Assembly (NCBI GenBank): GCA_017625535.1
Contig: JAGAKR010000021.1
Location: 1 to 64,000, forward strand
DNA length: 64,000 nt
DNA from: Bacteroidales bacterium
GTDB taxonomy: Bacteria > Bacteroidota > Bacteroidia > Bacteroidales > UBA932
Direction: 5' to 3'
Numbering within the stretch: position 1 is the first letter of the stretch; every line of letters begins with the position of its first letter. Made by a program: the position numbers and the translations under genes. The notes beneath the pieces are model-generated. The model was not told where the DNA came from, searched no databases, and worked only from the letters and a program-made list of their open reading frames with translations. Positions 1 to 64,000 of this stretch are shown one piece after another.

Positions 1-485
1 TAAGAATCCATTTGTATGCTGTCTGTTTATCTTCTTCTACATTTTCGTCAGTCGTTCATTTCCGTTGCCGTCTGCATTTTTGAGTACAGACATTGAAAGG
101 GGAAAGGTTTTCGGGGTGAATACTCTCCGTAGGAGGAAGGTTCAGTCCGAAATGGCTTGCCGCCCTGACCTTTCAACTTTCAAGGGCTATTGTACTACCT
201 TCGCAGACGAGCAAAGGAAAGGGGCGAATGACGGAATCGGTAAACTCATAATATCGCAGATTGATGATAGACCATATCAAATATTACCCTGCAATAATGA
301 AAAATGCACCATCCTTTTGCTCGCTCATAAAAAAGTTGTACCTTTGTGTATCAGTAGTTATCTCATTGGTGCAAAACAATAAAGAACTCTGAAATAGGAA
401 CGGTTGCCATCTCGTTACCCAAATTCCATGCAACTCGAATAACCGTTTAATTCTAAGATAATTGCAAATTCTGCGATTTTTTTCT
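1..485. other. Region without a recognised gene
   Basis: No gene here can be supported by family recognition. A plus-strand open frame at 65-382 (105 codons) has no signal peptide, no motif I recognise and no promoter in front of it. A -7 like TACCTTTG lies inside it near 339-346, with no clear gene after it. At about 400-455 there is an imperfect dyad (gaacggttgc versus ataaccgttt). The stretch may be a decayed mobile-element edge, but nothing in the sequence proves it. Confidence 0.4.
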
Positions 486-512
486 AAAAAAAAAGGACGG
501 CCTTGGCCGTCC
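486..512 (-). terminator. Rho-independent terminator of the uppS-bamA-ompH operon
   Basis: A perfect 8-bp stem (GGACGGCC at 495-502, GGCCGTCC at 505-512) has a 2-nt loop. On the minus strand it is followed by a run of T (486-494). It lies about 33 nt past the stop codon of the last OmpH gene, so it ends the minus-strand envelope operon. Confidence 0.9.
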
Positions 513-545
513 CTGTTGTGTCAATTTTTAAAAGTGTGCTCCTGA

Positions 546-1112
546 TTACTCCGCAGAGGCTGCTGCCTGCTGTGAAGGAAGTTGTGTAGGAGTAGTTTTG
601 CTGGCCGGAATGCCCAACTCGCTCTTTACCTGAGGAAGCAGGTCTATGCTGCTTGAACCTTTGAAAATGATTGCGCCTGCAGAGAGATCCAACACATATG
701 TGAAGCCTCCGTCTGTTGCAACTTTCTCAAGAGCCTTGTTGGCCTTCTCAAAAACAGGTGCATACAAAGTCTGCTGCAACTGTCCCATCTCCTGCTGTGC
801 ATTCTGCTGGAACATCTGCAATCTGTCCTGCATCTCCTGGAGCTCTTTGGTCTTTGCCTCAAGGATGGCTGCAGTCCAAGTACCGCTCTTCTGCTGGTAT
901 GTCTGGTATTTGGTATTGAACTCCTGCTGCATTCCCTGCATTGTCTCGTCAAGATCCTTTGCGTAGTTCTCAAGTTTGATTACCGCCGAATCCCTCTCAG
1001 GCATCAAGTTGATGAGTTCCTGCATATTGATATGACCGATTTTGGTCTGTGCAAAGGACTGTGTTGCAAAAAGCACCATTACAAGTGCCAAAAATTTTGT
1101 TACGTTCTTCAT
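546..1112 (-). CDS. OmpH/Skp-family periplasmic chaperone (distal copy)
   Basis: This is a periplasmic holdase of the OmpH/Skp family that shields unfolded outer-membrane proteins on their way to BamA. The 188-residue product starts with a signal peptide (MKNVTKFLALVMVLFATQSFAQ). Next come a short beta strand with a GHINMQELI-type motif, a long Gln/Glu-rich coiled coil (about residues 45-115) and a Gln/Ala/Ser-rich tail. An upstream in-frame ATG at 1148 would add 12 residues before the signal peptide and overlap the preceding gene, so 1112 was chosen. It is the last gene of uppS-bamA-ompH-ompH, 25 nt after the first OmpH gene. The duplication is common in Bacteroidales. Confidence 0.9.
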   Translation of the reverse strand: MKNVTKFLALVMVLFATQSFAQTKIGHINMQELINLMPERDSAVIKLENYAKDLDETMQGMQQEFNTKYQTYQQKSGTWTAAILEAKTKELQEMQDRLQMFQQNAQQEMGQLQQTLYAPVFEKANKALEKVATDGGFTYVLDLSAGAIIFKGSSSIDLLPQVKSELGIPASKTTPTQLPSQQAAASAE

Positions 1113-1137
1113 ATTAATTATTGGTTTATTATTTTCA

Positions 1138-1647
1138 TCAATACCCAAGGGCCTTTATTACAAGGCTGCTCAAATCATCACCCGGCCTCGCATATGCAAC
1201 CCCCTGCATAAGGGAGAGGTCAAAGATAATCATAAAATTGCCGTTCTCTGCAATTTTCTTCACAGCAGCATCTACACGCTCCCTTATGGGATCCATAAGT
1301 TCCTGTGACTTTTTCTGCATAATGCCGTCCTGTCCAAAGTAACTCTTCTGCAGCTCCTTTACAGTCTGTTCCCTGCTTATGATGTCATTCTCACGCTGCT
1401 GTCTTGCCTGTGCAGAGAGAGTTGCCTTCTGTTGCTGGTAACTCTGGTAGAGAGACTCAATCTTTGAGTATTCAGACTCTATCTTCTGCTGGTACTGGTT
1501 TCCAAGTTTCTCAAGTTCGGTCTGCGCACTCTTGTACTCCGGAATAGCTGCAAGAATCTTTTCTGTATTTATGTAGCCCACTTTCTGTGCGCCCAACTGG
1601 AATGCAGCAAAGAGCATTGCAACTGCAAAAATCAACCCTTTCTTCAT
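1138..1647 (-). CDS. OmpH/Skp-family periplasmic chaperone (proximal copy)
   Basis: This is the second OmpH/Skp-type chaperone, 169 residues. It has a signal peptide (cleavage likely after ...FQLGA), a KVGYINTEKIL strand typical of the family, and a Gln/Lys-rich coiled-coil tentacle (about residues 40-115). A terminal beta segment (NFMIIFDLSLMQGVAY) contributes to the trimeric core. It lies 18 nt downstream of bamA, matching its role of delivering barrel proteins to the BAM complex. The two copies share layout but diverge in sequence, so they are paralogues and not a recent duplication. Confidence 0.9.
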   Translation of the reverse strand: MKKGLIFAVAMLFAAFQLGAQKVGYINTEKILAAIPEYKSAQTELEKLGNQYQQKIESEYSKIESLYQSYQQQKATLSAQARQQRENDIISREQTVKELQKSYFGQDGIMQKKSQELMDPIRERVDAAVKKIAENGNFMIIFDLSLMQGVAYARPGDDLSSLVIKALGY

Positions 1648-1665
1648 AACAATCTGCTTTAATGG

Positions 1666-4185
1666 TTAGAACTGTTGTCCTATCATGAAGTGGAACTGGC
1701 TGCCGCCCTTTTTGAGGCCTTCATTAGGTACCGGATCAAATCCGTATCCCCAGTCAATTCCCAACATACCCACGATAGGGAGCATTACTCTGAGACCCAC
1801 ACCTGCGGATCTCTTTATTTCAAATGGGTTAAAGTCTTTAATGTCTGCCCAGCAGTTACCACCTTCAAGGAACGCAAGCGCATAGATGGTGGACTGAGGC
1901 TGGAGCACTACAGGGTATCTCAACTCAACGGTGAACTTGTCATACACCCTACCTGCATATGCATTTCCTTCTATAGGGGTAAGCGAGTAGTTAGGATAAC
2001 CTCTCAAGCCTATGATATCGGAACCGTAAGTGTTGTAACCGCTCATACCGTCACCACCAACCTGGAATCCTTCAAATGGAGAGAATCCCCAATCCCTGTT
2101 GTAAGTTCCAAGGTAACCGAAGTCAGCAGCGGTCTTGAGTACAAAGTCTCCAATGAGTTTTGTATACAGGGCACTCTTGAATGTCCATTTGTGGTACTCA
2201 ATCCATTTGTACCTCTCCTGATCTGACATGCTCTTGAAGTCTGTATCCTTTGACTTGAACAACGAATATGGTGGAGTGAGCTGTACTGCCAATGTAAAGT
2301 CAGATCCGCCCCTCGGATAGATAGGCTGGTCTGTAGAGTTCCTGTTGAGTGTAAGCTTGTAGCTGAAGTTGTTTGATTTTCCGTTTGCGAACAGGAAGTT
2401 GTAGTTCCAGTCCTTCAGTTTGTACTGTTGGTAACTGAGTTCATGGTACAGTACAAAGTAGTCATCAGGCCATTTCAGGCGCGAGCCCAAAGAGGCCGCA
2501 ACTCCGAACACCTCCATATACTCATCATCATTAAGATAATAGTAGTAAGAGTTTGTCTGTCTTGTAAAGTATACAGATGCGCTGAGTGACATAGGTTTCT
2601 TTCCGGTAAGCCAAGGCTCCATGAAGCTTGCAGACAACGCTGTATAATATGTACCGTTTGTCTGGAACCTTATGGCCAATGTCTGTCCGTCTCCAAGAGG
2701 AACCGGCCTCCAGGCCTTCTTCTCAAACACCCTTCTTACAGAGAAGTTGTTGAAACTTACACCAAGTGTACCCACAAATGTGTTTCCACCCCATCCGCCA
2801 GAGAGTTCCAGCTGGCTGTTCGGCTTCTCCTCAACATTATACGCTATATCCACTGTGTTGTTGTTAGGATTAGGTATTATGCTGTATCCTGCAGAAGACT
2901 GGAACTTCTCAGGATCAAAGTGTCCTATTGAACCGAGCTCCCTTATTGACCTCTCAAACTCAGACTGGCTGTAAAGGTATCCGGGACGTGTATATACAGC
3001 CCTTCTTGCAACCTTCTCGCTTGTAATGGTGTTTCCGTTTATCACCACGTTGTTGAATGTTGCAGGCTTGCCCTCCATAATGCGCATCTCAACATCCACA
3101 GAATCACCGTCAATGGCAAGCTCTACAGGCATCACGTTAAAGAAAAGGTAACCGTTGTCGGTATACATTTTCCTTACATCCATATACTGCTGCTTAGGGT
3201 CTCCCTGAAGCCTCTTGTCCATTGTTACAACATCATAGATGTCTCCCTTCTTTATCATCAGCACACTGTTCAGCTGCTCAGTAGAGTAAACCGAGTTACC
3301 CGTCCAGGTAATGTTCCTGAAGTAGTACTTCTTTCCCTGGTCAAAGAAGATGTCAAGCACCATCCTGTTGTCGGGAGTATAACTTATGGAATCGGACACT
3401 ACAAGTGCATCCCTGAAACCTGCCTCATTGAACACCTCTATAAGGGCGTTCTTGTCATTTTTATACTCTTTCTCGTTGAATTTCTTTGATCTGAAGAAGT
3501 TGGTTATCCTCCTGTCCTTGGTCTTCTTCATTGCCTTGGCCAGTTTGGATTCCTTTATCTCATCATTCACACCGTGGAAGTTGATCTGGTCTATCTTTAT
3601 CTTGTCTCCTTTCTTTATATGGAAAGTTGCAATCACAGCATTCTTGATTACAGTATCCTCCTGCTGTGTCATATGCACATCAACTTTGTAGAAACCCTTC
3701 TCCTTGTAATAGTTCTTGATGATGTCTATAGAAGATTTCTCCACGTAATCCGAAAGTTCGCCTCCCCTCCTGAGTTTGAGCCTCTCGGTAAGGTCCGATT
3801 TCTCAGAGTTCTTGGCACCATCAAACAGCCACCTTGAAACCCTCGGACGCTCCTGGAGTTTGAGCACAAGGAGACAACTGTCACCCTTTGGGGAGAGGGA
3901 ATCTATGTAGAAGCCCACATCTGAGAATTTTCTCTGCATCCATATCCTCTTCATTACTCCCGACAGCATATCGCTTGGGATTTCAACCTCATCACCCTTC
4001 TGCAGGCCTGTAAGTGCAACTATACGGTCTGCATTGAGGTAACTTGTACCCTCAACCTTTATCCCCTTGAGGACATATTTCTTTGGAGCAGAATAGTCAA
4101 CCACAGTCTGCTGGTTATTCTGGGCCAAAAGTGCATATGGCATCAGAAATGCCAGTACAATCAATATTTTTCCAAACAGTTTCAT
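1666..4185 (-). CDS. bamA: Outer membrane protein assembly factor BamA
   Basis: BamA is the core of the beta-barrel assembly machinery and inserts outer-membrane proteins. The protein has 839 residues: a signal peptide (to about residue 21), a tandem POTRA region (about 35-440, with typical GxxxF/Y and kGDxY elements such as IKKGDIYDVVTMDKR), then an Omp85 barrel (about 450-839). The chain ends in phenylalanine (MIGQQF), the usual barrel signal. It follows uppS by 11 nt and precedes two OmpH genes. This is the standard Bacteroidota envelope operon. No frameshift or missing segment is visible. Confidence 0.96.
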   Translation of the reverse strand: MKLFGKILIVLAFLMPYALLAQNNQQTVVDYSAPKKYVLKGIKVEGTSYLNADRIVALTGLQKGDEVEIPSDMLSGVMKRIWMQRKFSDVGFYIDSLSPKGDSCLLVLKLQERPRVSRWLFDGAKNSEKSDLTERLKLRRGGELSDYVEKSSIDIIKNYYKEKGFYKVDVHMTQQEDTVIKNAVIATFHIKKGDKIKIDQINFHGVNDEIKESKLAKAMKKTKDRRITNFFRSKKFNEKEYKNDKNALIEVFNEAGFRDALVVSDSISYTPDNRMVLDIFFDQGKKYYFRNITWTGNSVYSTEQLNSVLMIKKGDIYDVVTMDKRLQGDPKQQYMDVRKMYTDNGYLFFNVMPVELAIDGDSVDVEMRIMEGKPATFNNVVINGNTITSEKVARRAVYTRPGYLYSQSEFERSIRELGSIGHFDPEKFQSSAGYSIIPNPNNNTVDIAYNVEEKPNSQLELSGGWGGNTFVGTLGVSFNNFSVRRVFEKKAWRPVPLGDGQTLAIRFQTNGTYYTALSASFMEPWLTGKKPMSLSASVYFTRQTNSYYYYLNDDEYMEVFGVAASLGSRLKWPDDYFVLYHELSYQQYKLKDWNYNFLFANGKSNNFSYKLTLNRNSTDQPIYPRGGSDFTLAVQLTPPYSLFKSKDTDFKSMSDQERYKWIEYHKWTFKSALYTKLIGDFVLKTAADFGYLGTYNRDWGFSPFEGFQVGGDGMSGYNTYGSDIIGLRGYPNYSLTPIEGNAYAGRVYDKFTVELRYPVVLQPQSTIYALAFLEGGNCWADIKDFNPFEIKRSAGVGLRVMLPIVGMLGIDWGYGFDPVPNEGLKKGGSQFHFMIGQQF

Positions 4186-4196
4186 CTATGTTACAA

Positions 4197-4916
4197 TTAA
4201 ACTTTACCGAACCTCCTCTCCCTCCTGCTGTAGGCATCCAATGCCTGCTGGAACTCCGTTTTGCGAAAATCGGGCCAAAGCACTTCAGTAAAATAATATT
4301 CAGTATATGCGGTCTGCCACAACATATAGTTGCTTATCCTCTGCTCCCCGCTTGTACGTATGAGCAGATCTGGATCAGGGATTCCGGAAGTTGACAGGTT
4401 TGCTGCAAGATCCTGTGCCGACATCTGTGGAACCTCCCCATCCTTCATCTTTGATGCGTTGTCTGCAATGAATTTGTTGGCAGCCTGCATAATGTCCCAT
4501 TTGCCGCTGTAACTCAGGAAGATTATCAGCTGCAGGTTGGTGTTGTGCTCTGTAAGTTTCATACAGTCTGCAATTTCATCCCTGAGTTTCTGTGAAAGTC
4601 TGCTGAAATCCCCTATTACGCGGAAGCGTACGCCGTTTTTCTGGAATGTTGGTGTCTCCATTGAGATGGCCTTGAGCATAAGCTGCATGAGACCTTCTAT
4701 CTCCTCTACCGGGCGGTCCCAGTTCTCCTCTGAGAATGCAAAGACACTAAGATACTTTATCCCCTTCTCAACGGCCAGTTCGGTACAGGCACGCACGCTC
4801 TCCACTCCCTCCTTGTGGCCGTAAAGCCTCTCCTGTCCGCGCTGCTTGGCCCATCTGCCGTTACCATCCATTATAATTGTAACGTGCTCAGGGACATTTA
4901 ATTTTTCAGATGCCAT
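4197..4916 (-). CDS. uppS: Undecaprenyl diphosphate synthase (isoprenyl transferase)
   Basis: This enzyme condenses isopentenyl diphosphate onto farnesyl diphosphate to make the C55 lipid carrier for peptidoglycan and O-antigen synthesis. The 239-residue protein shows the cis-prenyltransferase motif IIMDGNGRWAKQRG with the catalytic Asp near residue 17. It also has the VSVFAFSEENW-like block and the C-terminal DLLIRTSGEQRISNYMLWQ and ...DAYSRRERRFG motifs. Length is normal. It is the first gene of the minus-strand uppS-bamA-ompH-ompH run, with a -7 box 25 nt upstream. Confidence 0.96.
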   Translation of the reverse strand: MASEKLNVPEHVTIIMDGNGRWAKQRGQERLYGHKEGVESVRACTELAVEKGIKYLSVFAFSEENWDRPVEEIEGLMQLMLKAISMETPTFQKNGVRFRVIGDFSRLSQKLRDEIADCMKLTEHNTNLQLIIFLSYSGKWDIMQAANKFIADNASKMKDGEVPQMSAQDLAANLSTSGIPDPDLLIRTSGEQRISNYMLWQTAYTEYYFTEVLWPDFRKTEFQQALDAYSRRERRFGKV

Positions 4917-4940
4917 AAAAACATTTTAACAAATTGGGCG

Positions 4941-4948
4941 CAAATATA
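4941..4948 (-). promoter_or_regulatory. -7 promoter element of the uppS-bamA operon
   Basis: Read on the minus strand this is TATATTTG, matching the Bacteroidota consensus TAnnTTTG, 24 nt before the uppS ATG. I see no clear TTG at -33. It suggests uppS-bamA-ompH has its own promoter and is not simply read through from nadK. Confidence 0.6.
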
Positions 4949-4954
4949 AGAAAT

Positions 4955-5836
4955 TTATTGCATATTTCTCTTATCCTCTCCCCATAATAGTTTCTGATTC
5001 AGGGCTGCAATGAAATTATTGTTTATGGAGATGCTCTTGATTGGGAATTCCCCTTTTGTTATTGTAAGTTTTTCCCCTGCATTGAGGTTTACCGAACGGT
5101 TGTCCACTGTAAGGAGAGCCTGCGGGTTCCTCCCCTGGAAGGAGATTTCAACTGAAGAACTGTCGGGAACAATGAGGGGCCTCACATTAAGGTTATGTGG
5201 CGAAATTGGGGCAATTATGAGCACTCTGGAATCTGGGGTTACAATGGGGCCGCCTATACTCAGAGAATAGGCTGTTGAGCCCGTTGCTGTGGCTACAAGG
5301 ATACCGTCAGACCAGTATTTTGGCAGTTTCTGCCCGTCTATGGCAATGTCTATCTCCAGCATTGAAGGGGTTGTCCTCTGTATGGTTATCTCATTCATTG
5401 CATATGGGTAGAAATCCACGGGAAGGGAGTCTTTCTGCAGATGCAGCAGGGCCCTCTCCTCTATGGTGTAATCCCCCCTTATGAGTTTTTCAATCCAGGG
5501 GTTGCTCTCCTCCACGCAGGCGGTTGTAAGGAAGCCCAGACGGCCGAAATTTATCCCTGCAATGGGAATTTCCCTCTCCCTTACCACGGTAAGCGATTCC
5601 AGGAATGTTCCGTCTCCTCCAAGTGAGAGGAAAATGTCTGTATCTGCAGGGAGTTCTGCAAATGAATCAAACACACCCCCCTGTGGCAGTTCCTGCCAGA
5701 ACTCCTTTATGAGATTGTAGAACGAACTGTGATAACAGAACTCCACATCCCTGTATTCTTTGAGTTTGTTTACAAAGAGAACCAGCTTGCCTATATTGGT
5801 CTTGTCTATCCTTTTTCCAAAAAGTACCGCCTTCAT
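4955..5836 (-). CDS. nadK: NAD kinase
   Basis: NAD kinase phosphorylates NAD to NADP with ATP. The 293-residue protein carries the diagnostic GGDGT loop (residues 73-77, in ...LSLGGDGTFLESL), a GINFGRLGFLT segment, the substrate motif MNEITIQR, and the glycine-rich DGILVATATGSTAYSLSIGGP block. The start ATG gives the usual beta strand MKAVLFGKRI. It is transcribed divergently from pdxJ and lies just upstream of uppS on the same strand, a common Bacteroidales arrangement. Length and motifs are normal. Confidence 0.96.
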   Translation of the reverse strand: MKAVLFGKRIDKTNIGKLVLFVNKLKEYRDVEFCYHSSFYNLIKEFWQELPQGGVFDSFAELPADTDIFLSLGGDGTFLESLTVVREREIPIAGINFGRLGFLTTACVEESNPWIEKLIRGDYTIEERALLHLQKDSLPVDFYPYAMNEITIQRTTPSMLEIDIAIDGQKLPKYWSDGILVATATGSTAYSLSIGGPIVTPDSRVLIIAPISPHNLNVRPLIVPDSSSVEISFQGRNPQALLTVDNRSVNLNAGEKLTITKGEFPIKSISINNNFIAALNQKLLWGEDKRNMQ

Positions 5837-5878
5837 GCACTAAAATTTTATGCAAGATAAAAATTTTTGGTCTAATGA

Positions 5879-5910
5879 TTGTTCTATCAGTTACAAATTG
5901 CATATTTTTG
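5879..5910 (+). promoter_or_regulatory. pdxJ promoter
   Basis: A -33 TTG (5879-5881) is followed after 21 nt by TATTTTTG (5903-5910), fitting the Bacteroidota TTG / TAnnTTTG promoter. It lies 36 nt before the pdxJ ATG. An imperfect dyad (ttacaaa ... tttgtaa) overlaps the -7 region. Confidence 0.65.
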
Positions 5911-5946
5911 TAATGACTAACCTATGAATTTCTAAAATTTTACATT

Positions 5947-6666
5947 ATGACCGTACTGAGTGTGAATATAAACAAAATTGCCACCATAAGGAATTCCAGA
6001 GGAGGCAATATGCCAAATGTGCTTGAGGCTGCAGTAAATTGCGAAAAGTTTGGCGCACAAGGAATAACCGTGCATCCAAGACCGGATGAGAGACATATCA
6101 GGTACCAGGACGCAAGGGATATAAAGCCGCTCCTTACAACAGAATTCAATATAGAGGGCAATCCAATTGAATCTTTTGTAAACCTTGTACTGGAGGTGAA
6201 GCCTGCCCAGGTTACACTGGTTCCGGATGCCCCGGATGCAATTACATCAAATGCAGGATGGGATACGGTAAATCCAAAGAACAGGGAGTTCCTTACAGAG
6301 ATTACAAAAGTTTTCCACTCAAACGGGATAAGGGTATCCATATTCATAGATCCTGTGGAGGAGATGATAAAGAATGCCGTTGACACCGGCTGCGACCGTG
6401 TGGAGTTATACACAGAGGCCTATGCCGCCAATTATATGAAAAACAGAGAGATGGCAATTGAACCATATGTAAGGGCAGCAGAGACAGCGGTGAAATGCGG
6501 ACTTGGCCTGAATGCCGGGCACGACCTCAATCTGGACAACCTCAAATACTTCAATGACAATATCCCCGGGCTTCTTGAGGTATCCATAGGACACGCCCTT
6601 ATAAGTGACGCTTTGTATATGGGACTTGAAAATACCATCCAAGCGTACAGAAGGCAATTGCTGTAA
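5947..6666 (+). CDS. pdxJ: Pyridoxine 5'-phosphate synthase
   Basis: PdxJ closes the pyridoxine ring from 1-deoxyxylulose 5-phosphate and 3-amino-2-oxopropyl phosphate, the last condensation of the DXP-dependent vitamin B6 pathway. The 239-residue TIM barrel shows [15 protein letters not shown] (N-terminal Asn/Arg-rich phosphate site), the [14 protein letters not shown] motif, the TEFNIEGNP strand and the C-terminal NAGHDLN...[14 protein letters not shown] signature. The start is the first ATG after the promoter. Downstream genes run in the same direction but have their own promoter. Confidence 0.96.
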
Positions 6667-6687
6667 TATAAAATTTGACTATATTTG
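6658..6687 (+). promoter_or_regulatory. Promoter of the OmpH-like lipoprotein gene
   Basis: TTG (6658-6660, inside the last codons of pdxJ) and TATATTTG (6680-6687) are separated by 19 nt. The ATG follows 33 nt after the -7 box. Because the -7 box overlaps a longer in-frame start at 6685, the later ATG at 6721 is the real one. Confidence 0.65.
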
Positions 6688-6720
6688 CGGTTTGGAAAAT
6701 TAATGATAAACTTATATAAA

Positions 6721-7320
6721 ATGAAACAATTGAAATTGATTTTGGCTGTTGCAGTTGCTGCTGTTGTATGCTCTTGCAATGCTACCGGCAACACTGCCGC
6801 AACCCAGACTTCAAATCCTGCACAGACAGGCGCAGTTGCTCCACAGGGCAGCATCGTTTACATCCAGTTGGATTCCCTCATCAACCAGTATGATATGTTC
6901 AATGACCTGAGGTCTGAACTTGAGAGCAAGGCTCAGGCTATCCAGGACGACCTTACAAAGAAAGGAAGGTCTTTTGAGAGCGCCGTAAAGGATTTCCAGA
7001 CCAAAATAGAGAAAGGTCTCCTTACAAGATCACAGGCAGAGGAGCAGCAGCAGAAACTTGCTGAGAGGGAGCAGAACCTCCAGAGCCTCAGCCAGCAGAA
7101 ACAGTATGAGATGGCAGAGGAAGAGGCTGTAATGAGCAGAAAAGTTATGGATGCAGTGAACACTTTCCTTAAGAAATACAATGAGGAGAAAGGTTATGCA
7201 CTTATCCTTACCACTTCTGCAGCAAGCAACACTGTAATTGTAGGCAACCCTGCATTGGATATTACCAACGATGTGCTTGCAGGTTTGAACGACGAGTACA
7301 TCAAATCTAAAAACAAATAA
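6721..7320 (+). CDS. OmpH-family lipoprotein
   Basis: This is a third OmpH/Skp-family protein, here lipid-anchored. The 199-residue product starts with a lipoprotein signal (MKQLKLILAVAVAAVVCSC; modified Cys about residue 17 or 19). A Thr/Ala/Asn-rich linker follows, then the family strand GSIVYIQLDSLINQ, a Gln/Glu-rich coiled coil (about residues 65-145) and the closing ...KGYALILTTSAASNTVIVGN strand. It likely works as a tethered periplasmic chaperone. The upstream in-frame codon at 6685 falls inside the -7 element and was rejected. The next gene starts 2 nt after the stop. Confidence 0.85.
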   Translation: MKQLKLILAVAVAAVVCSCNATGNTAATQTSNPAQTGAVAPQGSIVYIQLDSLINQYDMFNDLRSELESKAQAIQDDLTKKGRSFESAVKDFQTKIEKGLLTRSQAEEQQQKLAEREQNLQSLSQQKQYEMAEEEAVMSRKVMDAVNTFLKKYNEEKGYALILTTSAASNTVIVGNPALDITNDVLAGLNDEYIKSKNK

Positions 7321-7321
7321 A

Positions 7322-8452
7322 TTGAAAATTGCAATATTATCGTGTTTCTACCCTTACAGAGGGGGGATTTCGCAGTTCAATGCCTGCGTGCTGCAGGAGT
7401 TGGAAAAGAGCCACACCGTAAAGGCATTCAACTTCAGGAGGCAGTATCCCGACATCCTTTTTCCGGGAAAGACACAATATGTTACAAAAGATGATAATGC
7501 CGTACCGGTAGAGTCCCAGGCTCTGCTGGATACGGCAAATCCTTTTTCATACATTGCCACAGCCAGGGCAATAAGGGAGTGGAACCCCGATCTTCTTATA
7601 ATGAGATACTGGATGAGCTGGTTTGCCCCATCACTTGGCTACATTGCAAGGCATATGAAAAAGGGCTGCAAGGTAATATCCATTCTGGACAACGTTGTTC
7701 CCCACGAACCCCACTTCTTTGACAGGCCTTTTACAAAGTATTTCCTCAAGCCTCAGGACGGTTTTGTTGTGCTGTGCAATGCGGTAAGGCAGGACCTGCT
7801 CAACATTATGCCTGATGCAAGGCATATCTGCACCCCACACCCCCTCTATTCCCATTTTGGGGAGAAGATGCAGAGGGAGGAGGCAGAAAAAGCTGTCGGG
7901 ATAAAGAACGGGAATACCAAGAATATCCTTTTCTTTGGACTGATAAGGGAGTATAAGGGACTGGACCTGCTCATTGAGGCATTCGGGAAGCTTGACAAGA
8001 GTTACAGGCTAATTGTGGCCGGGGAACCTTACGGCAGTTTTGAGAAATATCAGAAACTTATTGACGCGTCTCCAAATAAGGAGAATATAATCCTGAATAC
8101 TAATTATATTGAGGACAGTCAGGTGAGCAAGTATTTTTCAAGTGCCGATGTGTGCGTGCTTCCATACAGGAGCGCCACCCAGAGCGGTATAAGTTCCATC
8201 TCCTACCATTTTGAGGTCCCTATGATAACCACAGATGTGGGAGGCCTCAGGGAAACAATAGGCGAAAGGGGTACCGGAGTGATAATGGAGAACGGGGAAC
8301 CTGCAACAATTGCCCGTGCCATTGAGGATTACTTTGCACCGGAGAATGCCGGAATGAGGGGGGAGATGATCCTTAATATAAGGAAAGAGAAGGAGCGCCT
8401 GAGTTGGGGCACCTTCTGCAGCAAACTTGAGGATTTTTATAAGACATTGTAA
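7322..8452 (+). CDS. Glycosyltransferase family 4 protein
   Basis: This is a GT-B fold retaining glycosyltransferase, probably in cell-surface polysaccharide or glycolipid synthesis; the donor and acceptor cannot be told. The 376-residue protein has the N-terminal glycine-rich loop (ILSCFYPYRGGISQFN), a domain boundary near residue 200 (NILFFGLIREYKGLDLLIEA) and the C-terminal nucleotide-sugar site (LPYRSATQSGISS ... ITTDVGGLRETI). The start is TTG at 7322, 2 nt after the preceding stop. No ATG or GTG in frame gives the conserved MKIAILSCFYP N-terminus, so TTG is the best start. It is likely co-transcribed with the OmpH-like lipoprotein. Confidence 0.85.
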   Translation: MKIAILSCFYPYRGGISQFNACVLQELEKSHTVKAFNFRRQYPDILFPGKTQYVTKDDNAVPVESQALLDTANPFSYIATARAIREWNPDLLIMRYWMSWFAPSLGYIARHMKKGCKVISILDNVVPHEPHFFDRPFTKYFLKPQDGFVVLCNAVRQDLLNIMPDARHICTPHPLYSHFGEKMQREEAEKAVGIKNGNTKNILFFGLIREYKGLDLLIEAFGKLDKSYRLIVAGEPYGSFEKYQKLIDASPNKENIILNTNYIEDSQVSKYFSSADVCVLPYRSATQSGISSISYHFEVPMITTDVGGLRETIGERGTGVIMENGEPATIARAIEDYFAPENAGMRGEMILNIRKEKERLSWGTFCSKLEDFYKTL

Positions 8453-8474
8453 AATAAACAACAGATAAAGAACT

Positions 8475-9425
8475 ATGGACTCAATTACAAGAACCCAATT
8501 TGATTTCCCTAAACAGACCGCTGTATACAACGGCAAGGTAAGGGATGTTTACACCATAGAGGACAAGTATATGGTGATGGTTGCTACAGACAGAATTTCT
8601 GCATTTGATGTTGTACTTCCAAAAGGAATCCCTTTCAAGGGGCAGGTTCTGAACCAGATTGCATCAAAATTCCTGGACAGCACTTCAGACATAGTGAAGA
8701 ACTGGAAGATTGCCTCACCTGATCCTATGGTAACAGTAGGATACAAATGTGAGTCTCTTCCTGTAGAGATGATTGTAAGGGGTTACCTTACCGGAAGTTC
8801 ATGGAGAGCTTACAAGGCTGGCGCAAGGGAGATCTGCGGAGTTAAGATCCCTGATGGAATGAGGGAGCACCAGAAATTTGAGAAACCTATAATCACCCCT
8901 ACCACAAAGGCTGAGATTGGCGGCCACGACCAGGACATCTCAAGGGAAGAGATCATTGCACAGGGTCTTGTAAGCGAGGAGATATACACCCAGCTGGAGA
9001 AGATTACCCTTGCATTGTATGAGAGGGGTTGTGAGATTGCAAAAGAGAGGGGCTTGATTCTTGTAGACACCAAATATGAATTTGGTCTGAAAGACGGTGA
9101 GATTTACCTCATTGATGAGATTCATACTCCCGACAGCAGCCGCTACTTCTACCTTGAGGGGTATCAGGAGAGGTTTGACAAAGGGGAGCAGCAGAAGCAG
9201 CTTTCAAAGGAGTTTGTAAGGGAGTGGCTTATGGAGAACAATTTCAGCGGCCAGGAGGGACAGAAAGTTCCTGAAATGACCCCAGAGATTGTAACCAGCA
9301 TCTCAGACAGGTACATTGAACTGTATGAGAACATTACAGGCTCAAAATTTGAGAAGGCACCTTATGGTGACGACACTTACGAGAGAATTGAGGCCAACGT
9401 GAAGAACCTGTTGGCACGTTTGTAA
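8475..9425 (+). CDS. purC: Phosphoribosylaminoimidazole-succinocarboxamide synthase
   Basis: SAICAR synthetase joins CAIR and aspartate with ATP in purine synthesis. The 316-residue protein has the N-terminal [18 protein letters not shown]-binding hairpin, [13 protein letters not shown], the [18 protein letters not shown] block and the [12 protein letters not shown] motif that contacts substrate. The length fits the longer Bacteroidota form (about 310 residues against about 240 in E. coli). It starts 22 nt after the glycosyltransferase. Another purine gene, purE, is at 41182. Confidence 0.95.
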
Positions 9426-9439
9426 AATAATAGGATTTT

Positions 9440-11131
9440 ATGCGCACTTTATTTGTATTGGCACTTATGCTGGCCACATCTTTTGCCTACGGCCAGAATC
9501 CGCCACAGATTGCTGTATCTTCTGAGAAGGTGAATGTAAGCGGTGAGGTTATGTATGTTCACAAGGTAAAGGGGAAGGAGACACTCTACTCCATTGCCAA
9601 GGCATATAACGTAACAATAGATGATATAGTGCGCAAAAATGAGCATCTTAAGGCAGGACTCAAGGAAGGGAGCGTGATCTACATCCCTTCCAAGGGTACG
9701 GCCACAGCAGATGTACAGGTGCATACAGCCGCTGAAACCCCTGCTGCAGTACAGGAGAGTGTGCCGCAGGAGGCAGCACAGCAGGTGGAATCATCCGCGC
9801 CGCAGGGATGGGAACTCACTCCTGCCAACATAAAGAAGTACTCAAAGAAGAAACATACCGTAAAATGGTATGAGAAACTTGAGGACATTGCTGCCAAATA
9901 CAAGGTTTCTGTAGAGGATATAGTTGCATTCAATGCACTTGAAACCACCCAGGTAAAGAAGAAACAGGTGCTGTATATCCCCAACAATGAATTCCTGGCA
10001 ATGATGACACAGGAAAAGGAGGAGTCTCCTGCAAAACAGGAAGAAATACAGGAGCCTGCAGAAACTGAAGTGGCAGAGGTTGAATACAACCCTCTTGATG
10101 TTCCAAAAGATAAAAAGATTGATTTTCTGTTTATCCTGCCATTGAACCTGAGGGATACCATAGCGCCAAACAGCAATTTCATGGACTTCTACGTTGGGGC
10201 ACTTGCAGCACTCCAGAATGCCAATGCAAACATAACTCTGGTAGACCAGCAGATGTACAGTTCTATTGACGGAGTAATTTCTACAGGAGTTCTTGAAGAG
10301 AAAAATGTGATTGTTGGCCCTGTAAATCCTGCGGATATAAAGAAAGTGCTGGGTGCAACTGAAGGGAAGAGCATTGTATTCTCCCCTATGGATCAGGGAG
10401 GAGAGCAACTGGTTGATGGAAACCCGTTTCTTGTACAGGTTCCACCGGCATCCGTTTCCCAGCAGGAGAACATAATCAGACTGTTTGCAGAGAAATGCTC
10501 ATCAGATAAAAATGCCTTAGTCATTTACGAAAAAGGGGGAGTTGACACAACCCATCTTGCCATTGCAAAGAGGGTACTGGATTCGGCAGGTGTACATTAT
10601 GCCACCCTCTCATACGGCATCCTTGAGGGGAGGGAAATATTGGGGAAAATGAACGGATACATGAAGCCCGAGACAGACAATCTTGTTCTGGTACTTTCAA
10701 ACAGCGAGGCTTTTGTAAGTGACGTTGTAAGGAACCTCAACCTCATACATACCAATCCTCTTGAAGAGAACAGGAGGAACATAACCCTGTTCGGACTTCC
10801 AAGATGGAGGAACTTTACCAGAATTGAAGTTGACTATTTCCACAGGATGAACCTTCATCTGTGTGTCCCTTACTTTGTGGATTACAACAGGGAAGATGTA
10901 AAGGAATTCCTTATGAAATACAGGGCCCTCACCAACAGCGAGCCCACCCCTTTTGCTTTCCAGGGATTTGATGTGGCAACAGCCGCAATAAACTTGAACA
11001 ATTCCAATATCGCCCCAGGAATACAGTTGAAACACCAATATACAAGAAAGGGCACCGGCAATGGTTTTATCAATACCGGCACCCGCAATATTGTATACAA
11101 CAATGACTACACAATATCTGTAATTGAGTAA
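9440..11131 (+). CDS. LysM-domain periplasmic protein with a substrate-binding-like domain
   Basis: This is an exported 563-residue protein. It has a signal peptide (to about residue 18, ...SFAYGQ) and a LysM repeat at about 40-82 (HKVKGKETLYSIAKAYNV...VIYIP). A Gln/Glu/Pro linker and a second LysM follow at about 140-182 (HTVKWYEKLEDIAAKYKV...VLYIP), then an acidic linker and a large alpha/beta domain (about 220-563) resembling periplasmic binding proteins of the amino-acid type. LysM units bind peptidoglycan, so the protein likely sits on the cell wall. Its ligand is unknown. It is 14 nt after purC and converges with the aminopeptidase gene, 6 nt away. Confidence 0.85.
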   Translation: MRTLFVLALMLATSFAYGQNPPQIAVSSEKVNVSGEVMYVHKVKGKETLYSIAKAYNVTIDDIVRKNEHLKAGLKEGSVIYIPSKGTATADVQVHTAAETPAAVQESVPQEAAQQVESSAPQGWELTPANIKKYSKKKHTVKWYEKLEDIAAKYKVSVEDIVAFNALETTQVKKKQVLYIPNNEFLAMMTQEKEESPAKQEEIQEPAETEVAEVEYNPLDVPKDKKIDFLFILPLNLRDTIAPNSNFMDFYVGALAALQNANANITLVDQQMYSSIDGVISTGVLEEKNVIVGPVNPADIKKVLGATEGKSIVFSPMDQGGEQLVDGNPFLVQVPPASVSQQENIIRLFAEKCSSDKNALVIYEKGGVDTTHLAIAKRVLDSAGVHYATLSYGILEGREILGKMNGYMKPETDNLVLVLSNSEAFVSDVVRNLNLIHTNPLEENRRNITLFGLPRWRNFTRIEVDYFHRMNLHLCVPYFVDYNREDVKEFLMKYRALTNSEPTPFAFQGFDVATAAINLNNSNIAPGIQLKHQYTRKGTGNGFINTGTRNIVYNNDYTISVIE

Positions 11132-11137
11132 TCCCCT

Positions 11138-12922
11138 CTACAGATATTTTTCAGAAAGCCACTGCGCCGTTTCTTTATCAAGGAGCGGCGCAATTGTTTC
11201 ATACACCCTCCTGTTGTATTCTTTCACCCATTCTGCCTCCTGGGAATCCAGAAGATCCCACTCAACACAGGAAGTTGCTATCGGGACAAGGGTATATGTC
11301 CTGAACCCGTAGAACTCATTCATTTTATTGAACTTCCATTGCTCCACCAGCAATACATTCTCTGTCCTTATTCCATACTCACCCTCTATGTATACGGCAG
11401 GCTCATTTGAAAGTACCATTCCCGGCTCAAGTGTAACAGGATTCTCCTCCATCCTCACACTCTGCGGCCCTTCGTGCACACACAGATAATGCCCTATTCC
11501 GTGGCCTGTTCCGTGGAAATACATAACCCCGTCATTGAACAGCGGCCCCCTGGCAAGGATATCCAGCTGACTGCCACGGGTATTTTTGGGGAATTTTGCC
11601 ATTGAAAGGCGTACCATTCCCTTCAGCACCAATGTATAATGCCTCCTCTGCTGAGGTGTAAGTTCCCCAATTGGAATTGTCCTGGTGGTATCTGTTGTCC
11701 CAAACACATAATGGGCACCTGTATCCATAAGGAGGAAATTGTTCTTCCCGACAATTTGTGAATTCTCCGCTGTAGCACTGTAGTGCGGAAGGGCACCTGC
11801 AGGGCCGAATGCAACAATAGGCTCAAAACTCTCACCCCTGTAGTTCTCATCCTCACCCCTGAACTGGGCAAACTTCTCCCCAATGGTATATTCATCCAAC
11901 TGTCCACCTGTAACAATGGCATCATCTATATATTTGAGCACCTTGCACCACGCAACGCCGTCTGCAAGGAACGCCTTCTCAAACCCTGCCTTCTCCCAAT
12001 TGTTCTTTATGGCCTTGAAATGATTTACTGTACCACCCAATACTGGGTCATCCATAAACCTTGCACCCGGGATGTCCAGTGCCTTCCAGTCCCTTACGGT
12101 AATCTTGCTCTTCTGACATATCCTTAGAGTACCTGCAGGAATTTCCCCAAGTATACGGGTAAATGAATCGTACGGGTGCAGTTCCACCCCTTCTGAAAGG
12201 AGTTTGTCCCTTACCTCATCCGATATTGAACTGAGGTTTGCAAACAGGTGTGTTGCGGTATTTGTAACTATGGCATACGACTGCACAAGTGGGTTGTACT
12301 CTATATCCGTACCCCTTATGTTGCACAGCCAGGCCACATCATCACACATTGAAATTATATATGCAAAGCGTTCATCCTTTACACCAAGTGCATCCACCAC
12401 TCTCTGGTGCTTTGATTTTGGAGATTCTCCCGCATATTGCACATCCATATATTGTACAGGGTTGAACACAAGTTGTGGTCTTCCTTCCCAAAGTGAATCA
12501 AAAATATCCTCTATAAGTGCAACTGTACAAGGGGCCAGTTCCTTCCGGAGCCCCTCATATTCACTGTATGGGAACAGGGAACTGTCAATTGCCACCATCT
12601 CACCCTCAGGATATTGCCCCAGAATCCATTCCGCAATGGTTGGGGTCCCCTCCATCTTCAGCCTCATAAGTTTTATATGTGTACCCTGCAGCTGGGATGC
12701 CGCCTGTACAAAGTACCTTGAGTCTGTCCACAATGCGGCACTCTTAAGGGTTATAACCAATGTTCCTGCAGATCCGGTAAATCCGCTCAGCCATTCCCTC
12801 ACTTTATATCTGTTCTGGGTATATTCTCCAAAATGGGGATCATTTGTCGGGATAATGATTGCAGATACTCCCATCTGCTCCATTCTTTTTCTGAGTGCAT
12901 TTATGGCGTCTGTCCTGTACAT
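11138..12922 (-). CDS. Xaa-Pro aminopeptidase, M24 family
   Basis: This is a cytoplasmic metallopeptidase that removes N-terminal residues before proline. The 594-residue three-domain protein has two creatinase-like N-terminal domains and a pita-bread catalytic domain. Dimetal ligands are visible in MDTGAHYVFGTTDTTRTI (Asp, Asp), HGTGHGIGHYLCVHEGP (His), NEPAVYIEGEYGIR (Glu) and the final RTENV (Glu). The start MYRTDAINALRKRM at 12922 was chosen. A longer in-frame start at 13012 would run back through the nagB terminator and its promoter gap. The gene is monocistronic, following the nagB terminator. Confidence 0.92.
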   Translation of the reverse strand: MYRTDAINALRKRMEQMGVSAIIIPTNDPHFGEYTQNRYKVREWLSGFTGSAGTLVITLKSAALWTDSRYFVQAASQLQGTHIKLMRLKMEGTPTIAEWILGQYPEGEMVAIDSSLFPYSEYEGLRKELAPCTVALIEDIFDSLWEGRPQLVFNPVQYMDVQYAGESPKSKHQRVVDALGVKDERFAYIISMCDDVAWLCNIRGTDIEYNPLVQSYAIVTNTATHLFANLSSISDEVRDKLLSEGVELHPYDSFTRILGEIPAGTLRICQKSKITVRDWKALDIPGARFMDDPVLGGTVNHFKAIKNNWEKAGFEKAFLADGVAWCKVLKYIDDAIVTGGQLDEYTIGEKFAQFRGEDENYRGESFEPIVAFGPAGALPHYSATAENSQIVGKNNFLLMDTGAHYVFGTTDTTRTIPIGELTPQQRRHYTLVLKGMVRLSMAKFPKNTRGSQLDILARGPLFNDGVMYFHGTGHGIGHYLCVHEGPQSVRMEENPVTLEPGMVLSNEPAVYIEGEYGIRTENVLLVEQWKFNKMNEFYGFRTYTLVPIATSCVEWDLLDSQEAEWVKEYNRRVYETIAPLLDKETAQWLSEKYL

Positions 12923-12953
12923 TGCTGTAATGTTTTGTTTATTGTGTAAATAT

Positions 12954-12994
12954 AAAAAAAATACCTCAGCAGAATTCTCTGCCGGGGTATTTTT
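12954..12994 (-). terminator. Rho-independent terminator between nagB and the aminopeptidase gene
   Basis: Stem AAAAATACC / GGTATTTTT encloses an inner GCAGA / TCTGC pair, with A and T tracts on both sides. It lies directly after the nagB stop on the minus strand and before the aminopeptidase start, so it ends nagB transcripts. Confidence 0.85.
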
Positions 12995-13012
12995 TATTTT
13001 ATGCGGGGTCAA

Positions 13013-13822
13013 TTACAAAAGTGACTCTGCGTTAAGGTTGTTCTTCTCAATATCCTTGAAGTAGTTTACTGTACCAACTTTCAACTCCTCAGTTGCAGCA
13101 TCATCACAAACGATGATTCCTTTTGGATGCATCTGAAGTACGCTGATTGTCCACATATGGTTTACACAACCCTCAACTGCATGGTAAAGAGCCCTTGCCT
13201 TTGCGTGGCCGTTGGCCAGGATAAGAACCTCTTTGGCATCCATAATTGTACCTACGCCTACTGTAAGGGCAGTCTTAGGTACAAGGTTGATATCGTTGTC
13301 AAAGAACCTTGAGTTTGCAATGATTGTGTCAGTTGTAAGGGTCTTCATCCTTGTCCTTGAAGTAAGTGAAGAACCTGGCTCGTTGAATGCAATGTGGCCG
13401 TCAGGACCGATACCGCCCATGAAAAGGTCAATACCGCCATAAGATTTGATCTTCTCCTCATATCTTACACACTCAGCCTCAGGATCCTCTGCGTTACCGT
13501 TAAGAAGATTCACATTCTCAGGGTTGATGTCAATATGCTGGAAGAAGTTGTTCCACATAAATGAATGGTAGCTCTCAGGGTGGTCCTCAGGGAGTCCTAC
13601 GTACTCATCCATATTGAATGTAACAACATTCTTGAATGAAACTTTACCGTCCTTGTAGAATTTGATGAGTTCCCTGTAAGTGCCAAGAGGTGTTGAACCT
13701 GTAGGGAGGCCCAATACGAAAGGACGCTCTGGTGTAGGACCGAAATCATTGATTTTCCTTACAATGTAAGCCGCAGCCCAGTGCGAAATCTGTGAGTAAG
13801 ACTCTTGAATAATTAATCTCAT
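13013..13822 (-). CDS. nagB: Glucosamine-6-phosphate deaminase
   Basis: NagB converts glucosamine 6-phosphate to fructose 6-phosphate and ammonia, feeding amino sugars into glycolysis. The 269-residue protein shows [16 protein letters not shown] (phosphate loop), [21 protein letters not shown] with the catalytic Asp and DEY motif, [17 protein letters not shown] with the catalytic His, and SRTRMKTLT. The C-terminal ...DDAATEEL segment is typical. Length equals the E. coli enzyme (266). It is flanked by recN upstream (22 nt) and a strong terminator downstream. No nagA is in the window. Confidence 0.96.
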
Positions 13823-13844
13823 AGTTATAATTTATTTATATCAT

Positions 13845-15464
13845 TTATTTGTTCTCTTTCAACAATTCTTTTGCATTCTCCAATGCCGCATCTGTAAGTT
13901 GCGCACCGCTGAGCATCCTTGCAACCTCCTTCACCCTCTCCTCGCCCTCAAGCACCCTTATTTTTGTTGCCGCATTGTTATCTTTGTCAAATTCCTTGTA
14001 TACCAGCAGATGGGTACCCCTCTTTGAGGCAATCTGAGGCAGGTGGGTGATTGCAAAAATCTGCATCCTCTCCCCCATTCTCCCTATGAGTTCTCCCATC
14101 TTGTCTGCTATACTGCCGGAAACTCCGGTGTCTATCTCATCAAAAATCATTGTAGGCATACCTGTAAAACGGGCCATCAATGATTTTATGCACAACATTA
14201 TCCTTGAAAGTTCTCCACCGGATGCCGCCTTCTGCAAAAGTGCCGTCCTTGCACTTCCGTTTGCGCTGAAAAGGAATTCTACAGAATCCTTCCCCTGCAA
14301 GGTGTACTTGCCGGCATCCTTCATTGAAACCTCAAATACCGCATGCGGCATCTGCAGTTCCCTTATGCTCTCCTGAAGCACTGCACCAAGTTCCGCAACC
14401 TTCCCTCTCCTCAACTCTGTAAGTTCGGCAGCAAGCTCCCCCCTCCTCTCTTCAAGTTCAGAAACCCTTGCAACGAGTTCTTCCCTCTCTACAAGACTCC
14501 TGTCTGCACCCTGCAACTGCACCTGAAGCTCTTCCCTTATCTTTATGAGTTCCTCCACGCTCCCAGCCTGGTGTTTCCTCATAAGCGAATAGAGCAGCGA
14601 GAGCCTCTCTTCAACCTGCTCAAGCCTCTGTGGCGAAACCACAATCCTATCCTGCAGCGTTTCAAGTTCATCCTCTATATCCTTGCACTCTATCCTGCAA
14701 CTCTCCAGTCTGTTGCACAACTGCTCCAACTCGGGCACAAAGTTAGAACTCTTTTGCAATATATGGGCCGCATCCTTTATGTTTTGTACTAAAGAGATAC
14801 CCATAGGCTGCAGCAGTGCATATGCACTGCAGATGTTCTCCCTTATCTGCTCAGAATTGGCCAACTGGTTCTGCTCCAACTCCAACTCCTCCAATTCACC
14901 ATCTTTCAGTTTAGCCTCGTGCAGTTTGTCAAACTGGAACTGCCTGTACTCCCTCTCCCCTTCACTCCTTGCAATCTGTATATCCAGTTCCTCAAGTTCC
15001 TTACGGGTCTGCTGGAGTTCTTTGTATACCTCCCTGTAGCCCTCCAGAACCTGGGATGAACCCGCAAAATAATCCAGCACCCTCATCTGGTAATCCGCAT
15101 CTGCAAGAAGCAGGTGCTGGTGCTGTGCGTGTATGTCAACAATCCTTGATGCAATCTCTGTAAGCGAAGCCAATGTGGCAGGCTCATCATTTATGAAGTT
15201 CCTTGTCCTCCCGGCAGGTGAAATCACCCTCCTGAGGATAAGTTCCTCACCGTCCACATCAAATTCCCCCTCAACCACACAGTTCCTTGCATTGTCCTTG
15301 AGTGCCGAAACATCTGCCTTGGCCCCCAACAACAAAGACAAAGCCCCCATCATTATTGATTTTCCTGCACCTGTCTCTCCGGTTATTATTATGAGTCCTC
15401 CGGGAAACTCTATATCCAGGGAATCTATAAGGGCATAATTCTGTATGGCCAGTCTTCTGAGCAT
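13845..15464 (-). CDS. recN: DNA repair protein RecN
   Basis: RecN is an SMC-like ATPase of double-strand break repair. The 539-residue protein has Walker A GETGAGKS (residues 29-36) near the N terminus, two long coiled-coil arms (about 150-375) and the ABC signature plus Walker B at the C terminus (SGGELSRIMLCIKSL and PTMIFDEIDTGVSG). The TITHLPQIAS-like block is also present as FAITHLPQIASK. Its start overlaps the coaBC stop by one base (TAATG), so it is translationally coupled to coaBC. This gene order is common in Bacteroidales. Confidence 0.95.
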   Translation of the reverse strand: MLRRLAIQNYALIDSLDIEFPGGLIIITGETGAGKSIMMGALSLLLGAKADVSALKDNARNCVVEGEFDVDGEELILRRVISPAGRTRNFINDEPATLASLTEIASRIVDIHAQHQHLLLADADYQMRVLDYFAGSSQVLEGYREVYKELQQTRKELEELDIQIARSEGEREYRQFQFDKLHEAKLKDGELEELELEQNQLANSEQIRENICSAYALLQPMGISLVQNIKDAAHILQKSSNFVPELEQLCNRLESCRIECKDIEDELETLQDRIVVSPQRLEQVEERLSLLYSLMRKHQAGSVEELIKIREELQVQLQGADRSLVEREELVARVSELEERRGELAAELTELRRGKVAELGAVLQESIRELQMPHAVFEVSMKDAGKYTLQGKDSVEFLFSANGSARTALLQKAASGGELSRIMLCIKSLMARFTGMPTMIFDEIDTGVSGSIADKMGELIGRMGERMQIFAITHLPQIASKRGTHLLVYKEFDKDNNAATKIRVLEGEERVKEVARMLSGAQLTDAALENAKELLKENK

Positions 15465-16663
15465 TACATCAGTTTTTCCATATTGTCAATAATGTCGGCC
15501 GCAACATCCTCTTTGCTTTTCAAAGGAAGTGCAACCGGCTCACCCTCCCTGAAGAAGAGTGTAACCTTATTGGTGTCGTATCCGAAACCGGCTCCTGTAT
15601 CCCTCATTGAGTTGAGTACAATCATATCCAGTTTCTTTTTCTGGAGTTTGCCCTGCGCATTCTGCACCTCATCATTTGTCTCAAGTGCAAAACCCACTGC
15701 AACAGTTTTCTTGTCCCTGTTCTCCCCTACCCACGCAGCTATGTCATTGGTTGGGGTAAGTTCCAGGTTATAGTTGCTCTTCTCCCTCTTTATCTTCTTG
15801 TCTTCAAAATGAGCCACAGTAAAATCTGCAACCGCAGCACACAGAATTACCGCATCCGCACCGGGAACATTCCTTTTGGTTGCCTCAAACATCTCGCCTG
15901 CAGTTGTAACATCCACAACCTTCAGATTTGGATACCCGGCAGCCTTGATGTTTACCGGTCCGCTTACAACAGTTACATCAGCCCCCCTGAGAGCAGCCTC
16001 CCTTGCCAGGGCATATGCCATTTTTCCCGACGAATGGTTGGTAATGTACCTTACAGGATCAATCGGCTCCCTGGTAGGCCCGGCAGTGATGAGCACCTTT
16101 TTCCCCTTGAGCGGTCCTTCCTTTGCAAAAATGGCCTCAACCTGACATACGATATCATCAGGCTCAGCCATCCTCCCTTTACCCTCCAGGCCACTGGCCA
16201 GTTCTCCGCTGCCTGGTTCAATTATCTCCACTCCCCACCCCTTGAGAATCTCCATATTCCTCTGGGTTGAAGGATGTCTGTACATATCAAGATCCATTGC
16301 CGGAGCAACCGCAACCTTGCATTTGGCAGAGAGGTAACTGGTGAGCAGCAGATTGTCTGCTACCCCCGACACCATCTTGCCCATTGTATTTGCTGAGCAG
16401 GGGGCAATAAGATAAAGGTCTGCCCACAAGCCCAAAGACACGTGGCTGTTCCAATCTCCGTTCTCGGGGTTGTAGAAATCGACAAGAATGGGGTTCTTTG
16501 AGAGTGTGGCCATAGTTAAAGGGGTGATGAATTGTTTTGCCATCTCTGTCATAACAACTCTCACCTCCGCACCCTGTTTTACCAGGTTTCTTACCAGCAC
16601 TGCAGATTTGTAGGCTGCAATGCTCCCTGTAACCCCCAGCAATATATGTTTGCCCTTCAACAT
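15464..16663 (-). CDS. coaBC: Bifunctional phosphopantothenoylcysteine decarboxylase / phosphopantothenate-cysteine ligase
   Basis: CoaBC makes 4'-phosphopantetheine from phosphopantothenate and cysteine in CoA synthesis. The 399-residue protein has an N-terminal flavin-binding decarboxylase (about 1-180; [33 protein letters not shown], and APAMDLDMY in place of the usual PAMNxxMW). The C-terminal CTP-dependent ligase follows (about 185-399; [26 protein letters not shown]-like block). It lies between rpoZ and recN, the classical neighbourhood of coaBC. The Asn-to-Asp change in PAMN is worth noting; the domain is otherwise intact. Confidence 0.95.
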   Translation of the reverse strand: [399 protein letters not shown]

Positions 16664-16674
16664 AACAAAGGGCT

Positions 16675-16992
16675 TTAAGCCTCAATCTTGCGTGAATAAA
16701 TCTCTCCTGCCTGGAACTCCTTAATTGCTACAAGCGTAGGTTTTGGGAGTTTCTCATAATGGCGGGAAATCTCTATCTGCTCCCTGTTCTCGAAAGTCTC
16801 CTCCAAAGTGTCTGCAAAATTTGAGAACTCCTCCAGTTTTGCGCTCAACTCCTGTTTTACCTCAGCTGCAATCTGGTTTGCCCTTTTGGCAATGATCATT
16901 GTAGACTCATAAATGTTGCCAGTAGGCTCGGCAAGTTCACTCAAATTCCTGGTAATGGTATTACCGTAAACTTTGTACTCTTTGTTCTCCAT
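16675..16992 (-). CDS. rpoZ: RNA polymerase omega subunit
   Basis: This is a 105-residue Rpb6/omega-type protein that stabilises RNA polymerase beta-prime. The Bacteroidota form is recognised by TRNLSELAEPTGNIYESTMI, the conserved IAKRANQIA helix, and the C-terminal FENREQIEISRHYEKLPKPT segment. Position supports the call: it precedes coaBC by 11 nt and follows bamD by 1 nt. Sequence similarity to proteobacterial omega is low, so the call rests on the family pattern and the gene order. Confidence 0.9.
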   Translation of the reverse strand: MENKEYKVYGNTITRNLSELAEPTGNIYESTMIIAKRANQIAAEVKQELSAKLEEFSNFADTLEETFENREQIEISRHYEKLPKPTLVAIKEFQAGEIYSRKIEA

Positions 16993-16993
16993 G

Positions 16994-17818
16994 TTATTCT
17001 GTTTCTTCTGTTTTTTCCTGTTCTGTCTTTATTGTATAATGCTCTATCTTGGCAAAGAGGCCATCCAGTTCCTTCCTGTATTTTGATTCCGGATACTCAC
17101 TTATAAAGTTGTAGTAGTCATCCACAAAATCAAGATACCTCTCCTTCTTCTTCTCCTCTATACTGTTGAAAGCATATTTGTAGGAAGACATTGCCACATA
17201 ATAGAGCACATCTTCCCTGTACTGGTTCTCAGAGTTCTCTTTAAGGACATTCTTCAGGGCATATCTGGATGCCTTGTAGTCCTCCATAGTGTAATAAATC
17301 TTTGCAGACTCAAAACTCTTCCTCTCCAATCTCTCCATAAGGTCCTTCATCATCTCCTGGCACACAGGATAATACTTGCTTCCAGGATTGTCGTACATGA
17401 ATTCACTTATTACCATCATGGCCTTTCTGGTAGGGGTCTGGTCAAGTTCATACCTGTAAGTTCCCCTGTAGAGACAGTCAATCCTCAGATACTTGGCCTC
17501 CTCTATGAACGGGCTTCTTGGATAAACCTCAATGAATTTTGCCAGAGAAGTCTCCGCTGTCTCGTAGTCACCGTATCTGTAATTGCTCAGTCCATGATAA
17601 TAGGTTACGGTATCTTCCTGAGGCAATCCCTGTACAAGGAGGTTGAGGTTGTCAAATATATCTGCCGCCTTCTTGTACTTGCCCTTCTGGAAGTACTCGT
17701 GTGCTGCCTTATATTTGAGGTCAACATCGTTGCTCTTCATTACGGTATCGTAATAGCCGGCACAAGAAAATTGCAGAAATGCAACTGCCAGCAATATAAT
17801 TATGCTATTTATTCGCAT
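16994..17818 (-). CDS. bamD: Outer membrane assembly lipoprotein BamD
   Basis: BamD is the TPR lipoprotein of the BAM complex, acting on the periplasmic face of the outer membrane with BamA (1666-4185). The 274-residue product begins with a lipoprotein signal (MRINSIIILLAVAFLQFSC, Cys about residue 19). Tetratricopeptide helices follow (AAHEYFQKGKYKKAADIF, GLSNYRYGDYETAETSLAKF, FIEVYPRSPFIEEAKYLR), typical of YfiO. The upstream in-frame start at 17875 would overlap trxB and put 19 residues before the signal, so 17818 is preferred. It lies between trxB and rpoZ and is likely co-transcribed. Confidence 0.93.
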   Translation of the reverse strand: MRINSIIILLAVAFLQFSCAGYYDTVMKSNDVDLKYKAAHEYFQKGKYKKAADIFDNLNLLVQGLPQEDTVTYYHGLSNYRYGDYETAETSLAKFIEVYPRSPFIEEAKYLRIDCLYRGTYRYELDQTPTRKAMMVISEFMYDNPGSKYYPVCQEMMKDLMERLERKSFESAKIYYTMEDYKASRYALKNVLKENSENQYREDVLYYVAMSSYKYAFNSIEEKKKERYLDFVDDYYNFISEYPESKYRKELDGLFAKIEHYTIKTEQEKTEETE

Positions 17819-17829
17819 CTTCCGGCACT

Positions 17830-18762
17830 TTAGTTTTCCTGTAGGAACTTCTCGGCATCCATTGCTGCCCTGCATCCGCTGCCTGCAGCGGCAATTGCCT
17901 GCCTGTAGACAGGATCCTGTACATCACCTGCGGCAAATACGCCGGGAACATTTGTCTTCTGTGACTTGCCCTCTGTAATGATATATCCCTCCTGGTTTGT
18001 CTCTACATAATCCCTGAACACCTCAGAATTAGGATGGTGGCCTATTGCAAGGAAGAATCCGTGTATCTTTATCTCCCTCTCCTCTCCTGTCTTGTTGTTT
18101 ACAAGTGCAGCACCTGTAACACCAAAATCATCACCAAGAATCTCTTTGGTATTAGTGTTCCAGAGCACCTCAATGTTAGGGGTGTTGAGAACCCTCTCCT
18201 GCATTGCCTTTGATGCTCTGAGGACATCCCTCCTTACAATCATATACACCTTGTTGCAAAGACCTGCAAGATACGTTGCCTCCTCACAGGCAGTATCACC
18301 GCCACCTACTACAGCAACATCTTTCTTGCGGTAGAAGAAACCGTCACAGGTTGCACAGGCAGAAACACCCTGGCCCCTGAACTTCTCCTCAGACGGCAGT
18401 CCAAGATATTTTGCAGTTGCACCGGTTGCTATGATTACGGTATCAGCCTCTATCTGTTTCTGTGAATCTATTTCAAGTACAAACGGTCTTTTGGAGAAAT
18501 CCACTTTGGTAACTATACCGAACCTCACCTCTGTACCGAACCTCTGGGCCTGTTTCTTGAGGTCCTCCATCATCTCCGACCCTGTGACACCCTGGGGATA
18601 ACCCGGGAAGTTGTCAATCTCTGTTGTTGTGGTAAGCTGTCCTCCAGGCTGGATACCCTCATAAACTACAGGATTGAGGTTTGCCCTTGACGCATAAATG
18701 GCAGCCGTATACCCTGCCGGGCCGCTACCTATAATAAGACATTTAATTCTCTCCATTTCCAT
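17830..18762 (-). CDS. trxB: Thioredoxin-disulfide reductase
   Basis: This NADPH-dependent flavoprotein reduces thioredoxin. The 310-residue protein has the FAD site IIGSGPAGYTAAIYASR near the N terminus, the redox-active CATC (Cys136-Cys139, in GVSACATCDGFFYRKK), the NADPH site VAVVGGGDTACEEATYL, and the C-terminal GVFAAGDVQDPVYRQAIAAAGSG FAD motif. A second ATG two codons downstream is possible as the start. It heads the trxB-bamD-rpoZ-coaBC-recN run, with a -7 TAACTTTG 16 nt before the ATG. Confidence 0.96.
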   Translation of the reverse strand: MEMERIKCLIIGSGPAGYTAAIYASRANLNPVVYEGIQPGGQLTTTTEIDNFPGYPQGVTGSEMMEDLKKQAQRFGTEVRFGIVTKVDFSKRPFVLEIDSQKQIEADTVIIATGATAKYLGLPSEEKFRGQGVSACATCDGFFYRKKDVAVVGGGDTACEEATYLAGLCNKVYMIVRRDVLRASKAMQERVLNTPNIEVLWNTNTKEILGDDFGVTGAALVNNKTGEEREIKIHGFFLAIGHHPNSEVFRDYVETNQEGYIITEGKSQKTNVPGVFAAGDVQDPVYRQAIAAAGSGCRAAMDAEKFLQEN

Positions 18763-18778
18763 AGTACATAATATCTTG

Positions 18779-18786
18779 CAAAGTTA
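18779..18786 (-). promoter_or_regulatory. -7 promoter element of trxB
   Basis: Minus-strand TAACTTTG matches TAnnTTTG and lies 16 nt before the trxB ATG, overlapping the stop codon of the upstream membrane protein gene. I see no clear -33 TTG, only an A/T-rich run. Confidence 0.55.
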
Positions 18787-19755
18787 ATAATTTTTTTTGA
18801 ATAGCTTATCTTTTATATAATATTCCCCCCTGAGTTCCCAAACCAGCACAAAAGATGCCAGCCATCTTGAGAACAGGAGGACATACCATACAGCACCCAT
18901 TGCCGTTACAAGCAGAAGGTCCTCAAGATTACTGTGGGAAATTGAGATATGCGTATTCAAAAGATCAATGTCACGTCCGTCCACATTGCCGTTCTCCACC
19001 TCTTCCATCATTACAGCAGCTCCGTATGCAAGCCCAAGGGTGTTGGCAACAATCCACAGGAACGAAGTCCTTGCAGGAAGTCCGAAAAACGCAAGGAAGT
19101 ACCTCAAGAATTTTGACACCCACCTTATCACCCCATACTCAGCCAGAAGTTTCTGCACAATTGCAAGTGAATAGATAAGGGTTGTCATCTTTATTACAAC
19201 CTCTACAGTTGAACGGAGCCAGTCCTTGAAGAGCACCATAAACTCCACATCCTGTGTCTGCGCGCTTCCCAATGTGCTTACAACATCTCCCGGCAGGAGT
19301 TTATTCAAGAAGAATGCCAAAGTAAAGGCAGAAAGGGTCCTTACAATAACAATCCTCACCGCCGATGTACCTGTCTTTTTCTGCACGGCTGTTTCTGTAA
19401 TCATATTGTGCGCACAGAGTACCATAGTACAGAGGATTGTAAGCGCCCTCACATCAAAATCAAATGAAGCCGCCACCGAAATTGCAGCATACACATTTAC
19501 AAAATATCCGGTAACGAACGGAAGCGCCGCCTCTCCAGGAAGACCAAGGCTGTTGAAAACCGGTGCCAGCAGACCTGAGAACCACGGCAGCACATTAAGA
19601 TACTTGAGGAACATTATTGCAAATGATACCCCAACGGTGATTTTAAGGAGCCATATACAAGTTTTTGTGGTGCCCGGAAGCACACTCTTTATACACCTTA
19701 AAATCCTTTCTTTGTGGGACTCCGCTTCAGCCGGAGCCATTCTGTTGTTTTGCAT
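18784..19755 (-). CDS. Nucleoside-recognition (Gate) domain membrane protein
   Basis: This is an integral membrane protein of 323 residues with about eight hydrophobic segments. It has two Gate/nucleoside-recognition-like halves (about 25-160 and 170-300), as in SpmA/SpmB and FeoB-associated domains. Visible elements include LLKITVGVSFAIMFLKYLNVLPWFSGLL, VTGYFVNVYAAISVAASF and the second-half GLPARTSFLWIVANTLGLAYG. Substrate is unknown. A TTG start at 19776 lies inside the -7 box, so the ATG at 19755 (MQNNRMAPAE) is used. The stop overlaps the trxB promoter. Confidence 0.75.
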   Translation of the reverse strand: MQNNRMAPAEAESHKERILRCIKSVLPGTTKTCIWLLKITVGVSFAIMFLKYLNVLPWFSGLLAPVFNSLGLPGEAALPFVTGYFVNVYAAISVAASFDFDVRALTILCTMVLCAHNMITETAVQKKTGTSAVRIVIVRTLSAFTLAFFLNKLLPGDVVSTLGSAQTQDVEFMVLFKDWLRSTVEVVIKMTTLIYSLAIVQKLLAEYGVIRWVSKFLRYFLAFFGLPARTSFLWIVANTLGLAYGAAVMMEEVENGNVDGRDIDLLNTHISISHSNLEDLLLVTAMGAVWYVLLFSRWLASFVLVWELRGEYYIKDKLFKKNY

Positions 19756-19773
19756 AGGGAAACTAATTTGGCG

Positions 19774-19805
19774 CAAATTTACACCTTAATTCCAATTGTG
19801 TACAA
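19774..19805 (-). promoter_or_regulatory. Promoter of the Gate-domain membrane protein gene
   Basis: On the minus strand, TTG (19803-19805) is followed after 21 nt by TAAATTTG (19774-19781), a textbook Bacteroidota promoter. The ATG at 19755 is 18 nt beyond the -7 box. This settles the gene start. Confidence 0.7.
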
Positions 19806-19824
19806 CATTTGCCCAAAATACTCA

Positions 19825-21222
19825 TTAAAAAGCAAAACGGAGTCCTCCCTGGAAGGAGAAACCTTTTGGATCATCAGAGTATCTGTTCTTTATCACATAC
19901 CCCTTGTCCTTTGCAATCCAGCCATCTTGCATACCCAGATAATAATACACACCGGGCTCTATATACAGCGATGCACCACCTCCCAACCCCAACTGCATTC
20001 CAATGGAAGCATTGAGGGAATTCTGCAGTTTGGACACACTTAGTTTTTCATCGGAACCGTCATCGTGCTCCAGCACACCATAGATACATTTTTCCAACAG
20101 ATATCCTCCCGACAGATACAATGAGAAACTCCCCCCCTGCACCAGCCTTGCCTGCAATTTGAGTGGTATTCCCAGATAATGGAGTTTCTGCACGGTACCA
20201 CGGCCTGAACGGAGCATCCTGGATTTCATATACTGGTAAGAGATTCCGCTCTCAACATAAAGCCCCTCCCATACCTCCTTTGCAACCGACAGTCCCAGCC
20301 TCACAGGAGCGCTGTGGTCATACTCATAATTTTTGTACTCTTTTGCTGTATTGAATATATTGGGGCTCATGCTCCCCAGCCACTCTATATCCCCTTCCGG
20401 CTTGTAGTCCATATTCACGAATCCGTTCAGGAAGGTCATATTGTTGGATTCCCCTGCTATATTGCTTCCCCCTGCTATATTGCTTCCGCCTGCAGATCCT
20501 CCCGGCCCTGGACCTGGAGCCACTTCAGGACCCGCAGCTGGAGCCTGCTCCATTGAACTGCCAAAACTGATTCCGGAATTCCCGGCCGCCAAAGCCAGAT
20601 ATGTCCTGCGCTTTTCTCTCCTGAATTCCTTCTTGCCGTCATTCTGCAGATACTCCAGTTCCTTGAGGTACTCCTCCCTCTCCTTCATTCTCTGCTCCTT
20701 CTCTTTGCTCTTCTCCTCTGCCGGCTTTCTGGATTTTTCAGCCTTTACGGACTCCCCCTCCGGATTCTTTCTATCTTTCACCGCTACATCTTCCTCACCG
20801 GCATATTCAGAATCTGCACGTTCATCAACCTGCATGTTTTCATCCGCAATCACCACTTCCCCTTCACTCACTTTGTGGGATTGAGCCATATGCCCAATAT
20901 CCACAGGTTTCACATCTGTCCGTTCAATATCCTCCTGCTGAAAATGCTTGTCCAGCATATCCAAGTTCTGAAGATTCTCCTGTGCAACATAATCCCCAGT
21001 GGAAGGGGTTTCCACTTCTGGTGCAAAGAGCATAAATGCCAATACTGCAACTGCAGCTGCACACGCTGCCCATACAAAGCGCCTCCTGCCCCTCTTTACA
21101 GGTGCCGGTGCTGGAATTTCCTTTGCCATATCTTCCCAGAAACTGTCGGGAAGCGGCTCTGAATGATTCTCTACAGAATCCTTCAGCCTCAAAAGCCATT
21201 TTTCCTTATTTTCACTTCCCAT
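19825..21222 (-). CDS. Membrane-anchored protein with a beta-barrel-like C-terminal domain, probable anti-sigma partner
   Basis: This 465-residue protein begins with a cytoplasmic segment (1-47, WEDMAKEIPAPAPVKRGRRR), followed by one membrane helix (about 48-67). A long charged Glu/Lys-rich region comes next (about 90-205), then a Gly/Pro/Ala-rich linker with short GGSNIAG repeats (about 230-255). The C-terminal domain (about 290-465) reads like an outer-membrane beta-barrel (YVESGISYQYM, LGIPLKLQARL, SLYLSGGY, ending FSFQGGLRFAF). The gene overlaps the ECF sigma gene by 11 nt. By position the cytoplasmic part is likely an anti-sigma domain. That role is inferred; no canonical zinc or FecR motif is visible. 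Confidence 0.7.
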   Translation of the reverse strand: MGSENKEKWLLRLKDSVENHSEPLPDSFWEDMAKEIPAPAPVKRGRRRFVWAACAAAVAVLAFMLFAPEVETPSTGDYVAQENLQNLDMLDKHFQQEDIERTDVKPVDIGHMAQSHKVSEGEVVIADENMQVDERADSEYAGEEDVAVKDRKNPEGESVKAEKSRKPAEEKSKEKEQRMKEREEYLKELEYLQNDGKKEFRREKRRTYLALAAGNSGISFGSSMEQAPAAGPEVAPGPGPGGSAGGSNIAGGSNIAGESNNMTFLNGFVNMDYKPEGDIEWLGSMSPNIFNTAKEYKNYEYDHSAPVRLGLSVAKEVWEGLYVESGISYQYMKSRMLRSGRGTVQKLHYLGIPLKLQARLVQGGSFSLYLSGGYLLEKCIYGVLEHDDGSDEKLSVSKLQNSLNASIGMQLGLGGGASLYIEPGVYYYLGMQDGWIAKDKGYVIKNRYSDDPKGFSFQGGLRFAF

Positions 21223-21763
21223 TTTCTGTTTCCTTTAGATAGTTGTTGATTTTCTTTGCTATTGCCGCTTTTGCCCTCAACAATTGTGAGGATGAGGATT
21301 TTTCATTTATGTTGAGCATCCGGGCTATCTCCTTGTGCGGCAACTCCTCAAACACATACAAGTTGAACACTGCCCTGTACCCTGGAGGAAGTTCTTCAAT
21401 GAAGCCCAGAAGCACTCCAGAGGGTATCTGCTCCATAAGCCCCTCCGGGGGCTCCTCCTGTTGCATTTCCCGTGGCATTTCAACCACCTGGAACCGCTGT
21501 GCGGCCCTTATCTTTTCAAGGGCCATATTTATTACAAGCCTTGTGAGCCACCCCTTGAGCGAGCCCTGCCCCCTGTAATTGAACTTGTCTATGTTGGAGA
21601 AAATCTTTATGAAGGCATCGTGAAGGAGATCCAATGCCTCATCCCTGCCTGCACTATAGCGCAGACATACCCCATACAGATGCTCAGAATACCTTTCGTA
21701 CAGGATTTTCCTGGCATCCATACTACCTTTTGCACACTCAAATGTGAGTTCTCTCTCCTCCAT
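21212..21763 (-). CDS. ECF-type RNA polymerase sigma factor
   Basis: This is a sigma-70 factor of the extracytoplasmic-function group, 183 residues, with region 2 (about 10-85; YSEHLYGVCLRYSAGRDEALDLLHDAFIKIFSNIDKF) and region 4 (about 125-175; LPPGYRAVFNLYVFEELPHKEIARMLNINEKSSSSQLLRAKAAI-type helix-turn-helix). It overlaps the start of the beta-barrel partner gene, so the two are translated together. Its promoter faces a NigD-like gene across a symmetric dyad (21792-21839), suggesting autoregulation and shared control. Confidence 0.92.
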   Translation of the reverse strand: MEERELTFECAKGSMDARKILYERYSEHLYGVCLRYSAGRDEALDLLHDAFIKIFSNIDKFNYRGQGSLKGWLTRLVINMALEKIRAAQRFQVVEMPREMQQEEPPEGLMEQIPSGVLLGFIEELPPGYRAVFNLYVFEELPHKEIARMLNINEKSSSSQLLRAKAAIAKKINNYLKETENGK

Positions 21764-21791
21764 TTATATCATTTTCTGTCTTTAAAACGAA

Positions 21792-21839
21792 CAAAATTAG
21801 AAAATACTGCACCCGATTATGCAGTATTTTTTAAATTTG
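21792..21839. promoter_or_regulatory. Divergent promoter pair with a central symmetric dyad
   Basis: Two -7 boxes point outward: TAATTTTG on minus (21792-21799) for the sigma gene and TAAATTTG on plus (21832-21839) for the NigD-like gene. Exactly between them is a perfect 10-bp inverted repeat (AAAATACTGC 21801-21810, GCAGTATTTT 21821-21830) with a 10-nt centre. Each arm ends one base from its -7 box. Neither promoter has a TTG at the usual -33 spacing, so the dyad arms occupy the recognition positions. A smaller dyad (CGTTTAT tgc ATAAACG, 21842-21858) overlaps the predicted plus-strand transcript start. Confidence 0.65.
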
Positions 21840-21883
21840 CACGTTTATTGCATAAACGATAACAAAAAACAAATTATACAAGA

Positions 21884-22594
21884 ATGAAAAAATTTGCAAA
21901 AATTCTATTTCTGGCCGCTTTGGCCGTATCTTTCATGCAGTCGTGCACCACAGATTATGAGCAGGCAGACAAGGCTGTACTTGTAACAGTGCAGAAATCA
22001 CTCAACCCGGCAGGATTCTATGGTGTGCTTGACAACGGAGACAGGCTTTACCCAGGTGCAATGCGTGTTGCATATACCCCTACAAATGATTTGCAGAGGG
22101 CAATCATCTACTTCTCAGACATTGAGGGTGAGCCATTGGAGGGATATAAATACAATGCAGATGTATTCAACGTTGCAGAGGTTACAACAAAACGCATAAC
22201 ACAAGTTATGACTCCTGAGGCTGATACACTTACAAACGGTCTCAAAATAACCAACGCATGGATTGGCGGAGGATTCCTTAATGTGGAGTTCCAGGTTAAC
22301 GTTGAGCCTTATCTTACCAAAAGCCTTACAGTTGCTCTTCAGGATATGATGCTTGATGGCCCTGCTACACCGGATGGTGATTACTATCCGCTTGAACTTG
22401 GATTCAAATGCTACCCTGCACTTGAGAACGGTGTTGGAACAACCATCACTACAGTGGCATGTTTCTATCTTGGAGGGGAGTACAGCCTGGATAATCTTGG
22501 ATGTGCCGGATACAAGATCAGTTACAAAGGGCTGGATTCATTCAGTGATGAGCCTAACGAGACAAAAATCGTAACTCCGGAGACAAAGCAATAA
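21884..22594 (+). CDS. NigD-like lipoprotein
   Basis: This is a secreted lipoprotein of 236 residues with the N-terminal signal MKKFAKILFLAALAVSFMQSC (Cys about residue 21). Two beta-rich domains follow, in the pattern of Bacteroidota NigD-like proteins (an OB-like strand set with LNPAGFYGVLDNGDRLYPG, then an Ig-like part with IGGGFLNVEFQVN and YYPLELGFKCYP). NigD is named for a bacteriocin-linked cluster, but the biochemical role of the family is unknown. It is transcribed divergently from the ECF sigma factor and ends at a strong terminator. It could be a target of that sigma factor. Confidence 0.75.
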   Translation: MKKFAKILFLAALAVSFMQSCTTDYEQADKAVLVTVQKSLNPAGFYGVLDNGDRLYPGAMRVAYTPTNDLQRAIIYFSDIEGEPLEGYKYNADVFNVAEVTTKRITQVMTPEADTLTNGLKITNAWIGGGFLNVEFQVNVEPYLTKSLTVALQDMMLDGPATPDGDYYPLELGFKCYPALENGVGTTITTVACFYLGGEYSLDNLGCAGYKISYKGLDSFSDEPNETKIVTPETKQ

Positions 22595-22620
22595 CAGTTG
22601 GGGTTACAATTATAAAAATG

Positions 22621-22650
22621 AAAAAGGCAGCCTTTACAGCTGCCTTTTTT
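22621..22650. terminator. Bidirectional rho-independent terminator
   Basis: Stem AAAAAGGCAGC / GCTGCCTTTTTT (22621-22631 and 22639-22650) with a 7-nt loop has A and T tracts on both sides. It separates the convergent NigD-like and gadC genes and overlaps the last base of the gadC stop codon. Confidence 0.9.
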
Positions 22651-24110
22651 CATCTCTTCTCCTCCCAGTGGAAAGGCTCAAAGGCAACATCTGCAGATAC
22701 CCAACTCTTTTTTCTGTTGGCATAAATGAGCAGCGGAGCCCCAACCATAACTATACATCCTACGGCAAGGACTGAATACCAAACTGTATTGCTGCCTGTT
22801 GCAATCTGGGCGGGCGGTATGAAACTCAGCACAAATGCCAGCAGCGAGCCGCAGAATCCCAGTCCGCTTACAATCCACATCATTGCATTGCCCCTCTTTC
22901 CAATCCTGTACGGACGTTCATAATCCTTCATATTGTACCTTAATTTTATTGCCGCCGCAAACATTATCAGGTACATTATAAGATAAAGCACCACCGTAAG
23001 CTGGCTGAGGATCTGATAAAAGCTCTGTACCGAAGGCATCACCACAAACAGCAGTCCCAATACGGTTACAATTGCCCCCTGCACCAGCAGGATATTCCTC
23101 TGCACTCCATTTTCATTTGATTTCTGGAAGAAAGGAGGGAGATATCCCGCCTTGCCAACTGCAAATATACCTTTTGAAGGTCCCGACACCCAGGTAAGTA
23201 CACTTGCCAGCACACCAAAAGCCAATGCTACCGCAATTACCGGAGAGAGCCAGCTTGCATGCAGATAGGCAAAGTATTTGTCGAAACCTATAAGGAGGCT
23301 CTGGGTAAGGTTGATCTCCTTCTGCGGAATTATTACCCCCAATGCAAAAGTTCCAAGGACAAAAATGAGCACTGTAATGAAGGCCCCCATAAAAATTGCC
23401 TTTGGATAGTTCTTTGCAGGATTCTCCATATCGGTTACGTGTATACCGCTCATCTCCATACCTGCATAGAAGAGGAAGATTCCGGATGCAAGCACCAGAT
23501 TGTTGAAGTTTGTGAGATCGGGGAAGAAACTTCCGTGAAAATCCATCTGCGGAACACCGCCTGTTGCAAGGTATACTATCCCCAGCACCACCAGCAGTGC
23601 CGCAGGGATGATTGTACCTACAAGTCCCCCTATTTTTGCAACCTTGGAAACCCATCCCATACCTTTGAGTGAGATGAAGGTTGCCAGCCAGTAGATTGCC
23701 AGAACCACTACAAGCGAGTATATCTTGTTTGAGGCAAGGGCCATGTCGTGCGCCTGCCCCATACCAATGAACGCAATGGCAACAGCACCAAAAGTAAGCA
23801 CTGTAGGGTACCATATTGTACTCTCAATCCACTGGAGCCATATTGCCAGAAAGCCCCACTTTTTGCCGAACGCCTCACCAACCCATCTGAACACACCTCC
23901 CTGTTTGTCCTTGAACATTGCAGCCAGTTCCGCTGCCACAAGAGATGTAGGGATAAGGAACACTATTGCTGCAAAAAGATAATAAAAGGCCGAACTCAAC
24001 CCATATTCCGCTTCGGCGGGGAGCCCCCTGAGGCTCACCACCGCCGTAACATTCATTATTGCCAGGGTGAACACACCCAACTTGGCAACCTGTTTTGCAT
24101 TGCCTGCCAT
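22650..24110 (-). CDS. gadC: Glutamate/GABA antiporter, APC superfamily
   Basis: This is an inner-membrane exchanger that imports glutamate and exports GABA, completing the proton-consuming cycle of GadB. The 486-residue protein has about 12 hydrophobic segments and an APC-type N-terminus (LGVFTLAIMNVTAVVSLRGLP). It also has the LIPTSLVAAELAAMF segment and the WVGEAFGKKWGFLAIWLQW block typical of the GadC branch. It lies 13 nt downstream of gadB on the same strand. Substrate specificity is inferred from this pairing. Confidence 0.88.
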   Translation of the reverse strand: MAGNAKQVAKLGVFTLAIMNVTAVVSLRGLPAEAEYGLSSAFYYLFAAIVFLIPTSLVAAELAAMFKDKQGGVFRWVGEAFGKKWGFLAIWLQWIESTIWYPTVLTFGAVAIAFIGMGQAHDMALASNKIYSLVVVLAIYWLATFISLKGMGWVSKVAKIGGLVGTIIPAALLVVLGIVYLATGGVPQMDFHGSFFPDLTNFNNLVLASGIFLFYAGMEMSGIHVTDMENPAKNYPKAIFMGAFITVLIFVLGTFALGVIIPQKEINLTQSLLIGFDKYFAYLHASWLSPVIAVALAFGVLASVLTWVSGPSKGIFAVGKAGYLPPFFQKSNENGVQRNILLVQGAIVTVLGLLFVVMPSVQSFYQILSQLTVVLYLIMYLIMFAAAIKLRYNMKDYERPYRIGKRGNAMMWIVSGLGFCGSLLAFVLSFIPPAQIATGSNTVWYSVLAVGCIVMVGAPLLIYANRKKSWVSADVAFEPFHWEEKR

Positions 24111-24123
24111 AATTCACATCTTT

Positions 24124-25527
24124 TTAATGGGTAAATACTTTTCCTTTCTGCTTCTCCTGTTTTTCGTATGCAATCCTTGAAGCGGTAGGGTATTCCAATT
24201 TTTCCAGTTCCGCTACGGCAGAGCGCATATCATTGAGCATCATATCTGCCATATCCCTGGTAAATCCCTGCTTGATTACAACCCTCATCACCACAATATC
24301 CTCCAGATTTGCAGGTAGTGTATAGGCAGGTACCATCCATCCCCCCTGTTTCAGCTTGTCCTGCAGATCATATAATGTCCATCTGGCACTCTTGTCATAT
24401 TCTTCATCAAGATGCCATATGAACAGTGGGTTCACCACCTCGTCTGCATAATTGTGGAACTGCGGGAATTTTGCAATCTCTCCCCAGATATATTTTGCAA
24501 CCTCCATGCAATTCTGCTGTATGGCTTTGTATCCTTCAAATCCAAGCCTTATATAATTGTAGTACTGGCCCAGGATCTGTGCTCCCGGACGTGAAAAGTT
24601 CAGGCCAACCTGTGATATTTCAGCTCCAAGGTAATTTACCGAGAAGTTCATCTCATCCGGGAGATATTTCTTGTCCTTCCATATCACCCACCCCAATCCG
24701 GGATACACAAGTCCATATTTGTGTCCCGATGTACTTATTGAAAGGACCCACTTGAGCCTGAAGTCCCATTTCTTTTCGGGATTGATGAACGGAAGTATGA
24801 ATCCTCCCGATGCGGCATCAACGTGGATAGGTATGTCATATCCTGTACGTGCATTGTATTCATCCAGGGCAGCATCAAGGGCTTCCACATCATCATTGAG
24901 CCCTGTCCAGGTTACACCTTGTATAGGCACCACACAAATTGTATTCTCATCGCAATACTGCAGGGCCAGTGCCGGATCCAACGTAATGTGCTCCTTTGAA
25001 ATTGGCACCTGCCTCATCTCCACCTGCCACAACTGGGAGAACTTCTCCCAAACCACCTGCATACCGGAACTTATTACAAAATTTGGTTTGTCGTAAGGTT
25101 TTCCCTGTTCCATCCTGCGCTTCTTCCACCTGAGCCACGCTGCTATGCCGCCAAGCATACAGGCCTCACTTGAACCGATGCCTACTGCTCCAGTCTTCCA
25201 TTTTCGCTGTTCCGGGGTATTCCACAAGTTGGCAAGGATATTTATGCACTTTCCGTTGATTACTGCAACCCTCGGATACTCTGTCTCATCTATATAATTG
25301 ATGTTGATGGCCTCATTCATAAGCCTTGTTGCATAGTCATCCATATAAGTTGTTACAAAAGTTGCCAGATTCAACATAGGATTTGTCTGTGCAAAAGTCT
25401 CTTCTTTAACCATCTGGTATGCTACCTCAGGGTCTGTAGGGCACTGGGGGATAAAATCTGACGGAGCTGGTTCCAAAACTCTCTCCGATGCAAAAATAGG
25501 GGTCTGCGGATTTTTTTCTTTCTTCAT
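24124..25527 (-). CDS. gadB: Glutamate decarboxylase
   Basis: This PLP enzyme converts glutamate to GABA and CO2, consuming a proton. It gives acid resistance and is a source of GABA in gut Bacteroidales. The 467-residue protein matches E. coli GadB in length. It has IGSSEACMLGG, the HVDAASGGF metal/PLP region with the PLP-pairing Asp, the Schiff-base Lys in SISTSGHKYGL (about residue 268), and a C-terminal tail ending KVFTH, like the autoinhibitory tail of E. coli GadB (NSFKHT). Start at 25527 (MKKEKNPQTP) was chosen. A longer start at 25590 would add 21 residues of no family match. Confidence 0.94.
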   Translation of the reverse strand: MKKEKNPQTPIFASERVLEPAPSDFIPQCPTDPEVAYQMVKEETFAQTNPMLNLATFVTTYMDDYATRLMNEAININYIDETEYPRVAVINGKCINILANLWNTPEQRKWKTGAVGIGSSEACMLGGIAAWLRWKKRRMEQGKPYDKPNFVISSGMQVVWEKFSQLWQVEMRQVPISKEHITLDPALALQYCDENTICVVPIQGVTWTGLNDDVEALDAALDEYNARTGYDIPIHVDAASGGFILPFINPEKKWDFRLKWVLSISTSGHKYGLVYPGLGWVIWKDKKYLPDEMNFSVNYLGAEISQVGLNFSRPGAQILGQYYNYIRLGFEGYKAIQQNCMEVAKYIWGEIAKFPQFHNYADEVVNPLFIWHLDEEYDKSARWTLYDLQDKLKQGGWMVPAYTLPANLEDIVVMRVVIKQGFTRDMADMMLNDMRSAVAELEKLEYPTASRIAYEKQEKQKGKVFTH

Positions 25528-25708
25528 AACTCTCTGTGTATTAAAATGAACTGTCATTTTCCCGACAGTATCCTTAATAACAACACTCAATTGTTTTGGT
25601 TGAAATTTTATTTATCGGGAAGAAAAAATGAATTTTTCTTAAAACATATTTGCATATAATAATTATTTTAATTTACTTTGTATCCACAAACAGAGAAACA
25701 TTTGTTAT

Positions 25709-26125
25709 ATGCTTTTATTGAAAGAGAAAATTAAGGAAGCGGGGCTTAAGGCAACACCTCAGAGAATAGCGGTCTACTGTGCAATGAGAAAACTTGGACA
25801 TGCGTGTGTAGACAAGGTTGCAGAAGAGATATCTGTATCTTTTCCATCTATGACAATAGCAACAATCTACAATGTGCTTGAATCTTTCGTAAATGCAGGT
25901 CTGCTTGTAAGGAGGTTCAGTTCAAACAACAAGATGTATTTTGATGTAAATGTATATGAACATGCTCACTTCTATGATTGTTGTGAGAATTCCTACGAAG
26001 ATTTCAATGATCCTGAGCTTGTAAAAATGGTTATGGAATATGTTTCATCAAAAAAAATTGATAACTTTGACATTAAAAGCGTAGACATACAACTTGTAGG
26101 CAGAAAAGTCTGCAACAACTTATAA
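25709..26125 (+). CDS. Fur-family transcriptional regulator, PerR-like
   Basis: This is a 138-residue metalloregulator. The N-terminal winged helix is clear (LKEKIKEAGLKATPQRIAVYCAMRK; MTIATIYNVLESFVNAGLLV). The C-terminal domain has EHAHFYDCCENSYEDF where most Fur/PerR proteins have HxHxxCxxCG. The two cysteines are adjacent here, and the second CxxC pair is absent, with a single Cys near the end. So the structural zinc site is not canonical. It lies 42 nt before rubrerythrin in the same direction, which points to peroxide or iron control. A run rich in A/T with palindrome AATAATTATT (near 25658-25667) precedes it and may be an operator. Confidence 0.85.
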   Translation: MLLLKEKIKEAGLKATPQRIAVYCAMRKLGHACVDKVAEEISVSFPSMTIATIYNVLESFVNAGLLVRRFSSNNKMYFDVNVYEHAHFYDCCENSYEDFNDPELVKMVMEYVSSKKIDNFDIKSVDIQLVGRKVCNNL

Positions 26126-26167
26126 AACAACTGATAAACAATAATAAATCTAAAGGAGAACAAAATT

Positions 26168-26743
26168 ATGGCTAGCATTAAAGGCACACAGACAGAGAAA
26201 AACCTATTGACTGCATTTGCAGGTGAGTCACAGGCAAGAACAAGATACACTTTCTTTGCAAGTGTAGCAAAGAAAGAGGGTTTTGAGCAGATAAGCGCAG
26301 TATTTGCAGAGACTGCAGAACAGGAGAAAGAGCATGCAAAGAGATTCTTCAAATTCCTTGAGGGCGGTGATCTTGAGATTACAGCAACTTATCCTGCAGG
26401 CAAGATTGGTACAACAGCAGAGAATCTTCTTGCTGCAGCAATGGGTGAGAACGAGGAGTGGTCTGAGGCTTATCCTCATATGGCAGAGGTTGCACTTGCA
26501 GAGGGTTTCCCTCAGATAGCTGTTGCATACAAGGAGATTGCAAAAGTTGAGGCTATGCACGAGCAGAGATACCGTACTCTTCTTGCAAGAGTAGAGGCTG
26601 GTAAAGTGTTTGAGAGAGAGGAGTCAATTGAGTGGCAGTGCAGAAACTGCGGTTATGTATATACAGGCAAAGCGGCTCCTAAGACTTGTCCTGCATGCTT
26701 GCATCCACAGGCATACTTTGAGCCAAAAAAATGGAACTACTAA
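26168..26743 (+). CDS. rbr: Rubrerythrin
   Basis: This diiron peroxidase protects anaerobes from hydrogen peroxide. The 191-residue protein has a ferritin-like four-helix domain (about 1-140) with ExxH-type metal ligands (TAFAGESQARTRYTFFA; TAEQEKEHAKRFF; EEWSEAYPHMAEVA; IAKVEAMHEQRY). A C-terminal rubredoxin-like iron site follows (CRNCGYVYTG ... CPACLHPQ). It has an unusually good Shine-Dalgarno for this genome (AAAGGAG about 10 nt before the ATG), a sign of high expression. It follows the Fur-type regulator and ends at a terminator. Confidence 0.96.
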   Translation: MASIKGTQTEKNLLTAFAGESQARTRYTFFASVAKKEGFEQISAVFAETAEQEKEHAKRFFKFLEGGDLEITATYPAGKIGTTAENLLAAAMGENEEWSEAYPHMAEVALAEGFPQIAVAYKEIAKVEAMHEQRYRTLLARVEAGKVFEREESIEWQCRNCGYVYTGKAAPKTCPACLHPQAYFEPKKWNY

Positions 26744-26765
26744 CAGATTATCCAAGTGTGTGAGA

Positions 26766-26792
26766 CCGTCCGGAAACCCGGACGGTTTTTTT
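26766..26792 (+). terminator. Rho-independent terminator of rubrerythrin
   Basis: Perfect 8-bp GC-rich stem (CCGTCCGG 26766-26773, CCGGACGG 26778-26785) is followed by seven T. The T tract runs almost directly into the next promoter. Confidence 0.93.
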
Positions 26793-26794
26793 AT

Positions 26795-26802
26795 TATCTT
26801 TG
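26795..26802 (+). promoter_or_regulatory. -7 promoter element of the DMT transporter gene
   Basis: TATCTTTG matches TAnnTTTG, 26 nt before the ATG at 26829, only 2 nt after the rubrerythrin terminator T tract. The terminator stem therefore occupies the -33 zone of this promoter. Confidence 0.6.
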
Positions 26803-26828
26803 CACACTTGTTAACAGAGACTTCCCCT

Positions 26829-27773
26829 ATGAGAAATATCAGAGGCCTTATAATGGCCATTTTGTCATCGGCCACATTCGGCCTTATACCGTTGTTCTCC
26901 ATCCCGCTAATGGAGAATGAAAACAGCGCACTGGAGATAGACCTGGACAGCGTGTGCTTTTACAGGTTCCTCTTTTCTGCACTCCTTATGGGAGTGATTG
27001 TGCTTGTTTCTGCATCCAGGAAACACAAGGGGGCCAAAGAGATCTTGTCCCACTCCTTTGGAGTTTCCCCAAAGCAGTTTGGCCTGCTGTTTCTCATATC
27101 GGTGTTCTATGCCTCCACAAGCATTTTCCTTACAGCATCATACACAATTGGGGAGATACCGAGCGGTATTGCAACAACTATGCATTTCCTCTATCCTGTA
27201 TTTGTAACTGCCGTAATGATATTGTTTTTTGGAGAGAAACCTACAGTTTCCAAGGCACTTGCAGTGGGACTTGCCTTTGCCGGAGTGTTCTTCCTGAGCG
27301 GAGCCTCATTTGATGCCGGGTTTGCACTTAACCCCCTTGGGCTCCTGTTTGTGCTTGTTACAATCTTCACATATGGTTCATATATTATAGGGGTAAACAA
27401 CATAAAGGCAATTGCATCAATGAACGGGATGAAACTGACCTTCTATGTGCTGGCTTTCTCTTGCTTCCTCTTTATGTGCAACATATTGGTGAAGGGTGGT
27501 GAATTTGCACCGCTCACAACATTCCACCAATGGTGGAACATTCTTGCACTTGCATTCATACCAACCCTCATTTCAGACCTCACTCTTGTATATGCAATAC
27601 AGATAATAGGTTCCACAACAACTGCCATATTGGGATGTATGGAGCCGCTTACAGCAGTTCTGGTTGGAATTACCATCTTTGGGGAGAGGCTCAATGCCAG
27701 CCAGGGGATTGGAATGGTGCTTGTCTTCATTGCAGTATATCTGGTTGTCATATCACAGAACAAAAAGAAATAG
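26829..27773 (+). CDS. EamA/DMT-family transporter
   Basis: This is an inner-membrane permease of 314 residues with ten predicted helices arranged as two EamA repeats (about 5-150 and 165-305). Repeat ends show ...GIATTMHFLYPVFVTAVMILFFGEKPTVSKALAVGLAFAGV and ...GSTTTAILGCMEPLTAVLVGITIFGERLNASQGIGMVLVF, the glutamate-containing family motif. Substrate cannot be predicted; relatives export metabolites or amino acids. The start MRNIRGLIMA follows the promoter at 26795. A longer open frame upstream overlaps rubrerythrin and its terminator and was not used. Confidence 0.88.
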   Translation: MRNIRGLIMAILSSATFGLIPLFSIPLMENENSALEIDLDSVCFYRFLFSALLMGVIVLVSASRKHKGAKEILSHSFGVSPKQFGLLFLISVFYASTSIFLTASYTIGEIPSGIATTMHFLYPVFVTAVMILFFGEKPTVSKALAVGLAFAGVFFLSGASFDAGFALNPLGLLFVLVTIFTYGSYIIGVNNIKAIASMNGMKLTFYVLAFSCFLFMCNILVKGGEFAPLTTFHQWWNILALAFIPTLISDLTLVYAIQIIGSTTTAILGCMEPLTAVLVGITIFGERLNASQGIGMVLVFIAVYLVVISQNKKK

Positions 27774-27848
27774 CAACTGATGGTTGCTACTGCGCATATG
27801 CCCGGGGAATTACCTTTGTGATACGGCAACATTCATATACAGAGAGAC

Positions 27849-28091
27849 ATGAGAGGCATAAAGGCAGGCAATTTTCTAATGTACCGCAATTCACAGGTAT
27901 GCGTAATCTGCAGCATTACATCCAATGGCAATGACACTCCAACCTGCATAACAGGGATGGACAGCAAAAGGCAACTGCACCAGGGGCCTGCGGGTGACTG
28001 GTCATCCATTATGGGAAAGGAAGATGAGCTGCTCAAATTCAGTAATGGGATACTGGAGGAAATCTTGCACCGCAGGGAGTCAAAAAGATAG
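27849..28091 (+). CDS. Small cysteine-containing protein, function unknown
   Basis: An 80-codon frame starts at an ATG 30 nt after TACCTTTG (27811-27818), a -7 type box. The product has the segment SQVCVICSITSNGNDTPTC with three Cys in the first 33 residues, and a basic C-terminus (EEILHRRESKR). There is no signal peptide or membrane helix. I do not recognise a family. It sits between the DMT transporter and btuC. A promoter and a plausible start support it, but it could be a chance frame. Confidence 0.4.
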   Translation: MRGIKAGNFLMYRNSQVCVICSITSNGNDTPTCITGMDSKRQLHQGPAGDWSSIMGKEDELLKFSNGILEEILHRRESKR

Positions 28092-28122
28092 TCTCTGTTG
28101 CTTCTACCCCGGTTATTTTCAC

Positions 28123-28130
28123 TATCTTTG
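28123..28130 (+). promoter_or_regulatory. -7 promoter element of btuC
   Basis: TATCTTTG ends 6 nt before the btuC ATG (28137), so transcription should start at or within a base or two of the start codon. This implies a leaderless or near-leaderless mRNA and leaves no room for a riboswitch. Confidence 0.6.
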
Positions 28131-28136
28131 CCCTAT

Positions 28137-29159
28137 ATGGGCAACTACAGGAAAGCATATTGGATTCTGCTTGCAGCATTTGTAATCCTATTCTTGGGCA
28201 ACCTTGTATATGGGGCTGTGAGCATCCCTGTAAATGAGGTGCTCTCCATTTTGGCAGGCAAAGGGGCAGAGAAGGAGTCGTGGAATATGATTGTACTCAA
28301 TTCCAGGCTTCCCCAGTGCATTACAGCCCTCCTTGCCGGAGCCGGGCTTGCCATAAGCGGACTGTTGCTGCAGACCCTGTTCAAGAATCCCCTTGCCGGC
28401 CCATCGATACTTGGAATCAGTGACGGTGCGAACCTTGGCGTTGCAATTATAATGCTCTATTCCGGAGGGTTGCTTGGCGGTATAAGCGGAGGGGCATATT
28501 TCTCAATGATATTGGCGGCGTTGGCAGGTTCTCTTGCGGTACTATCGCTCATAATATATTTCTCACGGAAAGTACGGAGCAATGTAATGCTCCTTATCAT
28601 AGGAATTATGATAGGTTATCTTGCATCTTCCGTAATCTCAATCCTGAATTACCACGCTGCTGCAGACAAAGTGCACCAGTTTGTAATGTGGGGTATGGGT
28701 GACTTTACCGGTGTCTCCGTTGAGAAGCTCCCCTACTTTGCATCATTCACAATTGCGGGACTTGTCTACTCCCTGCTGCTCATAAAGCCGTTGAATGCAC
28801 TTCTGCTTGGAGAGATGTATGCTGCAAACCTTGGTGTTAAGATTAAGAGTGCCAGGATATCCATTCTGCTGTGTACCGGAATACTTACCGCAGCAATAAC
28901 AGCATTCTGCGGTCCGGTTTCATTTATAGGACTGGCTGTGCCGCACGTTGCAAGGATGCTGTTGGGGACATCAAACCACAAGCATCTGGTACCGGTTACA
29001 ATCCTCAGCGGTGCCTGCATTGCTTTGCTGTGCAATATGCTTACAGTTGTTCCGGGAAGCAACAGCCTGCTTCCTCTGAATGCGGTTACACCAATAATTG
29101 GTGCCCCAATAATAATATATGTGATAATAAACAGAAGAAATCTGCAGTATTTCAATTGA
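28137..29159 (+). CDS. btuC: Vitamin B12 ABC transporter, permease BtuC
   Basis: This FecCD-family inner-membrane permease would bring cobalamin into the cytoplasm with BtuD. The 340-residue protein has about ten helices. Family motifs are VLNSRLPQCITALLAGAGLAISGLLLQTLFKNPLAGPSILGISDGA, the GIMIGYLASSVISIL helix and CGPVSFIGLAVPHVARMLLG. Start MGNYRKAYW at 28137 was chosen; the open frame goes 13 codons further, through the -7 box. It is followed by btuD after 10 nt. Heme or siderophore transport is the alternative for this family, but the nearby cobalamin riboswitch operon favours B12. Confidence 0.83.
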   Translation: MGNYRKAYWILLAAFVILFLGNLVYGAVSIPVNEVLSILAGKGAEKESWNMIVLNSRLPQCITALLAGAGLAISGLLLQTLFKNPLAGPSILGISDGANLGVAIIMLYSGGLLGGISGGAYFSMILAALAGSLAVLSLIIYFSRKVRSNVMLLIIGIMIGYLASSVISILNYHAAADKVHQFVMWGMGDFTGVSVEKLPYFASFTIAGLVYSLLLIKPLNALLLGEMYAANLGVKIKSARISILLCTGILTAAITAFCGPVSFIGLAVPHVARMLLGTSNHKHLVPVTILSGACIALLCNMLTVVPGSNSLLPLNAVTPIIGAPIIIYVIINRRNLQYFN

Positions 29160-29169
29160 CGGAGGATAT

Positions 29170-30189
29170 ATGGAAGGTAAAGGGATTGCAGTTGAAGCCA
29201 TTGGTCTTGCCATTGGGTACAACGACACCAAAAGGCGCAAGGTTGTGCAGAGCAATGTTAACCTCTCACTGATGGGGGGTGAGGTTACTTGTCTGCTTGG
29301 TCTGAACGGTGCTGGAAAATCCACACTCATAAGGACCCTGTGCGGATTCCAGCCACCCTTGGAGGGAAAGGTGCTGCTGAGGGGCAAGCCACTCTCATCC
29401 TATTCGCAAAGTGCATTTGCCAGGGAGGTTGGAGTTGTACTTACAGAAAAGACCAATGCAGGGGGGATAACTGTCTATGACCTTGTATCTCTTGGCAGAC
29501 ACCCATATACAGGATTCTTCGGTTCCCTTAAGGAGAATGACCATAGAATAATTGAAGAGGCTCTTGATGCTGCAGGCATATGGCACAAGAAAGAGAATTA
29601 TGTTTCAGAACTCTCAGACGGCGAGAGGCAGAAAGTTATGATTGCCAAAGTGCTTGCCCAGCAGTGTCCGATAATTGTTCTTGATGAACCCACCGCATTC
29701 CTTGATGTTACTGCAAGGATTGAGACAATGGTGCTGCTGAGAAAACTGGCCAAGGAGCAGGGAAAGGCCATAGTGCTCTCCACCCACGACATAGACTCCG
29801 CAATACAGATGGCAGACAATCTGTGGCTCCTCTCAAAAGGGAAAGCGGTGAGGTGCGGTGCCCCTGAAGACCTCATTATGGATGGTACAATAGGGGAATT
29901 TTTCAGCAAGGAGAATGTGGTGTTCGACAATGCAACCGGCAAACTGAGTGCTGCGGTTTCACAGATACGTCCTGTAGGTGTACGCGGGGATTTCAATACA
30001 GCCTACTGGGTTGGCAATGCACTTGTAAGGAACGGATATACCCCATCCCAACCCCGCGAAGGTATAATGAACATAACCTGCATCTCCCCTTCAGACATAC
30101 AGGTGAATCTGCCCGGAGGGGAAACAAAAAAGGCCACCAGTGTGGCCCATTTGTGCAAAATAATCTCAGAATTCCCTGTTACTGCATAG
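29170..30189 (+). CDS. btuD: Vitamin B12 ABC transporter, ATPase BtuD, with C-terminal extension
   Basis: This ATPase powers the BtuC permease. The 339-residue protein has Walker A GLNGAGKST (about residues 44-52), signature LSDGERQKVMIAKVLA, Walker B IIVLDEPTAFLD and the switch His in STHDIDSA. A strong GGAGG precedes the ATG. About 85 residues (255-339) extend past the usual ATPase end, including VRGDFNTAYWVGNALVRNGY and ISPSDIQVNLPGG. I do not recognise this tail. The gene ends 11 nt inside the convergent btuF-type gene. Confidence 0.85.
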   Translation: MEGKGIAVEAIGLAIGYNDTKRRKVVQSNVNLSLMGGEVTCLLGLNGAGKSTLIRTLCGFQPPLEGKVLLRGKPLSSYSQSAFAREVGVVLTEKTNAGGITVYDLVSLGRHPYTGFFGSLKENDHRIIEEALDAAGIWHKKENYVSELSDGERQKVMIAKVLAQQCPIIVLDEPTAFLDVTARIETMVLLRKLAKEQGKAIVLSTHDIDSAIQMADNLWLLSKGKAVRCGAPEDLIMDGTIGEFFSKENVVFDNATGKLSAAVSQIRPVGVRGDFNTAYWVGNALVRNGYTPSQPREGIMNITCISPSDIQVNLPGGETKKATSVAHLCKIISEFPVTA

Positions 30190-31303
30190 CCGAATAGCAC
30201 ATAGGCTTATGGTCTGGCATAAGTTCCGGATGGAAAATGTGCACCAGGTCCGCAAGTATTCTGTCGGGATGAATGGATATATTCTCATAATATGCCGTTT
30301 CAGATGTGTTGCAGGTGTAGATTTTCCTGTTCCTGAACGGTGCAAAATCTGAATACGGAAGATACTCCCCCTTAAGGTCTGAATATGTCATAGGGCGGTC
30401 CAAAGTGTATTTGAGTACCCATATGTCTGCATCATACCCCCTCTCATATACGGTTTCAAATGAATATGGGACACTGCCTGTCTCCCGATTGTCCTTGAAG
30501 ATATAGTCTGCACCGGCATCATTGTACATACAGGCCATATAACTTGCTCCACCTGGGATAAACCACGAAGAGCCGTATTTCCTCTCAACCATAAGCCTTG
30601 GGCGCTCCACAGCACCTGCAGCAAGTTCCTTTAGTGAGTTATAGTTCTGCACCGTAGCATTTATGAGTGAATCTGCCTGTGCCTCTCTTCCCGACAGCAA
30701 TCCGTACACCCTTATCCATTCAACCCTCCCAAGAGGATGGGTCTCCATATAGTCTGCCGACTCAAAGATTGGGATACCCAGTTTCTCCACCTGGCCATAG
30801 CCTCCGTGCTCAAATGGGGAGGCTATTATTATCTCACCCCCTATCTCCATTATCTTCTCCACATTTGGGGAGGTTGCCATGCCGCAATCTGTAATTTTCC
30901 CCTCCACTATCGCCTCCTTGGCCTTTTCAGAGGTGAGGTAATGGCTCTCGCAGATCCCTTTTATCGCATCCAGGGCACCCAGCTGCTCCAGCACTGCCGT
31001 ATGCACAACGGTGTACATTATGGCATTCTTTATTGGAGTGCGGATTACTGAACCTTTCGGAAGATTGTCGGGAAGAGGATTTCCTGCCGGAACAAGTATA
31101 TAGTTCTGCAGCACTTTTGTTGTATCCCACGGATCTGCAACCGATACAATTGTATAATCTTTATGGCGGGTTATCTCAAACCCCTTGGCATAAAGGTTTT
31201 CCACCTTTACCCCGTCTGTTGTGGCATCACCGCCTCTGCTCCCCGAGCAAGAGCAGAGGATAATGATGCATGCAAATAAAAATATGGATTGGATTGTTTT
31301 CAA
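30179..31303 (-). CDS. btuF: Periplasmic cobalamin-binding lipoprotein, BtuF-like
   Basis: This is an ABC-transporter substrate-binding lipoprotein of the helical-backbone (FecB/BtuF) class, 374 residues. Lipoprotein signal MKTIQSIFLFACIIILCSC ends at Cys about residue 19. Two lobes are visible (NAIMYTVVHTAVLEQLGALDAIKGI ... IMEIGGEIIIASPFEHGGYGQVEKLGIPIFE, then PRLMVERKYGSSWFIPGGASY ... DADIWVLKYTLDRP). It is the last gene of the riboswitch-controlled btuB-btuG-btuF run. Its 3' end overlaps btuD by 11 nt on the other strand. Specificity for B12 comes from context. Confidence 0.8.
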   Translation of the reverse strand: MKTIQSIFLFACIIILCSCSGSRGGDATTDGVKVENLYAKGFEITRHKDYTIVSVADPWDTTKVLQNYILVPAGNPLPDNLPKGSVIRTPIKNAIMYTVVHTAVLEQLGALDAIKGICESHYLTSEKAKEAIVEGKITDCGMATSPNVEKIMEIGGEIIIASPFEHGGYGQVEKLGIPIFESADYMETHPLGRVEWIRVYGLLSGREAQADSLINATVQNYNSLKELAAGAVERPRLMVERKYGSSWFIPGGASYMACMYNDAGADYIFKDNRETGSVPYSFETVYERGYDADIWVLKYTLDRPMTYSDLKGEYLPYSDFAPFRNRKIYTCNTSETAYYENISIHPDRILADLVHIFHPELMPDHKPMCYSAMQ

Positions 31304-31309
31304 AATGTT

Positions 31310-32404
31310 CTATTTTCTGATTGGACAAATTGCAATGGGGTTCATTGCCCCTGTATCAAACTTGTTTATTATCTGGCCGTCCGGTGTAATGATATACACA
31401 TCACCGTTGCTTACATAATCAGACGCACCTATGTACACATTTCCTGTAAGGTCATCTGCCGAGATGCAGTAACCGTCAGGGACATCAGCAGAGGATACAA
31501 ACTCTCCTATAATCTTCCCTTTTGCTGTATCAAAGGTATAATATGTAATTGTCTGGTTCCAGTCTGCATCATACACGGAACTTAGGATGTATGCAATGCC
31601 GTCTTTGCCAACTGTCATATTTGTAGGGACAACATCCTCAACTGTTGTAACCAGATCATTGCTGGTGTTTATCTTCTGCAATTTTGCAGGAACCTCCCCG
31701 TAATCACCCCAACAGATGAGGTACAAAGTGTTGTTTGCAGCAACGTGGAGTGTCTGCGGGTTGTTTGAAACCTCCAGGGTCTTGGTTACGGTAAATGAGG
31801 TTGGATCTATTACAGAAACTGTTGTTCCGTAAGGCCAGTTGTAGCCGTCAGAGTTTGCCACATAAACCTTCTTGTTTGAATAGGCCATACCCTCTGGCAT
31901 AGGGCCTACCTTTACAGTCTTCACGCTGAAGTTTGCGGTATCAATTGCCCCTACATAACCCTCCATAAATGAGACATAAACTTTGCCGTTTACCTTGGCC
32001 AGCTGCCTTGGGGACATATTTGCACTCTCACCTGCAACTGTAATCTCCTTAAGGAGGTTGCCTTTGAGGTCGGTTACAAATATCATTGCCGAATTTGTTA
32101 CTGCAATATACATCTTGTTGCCATACACAACCATACTGTTGCCGGTATCACCCAGTTTCTTGCCGTTTGCAATCTCAAACACCCCTGTTGAAACCTGCTT
32201 TGTAGTCATATCATAGTAGGTTAGGGCCGCATTGTTGTTCCCCATCTTTCCGCTGTTAAGGACAAAAAGCCCTACAGTAGACTCCTGATATACAGGGCCC
32301 TCCTCATTACCGGGTTCATCAATATATGGATCATCATCCGAACATGAAACTGCTGTAAAGGCCATAAGGGCCGCTGCCAATAGGCAAAAAGTGAATCTTT
32401 TCAT
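31310..32404 (-). CDS. btuG: Surface beta-propeller lipoprotein, BtuG-like
   Basis: This is a cell-surface lipoprotein of 364 residues with a signal ending FTAVSC (Cys about residue 21), then Asp/Glu-rich residues typical of surface export in Bacteroidota (SDDDPYIDEPGNEEGP). The rest is a repeated beta-propeller with blades of the YVANSDGYNW...VSVIDPTSFTVTKTLEV type. In Bacteroides, BtuG proteins bind cobalamin very tightly and pass it to BtuB. Position directly after btuB and behind a cobalamin riboswitch supports that role. Start at 32404 is preferred over a TTG at 32428 that overlaps the btuB stop. Confidence 0.8.
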   Translation of the reverse strand: MKRFTFCLLAAALMAFTAVSCSDDDPYIDEPGNEEGPVYQESTVGLFVLNSGKMGNNNAALTYYDMTTKQVSTGVFEIANGKKLGDTGNSMVVYGNKMYIAVTNSAMIFVTDLKGNLLKEITVAGESANMSPRQLAKVNGKVYVSFMEGYVGAIDTANFSVKTVKVGPMPEGMAYSNKKVYVANSDGYNWPYGTTVSVIDPTSFTVTKTLEVSNNPQTLHVAANNTLYLICWGDYGEVPAKLQKINTSNDLVTTVEDVVPTNMTVGKDGIAYILSSVYDADWNQTITYYTFDTAKGKIIGEFVSSADVPDGYCISADDLTGNVYIGASDYVSNGDVYIITPDGQIINKFDTGAMNPIAICPIRK

Positions 32405-32424
32405 CTGCGAATAAAATTTAAGTT

Positions 32425-34431
32425 TCAAAAATCAAGTTTAAATGTAAATCTGTATGACCGGCCGGGCATAGGATAATATTGTATTACATCATATTGTACA
32501 TCTGTAAAGTTCTGGCACTCCAGCTGCAGCTGCAGGGTGCACTCCTTTATATCAAAACTCCTGTTGAGCGACACCGAATGCTCCACATATCCGTCAATCC
32601 TGTTCTGCTCCGTATTCTGCGGCAGCGAATACCTCTCCCCAACCGCACTCATAAGATACCCGGCATTCACCCAGCCATTCAGGAACGAGACCGAAAGGCT
32701 TCCTGAATTCCTTGGAGTATACGGTATCTGGTCTTTATAGTTCTTGTCTTTTGAAGAAGTTACATCAACCGCATGCTGGTATGACCAGTTTCCCTGCAAT
32801 TTCAGCCTCATCCCCCTGCCGAACGAGAGGGAAGTGCCCACGTTAATGTCTGTACCCAGAATCTCAACTTTGCCAAGATTCATCATCTTCCACACAAAGA
32901 GGGTTGGCAATGCCACAATCTTGTCCTCAACCTTATTGAAATATCCGTCTGCCTGCAATGAAACCTCATCCAGTACCCCCTGGAAACCTTCCCTCCAGGT
33001 TACACCCACATTAAACTGGCGGGCAATCTCAGGATCCAGCATTTTGTTGCCTATCCTGTTATAATACAGGTCATTGAAAGTTGGGGTCCTGAACATGTCC
33101 TGGTAAGAGGCCCTTACCCTTATATTCCTCTCTTCAAACAATTTATATGAGACGCTTACCGCCGGAGAGAGCCTGAAACGGTCTGCCGCAGCCTTTCCCA
33201 CCTTAAGGTTCTCCGTAATGAAAGTGGAGAGCAGACTTGCAGTTGCTGTAAAACGCCCCGCACTGTACTGTGCTGCCAAAGCTGTAAGGGATGTGAACCT
33301 GTGAGGGTACACAAAATTCTCATACGAAGCACTTAAAGTGTTCCTGAACACATCCTGCGAGAGCACCACTGAAACCCCTGCAGCAGGAGCATATTTTGCC
33401 GAAACCGACCCATAGAACTCCTCCTGGGTATAGTAATCTGTCTGTATGCCGTTTGGGTAATACTCCTTTTCATCCGTATACTTGTTCCAGGCATAATTGT
33501 ATTTCAACTGTCCCTGCAACTCGCATTTCTCCCCCAGAGAGTTCCTGTAATGCACCTGTGCAAATCCTGTCTCATCCCAAAGCCTCTCCCTTGCATCCTT
33601 GTTGTACAACACTACAGACCCCGGCAGCCCCCTCTGTGAACTCATCCAGTTCCCCTTGAAGGATACATTCCCCCCTTTGCCCAGATCTCCATATACATTT
33701 GCCTCTGCCCTTATGGTATTCACATCAGAATTAAGCCTCTTCTCCCTGGTAACAACAGTGCCGTTCACAAGAGTGAAAGGATACTCACCGTCAGAAACCA
33801 GCCAGTCCGCATTCACAGCCAATGCCCATCTTCCCGACAATTTATGCTGGTAATACAAAGAAGGATTCCAGGTGCCGAAAGAGGCCACATTCACCGATAC
33901 TCCTGCATTTACGGATGACTCATCAAAAACGGGCCTTGCACTCTTTATATTGAGCACACCTGCCGAGGCAAACATCCTTGCGGTCTGGAAAATCTCATCC
34001 GACTGACCTATGGTAAGGGTGACATACTCCACATTGCCAAGATTGAAACGCCCTATATCCACCTGTCCGCTCTGCGCATTTGAGATTGTAACCCCGTCAT
34101 AACTTATTGCAGTGTGCTGGCTCCCCATACTCCTTACAGAAACTGTCTTTACGCCACCAATCCCGCCATAATCCTTTATCTGCACTCCGGAGAATGTCTT
34201 TACAGCCTCGTGCAGTTCCTTTATCCCCAATTTCTCAAAATCACTTTTTGACATAACCTGCAGAGGGGCACTCTGGAGTGTGGGGGACGGCTTGGCGCTG
34301 GCAGTTACAACTGCCGTCTTGAGGGTATCCCCCTGCTGCTCCACCACATTCTGTGCGCCCAAAGGCTTTGCTGTAGTACACAGCAACATACAGCAGCAGA
34401 CACATCTGACAATTACAGATAACAATTGCAT
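32425..34431 (-). CDS. btuB: TonB-dependent outer-membrane vitamin B12 receptor, BtuB-like
   Basis: This gated porin carries cobalamin across the outer membrane with TonB energy. From the ATG at 34431 it has 668 residues: signal peptide (MQLLSVIVRCVCCCMLLCTTAKPLGAQ), plug domain (about 30-150; VVTASAKPSP, GVQIKDYGGIGGVKTVSVRSMGSQHTAISYDGVTISNAQSGQVDIGRFNLG in pieces), and a 22-strand type barrel ending in Phe (YRFTFKLDF). An ATG 63 nt upstream (34494) would extend the N-terminus; the shorter form gives the better signal peptide. It is the first gene behind the cobalamin riboswitch. Confidence 0.9.
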   Translation of the reverse strand: MQLLSVIVRCVCCCMLLCTTAKPLGAQNVVEQQGDTLKTAVVTASAKPSPTLQSAPLQVMSKSDFEKLGIKELHEAVKTFSGVQIKDYGGIGGVKTVSVRSMGSQHTAISYDGVTISNAQSGQVDIGRFNLGNVEYVTLTIGQSDEIFQTARMFASAGVLNIKSARPVFDESSVNAGVSVNVASFGTWNPSLYYQHKLSGRWALAVNADWLVSDGEYPFTLVNGTVVTREKRLNSDVNTIRAEANVYGDLGKGGNVSFKGNWMSSQRGLPGSVVLYNKDARERLWDETGFAQVHYRNSLGEKCELQGQLKYNYAWNKYTDEKEYYPNGIQTDYYTQEEFYGSVSAKYAPAAGVSVVLSQDVFRNTLSASYENFVYPHRFTSLTALAAQYSAGRFTATASLLSTFITENLKVGKAAADRFRLSPAVSVSYKLFEERNIRVRASYQDMFRTPTFNDLYYNRIGNKMLDPEIARQFNVGVTWREGFQGVLDEVSLQADGYFNKVEDKIVALPTLFVWKMMNLGKVEILGTDINVGTSLSFGRGMRLKLQGNWSYQHAVDVTSSKDKNYKDQIPYTPRNSGSLSVSFLNGWVNAGYLMSAVGERYSLPQNTEQNRIDGYVEHSVSLNRSFDIKECTLQLQLECQNFTDVQYDVIQYYPMPGRSYRFTFKLDF

Positions 34432-34545
34432 AACCGGTTGCCATTGGGCACGCAAAATGCCACGGCACACATTTAAAAATAATTCAAAAGGCATTAAAAT
34501 ATGGTTCTACGAAAATCTTTACCCGAGATTCTCAAGTTAAAAGAA

Positions 34546-34716
34546 TTGCGGCAGGTCTTCTGACTTATTCCTCCAAAGGTGCCTTCCCATCATCTGTGAC
34601 AGTGGCCAAGATAACCAATGGATTGTTGCGGAAATTACAGCTACGGGTACAGTTCCTGATTCTCACAGGATTCCCTATTATCAACTGCCTCTGATGAAGG
34701 CAGTCACACCTCAACT
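34546..34716 (-). ncRNA. Cobalamin riboswitch (btuB operon leader)
   Basis: Read on the minus strand the leader shows the class-specific blocks in order: GGGAATCCTGTGAGAATCAGG, ACTGTACCCGTAGCTGTAA, GCCACTG, GATGGGAAGGC, and the B12 box AGTCAGAAGACCTGCC. It starts right after the promoter at 34723-34730 and ends about 50-115 nt before the btuB start codons. Adenosylcobalamin or a related corrinoid would be the ligand, shutting off btuB-btuG-btuF when B12 is plentiful. Confidence 0.95.
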
Positions 34717-34722
34717 CAACAG

Positions 34723-34730
34723 CAAAGGTA
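34723..34730 (-). promoter_or_regulatory. -7 promoter element of the cobalamin riboswitch transcript
   Basis: Minus-strand TACCTTTG fits TAnnTTTG and is placed so that the transcript starts near 34716, just at the first paired region of the riboswitch. Confidence 0.65.
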
Positions 34731-34750
34731 GCACTAAAAAATATAAAAAC

Positions 34751-34783
34751 AAGGCGGAGAATGAAAAAAATCATCTCCGCCTT
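34751..34783 (-). terminator. Rho-independent terminator of the YeiH-family gene
   Basis: A perfect 10-bp stem (AAGGCGGAGA 34751-34760, TCTCCGCCTT 34774-34783) is followed on the minus strand by GTTTTTATAT. It lies 25 nt past the stop of the YeiH-type transporter and isolates it from the riboswitch promoter. Confidence 0.88.
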
Positions 34784-34807
34784 TATTATTGTCTGAACTT
34801 ATGTATA

Positions 34808-36112
34808 TTACAATCCGAATGAAGGTTTCACTATACCGAACAATATATATGCAAGCACTCCTGTTACAATTATATTGAAACTCTGTGCAATAAGGAATGC
34901 ATACAAAGTGTTTCTGTTCTCCTTTGAAACAATGTCCTTAAGGCGTGTATCCAAACCTATACAAACGAATGCCAATGAGAAGAACAACTGTGAGAATGTC
35001 TTTGCAAGTGATGTCTCAACAAGTTTTGATTTCTCAAAATCCGGGAATATCTCACCGCTCTGGCAAAGGCTGAATACCAATGAAGCCACTACAAAACCAA
35101 GGATGAACTTAGGGAATTTCTCCCATACAATGCCAAGGGAAGGTTTCTGTGATTTGCCGTCCTCTCCTTTGGTAGAGAGATAAAGGGCAATAAAGAATGC
35201 CACAAAACCTATAAGTACATTCTGGGTAGCCTTTACAATTACAGCTGTCTTGTTGGCAAGGTCTCCCATATGTGCAAATGCCATTTCAGATGAAGCGGCA
35301 ACACCGCTGGTTGTATCAACTGTACCGCCAATCCATGCACCTGCTATCTCCTGCTGTATTATAGGGTCTGATGTAAGGAGCGGAACAATCTGCTCTGCAA
35401 GCCAAGGCATCAGATAAATCATAGGAACCACAACAATAAGCACTACGGAAACAATGTATGAGAGTTTCTTGTCGTCTGTACCTGCAACCCTTGCGGCTGT
35501 GATACAGGCAGAAACACCGCAGATTGAAAGTCCGCTTGACATTGTCATAGCCGCAGAACGGTCCACTTTAAGTTTGCGGGCAACAAAATATGCGAAGAAC
35601 CATACTATTGTAACAACAAGTATAGCCTGGATAAGTCCCATTGATCCCGATTTCATCACATCCCTGAAAAGGATTGTTGCACCAAGGCAAACAACACCAA
35701 TCTTTATGAAATACTCACCCTGGATTGCAGGTTTGAGCCATTCAGGAATATGGAAACAGTTCCTGATTATAAGGCCGAAGATTACAGAGAAGAATACAGC
35801 CTCAAATCCGTAATACTTTACAATTGGAATCTTTGCAATCCATAACGCAAGCGCTGCAACTACAAAAATAAAGATGAAGCCTCCAAGAAGCCTCTTTACA
35901 GGGCGGTTGAGCATCATATTGCCTGCAAAAAGGGCAACAAGTGCAATTACAAAAAGAGTTCCCATATCTGCCCACGCCTCCAAAGACCTTAAGTCTGAAG
36001 GGATGGAAATCTCCGGAAGGTAGTACGCAAATCCTGCAATGATGAGGAGAGGAATTGAGATTATGGTAACCACCCAATCCTCAACAAGGAATTGCTGCCA
36101 GAATTTTTTCAT
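34808..36112 (-). CDS. YeiH/UPF0324-family putative sulfate exporter
   Basis: This is an inner-membrane protein of 434 residues with about 11 helices. It belongs to the conserved hypothetical family often named putative sulfate exporter (YeiH). Visible blocks are FSVIFGLIIRNCFHIPEWLKPAIQGEYFIKIGVVCLGATILF, AAMTMSSGLSICGVSACITAARV and GAWIGGTVDTTSGVAASSEM. Biochemical function is unproven in most members. The gene stands alone between a serine hydrolase upstream and its own terminator. Start MKKFWQQFLVEDW is the first ATG. Confidence 0.87.
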   Translation of the reverse strand: MKKFWQQFLVEDWVVTIISIPLLIIAGFAYYLPEISIPSDLRSLEAWADMGTLFVIALVALFAGNMMLNRPVKRLLGGFIFIFVVAALALWIAKIPIVKYYGFEAVFFSVIFGLIIRNCFHIPEWLKPAIQGEYFIKIGVVCLGATILFRDVMKSGSMGLIQAILVVTIVWFFAYFVARKLKVDRSAAMTMSSGLSICGVSACITAARVAGTDDKKLSYIVSVVLIVVVPMIYLMPWLAEQIVPLLTSDPIIQQEIAGAWIGGTVDTTSGVAASSEMAFAHMGDLANKTAVIVKATQNVLIGFVAFFIALYLSTKGEDGKSQKPSLGIVWEKFPKFILGFVVASLVFSLCQSGEIFPDFEKSKLVETSLAKTFSQLFFSLAFVCIGLDTRLKDIVSKENRNTLYAFLIAQSFNIIVTGVLAYILFGIVKPSFGL

Positions 36113-36143
36113 ATTAAAGTTTTTTTAAGTTATTGTTCAGGTT

Positions 36144-37268
36144 TCAGTCCTGGTTTATCCAGTCGTTTATTGCAAACGGAGCCTTGTTCTTTATTACAAG
36201 CGAGGTAATGTCGTTTATTATGTCGTGTCCGTGGTTGCTGTTTGTAAAGTATGTAAGGTAACCGTTTGCAGACGGTATTACAATGAACAGCGCCTTGAAT
36301 GAGCCGTTATCACCCCAATGCCACAACACTTTTCCGAACTCTGCATTCTCCTCTGTACCTATTCCCATTGCCCAGGCAATTGAGTTGTCACAATCCCTGT
36401 GGTTTCCGGCATATCTTATCGCCTTCTCACTGCAAGGGGTAAAGAACACCTCTTTTGTCTGAGGGCTCAATCCTGTACCATCAAGAAGTGCCTGAAGGAA
36501 TTTTGCATAATCTGCTGCACAGGTCCTTAGGGTGTAGCCTACATTTGCCCTTGGATGTCTTCCTTTTCCGCGGTTCTCACCATCCTTGTTGTAGCCGTCT
36601 ACGGTAAGGGTGTCATACATAGGCTGCCACTCATATGAAGTATACTCCATTCCAAGAGGCTGGAAAACCTCCTCTTTTGCAATATCATCAATCTTCTTGC
36701 CCCTGATCTTCTCCACAGCCCTCTGGAGGAATGCAAAACCTTCACCTGAGTATCCGTAGCAGGAATCTACAGGATATTTGAAGGTGATTGTTGAAGTGGG
36801 CCACTCCTGGCTGGAAGGGCTTGTGCTCCAGTTTGGCAATCCGGTCCTGTGGTTGAGTACCATACGGGCGGTAAGTTTTGAAGCTGACTCCTTGTCTTCA
36901 AAACGGTCAATGTCTGTATATGTGCAGATAGGGGCATCCAGATCAATCTCCCCCCTGTCATACATTTTCATTACAATATATGAGAACACCACTTTACTCA
37001 ATGATGCTGCCTGGAACACTGCAGGTTTTGGAGTTGCCTCACCCGAGGCAATTTTTACAGAATCATAGAAATTGGGATTCTCTATCTGATACGAGAGCCT
37101 TTCACCGTTGAAACTGCTCTCCAACTGGATAAGCGGAACCTGAGCCCCAACAATTATCCTCTTTATCTCATCTTTATACAGGTCCTGTTCAGTTGCGCAG
37201 CTTACAGTAAAAGCTGATACCATCAGGGCCGACATAATCACAAATGTTCCTATAAGTCTGTTTTTCAT
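36144..37268 (-). CDS. Serine hydrolase of the beta-lactamase/class C family, lipoprotein
   Basis: This is a 374-residue exported lipoprotein (signal MKNRLIGTFVIMSALMVSAFTVSC, Cys about residue 24) with a class C beta-lactamase-like fold. The active-site SxxK appears as SLSK in FQAASLSKVVFSYIVMKM (about residue 93), the YxN-equivalent as YSGEGF near 175, and a C-terminal HWGDNGSFKALF in place of KTG. Members are penicillin-binding-like esterases or D-amino peptidases; true beta-lactamase activity is uncertain. The gene stands alone with a 91-nt gap to lplA. Confidence 0.85.
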   Translation of the reverse strand: MKNRLIGTFVIMSALMVSAFTVSCATEQDLYKDEIKRIIVGAQVPLIQLESSFNGERLSYQIENPNFYDSVKIASGEATPKPAVFQAASLSKVVFSYIVMKMYDRGEIDLDAPICTYTDIDRFEDKESASKLTARMVLNHRTGLPNWSTSPSSQEWPTSTITFKYPVDSCYGYSGEGFAFLQRAVEKIRGKKIDDIAKEEVFQPLGMEYTSYEWQPMYDTLTVDGYNKDGENRGKGRHPRANVGYTLRTCAADYAKFLQALLDGTGLSPQTKEVFFTPCSEKAIRYAGNHRDCDNSIAWAMGIGTEENAEFGKVLWHWGDNGSFKALFIVIPSANGYLTYFTNSNHGHDIINDITSLVIKNKAPFAINDWINQD

Positions 37269-37359
37269 AGTGTGTTTTAATTTGAAATAAGGCGCAATTT
37301 AGACATTTTAAATCAAATAGCCTAAATAATTATTGTGCAGGGCATTTCACGGGGTTATA

Positions 37360-38373
37360 TCAAAAAAACAGCCCCAGCAGTTCCTGAGCGGATATATTGT
37401 TGAAATATACCCCAATATCTCCAATCCCGGCAAGTCTCTCCGCCACAGCATCCGGAGTGTGCGTGCATCCGGAAATCCTGCTGCAGAACTCCTCCGTAGG
37501 GAGGGTAAAGAAGTAGTCCCCCCTTATTTCAACCTTCTCTATCACCCCTTTGGATACGCCCATATAGAGTTCCACAATTCCACCTGGGAGTTTTGCGACT
37601 TTTTCAAATGAATAGGATGGGGATGAACCTATGTTCCACTCCTCTCTTGAATACCTCTCTTCCACGAGTTTCCCTATTGCAGCCAGATCCTCTTCTGTGT
37701 ATTCATATGGTTTTATATCGGGGTATCTGCTGCAGATAAATTTTCCCAGATAAGCCCTGAATTCCTCCATATCCCTTATCTCTACCCCTGTGGGAAATCT
37801 GTCGGGAAGAAGATGTTCACTTATGTTTGTCACTCTGCTGCGGTTTGACTGTACCGCTTTCCCAATGAATTTTTCCGGACGGGATTTCAATGCTTCTCCA
37901 AGGGTATTCATTGAAGCACTGTAAAGTATTGTACCGTGCTGGAGAGTACGGTTCTTGTGTATGCACACCGCATTGCCCGAGAATTTCCTGCCGTCTATAA
38001 GGAGATCATTGCGTCCCTCAAGATATGCCTTTACCCCAATATTGTTCAGGGCCTCAAGTATTGGTGCCGTAAAGCGTCTGAACATTGCAGATGCATCTTC
38101 ACCGGGCTTCCTGGCCTCCACAAATGTAAAGTTGAGGTTTCCCAGATCGTGGAACACCGCACCTCCTCCAGTAAGCCTGCGCACCACCTTTATGTTGTTG
38201 CGCCTTACATAATCCATATCCATCTCTGCATATGCATTCTGGTAATGCCCTATGATTATGGAACTTTCATTCCTCCACAACCTGAAGACCGGCTGGGTGA
38301 AATTTTTAAGAAGATACTCTTCAGCTGCCAGATTCCAATGGGGATCTGTGCAGGAATCATTTATATACAGCAT
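37360..38373 (-). CDS. lplA: Lipoate-protein ligase A
   Basis: This ligase attaches free lipoate to dehydrogenase E2 or GcvH proteins. The 337-residue protein has the N-terminal catalytic domain (PVFRLWRNESSIIIGHYQNAYAEMD; RRLTGGGAVFHDLGNLNFTF, the lipoyl-AMP site; and catalytic Lys in GNAVCIHKNRTLQHGTILY). A C-terminal accessory domain (about 250-337) follows. It overlaps the PAP2 gene by 17 nt, so the two are likely coupled. Confidence 0.92.
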   Translation of the reverse strand: MLYINDSCTDPHWNLAAEEYLLKNFTQPVFRLWRNESSIIIGHYQNAYAEMDMDYVRRNNIKVVRRLTGGGAVFHDLGNLNFTFVEARKPGEDASAMFRRFTAPILEALNNIGVKAYLEGRNDLLIDGRKFSGNAVCIHKNRTLQHGTILYSASMNTLGEALKSRPEKFIGKAVQSNRSRVTNISEHLLPDRFPTGVEIRDMEEFRAYLGKFICSRYPDIKPYEYTEEDLAAIGKLVEERYSREEWNIGSSPSYSFEKVAKLPGGIVELYMGVSKGVIEKVEIRGDYFFTLPTEEFCSRISGCTHTPDAVAERLAGIGDIGVYFNNISAQELLGLFF

Positions 38374-38941
38374 CTTGAGGCAGATTGTATTTTTTTATGG
38401 TCCAACGGAAAGCCTGCAGCACCAGATACCCCACAAGGGCACCGAACATTGCCCCGCAAATTACATCACCAGGGAAATGTTTCCCCACATATACCCTGCT
38501 GTATGCCACAGCAGCCGACCAGCAGAAAATGAATATGGTATACCATTTTTTCTTCAACACTCCCGACGAAATTACAGCCAGCCCGAAAAAGTTTGCCGCA
38601 TGGTTGGAGATGAAGCCGAATTTGCCCCCCCTGTATTCGAGCAGTCTGATGAGGTCCTGCACAGAAGGGTCCCAGCACGGTCTGAGCCTCTCAATAGTCC
38701 TTTTGAACAGATGCACACCCATCCAGTCTGTAAGGGCAAAGGTTATGATTATGGAGAAAAACATAAGCACAGCCACTTTAAGGTTCCTCTTGTAGAAAAT
38801 CATGAAAAGAAGCACGGCATAAATGGGTATTCCGCTCCATTTGTTTGTTATGAAGACCATTATGGGGTCAAAAAAAGAACTGTTCCAGCCATTTATTGCC
38901 AGAAGCAGTTCTTTGTCAAGTTCTACCAGCCAATCGAGCAT
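38357..38941 (-). CDS. PAP2-family membrane phosphatase
   Basis: This is an integral membrane phosphatase of 194 residues with about five helices, likely acting on undecaprenyl pyrophosphate or other lipid phosphates. The three family motifs are present: KRTIERLRP, FISNHAANFF (PSGH-like, catalytic His) and SRVYVGKHFPGD (catalytic His and Asp). It lies 17 nt downstream of obg and overlaps the start of lplA. Role in carrier-lipid recycling is inferred. Confidence 0.88.
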   Translation of the reverse strand: MLDWLVELDKELLLAINGWNSSFFDPIMVFITNKWSGIPIYAVLLFMIFYKRNLKVAVLMFFSIIITFALTDWMGVHLFKRTIERLRPCWDPSVQDLIRLLEYRGGKFGFISNHAANFFGLAVISSGVLKKKWYTIFIFCWSAAVAYSRVYVGKHFPGDVICGAMFGALVGYLVLQAFRWTIKKYNLPQDAVYK

Positions 38942-38958
38942 ATTTGGAAAGGTTTGTT

Positions 38959-39957
38959 TTACATCTCTGAATTAAGTGTCTTCCATATAAGGTCTTTCAA
39001 CTCCTTTATTCCCTCATTTGCCACCGATGAGATGAACACTGCAGGAATTTTTCGTGGAAGATGTGGTTTTATCTCCTTCTTCAGTTCATCATCCAGCATA
39101 TCCGATTTGGATATAGCCAGAATCCTCTGTTTGTCCAGCAATTCGGGATTGAACTTTTTAAGTTCCTTGAGGAGAATCTTGTATTCAGCCAGAATGTCCT
39201 TGCTGTCTGCAGGTACCAGGAAGAGGAGTACAGAGTTCCTCTCTATATGTCTGAGAAACCTGTGGCCCAACCCTTTGCCTTCACTTGCCCCCTCTATTAT
39301 ACCGGGTATGTCTGCCATTACAAACGACTTGTCATCATAGTAGTTGACAATTCCCACACTCGGCTCCAATGTTGTAAATGCGTAATCTGCAATTTTAGGA
39401 CGGGCTGCAGATACTGTTGAGAGCAATGTTGATTTTCCCGCATTAGGGAAACCTACCAGCCCCACATCTGCAAGGATCTTGAGTTCCAGTATAAACCACC
39501 CTTCCACACCCAACTCTCCAGGTTGGGCGTATCTTGGAGTCTGGTTTGTTGCACTCTTGAAGTTTGCATTTCCAAGTCCTCCCCTTCCACCTTTTACAAT
39601 TATCTGCTCCTCGCCGGGCTCGGTTATCTCAAAAAGGACCTCACCTGTTTCAGCATCCTTTGCTACTGTACCAAGCGGCACATCAAGGTAAATGTCCTTT
39701 CCGTTGCGGCCGTGCCTGAGGCTTCCGCTGCCTGATTCACCTTCCTCTGCCCTTATGTGCTTCTTGTATTTGAGATGGATCAATGTCCAGAACTGGGGGT
39801 TTCCTCTAAGGATAATGTGTCCTCCGCGTCCTCCGTCACCTCCGTCGGGACCACCCTTGGGCACATATTTCTCCCTGTGGAGATGCATCGATCCATTGCC
39901 TCCGTTTCCTGAAGCAAGGAACATCTTTACGTAATCTACAAAATTTGAATTGGCCAT
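38959..39957 (-). CDS. obg: GTPase Obg/CgtA
   Basis: Obg is a ribosome-associated GTPase needed for 50S assembly and growth control. The 332-residue protein has the glycine-rich Obg domain (1-158; [30 protein letters not shown] in pieces) and the G domain (160-332; G1 [10 protein letters not shown]3 [10 protein letters not shown]4 ISKSD). It lacks the C-terminal OCT domain, as is usual in Bacteroidales. It sits between adk (6 nt) and the PAP2 gene. Confidence 0.96.
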
Positions 39958-39963
39958 ATTAAA

Positions 39964-40527
39964 TTAAAGCATATCACTGATCTTTGCAAAAATCTCCTCA
40001 ACTGTACCCTCACCGCATATTTCGTTGTATTTGCCCTGCGGCTTGTAGTACTCTATGAGAGGTTCTGTCTTTGCATGGTATGTATCAATCCTGTTCTGGA
40101 TTGTCTTTGGATCGGCATCATCTTTCCTCCCCTCTATGTTTGCCCTGTGCTGTATCCTTTCAAACACCATTTCATCACTTATGATGATTGATATCACTTT
40201 CTCAACGGCTTCACCTTTCTTTTCAAGCATTGCATCAAGTATCTGGGCCTGTGCCACAGTCCTTGGGAAACCGTCAAAGAGGAATCCACCAACCTGAGGG
40301 TTTGAAGCAATCTCATTTTCAATCATACCTACAACAATTGCATCATCCACAAAGTTTCCTGCATCAATTAGGGCCTTTGCCTTCAATCCCAGTTCCGAAC
40401 CTTTTGCAATCTCCTTCCTCAGGAGATCACCTGTTGAAACATGGTGGAAATTGTATTTCTCAACCATAAGTTTTGCCTGTGTGCCCTTTCCCGCACCTGG
40501 AGGGCCGAACAGAAGATAATATTTCAT
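39964..40527 (-). CDS. adk: Adenylate kinase, short-lid form
   Basis: Adk interconverts ATP, AMP and ADP. The 187-residue protein has the P-loop GPPGAGKGTQ at residues 8-17, HVSTGDLLRKEI (AMP site) and FLFDGFPRTVAQA. The LID is short (RANIEGRKDDADPKTIQNRI) with no four-Cys zinc site, the normal Bacteroidota form. It lies between hpt and obg on the same strand with short gaps. Confidence 0.96.
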   Translation of the reverse strand: MKYYLLFGPPGAGKGTQAKLMVEKYNFHHVSTGDLLRKEIAKGSELGLKAKALIDAGNFVDDAIVVGMIENEIASNPQVGGFLFDGFPRTVAQAQILDAMLEKKGEAVEKVISIIISDEMVFERIQHRANIEGRKDDADPKTIQNRIDTYHAKTEPLIEYYKPQGKYNEICGEGTVEEIFAKISDML

Positions 40528-40562
40528 AATGATTTATAAGTTTTTTGTTATTGTTTGGTCTT

Positions 40563-41105
40563 TTATTCTTCATCAAGGACATATATATCCTTGTATTGTC
40601 TGCCCAATTGATTGTAGTCCAAGCCGTAACCCACTATGAAGTCATTGGGTATACAGAGGGCTGCATAATCTATCTTCAGATCCTTCTTATAGGCCTCAGG
40701 TTTCAGCAGCAGCGTACAGATCTTTATCTCTGCAGCACCTGCCTCCTTGAGTATCCTGTACATCTCTTCAATTGTATTTCCTGTCTCCACTATATCCTCC
40801 ACTATAACTACAGTCCTCCCCTTCACATCTGCGGAAAGTCCCATAATCTGCTTTACCTCACCTGTAGAAGAAGTTCCGCTGTATGAAGCCAGTTTGATGA
40901 ATGCCAAATCACTATTGATATTTATCTTTCGCATAAGGTCTGCAGTAAACATAAACGAACCGTTAAGCACGCTCAGGAATATTGGGGTGTCAACATCCTT
41001 GAGGTCTGCATTTATCTTCTCCGCAACAACTGTTACAGCCTCATCTATCTGGGCTGCTGTAGTGCAAACTCTAAAGCGTTTGTTGTGGAGCATTATTTTA
41101 TCCAT
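40563..41105 (-). CDS. hpt: Hypoxanthine phosphoribosyltransferase
   Basis: This purine-salvage enzyme forms IMP or GMP from the base and PRPP. The 180-residue type I phosphoribosyltransferase has LSVLNGSFMFTADLMRKI, the PRPP loop VVIVEDIVETGNTIEEM and the C-terminal DFIVGYGLDYNQLGRQYKDIYVL motif. It heads the hpt-adk-obg-PAP2-lplA run and faces purE across 76 nt, so purine salvage and synthesis genes are divergent here. Confidence 0.95.
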   Translation of the reverse strand: MDKIMLHNKRFRVCTTAAQIDEAVTVVAEKINADLKDVDTPIFLSVLNGSFMFTADLMRKININSDLAFIKLASYSGTSSTGEVKQIMGLSADVKGRTVVIVEDIVETGNTIEEMYRILKEAGAAEIKICTLLLKPEAYKKDLKIDYAALCIPNDFIVGYGLDYNQLGRQYKDIYVLDEE

Positions 41106-41181
41106 AGTGTTGTGTTTTTTCCAAAAAAGACTTCAAACTACAAAAATAATCATTAATTTTGATTTTACTAAAAACTATAAT

Positions 41182-41694
41182 ATGGAACCTAAAGTTAGCA
41201 TAATTATGGGCAGCACTTCAGATATGAAGGTTATGGAACAGGCTGCCAAATTCCTGGAAGAGATGGAAATTCCTTTTGAAATCAACGCCTTGTCTGCCCA
41301 TAGGGTACCTGATATGGTAGCTGATTTTGCACACAACGCCCACAAGAGGGGTGTAAAAGTAATAATTGCAGGTGCAGGAGGAGCAGCACACCTGCCTGGT
41401 GTAATTGCAGCATCCACACCGCTCCCTGTGATTGGAGTTCCAATCAAATCCTCAAACTCAATTGACGGATGGGATTCAATCCTCTCAATCCTGCAGATGC
41501 CGTCCGGCATCCCGGTTGCCACAATGGCCCTTGACGGTGCCAAGAATGCCGCCATCCTTGCCGTCCAGATCCTTGCCTGCGGCGATGCAGACCTCTTTGC
41601 AAAATTTGAAGGATTCAAGGCAGACCTGGCCAAGAAAATTGCCAAAGCCAACGAAGAACTCTCACAAATCAAAGAATATAAGTTTAAAGTATAA
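41182..41694 (+). CDS. purE: N5-carboxyaminoimidazole ribonucleotide mutase
   Basis: PurE moves the carboxyl group of N5-CAIR to give CAIR in purine synthesis. The 170-residue class I enzyme has IIMGSTSDMKVMEQA, the INALSAHRVPDMV active-site His, AGAGGAAHLPGVIAASTPLPVIGVP, and MPSGIPVATMALDGAKNAAILA. The product is the substrate of PurC (8475-9425). The start at 41182 gives the usual MEPKVSIIMGS. A terminator follows at 41732. Confidence 0.96.
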   Translation: MEPKVSIIMGSTSDMKVMEQAAKFLEEMEIPFEINALSAHRVPDMVADFAHNAHKRGVKVIIAGAGGAAHLPGVIAASTPLPVIGVPIKSSNSIDGWDSILSILQMPSGIPVATMALDGAKNAAILAVQILACGDADLFAKFEGFKADLAKKIAKANEELSQIKEYKFKV

Positions 41695-41731
41695 CTCGAG
41701 TATCGACTTCCAATTAAAATATTCTATTTCA

Positions 41732-41764
41732 GTCCGTTACATTTTTTGCAACGGACTTTTTTTT
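41732..41764 (+). terminator. Rho-independent terminator of purE
   Basis: Stem GTCCGTT (41732-41738) / AACGGAC (41750-41756) is followed by eight T. It ends purE 38 nt after its stop codon. Confidence 0.9.
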
Positions 41765-41845
41765 CGTCTCCAAAAATCATAATCCTCTAATAATCAGAAT
41801 TCTAAACGGAAGTCGAGACACGACTTCACTTTTATTCCGTTTTTA

Positions 41846-41853
41846 TAGTTTTG
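41846..41853 (+). promoter_or_regulatory. -7 promoter element of the helix-hairpin-helix gene
   Basis: TAGTTTTG fits TAnnTTTG and ends exactly 6 nt before the ATG at 41860, giving a predicted leaderless mRNA. The sequence GAAGTCG occurs twice just upstream (near 41811 and, inverted, near 41704). Confidence 0.6.
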
Positions 41854-41859
41854 CGGATT

Positions 41860-43785
41860 ATGAGACGGATATTGTGTTTTGCGGTTGCCCTGATACTTGT
41901 GGTGCAGGTATGGGGGCAGGAAAAAGGGATGGAGGCTGTGCGGATGATTATGGAGCGTATGGCAGAAGAATTGGCGGAGGAGGGTAATGAGTCCGCCGCA
42001 GATGAGATTGCATTGCATTTTGAGAGGCTGCTGTACAAGCCTCTTGATTTGAACAGCGCTACAAGAGAGGATCTGGAGATGCTGGGCATACTTTCCGATT
42101 TCCAGATTGAGAGTCTTCTGGAATACCGGAAAAGGAGCGGAAATATCCTCTCTGCCACGGAACTGCAACTTGTAAACGGGTTCCACAAAGGGGTTGTGGA
42201 GATATTGCGTCCATTCATAACTTTCGGGAACAGGAATGGTGAAACATACAATGGGACAAAAGGGGGCTTCAACTCTACGGCACTGCTCAAATGGTGGTGG
42301 AAAGAGGGGGAGGAAAATTATATAGGGCCACCCTTTTATTCGCAGATAAAGTATTCTGCAGAGGCCTCCGGAAAGATCAGGGGAGGGTTCACTCTGGAAA
42401 AGGATGCAGGGGAAAAGTTATCGGGAAAAGGGAGACTCCCTCTTGGGGATTTCTTCTCATTCCATATTGGTGTGGAAAATGTACCATTGGGGAGAAAGGC
42501 CGTTTTAAAAAATGCCCTTCTTGGGGATTATACAATAAGGTTGGGGCAAGGGCTTGCCGTATGGAACTCCTTTACCCTTGGAGGAGACCTTCCGGTACAG
42601 AGTACATACAGGAGGGGAAACGCAGCAGCCCCATATACCTCTTCTGATGAAAACAAGTACCTCAGGGGAGGTACTGTAACCTTTGGAAACAATCTGGGGA
42701 GGTTTACAGATCTTGAGACAGTATTGTTCTTCTCCCTTAAGAAAGTTGATGCCAGAATAAGCGGAGACAAATATACATCGCTCCCTGCTGACGGGCTGCA
42801 CAATACAGGGAGTCTCCTGGAAACCAGAAAGAGACTGGGAGAGATTGTCTATGGGGGGAGCGTGGCGCTGAAATCTGAGAAGATGAAAGTTGGGCTCAAT
42901 TATATAGGATACGGATATAATGCCCTCAACGGCAGAAAGGTTCAGGAGTACAACCGGTATCAGATGTATGACGGACAATACGGCAACTTTTCAATTGATG
43001 CGTCTGCCGTTATGGGAAAAATAAGGCTGTTTGCAGAGGCTGCAGTTGATTACGGGGGCAACATTGCCCTCCTGTGCGGAATTCTTGCCAGGATTGCCGG
43101 ATGGGAAACTTCCCTCATTTACCGCAATTATCCCAGAGGATACATTGCCCCATATGCGGGTGCCCATTCTGTAGGGAACTCCTGTTCCAACCAAGAGGGG
43201 GCGATGCTTTCATTCCAGAAAGCGCTGGGAAAAGTAAGATACTCCGGCGGAGGCTCATATACATACTTTCCCCATTCCAGATACGGCATCCAGGGCCCCT
43301 CTTCAGCCTACAGGATATGGTGCAAAGGGGAATCCTCCACAGCTTATGGCGGGTGGGACCTGAAACTGTATGTGAAAGGGGGCAGGGAGGCTGCATCTGG
43401 AGAGGCCACTTCCAAATTTGGAGCAAAAGGTTCGCTGAAGAGAGTCTTCTGCGAATGGATATGGCTGAGATTTAAGGGGGAAGCCTACGTTTCCGGTCCC
43501 GGGCACATAGGATATGCCGCCGCAATTGATACCGGATTGAAGTTATGGAAAGAGAATGTGGAATTGGTTCTGAGCAGTGCATATATGAACTGCAGGGATT
43601 GGGAAAGCAGGATATATATGTATGAATATGATCTCCCTTCCAGCTATGTTTCAAAGCTGATGTTTGGCAAAGGTTTCTGGTGGTATGCCCTTCTGCGGTA
43701 CAGGATATGGAGGAACTGCGCCCTGCATTTGAAGGCAGACGGAGGGTCCAAGATAAAAATAGGACTAAAAATGAGGTTTTTTTAG
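41860..43785 (+). CDS. Helix-hairpin-helix protein with outer-membrane-barrel-like domain
   Basis: This is a 641-residue exported protein with a signal peptide to about residue 20 (MRRILCFAVALILVVQVWGQ). A ComEA-like helix-hairpin-helix segment follows (about 50-115; DLNSATREDLEMLGILSDFQIESLLEYRKRSGNI split over two HhH units). The rest is a long beta-rich region (about 130-641) with alternating aromatic strands, ending in two Phe (LKMRFF), as in outer-membrane barrels. The family is widespread in Bacteroidota and has no firm function. HhH domains usually bind DNA, so a role in surface DNA handling is only a guess. An upstream TTG frame start lies inside the -7 box. Confidence 0.78.
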   Translation: MRRILCFAVALILVVQVWGQEKGMEAVRMIMERMAEELAEEGNESAADEIALHFERLLYKPLDLNSATREDLEMLGILSDFQIESLLEYRKRSGNILSATELQLVNGFHKGVVEILRPFITFGNRNGETYNGTKGGFNSTALLKWWWKEGEENYIGPPFYSQIKYSAEASGKIRGGFTLEKDAGEKLSGKGRLPLGDFFSFHIGVENVPLGRKAVLKNALLGDYTIRLGQGLAVWNSFTLGGDLPVQSTYRRGNAAAPYTSSDENKYLRGGTVTFGNNLGRFTDLETVLFFSLKKVDARISGDKYTSLPADGLHNTGSLLETRKRLGEIVYGGSVALKSEKMKVGLNYIGYGYNALNGRKVQEYNRYQMYDGQYGNFSIDASAVMGKIRLFAEAAVDYGGNIALLCGILARIAGWETSLIYRNYPRGYIAPYAGAHSVGNSCSNQEGAMLSFQKALGKVRYSGGGSYTYFPHSRYGIQGPSSAYRIWCKGESSTAYGGWDLKLYVKGGREAASGEATSKFGAKGSLKRVFCEWIWLRFKGEAYVSGPGHIGYAAAIDTGLKLWKENVELVLSSAYMNCRDWESRIYMYEYDLPSSYVSKLMFGKGFWWYALLRYRIWRNCALHLKADGGSKIKIGLKMRFF

Positions 43786-43793
43786 TAGTTTTG
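43786..43793 (+). promoter_or_regulatory. -7 promoter element of the racemase-symporter operon
   Basis: TAGTTTTG fits TAnnTTTG. It begins right after the stop codon of the preceding gene and ends 23 nt before the racemase ATG at 43817. Confidence 0.55.
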
Positions 43794-43816
43794 CATAAAT
43801 ATAAACCTTTGAAAAA

Positions 43817-44515
43817 ATGAGACCTGAAAAAACATTAGGCGTACTGGGTGGCATGGGACCTGCCGCAACAGCAGATTTCCTGAGGGTTCTTGCAGAAAGG
43901 ACCCCTGCAGGGACAGACCAGGAGCACCCAAGAATGATTGTATATTCACATACAATTACTCCCGACAGAACCACATTCCTGCTGGGAAAAGGACCGGATC
44001 CTACAGAATACATAAAAGATGGGTTGAACACCCTTATAGGATGGGGTGCAGATATGCTCTGTGTAACCTGCAACACAGCCCATTACTTCATTGACGGATT
44101 CAGGGATGAGATATCAAAACCGATTGTCCACATCATTGATGAAACAATCCTCAAATCCTCCAAGCTATCCCCTAAAGGGGCCTGGCTTACTGCCACACTC
44201 GGTACAATGAAGACAGGATTATACCAGAAACATGCAAAAGACAGCGGCTATACATTCAACATTCCTGATTACGACATGCAGGTGGAGATCCACGATGTAA
44301 CCGATATGGTGAAGGCAGGATTACACAAAGAAGCCGGAGAAAAATTCCGTGGCATTGTTGAGCGCTTGTGGGCAATAGAGAAGCTTCCTATTGTAGGAGC
44401 CTGCACAGAGATTCCTATTGCATATGCAAATACAGGTCTGGACAAAGAGATGGGCATCTCCTGTCTTGAAGCGCTGGCAGACGGCTGCATAAGGGAATTG
44501 TATCACAAAAAATAA
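43817..44515 (+). CDS. Aspartate/glutamate racemase family protein
   Basis: This is a cofactor-independent amino-acid racemase of 232 residues. Family marks are LGVLGGMGPAATADFLRVL, the first catalytic Cys in CVTCNTAHYF (about residue 84) and the second in VGACTEIPIAY (about residue 195). Relatives act on aspartate or broader amino acids (RacX/YgeA type); the substrate here is unknown. The DAACS symporter starts 10 nt downstream, so the pair may import and racemise acidic amino acids. Confidence 0.9.
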   Translation: MRPEKTLGVLGGMGPAATADFLRVLAERTPAGTDQEHPRMIVYSHTITPDRTTFLLGKGPDPTEYIKDGLNTLIGWGADMLCVTCNTAHYFIDGFRDEISKPIVHIIDETILKSSKLSPKGAWLTATLGTMKTGLYQKHAKDSGYTFNIPDYDMQVEIHDVTDMVKAGLHKEAGEKFRGIVERLWAIEKLPIVGACTEIPIAYANTGLDKEMGISCLEALADGCIRELYHKK

Positions 44516-44525
44516 CTGACACACC

Positions 44526-45758
44526 ATGAAGATAAAAATATCATTGCCGGTGCAGATTCTCATAGCACTTGTACTTGGAGTATTGTTCGGGATCTTTGCA
44601 CACGAATATGTAAAATATGTGAGTTGGGCGGGAGAAATGTTCCTCCGTTTCCTTAAAATGATTGTAATCCCCATTGTATTCTCATCTATGGTGGTGGGAG
44701 TTGCAAGTCTTGGCAACCAGGGCGGATTGGGGAGGATTGCAGGAAAGACCTTTGCATTCTATGTCTCAACAACAGTAGTTGCAACAATCATAGGACTCGT
44801 TTTGGTGAACATCCTGCAACCGGGAGTGGGTTCATCGCTCATTTCACAGGCAGATTCTGCAGTTCAGGTTGCAACTGCAGAGAAGGTGTCACTTGGACAG
44901 CAGATAATAAACATCATCCCAAGCAACATATTTGAGGCACTTACAAAGGGGGACCTCCTTTCTGTTATCTTCTTTGCAATCCTGTTCGGTTACTTTGTAA
45001 CACAAGTAGGAGAGAAAGCGCGTACTACAATTGTAGATGTATTCCAGGCTGTTTTTGATGTGATAATGAAAATTACACTTGCTGTGATAAAGCTGGCCCC
45101 ATACGGTGTATTTTCCATTGTGGCCAAAATGATTTCACAGCAGGCTGGTGATATGGACAAACTTCTGGAGATAGCCCAAAGTCTTGGAATGTTTGTGGCC
45201 ATTGTATGGGGTGGATGTATGATACAGTTCTTCATAGTACTTCCAGGCACCGTATATTTCATTGGAAAGGAGAGCCCTTGGAGGCACATGAAGAAAATGT
45301 CAACTGCAATCCTCACCGCTTTCTCAACCTGCTCATCCGGGGCAGCTCTTCCCATTTCACTTAAGGATTCGCAGGAGAAATGCGGAATTTCCAACAGGAT
45401 TGCCAGCTTTACACTACCTCTGGGAGCTACAATAAATATGAATGGTACAGCACTATATGAGGGCGTTGCCGTAATATTCATTTCACAGGTTTACGGCATA
45501 GACCTCTCCATTATGGAGCAGATAATTATCCTTGTAACCGTACTGTTCTCTGCCATTGGTGCGGCCAGCATCCCAATGGCAGGACTGGTAATGCTCTCTG
45601 TAGCAATAAGTGTAGCCGGACTTCCAATGGAAGGTATAGGACTGGTACTTGCCGTTGAACAGTTGTGCGATATGCCGCGTACAGCAACCAACTCATATGG
45701 CGATATGTGCGGTGCTTTGGTCATTGCCAAATCTGAGGGTGAAAAGCTTACCATCTAG
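44526..45758 (+). CDS. Dicarboxylate/amino acid:cation symporter (DAACS family)
   Basis: This is a sodium or proton symporter for glutamate, aspartate or C4-dicarboxylates, 410 residues with eight helices and two re-entrant loops. Motifs are FLRFLKMIVIPIVFSSMVVGVASLG, the HP1 serine-rich loop FSTCSSGAALPIS, NMNGTALYEGVAVIF (TM7, substrate and sodium ligands) and the HP2 region AASIPMAGLVML. The C-terminal ...DMPRTATNSYGDMCGALVIAK gives the substrate-binding Asp/Asn. It lies 10 nt after the racemase and ends at a bidirectional terminator. Confidence 0.92.
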   Translation: MKIKISLPVQILIALVLGVLFGIFAHEYVKYVSWAGEMFLRFLKMIVIPIVFSSMVVGVASLGNQGGLGRIAGKTFAFYVSTTVVATIIGLVLVNILQPGVGSSLISQADSAVQVATAEKVSLGQQIINIIPSNIFEALTKGDLLSVIFFAILFGYFVTQVGEKARTTIVDVFQAVFDVIMKITLAVIKLAPYGVFSIVAKMISQQAGDMDKLLEIAQSLGMFVAIVWGGCMIQFFIVLPGTVYFIGKESPWRHMKKMSTAILTAFSTCSSGAALPISLKDSQEKCGISNRIASFTLPLGATINMNGTALYEGVAVIFISQVYGIDLSIMEQIIILVTVLFSAIGAASIPMAGLVMLSVAISVAGLPMEGIGLVLAVEQLCDMPRTATNSYGDMCGALVIAKSEGEKLTI

Positions 45759-45792
45759 CAAACAACAGACACTTAAATATATATAACAAAAA

Positions 45793-45813
45793 GGGTGGCC
45801 GTTATGGCCACCC
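45793..45813. terminator. Bidirectional terminator between the symporter and hpf
   Basis: Stem GGGTGGCC (45793-45800) / GGCCACCC (45806-45813) has a 5-nt loop. An A-run lies on the left side and a short T-rich flank on the right. It separates the convergent symporter and HPF genes. Confidence 0.85.
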
Positions 45814-45838
45814 TAATTTATTTTTCAAGTACAAGGGA

Positions 45839-46132
45839 CTATTTGCCCATCTTCTTTTCCTTTATCCTTACAATCTGTTCCTTAAGAACATCTACGCAGT
45901 CAACTACTGCATCTTCAAAAGTTGAGGCATTTTTCTCTACAAACAGATCTTTGCCCGGCATATTTACCCTCACTTTAACACACTTGTTTGCAGTGTCTGG
46001 CAGAAGGGTGAGCGTAACCTCAGCATTGATGATCTCCTCGTAGAATTTCTCCAACTTCCCTACCTTCTTGTCAATAAAATCCAACAATTTAACATCTGCG
46101 TCAAATTTTACCGATTGAACTCTGATATCCAT
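45839..46132 (-). CDS. hpf: Ribosome hibernation-promoting factor, short form
   Basis: HPF/RaiA binds the 30S decoding region and promotes ribosome dormancy. The 97-residue protein has the typical MDIRVQSVKFDADVKLLDFIDKKVGKLEKFY start (in pieces), a central ...EVTLTLLP strand and a basic C-terminus. It lacks the long-HPF dimerisation domain. It starts 1 nt after the recombinase gene stop, so it is in the same transcript. Confidence 0.92.
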   Translation of the reverse strand: MDIRVQSVKFDADVKLLDFIDKKVGKLEKFYEEIINAEVTLTLLPDTANKCVKVRVNMPGKDLFVEKNASTFEDAVVDCVDVLKEQIVRIKEKKMGK

Positions 46133-46133
46133 A

Positions 46134-47096
46134 CTAACCTCCTTTTTTTGCTCGTGGATGAGCGGTTACATATATTTTTTTCAGCTGCTCAAAGGAATTG
46201 TGGGTATATACCTGTGTTGCCGCCAGCGAAGAGTGTCCGAGAACCTCCTTTATGCTGTCAAGTTCCGCCCCTCCATTCAGAAGATGTGTTGCAAATGAAT
46301 GTCTGAGCACGTGCGGCGATACTTTTCCCTCAAACCCCTCCAAGCCTGCCAATTCTTTCTTCACTACATCATTAACAAACTTAAGGTACAACGGTGCACC
46401 TTTGTCCGTTAAAAAAAATGCATCCTTGGTATCAAAGGCAAACTCTTCAGTTCGTTTCTGTAAATATACTAAAATTTTTTCATACAATACAGGAATAATG
46501 GGAATTTCACGCTCTTTATCCCCTTTTCCACGTATTTTGAACACTTTTCTATGCATATCAACCATTCCAAGCCTCAAATCTGCCACCTCCTGCCGCCTCA
46601 TCCCCGTTGCATAAATGAGCAGCACAACCAGCCTGTTCCTCATCTCACGGTAATCATCGGGAAAATCTGCATTGCAATACTCCGCCAGGGCATCCTTCCT
46701 GTAAAATTGCGGAAGCCTCCTCTCCTCTTTGGGACGGGGTACATTCCGTGCAGGATTCTCCTTAAGCACCCCTTTTGCCACAAGCCATTTGCAGTATCCC
46801 GACAAAGCGCTCAAATGCAGGTTCACACTCCTTGCCCCCATGTCGCCGTCCATACAGCCGGCAACATATCCCCTGATATTCTGAGATGAAAGTATATTCC
46901 CGACAGAAAACTCCCCTTTCCGGATTTCATCCTCCACTCTCCTGTCAAGTTCCTCCTCGTCCCCCACACCATATATATACATCCAGAAACGCAGAAGCAC
47001 ATCCCTATACAGCACCTGAGTACGGGAAGAGTATCTCTTCTGCACCTTTATGTATTCTATATAGGAGTCTGCCAACAAATTAGGGATCATATGCAT
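46134..47096 (-). CDS. Tyrosine recombinase, XerC/XerD type
   Basis: This is a site-specific recombinase of 320 residues, probably in chromosome dimer resolution. It has the SAM-like N-terminal DNA-binding domain (about 10-105). The catalytic residues are Arg in IYATGMRRQEVADLRLG, Lys in KIRGKGDKEREIPI, HxxR in HVLRHSFATHLLNGG, His in LGHSSLAATQVYTH and the final Tyr of that block. The HPF gene follows after 1 nt. There are no flanking mobile-element ends, so it reads as the housekeeping enzyme. The start could be the second Met (47090). Confidence 0.9.
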   Translation of the reverse strand: MHMIPNLLADSYIEYIKVQKRYSSRTQVLYRDVLLRFWMYIYGVGDEEELDRRVEDEIRKGEFSVGNILSSQNIRGYVAGCMDGDMGARSVNLHLSALSGYCKWLVAKGVLKENPARNVPRPKEERRLPQFYRKDALAEYCNADFPDDYREMRNRLVVLLIYATGMRRQEVADLRLGMVDMHRKVFKIRGKGDKEREIPIIPVLYEKILVYLQKRTEEFAFDTKDAFFLTDKGAPLYLKFVNDVVKKELAGLEGFEGKVSPHVLRHSFATHLLNGGAELDSIKEVLGHSSLAATQVYTHNSFEQLKKIYVTAHPRAKKGG

Positions 47097-47110
47097 TATT
47101 CAAATTTGAT

Positions 47111-47141
47111 TTGTAAAGTTAAGAAAAAATACATACTTTTG
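47111..47141 (+). promoter_or_regulatory. rpsU promoter
   Basis: TTG (47111-47113) and TACTTTTG (47134-47141) have 20-nt spacing, a consensus Bacteroidota promoter. The ATG follows 29 nt after the -7 box. Confidence 0.75.
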
Positions 47142-47170
47142 CGGTCCAAATAAAAAGGAGGTGGTTTAAG

Positions 47171-47362
47171 ATGATTATAGTTCCAATTAAAGAGGGTGAG
47201 AACATTGAGAGAGCTTTGAAAAAATTCAAAAGGAAATTTGAGAAGACAGGTATCGTTCGCGAGCTTAGAAACAGAAAAACTTTCGTTAAGAAATCTGTAG
47301 CAAGAAGAGAGGAGCTTAAAAAAGCTATCTACGTACAGCATCTGAGACTTGACGAGGAATAA
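47171..47362 (+). CDS. rpsU: Ribosomal protein bS21
   Basis: This is the small-subunit protein bS21, 63 residues, basic (MIIVPIKEGENIERALKKF; RELRNRKTFVKKSVARREEL). It has a near-perfect Shine-Dalgarno AAGGAGGT (47155-47162) 8 nt before the ATG, rare in this genome. In Bacteroidota bS21 helps hide the anti-Shine-Dalgarno end of 16S rRNA, and rpsU mRNAs with strong Shine-Dalgarno sequences are known to be autoregulated by bS21 level. The motif here fits that. It has its own promoter and terminator. Confidence 0.96.
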   Translation: MIIVPIKEGENIERALKKFKRKFEKTGIVRELRNRKTFVKKSVARREELKKAIYVQHLRLDEE

Positions 47363-47382
47363 TTTCCCCATCAGATATTACA

Positions 47383-47417
47383 GCCGTTATCTGCTCTTTG
47401 GCAGGTAACGGTTTTTT
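47383..47417 (+). terminator. Rho-independent terminator of rpsU
   Basis: Imperfect 12-bp stem (GCCGTTATCTGC 47383-47394, GCAGGTAACGGT 47401-47412) is followed by a T tract, 21 nt past the rpsU stop codon. The leuA ATG is 27 nt further. Confidence 0.88.
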
Positions 47418-47443
47418 GATTGCACTCATTTAGATTTACTGTT

Positions 47444-48940
47444 ATGGAAAACAAGATATACGTATTTGACACAACACTCAGAGACGGCGAACAGGTGCCG
47501 GGCTGCCAGTTGAACACCATAGAGAAAATTGAATTGGCCCGTTCTCTGGAGATGTTGGGAGTTGACATCATTGAGTGTGGTTTTCCTGCTTCCAGTCCGG
47601 GAGATTTCAATTCTGTGGTGGAAATCTCAAAAAATGTAACCGAACCGGTAGTCTGCGCCCTTACAAGAGCTCTTGAAAGCGACATAGATGCAGCCAAAGA
47701 GGCTCTCCACTATGCCAGGAGGAAAAGAATCCATACCGGTATAGGGACAAGCGACCTCCATATAAAACATAAATTCAACTCCACCAGGGAAGATATAATT
47801 GAAAGGGCAGTAAAGGCGGTGAAATATGCCCGCAGGTTTACAGACGACGTTGAATTCTACGCAGAAGATGCAGGACGTACCGACAACGTGTACCTTGCCA
47901 AAGTTATAGAAGCCGTAATTGCAGCAGGTGCAACAACTGTAAATATTCCCGATACAACCGGATACTGCACTCCCTGGGAATATGGTGAAAAGATAAAATT
48001 CATCACAGACAATGTTCCCAATATAGACAAAGCCATAATCTCCACCCACTGCCACAACGACCTTGGGATGGCAACGGCAAACACCATATCAGGCATAATG
48101 AACGGTGCAAGACAAGTGGAGGTTACAGTAAACGGAATTGGAGAGAGGGCTGGAAACACCTCTCTTGAGGAAGTTGCAATGACACTCAAATGCCGCAAGG
48201 ACCTCCCGTTCCATACAGATATCAGGCACAAGAACATATACAAGATCTCAAGACTTGTTTCCACCCTTATGAGGATGCCTGTACAACCCAACAAGGCCAT
48301 TGTAGGAAGAAATGCATTCGCCCACTCATCGGGAATACACCAGGATGGTGTACTAAAGAACAGGGACAGTTACGAAATAATGGACCCTATGGATGTGGGG
48401 GTGAATGACTCCATAATAACACTCTCTGCCCGCAGCGGACGTGCAGCCCTGAAGCACCATTATGACAGGATGGGCATTGCCCTTACTCCCGACGAACTCA
48501 ATGAGGCCTACAAGAAATTCCTCCTTCTGGCAGACAGGAAAAAGGATATAAACGATTCAGACCTTATGGTGATTGTTGGTGTGAACCGCAACGAAGCTGC
48601 CCGCAGGATAAGGCTCAAGTTCCTTCAGGTGATGTGCGGAAAGAACTCTGTGCCTATGGCTACAGTAAAGTTGAACATAGATGGGGAAATCTGCCAGGCC
48701 ACATCAAGCGGAAACGGCCCTGTTGATGCTGCATTCTCTGCAGTGAAAAAACTTATAAACAGAAAAATTGTTGTGGAGGAGTTCCTTGTGCAGGCCATTA
48801 CAAGAGGTTGCGATGATGTGGGAAAAGTACACATACAGATTGAGAACAGGGGCAACATATATTATGGCTTTTCTGCAAATACAGATATAGTTACAGCATC
48901 TGTAGAGGCTTTCATAGATGCCATAAGCAAATTCATCTGA
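47444..48940 (+). CDS. leuA: 2-isopropylmalate synthase
   Basis: This enzyme condenses acetyl-CoA and 2-oxoisovalerate, the first step of leucine synthesis. The 498-residue protein has the HMGL-like TIM barrel ([46 protein letters not shown] with metal-binding His) and the [14 protein letters not shown] block. The C-terminal regulatory LeuA-dimer domain (about 385-498) is also present. Start MENKIYVFD at 47444 was chosen; an in-frame ATG eight codons upstream abuts the rpsU terminator. No leuBCD is nearby. Related citramalate or homocitrate synthases are the alternatives. Confidence 0.86.
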
Positions 48941-49005
48941 TGCCTTAAACCGCAGAACACCAAATTATAAAAGGGAGAATATGGTGGAGATTCGGCAATT
49001 ATTGC

Positions 49006-49013
49006 TATATTTG
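49006..49013 (+). promoter_or_regulatory. -7 promoter element of the [FeFe] hydrogenase gene
   Basis: TATATTTG fits TAnnTTTG, 57 nt before the ATG at 49071. Confidence 0.55.
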
Positions 49014-49070
49014 CAGCCGATTTCAGTATATTTTTGAAACAATACCTACAATTTACCTACATTAACTGAT

Positions 49071-50507
49071 ATGGCATTTACAAATAATGTTATGATTGTC
49101 CGCCACGGACTGCTTGCAAAGCTTGTAAGGATGTGGAGAGAGGACAAATTGGTTGAAAATATTGACAGACTTCCCATTGAGTTGAGTCCAAGAAAATCCA
49201 AAGTGAAAGGGCGCTGCTGCGTACACAAAGAGCGTGCAGTATGGAAATACAAATCCCTTCCGCTGCTTGGATTTGATATGACAGATGAGAAAGATGAACT
49301 TACTCCGCTTTCTTATTATGCACAGGCTGCAATTACAAGGGAAAAGAACCTTAAAGAGGAGATCCTTACCGTAATTGATGAGGCTTGCTCTTCTTGTGTA
49401 CAGGTAAACTATGAGATTACAAACCTTTGCCGTGGTTGTGTGGCAAGAAGCTGCTACATGAACTGCCCTAAGGATGCAATACACTTCAAGAACAACGGCC
49501 AGGCCGAGATTGACCACGACAAATGTATCAGCTGCGGCATCTGCCACCAGAGTTGTCCTTACCACGCCATAGTATATATTCCTGTACCTTGCGAAGATGT
49601 ATGTCCTGTAAAGGCAATCAGCAAGGACGAATATGGCATTGAGCACATTGATGAGTCAAAATGCATCTACTGCGGAAAATGTATAAACGCTTGTCCGTTT
49701 GGTGCAATCTTTGAGATTTCACAGGTGTTTGATATCCTCCAGAGCATAAAGAGGGGTGAGAAGGTTGTTGCAATGGTTGCACCTGCTATCCTTGGCCAGT
49801 TCAGCGAGCCTATTGAGCAGATTTATGGTGCGATCAAGGCAATAGGATTCTCAGATGTGATTGAGGTTGCACAGGGTGCAATGGTAACCACAGAGAAAGA
49901 GGCTCACGAACTTGAAGAGAAACTTGAGGAGGGCCAGCCGTTTATGACAACCAGCTGCTGTCCTTCATATATACAACTCACAAAGAAACATATTCCAGAA
50001 CTTGAGAAATATGTTTCTACCACAAAATCACCTATGTACTACACTGCGGAGATTGTGAAGGAGAAATATCCTGATGCAAAAACAGTGTTCATAGGGCCTT
50101 GTATAGCAAAGAGAAAAGAGGCAAGATACCACGACAATGTTGACTATGTAATGACATTTGAGGAACTCGGCTCCATCTTTGACGGATTTGATTTGGATGT
50201 GAACAAGGTTGAGCCTTTCACAATGCCGTTCACTTCAGTTAAGGAGGCACACGGATTTGCTCAGGACGGTGGTGTTACCCAGGCTGTGAAAGTGTTCCTT
50301 GACAAAGCCAATCTCCAGGCACTTAAGGTTGCAAACCTCAACAAGAAGAACATTGCAATGCTTAAGGTTTATGCCAAGACAGGCAAATGCCCGGCACCTT
50401 TCATTGAGGTTATGGCCTGCGAGGGCGGTTGCGCAAGCGGCCCTTGTATAAGGACAGACAAGAACACATCGCAGAAGAGGATGTCTGCAGAGTTGAACAA
50501 ACGATAG
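49071..50507 (+). CDS. Monomeric [FeFe] hydrogenase with ferredoxin clusters, variant H-cluster motifs
   Basis: This is a cytoplasmic iron-only hydrogenase-type protein of 478 residues. The N-terminal half holds several cysteine clusters (about 105-220), including two 4Fe-4S ferredoxin motifs: CISCGICHQSCPYHA and CIYCGKCINACPFGA. The H-cluster domain follows (about 230-478) with TSCCPSY (usually TSCCPxW), IGPCIAKRKEA (usually MPCxxKxxE) and MACEGGCASGPC (usually MACxxGCxxGGG). These variants fit the group B-like branch of [FeFe] hydrogenases in anaerobes. It may evolve hydrogen or act as a sensor or accessory. It has its own promoter and terminator; no HydEFG is in the window. Confidence 0.85.
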   Translation: MAFTNNVMIVRHGLLAKLVRMWREDKLVENIDRLPIELSPRKSKVKGRCCVHKERAVWKYKSLPLLGFDMTDEKDELTPLSYYAQAAITREKNLKEEILTVIDEACSSCVQVNYEITNLCRGCVARSCYMNCPKDAIHFKNNGQAEIDHDKCISCGICHQSCPYHAIVYIPVPCEDVCPVKAISKDEYGIEHIDESKCIYCGKCINACPFGAIFEISQVFDILQSIKRGEKVVAMVAPAILGQFSEPIEQIYGAIKAIGFSDVIEVAQGAMVTTEKEAHELEEKLEEGQPFMTTSCCPSYIQLTKKHIPELEKYVSTTKSPMYYTAEIVKEKYPDAKTVFIGPCIAKRKEARYHDNVDYVMTFEELGSIFDGFDLDVNKVEPFTMPFTSVKEAHGFAQDGGVTQAVKVFLDKANLQALKVANLNKKNIAMLKVYAKTGKCPAPFIEVMACEGGCASGPCIRTDKNTSQKRMSAELNKR

Positions 50508-50514
50508 AAAAGAA

Positions 50515-50557
50515 TCCCGGGAAATACAAATAAGAGGCACTCCCGGGATATTTTTTT
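50515..50557 (+). terminator. Rho-independent terminator of the hydrogenase gene
   Basis: Stem TCCCGGGA (50515-50522) / TCCCGGGA (50541-50548), self-complementary, with an 18-nt loop, is followed by seven T. It isolates the hydrogenase gene from the met leader. Confidence 0.85.
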
Positions 50558-50568
50558 ACAAAAAGTGC

Positions 50569-50576
50569 TATATTTG
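50569..50576 (+). promoter_or_regulatory. -7 promoter element of the met leader and operon
   Basis: TATATTTG fits TAnnTTTG. It ends 5 nt before the ATG of the Met-rich leader ORF, so transcript start and leader start nearly coincide, and 222 nt before metY. The long distance to metY leaves room for a regulatory leader. Confidence 0.7.
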
Positions 50577-50581
50577 CACAG

Positions 50582-50665
50582 ATGAATGCAAACCGTCATA
50601 TCTATATGATTTCATCCATGCCTTCTCTGGCAATGGACATGATGGTCATGCGAATGCATCGCTAA
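50582..50665 (+). CDS. Methionine-rich leader peptide of the metY operon (predicted)
   Basis: A 27-codon ORF starts 5 nt after the -7 box. Eight of its residues are Met (1, 9, 13, 18, 20, 21, 23, 25), five of them packed in residues 18-25 before the stop. The rest has no signal peptide and two His near the ends (6, 26). It stands in front of metY-metX-thrA-asd, which together make homocysteine and methionine precursors. The pattern is that of an attenuator leader peptide whose translation rate reports charged Met-tRNA. The closing codons and stop lie inside a hairpin (50656-50670). I know of no named family for it; the call is by composition and position. Confidence 0.7.
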   Translation: MNANRHIYMISSMPSLAMDMMVMRMHR

Positions 50666-50798
50666 GATGCTCTGTTTTTCCCTTTAGATCAATCTTGGGC
50701 AGGAAGCACAAGGTTTTTCATCCGGCAAGTTTTTAATTTTTTACATTTTTCAACCAACTGCTCCTGCAGTAACGCAGGATGCCTATAAAGATTTTGTT
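50656..50798 (+). promoter_or_regulatory. Predicted attenuator region between the Met leader and metY
   Basis: Four pairings are visible. A: GCATC (50656-50660) with GATGC (50666-50670), loop holding the leader stop, then T at 50675-50679. B: CTTGgGC (50694-50700) with GCaCAAG (50706-50712), then five T (50714-50718), a terminator-like hairpin. C: GCAGGA (50699-50704) with TCCTGC (50762-50767), which excludes B. D: TCCTGC (50762-50767) with GCAGGA (50774-50779), which excludes C. B plus D against C is the alternation expected of an attenuator. I see no match to known SAM riboswitch cores. Which form is on or off is inference. Confidence 0.55.
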
Positions 50799-52082
50799 AT
50801 GTCACAATATAAATTTGATACGCTTCAAGTGCGCGCCGGCCAGCAGCCCGACCCAACTACCGGTGCCTGCATTACCCCAATATACCAGACATCCGCATAT
50901 GCATTCAGGGATGTGGAACACGGAAAGAAACTGTTTGAACTGGAGGAGGCCGGGAATATATATTCCAGACTTGGAAACCCTACTGCTGATGTCCTTGAAC
51001 AGAGGATAGCAGCTTTGGAGAAGGGTACTGCAGCAGTATCCGCAACCTGCGGAATGAGTGCTCAGTTCATTGCAATAACTGCAATATGCAAAGCGGGAGA
51101 CAACATAATCAGTTCAATGGCACTTTATGGCGGCACCTTCAACCAGTTCAAGGTGACACTTCCAAAGTTGGGTATAAATGTAAAGCTCAACAAATGCAAC
51201 AACAGGGAGGAAATAGAGAGTCTGATTGATGAAAACACAAAAGCAATATATGTAGAAACCATTGCAAACTCAGATTTCTCTGTTCCTGATTTTGATATGC
51301 TGGCTGAAATATGCCGCAAACACAAGATACTCTTCATTGTTGACAATACATTCGGATGTGCAGGCTATGTATGTGCCCCTATTGATTTTGGTGCAAACAT
51401 CATATGCCACTCCGCCACCAAATATATTGGCGGCCATGGCAACTCCCTTGCCGGCATTGTTGTTGATTGCGGAAACTTCAACTGGTTTGAAAGCGGCAAA
51501 TATCCGCAGCTCACAGAGCCATGCGCCTCATACCACAACATAAAATTTGCAGAGCACTTTGGGAACTGTGCATTTGCAGCATATCTCAGATGTGTGGGAC
51601 TGAGGGATTTCGGATGCTGTCTCTCCCCTTTCAACGCATTCCTTGTACTTACAGGATGCGAAACCCTTTCGCTCAGATGCCAGCGTACCTGTGACAACAC
51701 CCTTGCACTTGCCAGATGGCTTGAGAGCCACCCTATGGTGGAAAGGGTAAACTATCCGGGCCTTGAAAGCCATCCTTCACACCAGAATGCCCTCAAATAT
51801 CTGCGCAACGGATTCGGAGGTGTGTTCACAGTTGATCTTAAGGCAAGCAGGGAAGATACAGGCAAGTTTGTGAACAACCTGAAACTATATACACTCCTTA
51901 CCAATCTTGGAGACAACCGCTCACTCATCTCCCACCCTGCCACCACAACCCACGGCCAGTTGAGTGATGAGGAACTGCTGAGCATAGGCATTACACCAGG
52001 CACACTTAGGATAAGTGTTGGAATTGAAGATATTGAAGACCTTATTGATGATTTTGAGCAGGCTCTGGATTCCATAAAATAA
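50799..52082 (+). CDS. metY: O-acetylhomoserine sulfhydrylase
   Basis: This PLP enzyme makes homocysteine from O-acetylhomoserine and sulfide. The 427-residue Cys/Met-metabolism protein has PIYQTSAYAFRDVEHG, the YSRLGNPT signature, ALEKGTAAVSATCGMSAQF, and the Schiff-base Lys in CHSATKYIGGHGNSLAG (about residue 209). The NNLKLYTLLTNLGDNRSLISHPATTTHGQL block (in pieces) is typical of OAH sulfhydrylases. It is the first enzyme gene of metY-metX-thrA-asd, behind the Met-rich leader. The next gene, metX, supplies its substrate. Confidence 0.95.
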   Translation: MSQYKFDTLQVRAGQQPDPTTGACITPIYQTSAYAFRDVEHGKKLFELEEAGNIYSRLGNPTADVLEQRIAALEKGTAAVSATCGMSAQFIAITAICKAGDNIISSMALYGGTFNQFKVTLPKLGINVKLNKCNNREEIESLIDENTKAIYVETIANSDFSVPDFDMLAEICRKHKILFIVDNTFGCAGYVCAPIDFGANIICHSATKYIGGHGNSLAGIVVDCGNFNWFESGKYPQLTEPCASYHNIKFAEHFGNCAFAAYLRCVGLRDFGCCLSPFNAFLVLTGCETLSLRCQRTCDNTLALARWLESHPMVERVNYPGLESHPSHQNALKYLRNGFGGVFTVDLKASREDTGKFVNNLKLYTLLTNLGDNRSLISHPATTTHGQLSDEELLSIGITPGTLRISVGIEDIEDLIDDFEQALDSIK

Positions 52083-52095
52083 ATGCACCCAGGAG

Positions 52096-53115
52096 ATGGA
52101 AAAAAGGATATACAGACACAACGAGGTATTCCCGCTTGAGTGCGGAGGTTCAATTGAAAACCTTGAGATATGCTACCACATTTCCAAGGAGTTCGGATCC
52201 GGCGCTGAAAAGGGGAAAAAAGTGATATGGATTACCCACGCCCTCACGGCCAATTCAGATCCTTCCGACTGGTGGGATGTTTTGGTTGGAGAAGGGAAAT
52301 TCCTTGACCCAAGAAAATACACCATTGTATGTGCAAACATCCTGGGCTCATGCTATGGAAGCACTTCCCCCTCATCCATAAACCCTGCAACCGGAAAACC
52401 ATACCTTCTTGATTTTCCAAAAACTACCGTAAGGGATGTGGCCACCTGCCACAACATCCTTATGGAGCATCTTGGAATTGAAAAGATTGATCTCCTCACA
52501 GGAGGCTCCGTTGGTGGATTCCAGGCACTGGAATGGAGCATAATGTATCCCCACAAAATAAAGAATATGGTTCTGCTTGCGTGCAACAGCAGATTTACCC
52601 CGTGGGGAAGCGCTTTCAACGAATCAATGAGGATGGCCCTATATGCAGATCCTACATTCGCAAGCGGTGAAGGGGGAAAGGCAGGTCTTGCCACAGCCCG
52701 TTCCATCGCACTCATTTCATACAGAAGCTTTGAGGGGTACAATACAACCCAGTATGAGCAGGATGAAGACTGCACATTTCCACAAAGGGCCGCATCATAC
52801 CAGAGGTACCAGGGGAAGAAACTTGTAGACAGGTTTGACGCCTACTCTTACCTGAGTATGCTGAACCTTACAGACAGCCATAATGTGGGGCGCCACAGGG
52901 GCGGAGTGGAGAAGGCTCTGGGAATGGTTAAAGCCAGGACCGTATGCATTGGCATAGATTCTGACGGGCTCTTCCCTGTTGTGGAGCAGAAATATATGGC
53001 ACAGCATATTCCAGGTGCAAAATATCTCCAGATAACCTCTGCCTTCGGGCACGACGGATTCCTGCTGGAGTGGGAACAGATAAAGGAAATAATTGAGAAT
53101 GAAGAACTGATTTAA
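52096..53115 (+). CDS. metX: Homoserine O-acetyltransferase
   Basis: This enzyme activates homoserine with acetyl-CoA, feeding MetY. The 339-residue alpha/beta hydrolase has ITHALTANSDPSDWWDVLVGEG, the oxyanion region ANILGSCYGSTSPSS, and nucleophile Ser in LLTGGSVGGFQALEW (about residue 138). The acid and base are in GIDSDGLFPVVEQ and SAFGHDGFLLEW. It follows metY by 13 nt and precedes thrA by 15 nt. Acetyl rather than succinyl use is inferred from the MetX fold and the MetY partner. Confidence 0.94.
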   Translation: MEKRIYRHNEVFPLECGGSIENLEICYHISKEFGSGAEKGKKVIWITHALTANSDPSDWWDVLVGEGKFLDPRKYTIVCANILGSCYGSTSPSSINPATGKPYLLDFPKTTVRDVATCHNILMEHLGIEKIDLLTGGSVGGFQALEWSIMYPHKIKNMVLLACNSRFTPWGSAFNESMRMALYADPTFASGEGGKAGLATARSIALISYRSFEGYNTTQYEQDEDCTFPQRAASYQRYQGKKLVDRFDAYSYLSMLNLTDSHNVGRHRGGVEKALGMVKARTVCIGIDSDGLFPVVEQKYMAQHIPGAKYLQITSAFGHDGFLLEWEQIKEIIENEELI

Positions 53116-53130
53116 GAGAGGAGGAAAATT

Positions 53131-55599
53131 ATGCAGGTACTTAAATTCGGCGGCAGTTCGGTTGCCAATGCCGGAAATATAAATAAGGTTATAGCAATTG
53201 TAAAGAGGGCTCTGTCCAACGACAGGACAGTAGTTGTATCCTCTGCCATAAGCGGTGCTACAGACTCACTGCTTCTGATAGGCAATACTGCCAAAAGCGG
53301 GGACGAGAAATATCTTGGTCTCATTGATTCGCTTGAACAGAGGCATATTGAAATAATTGATGAACTGATTCCGGCAGAAGAATCTGAATCCATAAGGCAG
53401 ACTTGTCAGGACCTTTTCAACAAACTGAGGGAGATATGCAAGGGCGTGTTCCTGCTCAAGGAACTCACAGACCTCAGTCAGGACCATATTGTAAGTTTTG
53501 GAGAACTCCTCTCCACAAACATCATAAGTGCAAAACTGAAATCCCTGAACATAAGCCATCAGTGGAAAGACTCAAGGGAACTTATAAAGACTGAGCTCCA
53601 GGCAGGTAAAAATGCGGTAATTGATGCTGTTACAACTGCAAACATCTCCGGTTATTTTGCCAATGACCCCCACAAACTCTATATAATGCCGGGATTCATT
53701 GCATCGGATATGGCAGGACGTACAACTACCCTCGGCCGCGGCGGCTCTGATTACACTGCATCCATAATTGCCGTTGGCACCCAGGCCCGCAGGCTTGAAA
53801 TCTGGACAGATGTATGTGGAATGATGACAGCAGACCCCCGCATTGTGCCGGATGCCCGTCCTATAAGGAACATCTCCTACAAGGAGGCACTGGAACTCTC
53901 GCACTTTGGGGCAAAAGTTGTATATCCCCCAACAATACAGCCAGTTGTAAAACAGGGAATTCCAATATATGTCAAGAACACCTTTGCTCCCGACGACTTT
54001 GGGACACTCATTGAGCGCAATCCTCCTGAGGGGCAGGAGAAGATAAGGGGAATCTCTTCTTCAAACAAAATAGCCCTCCTTTCAATGGAAGGAAGCGGAA
54101 TGGTTGGTATACCGGGATACTCAAGCAAACTGTTTGATGTGCTCAGCAAAAATAATGTGAACATAATACTCATTACCCAGGCCTCATCTGTACACACAAT
54201 GTGCATTGCCATAGCGGAAGGTGATGCAGACAAAGCCAAGAAGGCTGCAGATGAACTGTTTGCATACGAGATATCACTTGGCAAAGTGGATCCTCTGAGG
54301 GTAGAGAAAGGGTTCTCAATCATATCCCTTGTAGGTGATGACATGAAGAACCAGAGCGGTGCAAGCGGAAAGATGTTTGATGCACTTGGACGCGAGGGGA
54401 TAAACATAAGGGCCATTGCCCAGGGTTCATCGGAGAAGAATGTCTCTGCTGTGCTCCACACAGAGGATGTGAATGATGCCATAAGGGCCATCCATTCTGA
54501 GTTCTTCTCAAGTTCAGCCAACAGGGTGAACCTCTTCATAGCAGGATACGGCACTGTTGCCAAAGCCCTTGTGGAGATTATTTTTGCCCAAAAGGAATCA
54601 ATCCTGCAGAGATTGGGCAAAGAACTGGTAATATGCGGAATCTGCAACAGCAGAAACTACCTGCTCAACCGCAATGGCATAGAGCAGGGCTTTGACCTTG
54701 AAAAAGGTGAAAAGAATGTTGCCAACAGATATGTGGAGGAGATATGCAAATACAAATTGAGCAACTCAATTTTTGTAGACTGCACTGCCAACAGGAACAT
54801 TGCATCGCTGTATGTAGACCTGTTCAGGAACAAGTTCTCAGTTGTGGCCTGCAACAAAATTGCAAACTCCCTCTCATATGAGTCATACAAGGAACTCTTT
54901 GCCACCGCAAGGCAGGAGAAGGTGCAATACAGATATGAAACCACAGTATGTGCCGCCCTCCCTGTACTTGAAACCATACTGCAGCTGGTGAACTGCGGTG
55001 ACACAATAAAAAGGATGGAAGGTATCCTCTCGGGGACCCTCAACTTCCTGTTCAGCAGCTATAACGGGGAAAAGCCATTTGCAACCCTGGTAAAGGAGGC
55101 TGCTGAGAAAGGGTATGCAGAACCTGACCCAAGGCTCGACCTTGCCGGCACAGATGTACTCCGCAAATTCCTCATCTCTTCCCGACAGGCAGGCTTCCCT
55201 GTTGAGACCCCGGATGTGGATTTCAATGGATTCATTCCTGAAGAGATTATGTGCAGCACCCAGACAAACTTCAAGGAATATGCAGAAGAGTTCTATGCAA
55301 AACTTGCAGATTACGAGCCACAACTGAAAGCACAATATGATGCGGCAGCGGCAAAAGGTGAAAAATTGAGGTTCATTGCAGCCCTGGATGCCACCGCCCT
55401 ACAGGAAAACGGCAAGCCGGCCTGCTCAATAAGTCTCAGGAGCATTGGCCCTGAGCATCCGTTCTACACATTGGAAGGGACCGACAATGCCGTAATCATA
55501 GAATCTGAATACTATCCCAATGCAATTGTAATAAAGGGGGCCGGCGCCGGGGCCAGACAGACTGCCGGTGGAGTTTTGAATGATATATTAAGTTTATAA
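53131..55599 (+). CDS. thrA: Bifunctional aspartokinase / homoserine dehydrogenase
   Basis: This 822-residue fusion carries two steps of the aspartate pathway. Residues about 1-310 are aspartokinase (VLKFGGSSVANAGNI; TLGRGGSDYTASI; IWTDVCGMMTADPRIV). About 315-460 are tandem ACT domains (SMEGSGMVGIPGYSSKLF; SLVGDDMKNQSGASGKMF) for feedback by threonine or a related product. About 465-822 are homoserine dehydrogenase (LFIAGYGTVAKALVEII; VVACNKIANS; GILSGTLNFLFS; YAEPDPRLDLAGTDVLRK). It gets a GAGGAGG Shine-Dalgarno. In this operon it would supply homoserine for methionine, so allosteric control may differ from classical ThrA. Confidence 0.95.
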   Translation: MQVLKFGGSSVANAGNINKVIAIVKRALSNDRTVVVSSAISGATDSLLLIGNTAKSGDEKYLGLIDSLEQRHIEIIDELIPAEESESIRQTCQDLFNKLREICKGVFLLKELTDLSQDHIVSFGELLSTNIISAKLKSLNISHQWKDSRELIKTELQAGKNAVIDAVTTANISGYFANDPHKLYIMPGFIASDMAGRTTTLGRGGSDYTASIIAVGTQARRLEIWTDVCGMMTADPRIVPDARPIRNISYKEALELSHFGAKVVYPPTIQPVVKQGIPIYVKNTFAPDDFGTLIERNPPEGQEKIRGISSSNKIALLSMEGSGMVGIPGYSSKLFDVLSKNNVNIILITQASSVHTMCIAIAEGDADKAKKAADELFAYEISLGKVDPLRVEKGFSIISLVGDDMKNQSGASGKMFDALGREGINIRAIAQGSSEKNVSAVLHTEDVNDAIRAIHSEFFSSSANRVNLFIAGYGTVAKALVEIIFAQKESILQRLGKELVICGICNSRNYLLNRNGIEQGFDLEKGEKNVANRYVEEICKYKLSNSIFVDCTANRNIASLYVDLFRNKFSVVACNKIANSLSYESYKELFATARQEKVQYRYETTVCAALPVLETILQLVNCGDTIKRMEGILSGTLNFLFSSYNGEKPFATLVKEAAEKGYAEPDPRLDLAGTDVLRKFLISSRQAGFPVETPDVDFNGFIPEEIMCSTQTNFKEYAEEFYAKLADYEPQLKAQYDAAAAKGEKLRFIAALDATALQENGKPACSISLRSIGPEHPFYTLEGTDNAVIIESEYYPNAIVIKGAGAGARQTAGGVLNDILSL

Positions 55600-55612
55600 C
55601 CATAGTTTTAGT

Positions 55613-56647
55613 ATGAAAGTAGCGGTAGTAGGGGCCACCGGACTGGTTGGCCGAAACATGTTGAAGATACTTGATGAGAGGAATTTCCCTGTAACTGAAC
55701 TTATTCCTGTTGCATCTGAAAAATCTTCGGGAAGCAGGATTTCATTCAGGGGCAAAGAGTATGTTGTATGTACTCCTGCCCAGGCTATAGAGAAAGGGGC
55801 GCAGATTGCACTCTTCTCTGCAGGAAGCGGTGTATCAAAAGAATGGGCACCCAAATTTGCCCAGGCGGGGTGTTATGTGATAGACAACTCTGCCTGCTGG
55901 AGGATGGACCCCACAAAAAAACTTGTGATTCCGGAAATAAACGGAGATGTAATTGAAAAAGGTGATTATATAATTGCCAATCCTAACTGTTCCACAATAC
56001 AGATGCTCATTGCCATTGCAGATCTGCACAAGAGGTTTAAGATAAAGAGGATAGTGGTATCTACCTACCAGTGCATTACAGGAACGGGCAAGAAGGCGGT
56101 AGACCAGATGGAGGCAGAGAGGGACGGCAAGGAGCCGCAGACAAAGGCATATCCTTACAGGATAGACCTCAACCTGCTTCCCCACATTGATGTATTCCTG
56201 GAGAACGGATATACCAAAGAGGAGATGAAGATGGTTAACGAGACCCACAAGATAATGAGGGATGAGAGCATAAGGGTCTCCCCTACCACTGTAAGGGTTC
56301 CTGTATTGGGAGGCCACAGCGAATCCATAAATCTGGAGTTTGAGAAGCCTTTTGAAATGGAGGAGATATTCAGCACCCTGAGAGGTACTGCAGGAGTTGT
56401 GGTGCAGGATGCAGTGGAGCTGGAAAACGGCGGACAGCCATCAGCAATAGGCTCTATAGAAAACCTGCCATACCCTATGCCGCTGTTCACTAAAGACAGG
56501 GATGAGGTGTTTGTGGGAAGGATAAGGAGGGACCCGTCTGTAGAAAACGGGATAAACCTCTGGTGCGTTGCAGACAATCTGCGCAAAGGGGCCGCCACCA
56601 ACACGGTGCAAATAGCGGAATTATTGCTTGAGAAGGGGTTGGTATAA
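55613..56647 (+). CDS. asd: Aspartate-semialdehyde dehydrogenase
   Basis: Asd reduces aspartyl phosphate to aspartate semialdehyde, between the two activities of ThrA. The 344-residue protein has VAVVGATGLVGRNMLKIL (NADP loop), ASEKSSGSRISFRG, the active-site Cys126 in IANPNCSTIQM, STYQCITGTGKKAVDQM, and the substrate-binding RVPVLGGHSESINLEF. It is the last gene of the met operon. Its stop lies inside the terminator stem. Confidence 0.96.
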   Translation: MKVAVVGATGLVGRNMLKILDERNFPVTELIPVASEKSSGSRISFRGKEYVVCTPAQAIEKGAQIALFSAGSGVSKEWAPKFAQAGCYVIDNSACWRMDPTKKLVIPEINGDVIEKGDYIIANPNCSTIQMLIAIADLHKRFKIKRIVVSTYQCITGTGKKAVDQMEAERDGKEPQTKAYPYRIDLNLLPHIDVFLENGYTKEEMKMVNETHKIMRDESIRVSPTTVRVPVLGGHSESINLEFEKPFEMEEIFSTLRGTAGVVVQDAVELENGGQPSAIGSIENLPYPMPLFTKDRDEVFVGRIRRDPSVENGINLWCVADNLRKGAATNTVQIAELLLEKGLV

Positions 56648-56659
56648 CCCCTTTTTTTT
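56633..56659 (+). terminator. Rho-independent terminator of the met operon
   Basis: Stem AAGGGGTT (56633-56640) / AACCCCTT (56646-56653) with a 5-nt loop and T tract to 56659 overlaps the asd stop codon. The parE -7 box starts 2 nt later. Confidence 0.9.
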
Positions 56660-56660
56660 G

Positions 56661-56668
56661 TACTTTTG
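56661..56668 (+). promoter_or_regulatory. -7 promoter element of parE
   Basis: TACTTTTG fits TAnnTTTG and ends 6 nt before the parE ATG at 56675. The transcript should be leaderless. Confidence 0.6.
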
Positions 56669-56674
56669 CAGAAT

Positions 56675-58555
56675 ATGCAGACAGACAACCATATAAAAAC
56701 CTCCGGATACACGGAGGCTGATTTTGAGACCCTCAGTTGGAATGAGCATATCCGCAGAAGATCGGGAATGTACATAGGCAAACTGGGTGACGGCTCATCT
56801 CCCGATGACGGAATCTATGTCCTCTTCAAGGAGATTGTGGACAATGCAATTGACGAGTTCATAATGGGCTACGGCAAGAGCATAAAGATTACCATAGGGG
56901 AAGACAATATGGTTACAGTAAGGGACTACGGGCGCGGTATTCCGCTTGGAAAACTTATTGATGCAGTAAGCAAGATGAACACCGGTGCCAAATACGGCAG
57001 CAGTGCATTCTCAAAATCCGTAGGTCTCAATGGTGTGGGTACCAAAGCGGTGAACGCCACATCTACATATTTCTACATACAGTCTTTCAGGGACGGTGAA
57101 AGTGCCTGGGCAGAATTTGCCAAAGGAGACCTGAAGGACAACGGCAATACCCTCACTACTGAGAAGAACGGCACACTTGTAAAATATATTGCAGACCCTA
57201 TGCTGTATGAAAATTACAAGTACAATATGGAGTACATTGAGACAATGCTCAAGAACTACTCCTATCTGAATACCGGACTTTCACTCAATTTGAACGGTAC
57301 GGAGTTCAAATCAAAGAACGGTCTGCTGGACCTCATAAACGATTCCCTCTCTGAGACTCCGCTGTATGAGCCTATACATCTGCAGGGAAAGGATATAGAG
57401 ATTACAATCACACACGGCACAGAAAACGGAGAGAACATAAGTTCGTTTGTAAACGGCCAGAATACCATACACGGAGGAACCCACCTTGCCGCATTCAGGG
57501 AAGGTGTTGCCAAAACCGTAAAGGAATTCTTCAAGAAAGACTTTGACCCTAAAGACGTGCGCCAGTCAATTGTTGGTGCAATAAGCATAAAGGTTGTTGA
57601 GCCAAATTTCTCAAACCAGACAAAGACATTCCTAAGTTCCAAGGATGTTGAGCCAGGGGGGCAGAGCATAAGGAATTTCATTGTGGAGTTCGTGTCATCT
57701 GAACTGGACAACTACCTGCACAAGAATCCGGCACAGGCAGATGCCATTCTCAAGAAAGTGCTGGCAAACGAAAAGGAGAGGAAAGCCATCTCAGGCATAC
57801 AGAAACTTGCAAGGGAGAGGGCAAAAAAGGCCAGCCTCCACAACAAGAAACTCAGGGACTGCCGCATCCACTACGGAGACAAGGACCAGCGGAACCAGGA
57901 TACAATGCTCTTCATAACCGAGGGTGATTCTGCCAGCGGTTCAATTACAAAGAGCCGTGATGTAAACACCCAGGCTGTATTCTCATTGCGTGGAAAACCT
58001 CTGAACAGCTACGGCCTCACCAAGAAGATTGTATACGAAAACGAGGAGTTCAACCTGCTGCAGGCTGCACTGAACATAGAAGAGGACCTGGAGAACCTAC
58101 GCTACAACAAGGTTGTGATTGCAACGGATGCCGATGTAGACGGAATGCACATCCGCCTGCTTCTGCTCACCTTCTTCCTCCAGTTCTTCCCTGACCTCAT
58201 CCGCCAGGGGCACCTGTATATCCTTCAGACACCACTTTTCCGCGTAAGGAAAAAGAACGAGACATATTACTGCTACACCTCAGAAGAGAGGGAAAAGGCA
58301 ATAAAGAAACTTGGCAAAAACCCAGAAATAACCCGATTCAAAGGATTGGGAGAGATTTCTCCCGACGAATTCCGCGGATTCATTGGGGAAGACATAAGAT
58401 TGGACAGGGTAAGGCTGAGCAAGGATGACACCATACACGAACTGCTGGAGTTCTATATGGGCAAGAACACAATGGAAAGGCAGAGTTTCATAAAGAGCAA
58501 CTTGAGGTCCGACCTCATCCTTGAGGAACTTGCCGAAAAATCCAATAACATTTAA
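56675..58555 (+). CDS. parE: DNA topoisomerase IV subunit B
   Basis: This type IIA topoisomerase ATPase subunit decatenates chromosomes. The 626-residue protein has [36 protein letters not shown] (in pieces; ATP site Asn/Glu), [23 protein letters not shown] and the [12 protein letters not shown] lid. The TOPRIM domain is seen in [12 protein letters not shown] and [17 protein letters not shown], with the terminal ...[13 protein letters not shown]. Length and the SPDDG segment match the Bacteroidota ParE form, not GyrB. No parC is in the window. A TTG nine bases upstream is inside the -7 box and was rejected. Confidence 0.92.
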
Positions 58556-58580
58556 AATCATCGGGAAGAAAAAAACTGTT

Positions 58581-59144
58581 ATGAGAAAATACATCTGCAA
58601 ATTTTTAATGTGGGTTTTCGGCTGGAAGGCCGTTGAACCGCCTTGTCCGGAAAAGAAGGCCATTATCCTTGGTGTGCCACATACATCGGCCCTTGATTTT
58701 CTGGTTTCATACATGTACTACTATTCAGTGGGTGGCAGAGCATATGTAATGGTAAAGAAAGAGTTCTTCTGGGGCCCGCTTGGTCCAATAATGAGATGGA
58801 TGGGGGGAGTGCCTGTAGACCGTTCAAAAGGTGCCACAGTTGCAAAGCAGGTGATTGACGCAATGAACAATGCCGAATATATGCATATGGCCATTGCCCC
58901 CGAAGGTACAAGAAAAAAGACAGAGAACTGGAAGGCAGGATTCCATACAATTGCCAGAGCCTGCGACATACCGGTTTATCTGGGATATTTTGACTGGAAG
59001 ACAAAAACAGTTGGCAGAGGGGTAAAATTTGAACTTACCGATGATGCCAAAGCAGATATAAAGAGGATAAGGGCCTACTACAAGGAGAAAGGAGTTGTGG
59101 GCAGGCATCCTGAAATGTTTACTACCGGAAGCGATCTTGACTGA
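58581..59144 (+). CDS. 1-acyl-glycerophosphate acyltransferase family protein
   Basis: This is a membrane-associated acyltransferase of the PlsC superfamily, 187 residues. The catalytic HxxxxD box is HTSALD in LGVPHTSALDFL (about residues 36-41), followed by GGVPVDRSKGATV and the glycerophosphate-binding APEGTRKKT (about 110). It is short for PlsC, like the small Bacteroidota lysophospholipid acyltransferases. Start at 58581 (MRKYICKFLMW) gives a normal N-terminus; the frame extends into parE. It may act on phospholipids or on an aminolipid. Confidence 0.85.
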   Translation: MRKYICKFLMWVFGWKAVEPPCPEKKAIILGVPHTSALDFLVSYMYYYSVGGRAYVMVKKEFFWGPLGPIMRWMGGVPVDRSKGATVAKQVIDAMNNAEYMHMAIAPEGTRKKTENWKAGFHTIARACDIPVYLGYFDWKTKTVGRGVKFELTDDAKADIKRIRAYYKEKGVVGRHPEMFTTGSDLD

Positions 59145-59239
59145 TTGCCGGAATTATTATGCCCATTGGGATCCGTTCCCTTTGGGCACACTTTTTGAAT
59201 AATTATACTGCCTAAACCAAAAACAACAAATACCACAAA

Positions 59240-61114
59240 ATGGAATTCAAGACATTAAAGGAATTACTGCACTGTAGCACAAAAAGTTATGCAAATAACA
59301 AGTTCCTGTGCATAATTGGCGGGCATTTTTACACTTTTAAGCAATTCGGTGAAAAAGTGAAGGAGATTGCCGCACTTATACACAAGAATGGTGCACAGCA
59401 GGGTGACAGGATAGGTATCCTCTGCCAGAGTATGCCAAATTGGGGCGTAGCCTTTATGGGCTGCTCTGCATACGGAAAAATTGCGGTACCTATGCTGCCT
59501 GATTTCTCAGTTGACGAGATAAAGAACATCATAGAACACTCTGAATGCAAAGGTCTTTTTGTATCAAAAAGACTCTACCACAAGATTACAGATGAGATGA
59601 AGGAGAAACTCTCTTTCATTATTGAGGTAGATGATTTCAAGATCCTTAAAGGTGAGGCTTGCAATGAGCTGGAAAATGCCGAAGTTGAGAAAATGACCTC
59701 TGCAGAGGAAGATCTTGCAACAATCATATATACATCGGGAACAACAGGAAACTCAAAAGGTGTAATGCTTACACACGGCAACCTTTGTTCACACGTAAAG
59801 ATTGCCAACAAGATGAGGCCTTCATTTGAGTGGGATGTATGGCTCTCCGTACTTCCATTGTCACACACATTGGAGTTCAGCCTTTCATTCCTCCTCCCTA
59901 TGCTTGCAGGATCATCCGTTTATTATCTGGAGAAACCGCCAGTACCGAAACTCCTTATGCAGGCCCTTAAAGAGGTTAGGCCAACTACAATGCTTACAGT
60001 GCCTATGATTATAGAGAAAGTATACAAGAATGCTGTACTTCCTAAAATCAATGCAAATCCAATTATGGCCAAGATGTACAAATCTGCCATTGGAAGGAAA
60101 CTTATAAACAAGATTGTAGGCAAGACATTGAGGGAGATGTTCGGCGGCAGAATGAGGTTCTACGGCATTGGAGGTGCAAAACTCGACGGTACAGTTGAGA
60201 GATTCCTCCTTGAGGCCAACTTCCCGTACGCTATAGGATACGGACTTACAGAGTGCTCACCTCTTCTTGCAGGCGCCACACCAGACCTTGTAAAATGGCA
60301 GACAACAGGTCCTGCAGTTCCAGGAGTGGAACTTAAGATAAACAATCCTGACCCTGTAACCGGAGAGGGAGAGATCATTGCCAAAGGCCCTAACATTATG
60401 CCAGGCTACTACAAGAACCCGCAGGCAACAGCAGAAGCCTTTACAGAGGACGGCTGGTTCAGGACCAAAGACCTTGGCTTTATAGATGAAAAAGGGTGGC
60501 TCTCCATCCGAGGACGTCTGAACAGCATGATTGTAGGCCCAAGCGGTGAGAACATCTACCCTGAGGAGATTGAGACAGTAATCAACACCCATACTGCAGT
60601 GGCGGAATCTGTAGTTACAATGAAGAAAGGTGCCCTTATTGCAAAGGTTTGCGTTCATCCCGACAAGATTGAGGCAATACAGAAAATGAAGGATGAAGCC
60701 CTTGCCGCATATAACGAGAAGAAACTTCAGTTGATTGAAGCATACGAGGCCAAAAAGGCCGAGTGGCTGAAGGAATATGAAGAGAAAAAGGCTGAATGGA
60801 GCAGAGAATATGCAGACAAGAAAGCTGAGTACGAGGCAAAAGTTGAGGAGTGGAAAGCAGAATACGACCAGATGAGGAGGGAGATGTACAAGGCTTACAC
60901 TGCCAAGAGGGAAGAGGCTGCAAACGCATATCTTGCCAAGAAAGAGGAGGCCAAGAAAGCGCTTGAGCACAAAATGAAAGAGTGGGAAAAAGACATACAG
61001 CAGTATGTTAACAACAAGGTGAACAAATTCTCAAAAATCTCACAGGTTGAACTCCGCACCGAGGCATTTGAAAAAACTGCAACCCAGAAAATCAAACGCT
61101 ACCTCTACGCATAA
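59240..61114 (+). CDS. Long-chain acyl-CoA ligase (AMP-binding) with coiled-coil insertion
   Basis: This ligase activates fatty acids to acyl-CoA through an acyl-adenylate. The 624-residue protein has the AMP-binding P-loop IIYTSGTTGNSKGVMLTHGN (about 175), the VLPLSHTLEF segment, FYGIGGAKLD and YGLTECSPLL, the DGWFRTKDLG hinge, and C-terminal EKTATQKIKRYLY with the catalytic Lys. Between about residues 475 and 590 lies a Lys/Glu/Ala-rich coiled coil not found in ordinary FadD. It has 11-residue repeats (YEAKKAEWLKE, YEEKKAEWSRE, YADKKAEYEAK). The gene is monocistronic with a terminator at 61133. Confidence 0.87.
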   Translation: MEFKTLKELLHCSTKSYANNKFLCIIGGHFYTFKQFGEKVKEIAALIHKNGAQQGDRIGILCQSMPNWGVAFMGCSAYGKIAVPMLPDFSVDEIKNIIEHSECKGLFVSKRLYHKITDEMKEKLSFIIEVDDFKILKGEACNELENAEVEKMTSAEEDLATIIYTSGTTGNSKGVMLTHGNLCSHVKIANKMRPSFEWDVWLSVLPLSHTLEFSLSFLLPMLAGSSVYYLEKPPVPKLLMQALKEVRPTTMLTVPMIIEKVYKNAVLPKINANPIMAKMYKSAIGRKLINKIVGKTLREMFGGRMRFYGIGGAKLDGTVERFLLEANFPYAIGYGLTECSPLLAGATPDLVKWQTTGPAVPGVELKINNPDPVTGEGEIIAKGPNIMPGYYKNPQATAEAFTEDGWFRTKDLGFIDEKGWLSIRGRLNSMIVGPSGENIYPEEIETVINTHTAVAESVVTMKKGALIAKVCVHPDKIEAIQKMKDEALAAYNEKKLQLIEAYEAKKAEWLKEYEEKKAEWSREYADKKAEYEAKVEEWKAEYDQMRREMYKAYTAKREEAANAYLAKKEEAKKALEHKMKEWEKDIQQYVNNKVNKFSKISQVELRTEAFEKTATQKIKRYLYA

Positions 61115-61132
61115 CATCACACACCTTATAAC

Positions 61133-61167
61133 AAAAAACGCATCGGACCACCTCCGGTGCGTTTTTT
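61133..61167 (+). terminator. Rho-independent terminator of the acyl-CoA ligase gene
   Basis: Stem AAAAAACGCA (61133-61142) / TGCGTTTTTT (61158-61167) has an inner CGGA / TCCG pair and T and A tracts. It also ends transcripts from the AT-rich minus-strand genes to its right. Confidence 0.9.
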
Positions 61168-61192
61168 CTTCCCTGCAGTTTATCCCAACATT

Positions 61193-61300
61193 TTATCCGG
61201 TATATTCCATATGCAGAAAAATTGCAACTGTAGGGAATATCAGTATTCCATAAATAACATTATGGAAAACATTACTCTCCTTTTTATATACTTTAATCAT
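61193..61300 (-). pseudogene. Truncated copy of the 61982-62404 membrane protein gene
   Basis: The minus-strand frame from the ATG at 61300 gives MIKVYKKESNVFHNVIYGIL and then diverges to a stop after 35 residues. Over 61216-61303 the DNA matches 62320-62407 with about five mismatches in 88, covering start codon, upstream bases and the first 28 codons. The match ends abruptly, so this is a 5' fragment left by recombination or deletion, not an independent gene. It shows that the array has expanded and contracted recently. Confidence 0.75.
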
Positions 61301-61323
61301 AAGTATTCAAACTCTTTGAGTTT

Positions 61324-61758
61324 TCATCCTTTTCTTTGTACTACAATACCTCTCTCCATCAGCTGTTCTGTTATATTATCTATATCATCAGGACTAACCA
61401 TACCCAAAGGATAGTACATTGCATATTTATTTTTCTTAAAAAAGGCTATATGATATATACCAGTCATATAATTACATGTAATTTTACACAAATCCACATC
61501 CTCTATGTGTATAGTGAACTGTATAAAAGGTGCGATATTCTTAATTACCACAATATTCTTATCAATAATCAAATAAAAACTGGTACCCATTACTACAATA
61601 AGCATTGGTATAATGATAATAATCAGAATGCCTAAATGAGAGATTATTCTGCAAAATTTATCAAATGCAAAAAAACCGCCTATAATGAATCCCAAAAGAG
61701 TATATACGAGGACTTCAAAACCGATACTATGCCTAAATTTTCTTCTATATACTTTCAT
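61324..61758 (-). CDS. Small two-helix membrane protein, immunity-like (copy 1)
   Basis: This is a 144-residue protein in AT-rich DNA. The basic N-terminus (MKVYRRKFRHS) is followed by two hydrophobic helices (about 13-33 and 40-62). The remaining 80 residues form a beta-rich cytoplasmic domain ending YPLGMVSPDDIDNITEQLMERGIVV. The layout resembles PH-like two-helix proteins, and the tail aligns with that of the protein at 62401-62874 (DPKDLKEIVSFMESKGVTV). Function is unknown. Position in a tandem of relatives next to broken reading frames suggests an immunity gene. No signal peptide. Confidence 0.65.
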   Translation of the reverse strand: MKVYRRKFRHSIGFEVLVYTLLGFIIGGFFAFDKFCRIISHLGILIIIIIPMLIVVMGTSFYLIIDKNIVVIKNIAPFIQFTIHIEDVDLCKITCNYMTGIYHIAFFKKNKYAMYYPLGMVSPDDIDNITEQLMERGIVVQRKG

Positions 61759-61801
61759 TGGTTACACAATATAAATTGTAAAACTTAAATTATTACCTAC
61801 A

Positions 61802-61969
61802 TCAATACGCAATGGGGAATTTCATATTATAATTTAACCCAAGAGATACAATACCAACAATTGTCCCCACAGAACCTATTGATGCACCCAAAGGTGGACC
61901 TATTACTGGAACTAATAAAGATGTTGCAAGACCAACGCCTTGTAATCCTAAAGATATAAGTTGGAATAA
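61802..61969 (-). pseudogene. Glycine-rich hydrophobic coding remnant
   Basis: A 55-codon open frame without a start codon reads as a long hydrophobic Gly-rich segment (GLQGVGLATSLLVPVIGPPL, then GASIGSVGTIVGIVSLGL) ending in KFPIAY and a stop. An in-frame TGA lies just before it and the stop of the 61982 gene a few codons before that. The composition recalls glycine-zipper or pore-forming segments of toxins. It could be the C-terminal relic of a toxin or bacteriocin-like gene. I do not recognise the family. Confidence 0.35.
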
Positions 61970-61981
61970 TCACACATATTT

Positions 61982-62404
61982 CTAATGATTTATAGGAATA
62001 CCCTTGTTTGATAAATCTGCTACAATAGCATTCTTTTCAGCTTTACCAACAAGAGTTGCTGTACAACTTGTAATTCTGTTTCCTGCTTTTATTTCCAATG
62101 AATATCCTTCTACACCTGCTCGTCTTATAGATATACTCTCTATTGAACCAAGTAAAAAATTCTTGTTGGAGCCAGAATCCTTTACATTAATGACTCTAAG
62201 TTCTTCATCATCCAATTCTATATATGTCTGATTGCTCCTGAGCATTACAGCATAGCTCAAGACTAAACCATATCCTGCAACTGCCTGAACAGGAAAAACT
62301 CCCTTATATATCCAGGCAGCCAAAATTGCAATTGTAAGGAATATCAGTATCCCATAAATAACATTATGGAAAACATTACTCTCCTTTTTGTATACTTTAA
62401 TCAT
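61982..62404 (-). CDS. Small two-helix membrane protein, immunity-like (copy 2)
   Basis: This is a 140-residue relative of the neighbours. N-terminus MIKVYKKESNVFHN is followed by two helices (about 14-32 and 36-54). A beta-rich domain comes next, with YIELDDEELRVINVKDSG, LLGSIESISIRRAG and SLEIKAGNRITSCTATL, closing with KNAIVADLSNKGIPIN. Its start overlaps the stop of the 62401 gene by ATGA, so translation is coupled. A near-identical fragment of its first 28 codons lies at 61193-61300. Probable immunity or envelope-protection gene; function unproven. Confidence 0.7.
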   Translation of the reverse strand: MIKVYKKESNVFHNVIYGILIFLTIAILAAWIYKGVFPVQAVAGYGLVLSYAVMLRSNQTYIELDDEELRVINVKDSGSNKNFLLGSIESISIRRAGVEGYSLEIKAGNRITSCTATLVGKAEKNAIVADLSNKGIPINH

Positions 62405-62874
62405 AAATCTTTCAAGTCTTTTGTTATTACCGTTACCCCTTTAGATTCCATAAAGGAAACTATCTCTTTCAAATCTTTTGGATCAACAAGGTCAATGCCG
62501 TAACAAGGAAAAAATTTATCTATATTATTCTTTCTCATCTTAATGATGTTAACCAAATATCCATTATTATACTCTATTCTGCAATAAGGGTATTGATGAA
62601 ATGTGTACGTTTTACACCATGATTTAAAAATACCATTAACAAGGACCACTCTATCTTCGTATAGTTCTATATAAAATAACAAGGAAACAACACTATATAT
62701 AGATGGTAGTGCCAATATCACCAATATAAAAAAAATTAAACACTCACGCCCCCCCCATTCCCAAAATGCAAGATTCTCATAATACATTGATAGTATATAT
62801 AATAGAAAAATAAGTGGTAAGATTTCCACTTTACATGTTGAACTTTTAAAGAATGATCTTCTATAAGTATTCAT
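62401..62874 (-). CDS. Small two-helix membrane protein, immunity-like (copy 3)
   Basis: This is a 157-residue protein with a basic start (MNTYRRSFFKS), two helices (about 17-35 and 48-68) and a C-terminal domain ending CYGIDLVDPKDLKEIVSFMESKG. It is related to the 61324 protein in layout and tail, and is the first intact gene of the minus-strand array. Base composition is much richer in A/T than the core genes. A frameshifted coding remnant lies 50 nt upstream in the same direction, where a toxin gene would be expected. Confidence 0.68.
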   Translation of the reverse strand: MNTYRRSFFKSSTCKVEILPLIFLLYILSMYYENLAFWEWGGRECLIFFILVILALPSIYSVVSLLFYIELYEDRVVLVNGIFKSWCKTYTFHQYPYCRIEYNNGYLVNIIKMRKNNIDKFFPCYGIDLVDPKDLKEIVSFMESKGVTVITKDLKDL

Positions 62875-62924
62875 AATTCTATATGTTATGCTATATATAC
62901 TAAGATACCATCGCCATTATTACC

Positions 62925-63199
62925 TCAATCTCCACCACCTGGGCCTCTGGTAATAATTCTCTCCTTACTCTTTATCTTCATTGGGCCAAGAATACCAAAT
63001 GCTTTCTTTGCATTTTCAAATCAACGTCATACCCCTCAAATACAGGATTCTTTGAATACTCAGCCTCATTCCACTGAGGTGTAAAATCGCCTGTGTAGAA
63101 TAAGTTGCTCTTTTTCTCCTGCACTTTATAACCTTTTGTAGTGAAATTATGATGGCAAAATAGAAAGTGGATAGATTTTGTCTCATAATTGTTTTGTTT
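62925..63199 (-). pseudogene. Frameshifted C-terminal coding remnant upstream of the immunity-like array
   Basis: One minus-strand frame (from 63199) reads GYKVQEKKSNLFYTGDFTPQ, then WNEAEYSKNPVFEGYDVDL, and then loses coding sense near 63015. The reading continues in another frame as AKKAFGILGPMKIKSKERII and TRGPGGGD with a stop at 62925. No start codon is present. The amino-acid composition and the continuation across the shift indicate a decayed protein end. A polymorphic-toxin C-terminus is possible because membrane immunity-like genes follow, but I cannot assign a family. Confidence 0.5.
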
Positions 63200-63322
63200 C
63201 TAAGTTATACATCCCTAAATATAATAATTATTATCAACATAATCATACTTCTTATATGACAGATGTCTCTCATACTCCATTTGCAGAAATATTGGTGCTA
63301 TGTTCAGCCTTCCACCAGGCTG
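63200..63322. other. Intergenic stretch without a gene
   Basis: AT-rich DNA between the decayed coding remnant and the first hairpin. A minus-strand frame without start (ending near 63216 with VDNNYYI) continues back through the hairpin. I regard it as chance or relic. No promoter or RNA gene is evident. Confidence 0.4.
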
Positions 63323-63414
63323 GCAATCTATTGCATCTGAGCCTGGCTCAGGAACTCGCCAACTGAAGTTGGCTCAAACAGGCCTGAGCCTGAAGGCTCA
63401 TCTGCAATGATTGC
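63323..63414. repeat. Long hairpin element, about 92 bp
   Basis: Nested complementary blocks fold the whole segment: GCAATC / GATTGC (63323-63328, 63409-63414), ATTGCA / TGCAAT, TGAGCC / GGCTCA, CTCAGG / CCTGAG, and an apical GCCAACT / AGTTGGC (63358-63364, 63367-63373). It could be a structured RNA, a palindromic repetitive element, or the end of a mobile element. A smaller dyad (GGATTCA / TGAATCC, 63467-63491) follows. Confidence 0.6.
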
Positions 63415-63526
63415 TTACGCCGTTCCAGGATTCACATAGCACCAATTTTCTGCCATTGCATATACCGGATTCATGCTGTGAATCTGAATCCATAATACTT
63501 TAAATACTTGAATCTGACATCTTGAC

Positions 63527-63747
63527 TGCATCCTTGATGTGGGGTATACATTGGCCCGAGGGAATGGATGATGAGGCGGTAAGTGAGGGGATAAAATTCA
63601 TTGTCTTGTGACGGCGTTTGTCTGACGACGTTAGGCCTCTGCAAGAGGACTAAAAGGAGGAGTTCGCCGTCAAGATGAATTTTATCCCTGAGCAGCCTCA
63701 TCACTCCCTGAGCGAGGGTCTATGTTATACCCTGAGTCAAGGATGCA
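63527..63747. repeat. Long inverted-repeat / hairpin element, about 221 bp
   Basis: The segment folds end to end. Outer arms TGCATCCTTGA (63527-63537) and TCAAGGATGCA (63737-63747) are perfect. Inward come GGGTATA..CAT / TATGTTATACCC, GATGAGGC / GCCTCATC, a perfect 14-bp GGGATAAAATTCAT / ATGAATTTTATCCC, TGACGGCG / CGCCGTCA, and an apical CCTCT / AGAGG. No transposase is linked. It may be a MITE-like element or a structured non-coding RNA. Minus-strand frames running through it look like by-products of the structure. Confidence 0.65.
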
Positions 63748-63830
63748 GGATAAATGTTGGAATAATCTGGCCCGGCGGAGATCTGGTAATACGGAAGGCC
63801 GGGAGCCGCACCCTGCGTGAGCAGTAAAAA

Positions 63831-63860
63831 AAAAGAGGACCCTGGTGAGGATCCTCTTTT
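63831..63860 (-). terminator. Rho-independent terminator of methylmalonyl-CoA mutase gene
   Basis: Stem AAAAGAGGA (63831-63839) / TCCTCTTTT (63852-63860) is followed on the minus strand by a run of nine or more T. It lies 24 nt past the mutase stop codon. Confidence 0.88.
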
Positions 63861-63883
63861 GTATGGTAATCTGAGGGTTCAGA

Positions 63884-64000
63884 TTAGAATTTCTGCATAA
63901 GCATCTCAACAATCTTGATTGCTGCATAGGCAACTGGAGTACCAGGGCCGAAGATTGCAGCAGCACCAGCTTTGTAAAGTGCATCGTAATCCTGAGCAGG
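63884..64000 (-). CDS. mutB: Methylmalonyl-CoA mutase, C-terminal end (partial)
   Basis: The last 38 codons of a gene that continues past the window edge. The residues include YKAGAAAIFGPGTPVAYAAI and the ending VEMLMQKF, matching the cobalamin-binding C-terminal domain of the large mutase subunit (IFGPGTxV motif). The enzyme interconverts succinyl-CoA and methylmalonyl-CoA in propionate formation and needs adenosylcobalamin. That links it to the B12 uptake genes at 28137-34716. The small chance remains that it is a related B12-dependent acyl-CoA mutase. Confidence 0.85.
   Translation of the reverse strand, partial: PAQDYDALYKAGAAAIFGPGTPVAYAAIKIVEMLMQKF

Follow-up and report, generated by a model that had tools for sequence, protein, structure and literature searches.

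A conserved methionine-codon-rich leader ORF ahead of metY-metX-thrA-asd in a Bacteroidales family: a candidate ribosome-based sensor of methionine supply

The window analysed here is the whole 64,000-nucleotide stretch of a Bacteroidales contig (GCA_017625535.1, JAGAKR010000021.1, positions 1 to 64,000), and it contains a methionine operon with metY-, metX-, thrA- and asd-like genes (Table 1). Upstream of the operon, an Fe-hydrogenase-like gene is followed by an inverted repeat with a T run, which is probably its terminator; with this repeat in between, the met operon appears to be a separate transcription unit. Next comes TATATTTG, which we take to be a Bacteroidetes-type promoter -7 element, and after it the leader ORF of 27 codons, eight of them for Met and five of these within residues 18-25. 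A previous interpretation, made by a model from the letters alone (the sequence-only reading), had placed a promoter, an ATG 5 nt after it and an eight-Met ORF here, and all of them are present. Elsewhere in the window, a cobalamin riboswitch (RF00174, 95 bits) is found at 34533-34728 on the minus strand.

Table 1. Features of the methionine operon and its leader in the window.
Feature	Position	Strand	Basis or remark
Fe-hydrogenase-like gene, upstream of the leader	49071-50507		Pfam PF02906
Inverted repeat ATCCCGGG...TCCCGGGAT with T run	50514..50557	+	By eye; missing from the terminator-scan output
Promoter -7 element TATATTTG	50569..50576	+	5 nt upstream of the leader ATG (50582)
Leader ORF (uORF) MNANRHIYMISSMPSLAMDMMVMRMHR*	50582..50665	+	AUG frame bias; synonymous third-position changes
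CATATC box, codons 6-7 (His-Ile)	50597..50602	+	Leader comparison
GCGAA, 5' flank of P1	50650..50654	+	Conserved in two alignments; includes CGA, the Arg codon preceding the last Met
Hairpin P1, GCATC-GCTAA-GATGC	50656..50670	+	Conserved, with compensatory changes
Hairpin B, CTTGGGCAGGAAGCACAAG	50694..50712	+	Also drawable in L002-L004 with mismatch or G-U pairs; by eye
TCCTGC...GCAGGA	50762..50779	+	Missing from six relatives' leaders; probably incidental
metY-like PLP enzyme	50799..52082	+	PF01053; O-acetylhomoserine sulfhydrylase by context
metX-like acyltransferase	52096..53115	+	PF00561; name from context
thrA-like aspartokinase-homoserine dehydrogenase	53131..55599	+	PF00696, PF00742
asd-like aspartate-semialdehyde dehydrogenase	55613..56647	+	PF01118, PF02774

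Mini-ORFs with the consensus M....[FH]IS.MS[KM]RMHR* were found before metY or metX in the window's family. The 86 leader entries read correspond to 78 unique ORF bodies, duplicates of a peptide or ORF being counted once; 5 incomplete entries were left out of the AUG-frame count and 8 out of the comparisons of Met fraction and folding. Internal AUGs are distributed among the three frames as 182:6:1 in the 78 unique ORFs. Taking the first ATG past the last TAnnTTTG as the start gives an open, in-frame reading in 65 of 71 cases, and T[AT]nnTTTG lies 4-13 nt upstream of the leader start codon in 47 of 86 entries, a lower bound because the script picks the farthest match. In the 37 unique leaders that have twelve codons before CGA, several TCN codons occur at Ser8 and at Ser11, and both Lys codons at Lys12. 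In the same leaders, 33 of 34 use ATA for Ile7, and C is the third base of codon 6 in 35 of 37. Many relatives keep CATA at the nucleotide level, read either as CAT Axx or as xxC ATA, about 15-17 nt 3' of the leader start codon, and no partner or role was found for it. Judged by these comparisons, the leader ORF is real, conserved and far above chance. An in-frame AUG bias of this kind would require translation, and the conservation of the ORF argues that it is translated.

The conserved end of the leader consists of GCGAA and the hairpin P1, UGCAUC-loop-GAUGCA (50650-50670 in the window). P1 overlaps the last Met codon and the stop codon TAA (50663-50665) sits within its loop. It was also the only site returned by the terminator scan of the window leader (50656-50670; one site, against 0.2 in shuffles). 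Compensatory stems were found in several relatives, as UGCAAC/GUUGCA (L179), UGCGUAU/GUAUGCA (L146) and UGCGC/GUGCA (L164, L184), with UGCAUCG/CGAUGCA as a further variant (L178, L181) and loops of 3-7 nt. On the fitted alignment 94.3% of the cells are paired, against 10-51% when the arms are slid; two pairs have columns changed on both sides and 0 of 500 shuffles reach the observed pairing, counts taken on a model-fitted alignment in which a few matches are weak or on the opposite strand. In family uORFs the ORF end folds better than shuffles (mean z -2.44, 64 of 74 below -1). Since changes in the stem bring changes in the peptide (RMQR*, RMRI*), it is the hairpin that is kept, rather than RMHR itself. 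On the other hand, P1 and GCGAA are conserved in sequence beyond the needs of a pure pairing switch. A second internal hairpin, GCGA-AUGCA-UCGC, was discarded, being lost in L168, L145, L141 and L198 by eye.

The Met codons favour certain distances from P1. Counting from CGA in the 78 leader ORFs, Met codons peak at -1 (52/78), -3 (52/78) and -4 (30/78) and are scarce at -2 (4) and -5 (4). Codons -1, -3 and -4 lie 8, 14 and 17 nt upstream of the start of P1. On the downstream side, the ribosome footprint extends about 12-15 nt beyond the A site, so P1 would stand at the leading edge of the ribosome while codons -3 or -4 are read. Met is absent from both positions in 21 of the 78 leaders. The leaders vary in their Met content, from a Met run in L161 (..SMMMMMRMHRKMLA) to few Met codons beyond the P1 one, as in L198 (MKKAKRDIFSKRMHR) and L049/L082 (..LLSIRMHRKDA*). 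The conserved CGA that precedes the last leader AUG may be read slowly: genome G000 has 43 tRNA matches, its tRNA-Arg anticodons are acg, tct, cct and ccg, and CGA is presumably read by the acg tRNA alone, via inosine wobble. Pairing of the element with tRNA-Met was rejected, being no better than that of other tRNAs. In this rough test on 20 tRNAs of G000, the top eight partners of the whole element or of its 5' part include none of the three tRNAs with a CAT anticodon, one of which ranks seventh for the 3' arm.

Flank and stem are nearly invariant across the family while the remaining leader has diverged, and the CATA box is likewise conserved at the nucleotide level. This would suit a binding site, P1 and GCGAA being recognised by a trans-acting factor (an RNA-binding protein or sRNA) with translation of the ORF setting their accessibility. 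We know of no candidate factor and regard this explanation as unlikely, since it leaves the clustering of the Met codons and their spacing to P1 unexplained, and some lineages change the stem sequence yet keep the pairing. Arrest peptides such as TnaC and SpeFL stall the ribosome at the end of their ORFs, and the C-terminal ..RMHR* could do the same in response to high or low levels of Met or SAM. The conservation of the C-terminal residues and the frequent Met/Arg endings of the SAM-I-linked uORFs described below (RMR*, CMR*, SMRL*) fit such an arrest, which we nevertheless find improbable: no fixed C-terminal sequence with a stall site was found among these leaders, given that the stop position moves (RMHRQDA*, RMHRKDA*, RMHRKMLA*), H and R vary with the hairpin (RMQR*, RMRL*, RMHL*, RMRI*), and conservation extends to nucleotides 3' of the stop. 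An undescribed small aptamer that binds Met or SAM and overlaps the ORF end would account for the conservation of CATA, GCGAA and the hairpin before met genes; this is very improbable, because the in-frame AUG bias demands translation, a single 5-7 bp hairpin with a variable loop would make a poor pocket, and there is no Rfam match, although Rfam covers described families only. Finally, a DNA operator for a dimeric repressor, suggested by the strongly conserved inverted repeat TGCATC-N5-GATGCA near the promoter, was rejected as barely credible on the spacing of the GCATC-GATGC arms, which ranges from 4 to 9, with GCGAA on one side only, the element locked in frame at the ORF end and its distance to the promoter variable.

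A different question is how the leader would act on transcription. The sequence-only reading proposed translation-coupled attenuation by Met-tRNA charging through mutually exclusive hairpins; the conserved Met-rich leader of a met operon stands, but not the exclusive hairpins or a family-wide intrinsic terminator. Its hairpin B is present and followed by GTTTTTC, but it is weak and not listed by the terminator scan. The repeats GCAGGA, TCCTGC and GCAGGA do occur in the window (50699, 50762 and 50774), but their alternative pairing is not conserved: in the six same-genus leaders L002, L003, L004, L006, L007 and L009, TCCTGC is absent from 6/6 and the second GCAGGA from 6/6, the first being retained in L002 and L003 only. 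The conserved element is P1, which that reading did not mention. We found no clear alternative cis partner for the P1 arms, with no downstream signal (mean z -0.04 and 0.04) and at most a slight one upstream (mean z -0.40 and -0.49), and cis switching of the arms was discarded. Of 54 leaders, 9 have a terminator-like site after P1, where shuffles give 1.7 (mononucleotide, 6 per leader; the site of L007, visible by eye, was missed by the script), which led us to reject intrinsic-terminator attenuation as a family-wide rule. Individual lineages do carry terminators (L014, L018, L255), the last being the element before metY of G481, with a clear intrinsic terminator. Textbook attenuation across the family is thus not supported, terminators being uncommon and the P1 arms devoid of an alternative partner in cis. 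The leader body has C>G in 44 of 54 leaders, which is compatible with Rho and is not a test of Rho. The family may well combine a conserved sensing end with a lineage-specific output, Rho-type in most lineages.

Regarding distribution, a metY match was found in 19 of 39 same-genus genomes and GCGAATGCATCGCTAAGATGC, at up to 2 mismatches, in 17, with 0 of 39 for the reversed control. A scan of genome contigs with CGAATGCATCGNNAAGATGC gave 89 stretches, of which 80 were examined as loci: a metX or metY hit follows at no more than about 250 nt in 53, the DNA stops short of the gene in two, and 25 were dropped as chance matches before counting. This pattern is exact outside two positions and therefore hides variation, the metX-based set being less biased. 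Carriers of the element include Candidatus Cryptobacteroides species. The metX gene is present in 83 of 119 family genomes, whose upstream DNA was read in 30 loci and 52 fetched regions (G505 was left out, its contig starting 55 bases before the gene). At E<=1e-4, the covariance model R1 yielded 41 matches in 40 of the 119 genomes, corresponding to 40 of 83 with metX and 0 of 36 without it (Fisher p=2e-8, to be taken as indicative since relatives are not independent). The other 43 metX-bearing genomes have no R1 match at this threshold, and among the 43 motif-lacking loci checked, most yielded no Met-rich ORF. Divergent versions of the element were found in L144, L158, L164, L184 and L198. In 393 order-level genomes, R1 at E<=0.001 matched 13 genomes beyond the family with 22.3-28.2 bits; eight of these loci (L247-L254) have no MetY, MetX, ThrA or Asd match, and these weak matches were treated as chance. 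Taken at the level of sequence, specificity of the Met-codon-rich leader for met operons within Bacteroidales is supported.

On contig C1 of G024 (L018/L021/L024), the metY and metX matches are fragmented by in-frame stops with the leader element intact, which may reflect sequencing error or gene decay.

Outside the window's family, the SAM-I riboswitch (RF00162) was found at 33 of 61 order-level metX/metY loci (24, of which 16 were extended upstream, plus 37). The Rfam scan of the window returned no SAM-I match, a SAM aptamer being among the findings that would have spoken against the sequence-only reading. None was found either in 20 element-bearing family loci (17 with 264 nt or more of DNA 5' of the element; L137, L142 and L151 with only 64-119), in 20 element-lacking family loci or in the whole genomes G000, G046 and G164. 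SAM-I is present in 106 of 149 genomes of the class and 43 of 149 of the order. Because it is widespread in the class and absent from the family loci and genomes scanned, the aptamer would appear to have been lost in the window's family, as judged by presence/absence counts.

The aptamer is followed by its first ATG at +7 to +15 in 29 of the 33 SAM-I loci, against 3.9 in shuffles, the exceptions being L343, L338, L319 and L381. The corresponding uORFs have 14-60 codons (20 if only the first ATG of L332 is taken), many with an AUG near the end. Their AUGs are distributed by frame as 68:8:2 and CGAATG as 17:0:0, the latter falling inside the last 45 nt in 14 of 32 distinct uORFs against 0.2 expected. 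Some endings are shared across families (MPRMR*, MPLMPMCMR*, MRMRPCAQ*, SMRL*, YMRMQ*). Folding of the ORF end is only mildly above shuffles (mean z -0.62, 12 of 32 below -1). In an independent draw of SAM-I loci, an ATG at +7 to +15 was found in 23 of 30 from Bacteroidales (L399-L428, which partly overlap the 33) and in 3 of 30 from different orders of the same class (L429-L458). Among the latter, L450 carries a uORF that ends in TRMR* with CGAATGCG. A metH-like protein begins at the ATG (+12, +13, +15 or +20) in four Bacteroidales SAM-I loci (Pfam S-methyl_trans for two), so the ATG of the uORFs lies about where a directly regulated gene begins. An ATG at this spacing, opening either a uORF or metH, suggests translational control of the nearest start codon.

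The trp, his, leu and thr operons have ribosome-mediated attenuators with leader peptides. The Met leader shares with such amino-acid attenuators a short promoter-near ORF, probably translated, with clustered codons of the regulated pathway amino acid, as well as hairpins and a related gene or operon downstream. It differs in that its amino acid is the initiator residue, most Met leaders have no recognisable intrinsic terminator or exclusive pairing, and P1 has a conserved sequence that runs into the end of the ORF. Bacteroid-trp RNA is also of the leader-peptide type, with Trp codons, and likewise belongs to an amino-acid operon of a Bacteroidetes host; in the window leader there are Met instead of Trp codons, no Trp in the peptide and no Rfam family at gathering score, with no match to Bacteroid-trp (RF01692), T-box or SAM-I. 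As RF01692 is tabulated as a cis-regulatory Bacteroidetes motif (PMC2864571), amino-acid leaders are not strictly confined to the other phyla in which the sequence-only reading places them. The uORFC-8-2 before cysS is a further system of the ribosome-mediated attenuator type (PMC8632094), and the transcriptome of B. thetaiotaomicron is described as having sORFs in long 5' UTRs, generally reminiscent of leader peptides (PMC7366714). With the SAM-I riboswitch the leader has in common the same genes downstream in other Bacteroidales families and a comparable uORF after the aptamer, but there is no aptamer in the window or the scanned family loci and the proposed sensor is translation. The metE and ppe2 loci of Mycobacterium tuberculosis carry riboswitch-uORF pairs in which the riboswitch and a translated uORF act together, in one case on a methionine synthase gene; however, the aptamers are for B12, and the abstract contains nothing on Met-codon sensing or aptamer loss (PMC11260477). 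In open-licence PubMed Central text, subscription papers being outside this scope, we found no description of a Met leader peptide in bacteria or of a SAM-I-uORF arrangement in Bacteroidetes.

The ORF, its codon bias, the hairpin, its gene specificity and the SAM-I-linked uORFs of relatives are supported by the sequences; translation, common descent, Met-tRNA sensing, the ON direction and the termination step are what we infer. We favour, with moderate confidence, a leader that reads methionine supply through the ribosome, by the mechanism and with the ancestry proposed here. Transcription would start a few nt before the leader ATG, allowing immediate loading of a ribosome. When Met-tRNA is scarce the ribosome would wait at the Met codons, with P1 just ahead, and by protecting the leader RNA or keeping P1 folded it would let RNA polymerase continue into metY-metX-thrA-asd. 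With plentiful Met it would pass through P1 and depart, and the free leader would be subject to premature termination, Rho-type in most lineages and intrinsic in a few. The SAM-I riboswitch of other Bacteroidales families probably gates translation of its uORF. Their common design (an ORF, a terminal CGA-AUG, met genes downstream and, for some of the SAM-I loci, a hairpin enclosing the stop) makes it likely that the family leader and the SAM-I-linked uORF share an ancestor; the uORFs are too different to align and convergence is possible. More tentatively, and with somewhat less than even confidence, we suggest a two-stage RNA sensor for the metX/metY operons of Bacteroidales, in which SAM-I gates the uORF and the uORF measures Met-tRNA at its terminal AUG (often CGA-AUG) before the hairpin. 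The window's family would have lost the SAM-I stage and kept the uORF, which came to lie at the start of transcription and gained many more Met codons; a translated amino-acid sensor would thereby have naturally replaced a riboswitch at the same genes.

This comparison suggests how riboswitch control could yield to ribosome control at one operon. The use of Met as the control codon is surprising, given that Met also starts every protein. A group of Bacteroidales SAM-I riboswitches is predicted to control a uORF rather than the enzyme gene directly, and the Met leader could supply a reporter of tRNA charging for gut bacteria.

The Met fraction is 0.167 in the family uORFs (n=74) against 0.070 in the SAM-I uORFs (n=32). 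Outside the family, Met-rich leaders without SAM-I were found at 5 of 28 loci (L340, L342, L344, L386, L394); at 9 of these 28, L340 included, the gene start was not located by the script. An association of more Met with the lack of SAM-I is thus clear for the window's family against SAM-I loci, and thin elsewhere. In family f22 (L342, L344, L386, L394), a Met-rich leader ending in MLM[LQ]LG* (e.g. RMMDMLMLLG*) precedes metY without SAM-I, and it is possibly an independent Met leader. In two families, the leaders of L333, L319, L367, L383, L385 and L390 end in MP[L]xPMCM[RC] and are Met-rich despite a SAM-I aptamer.
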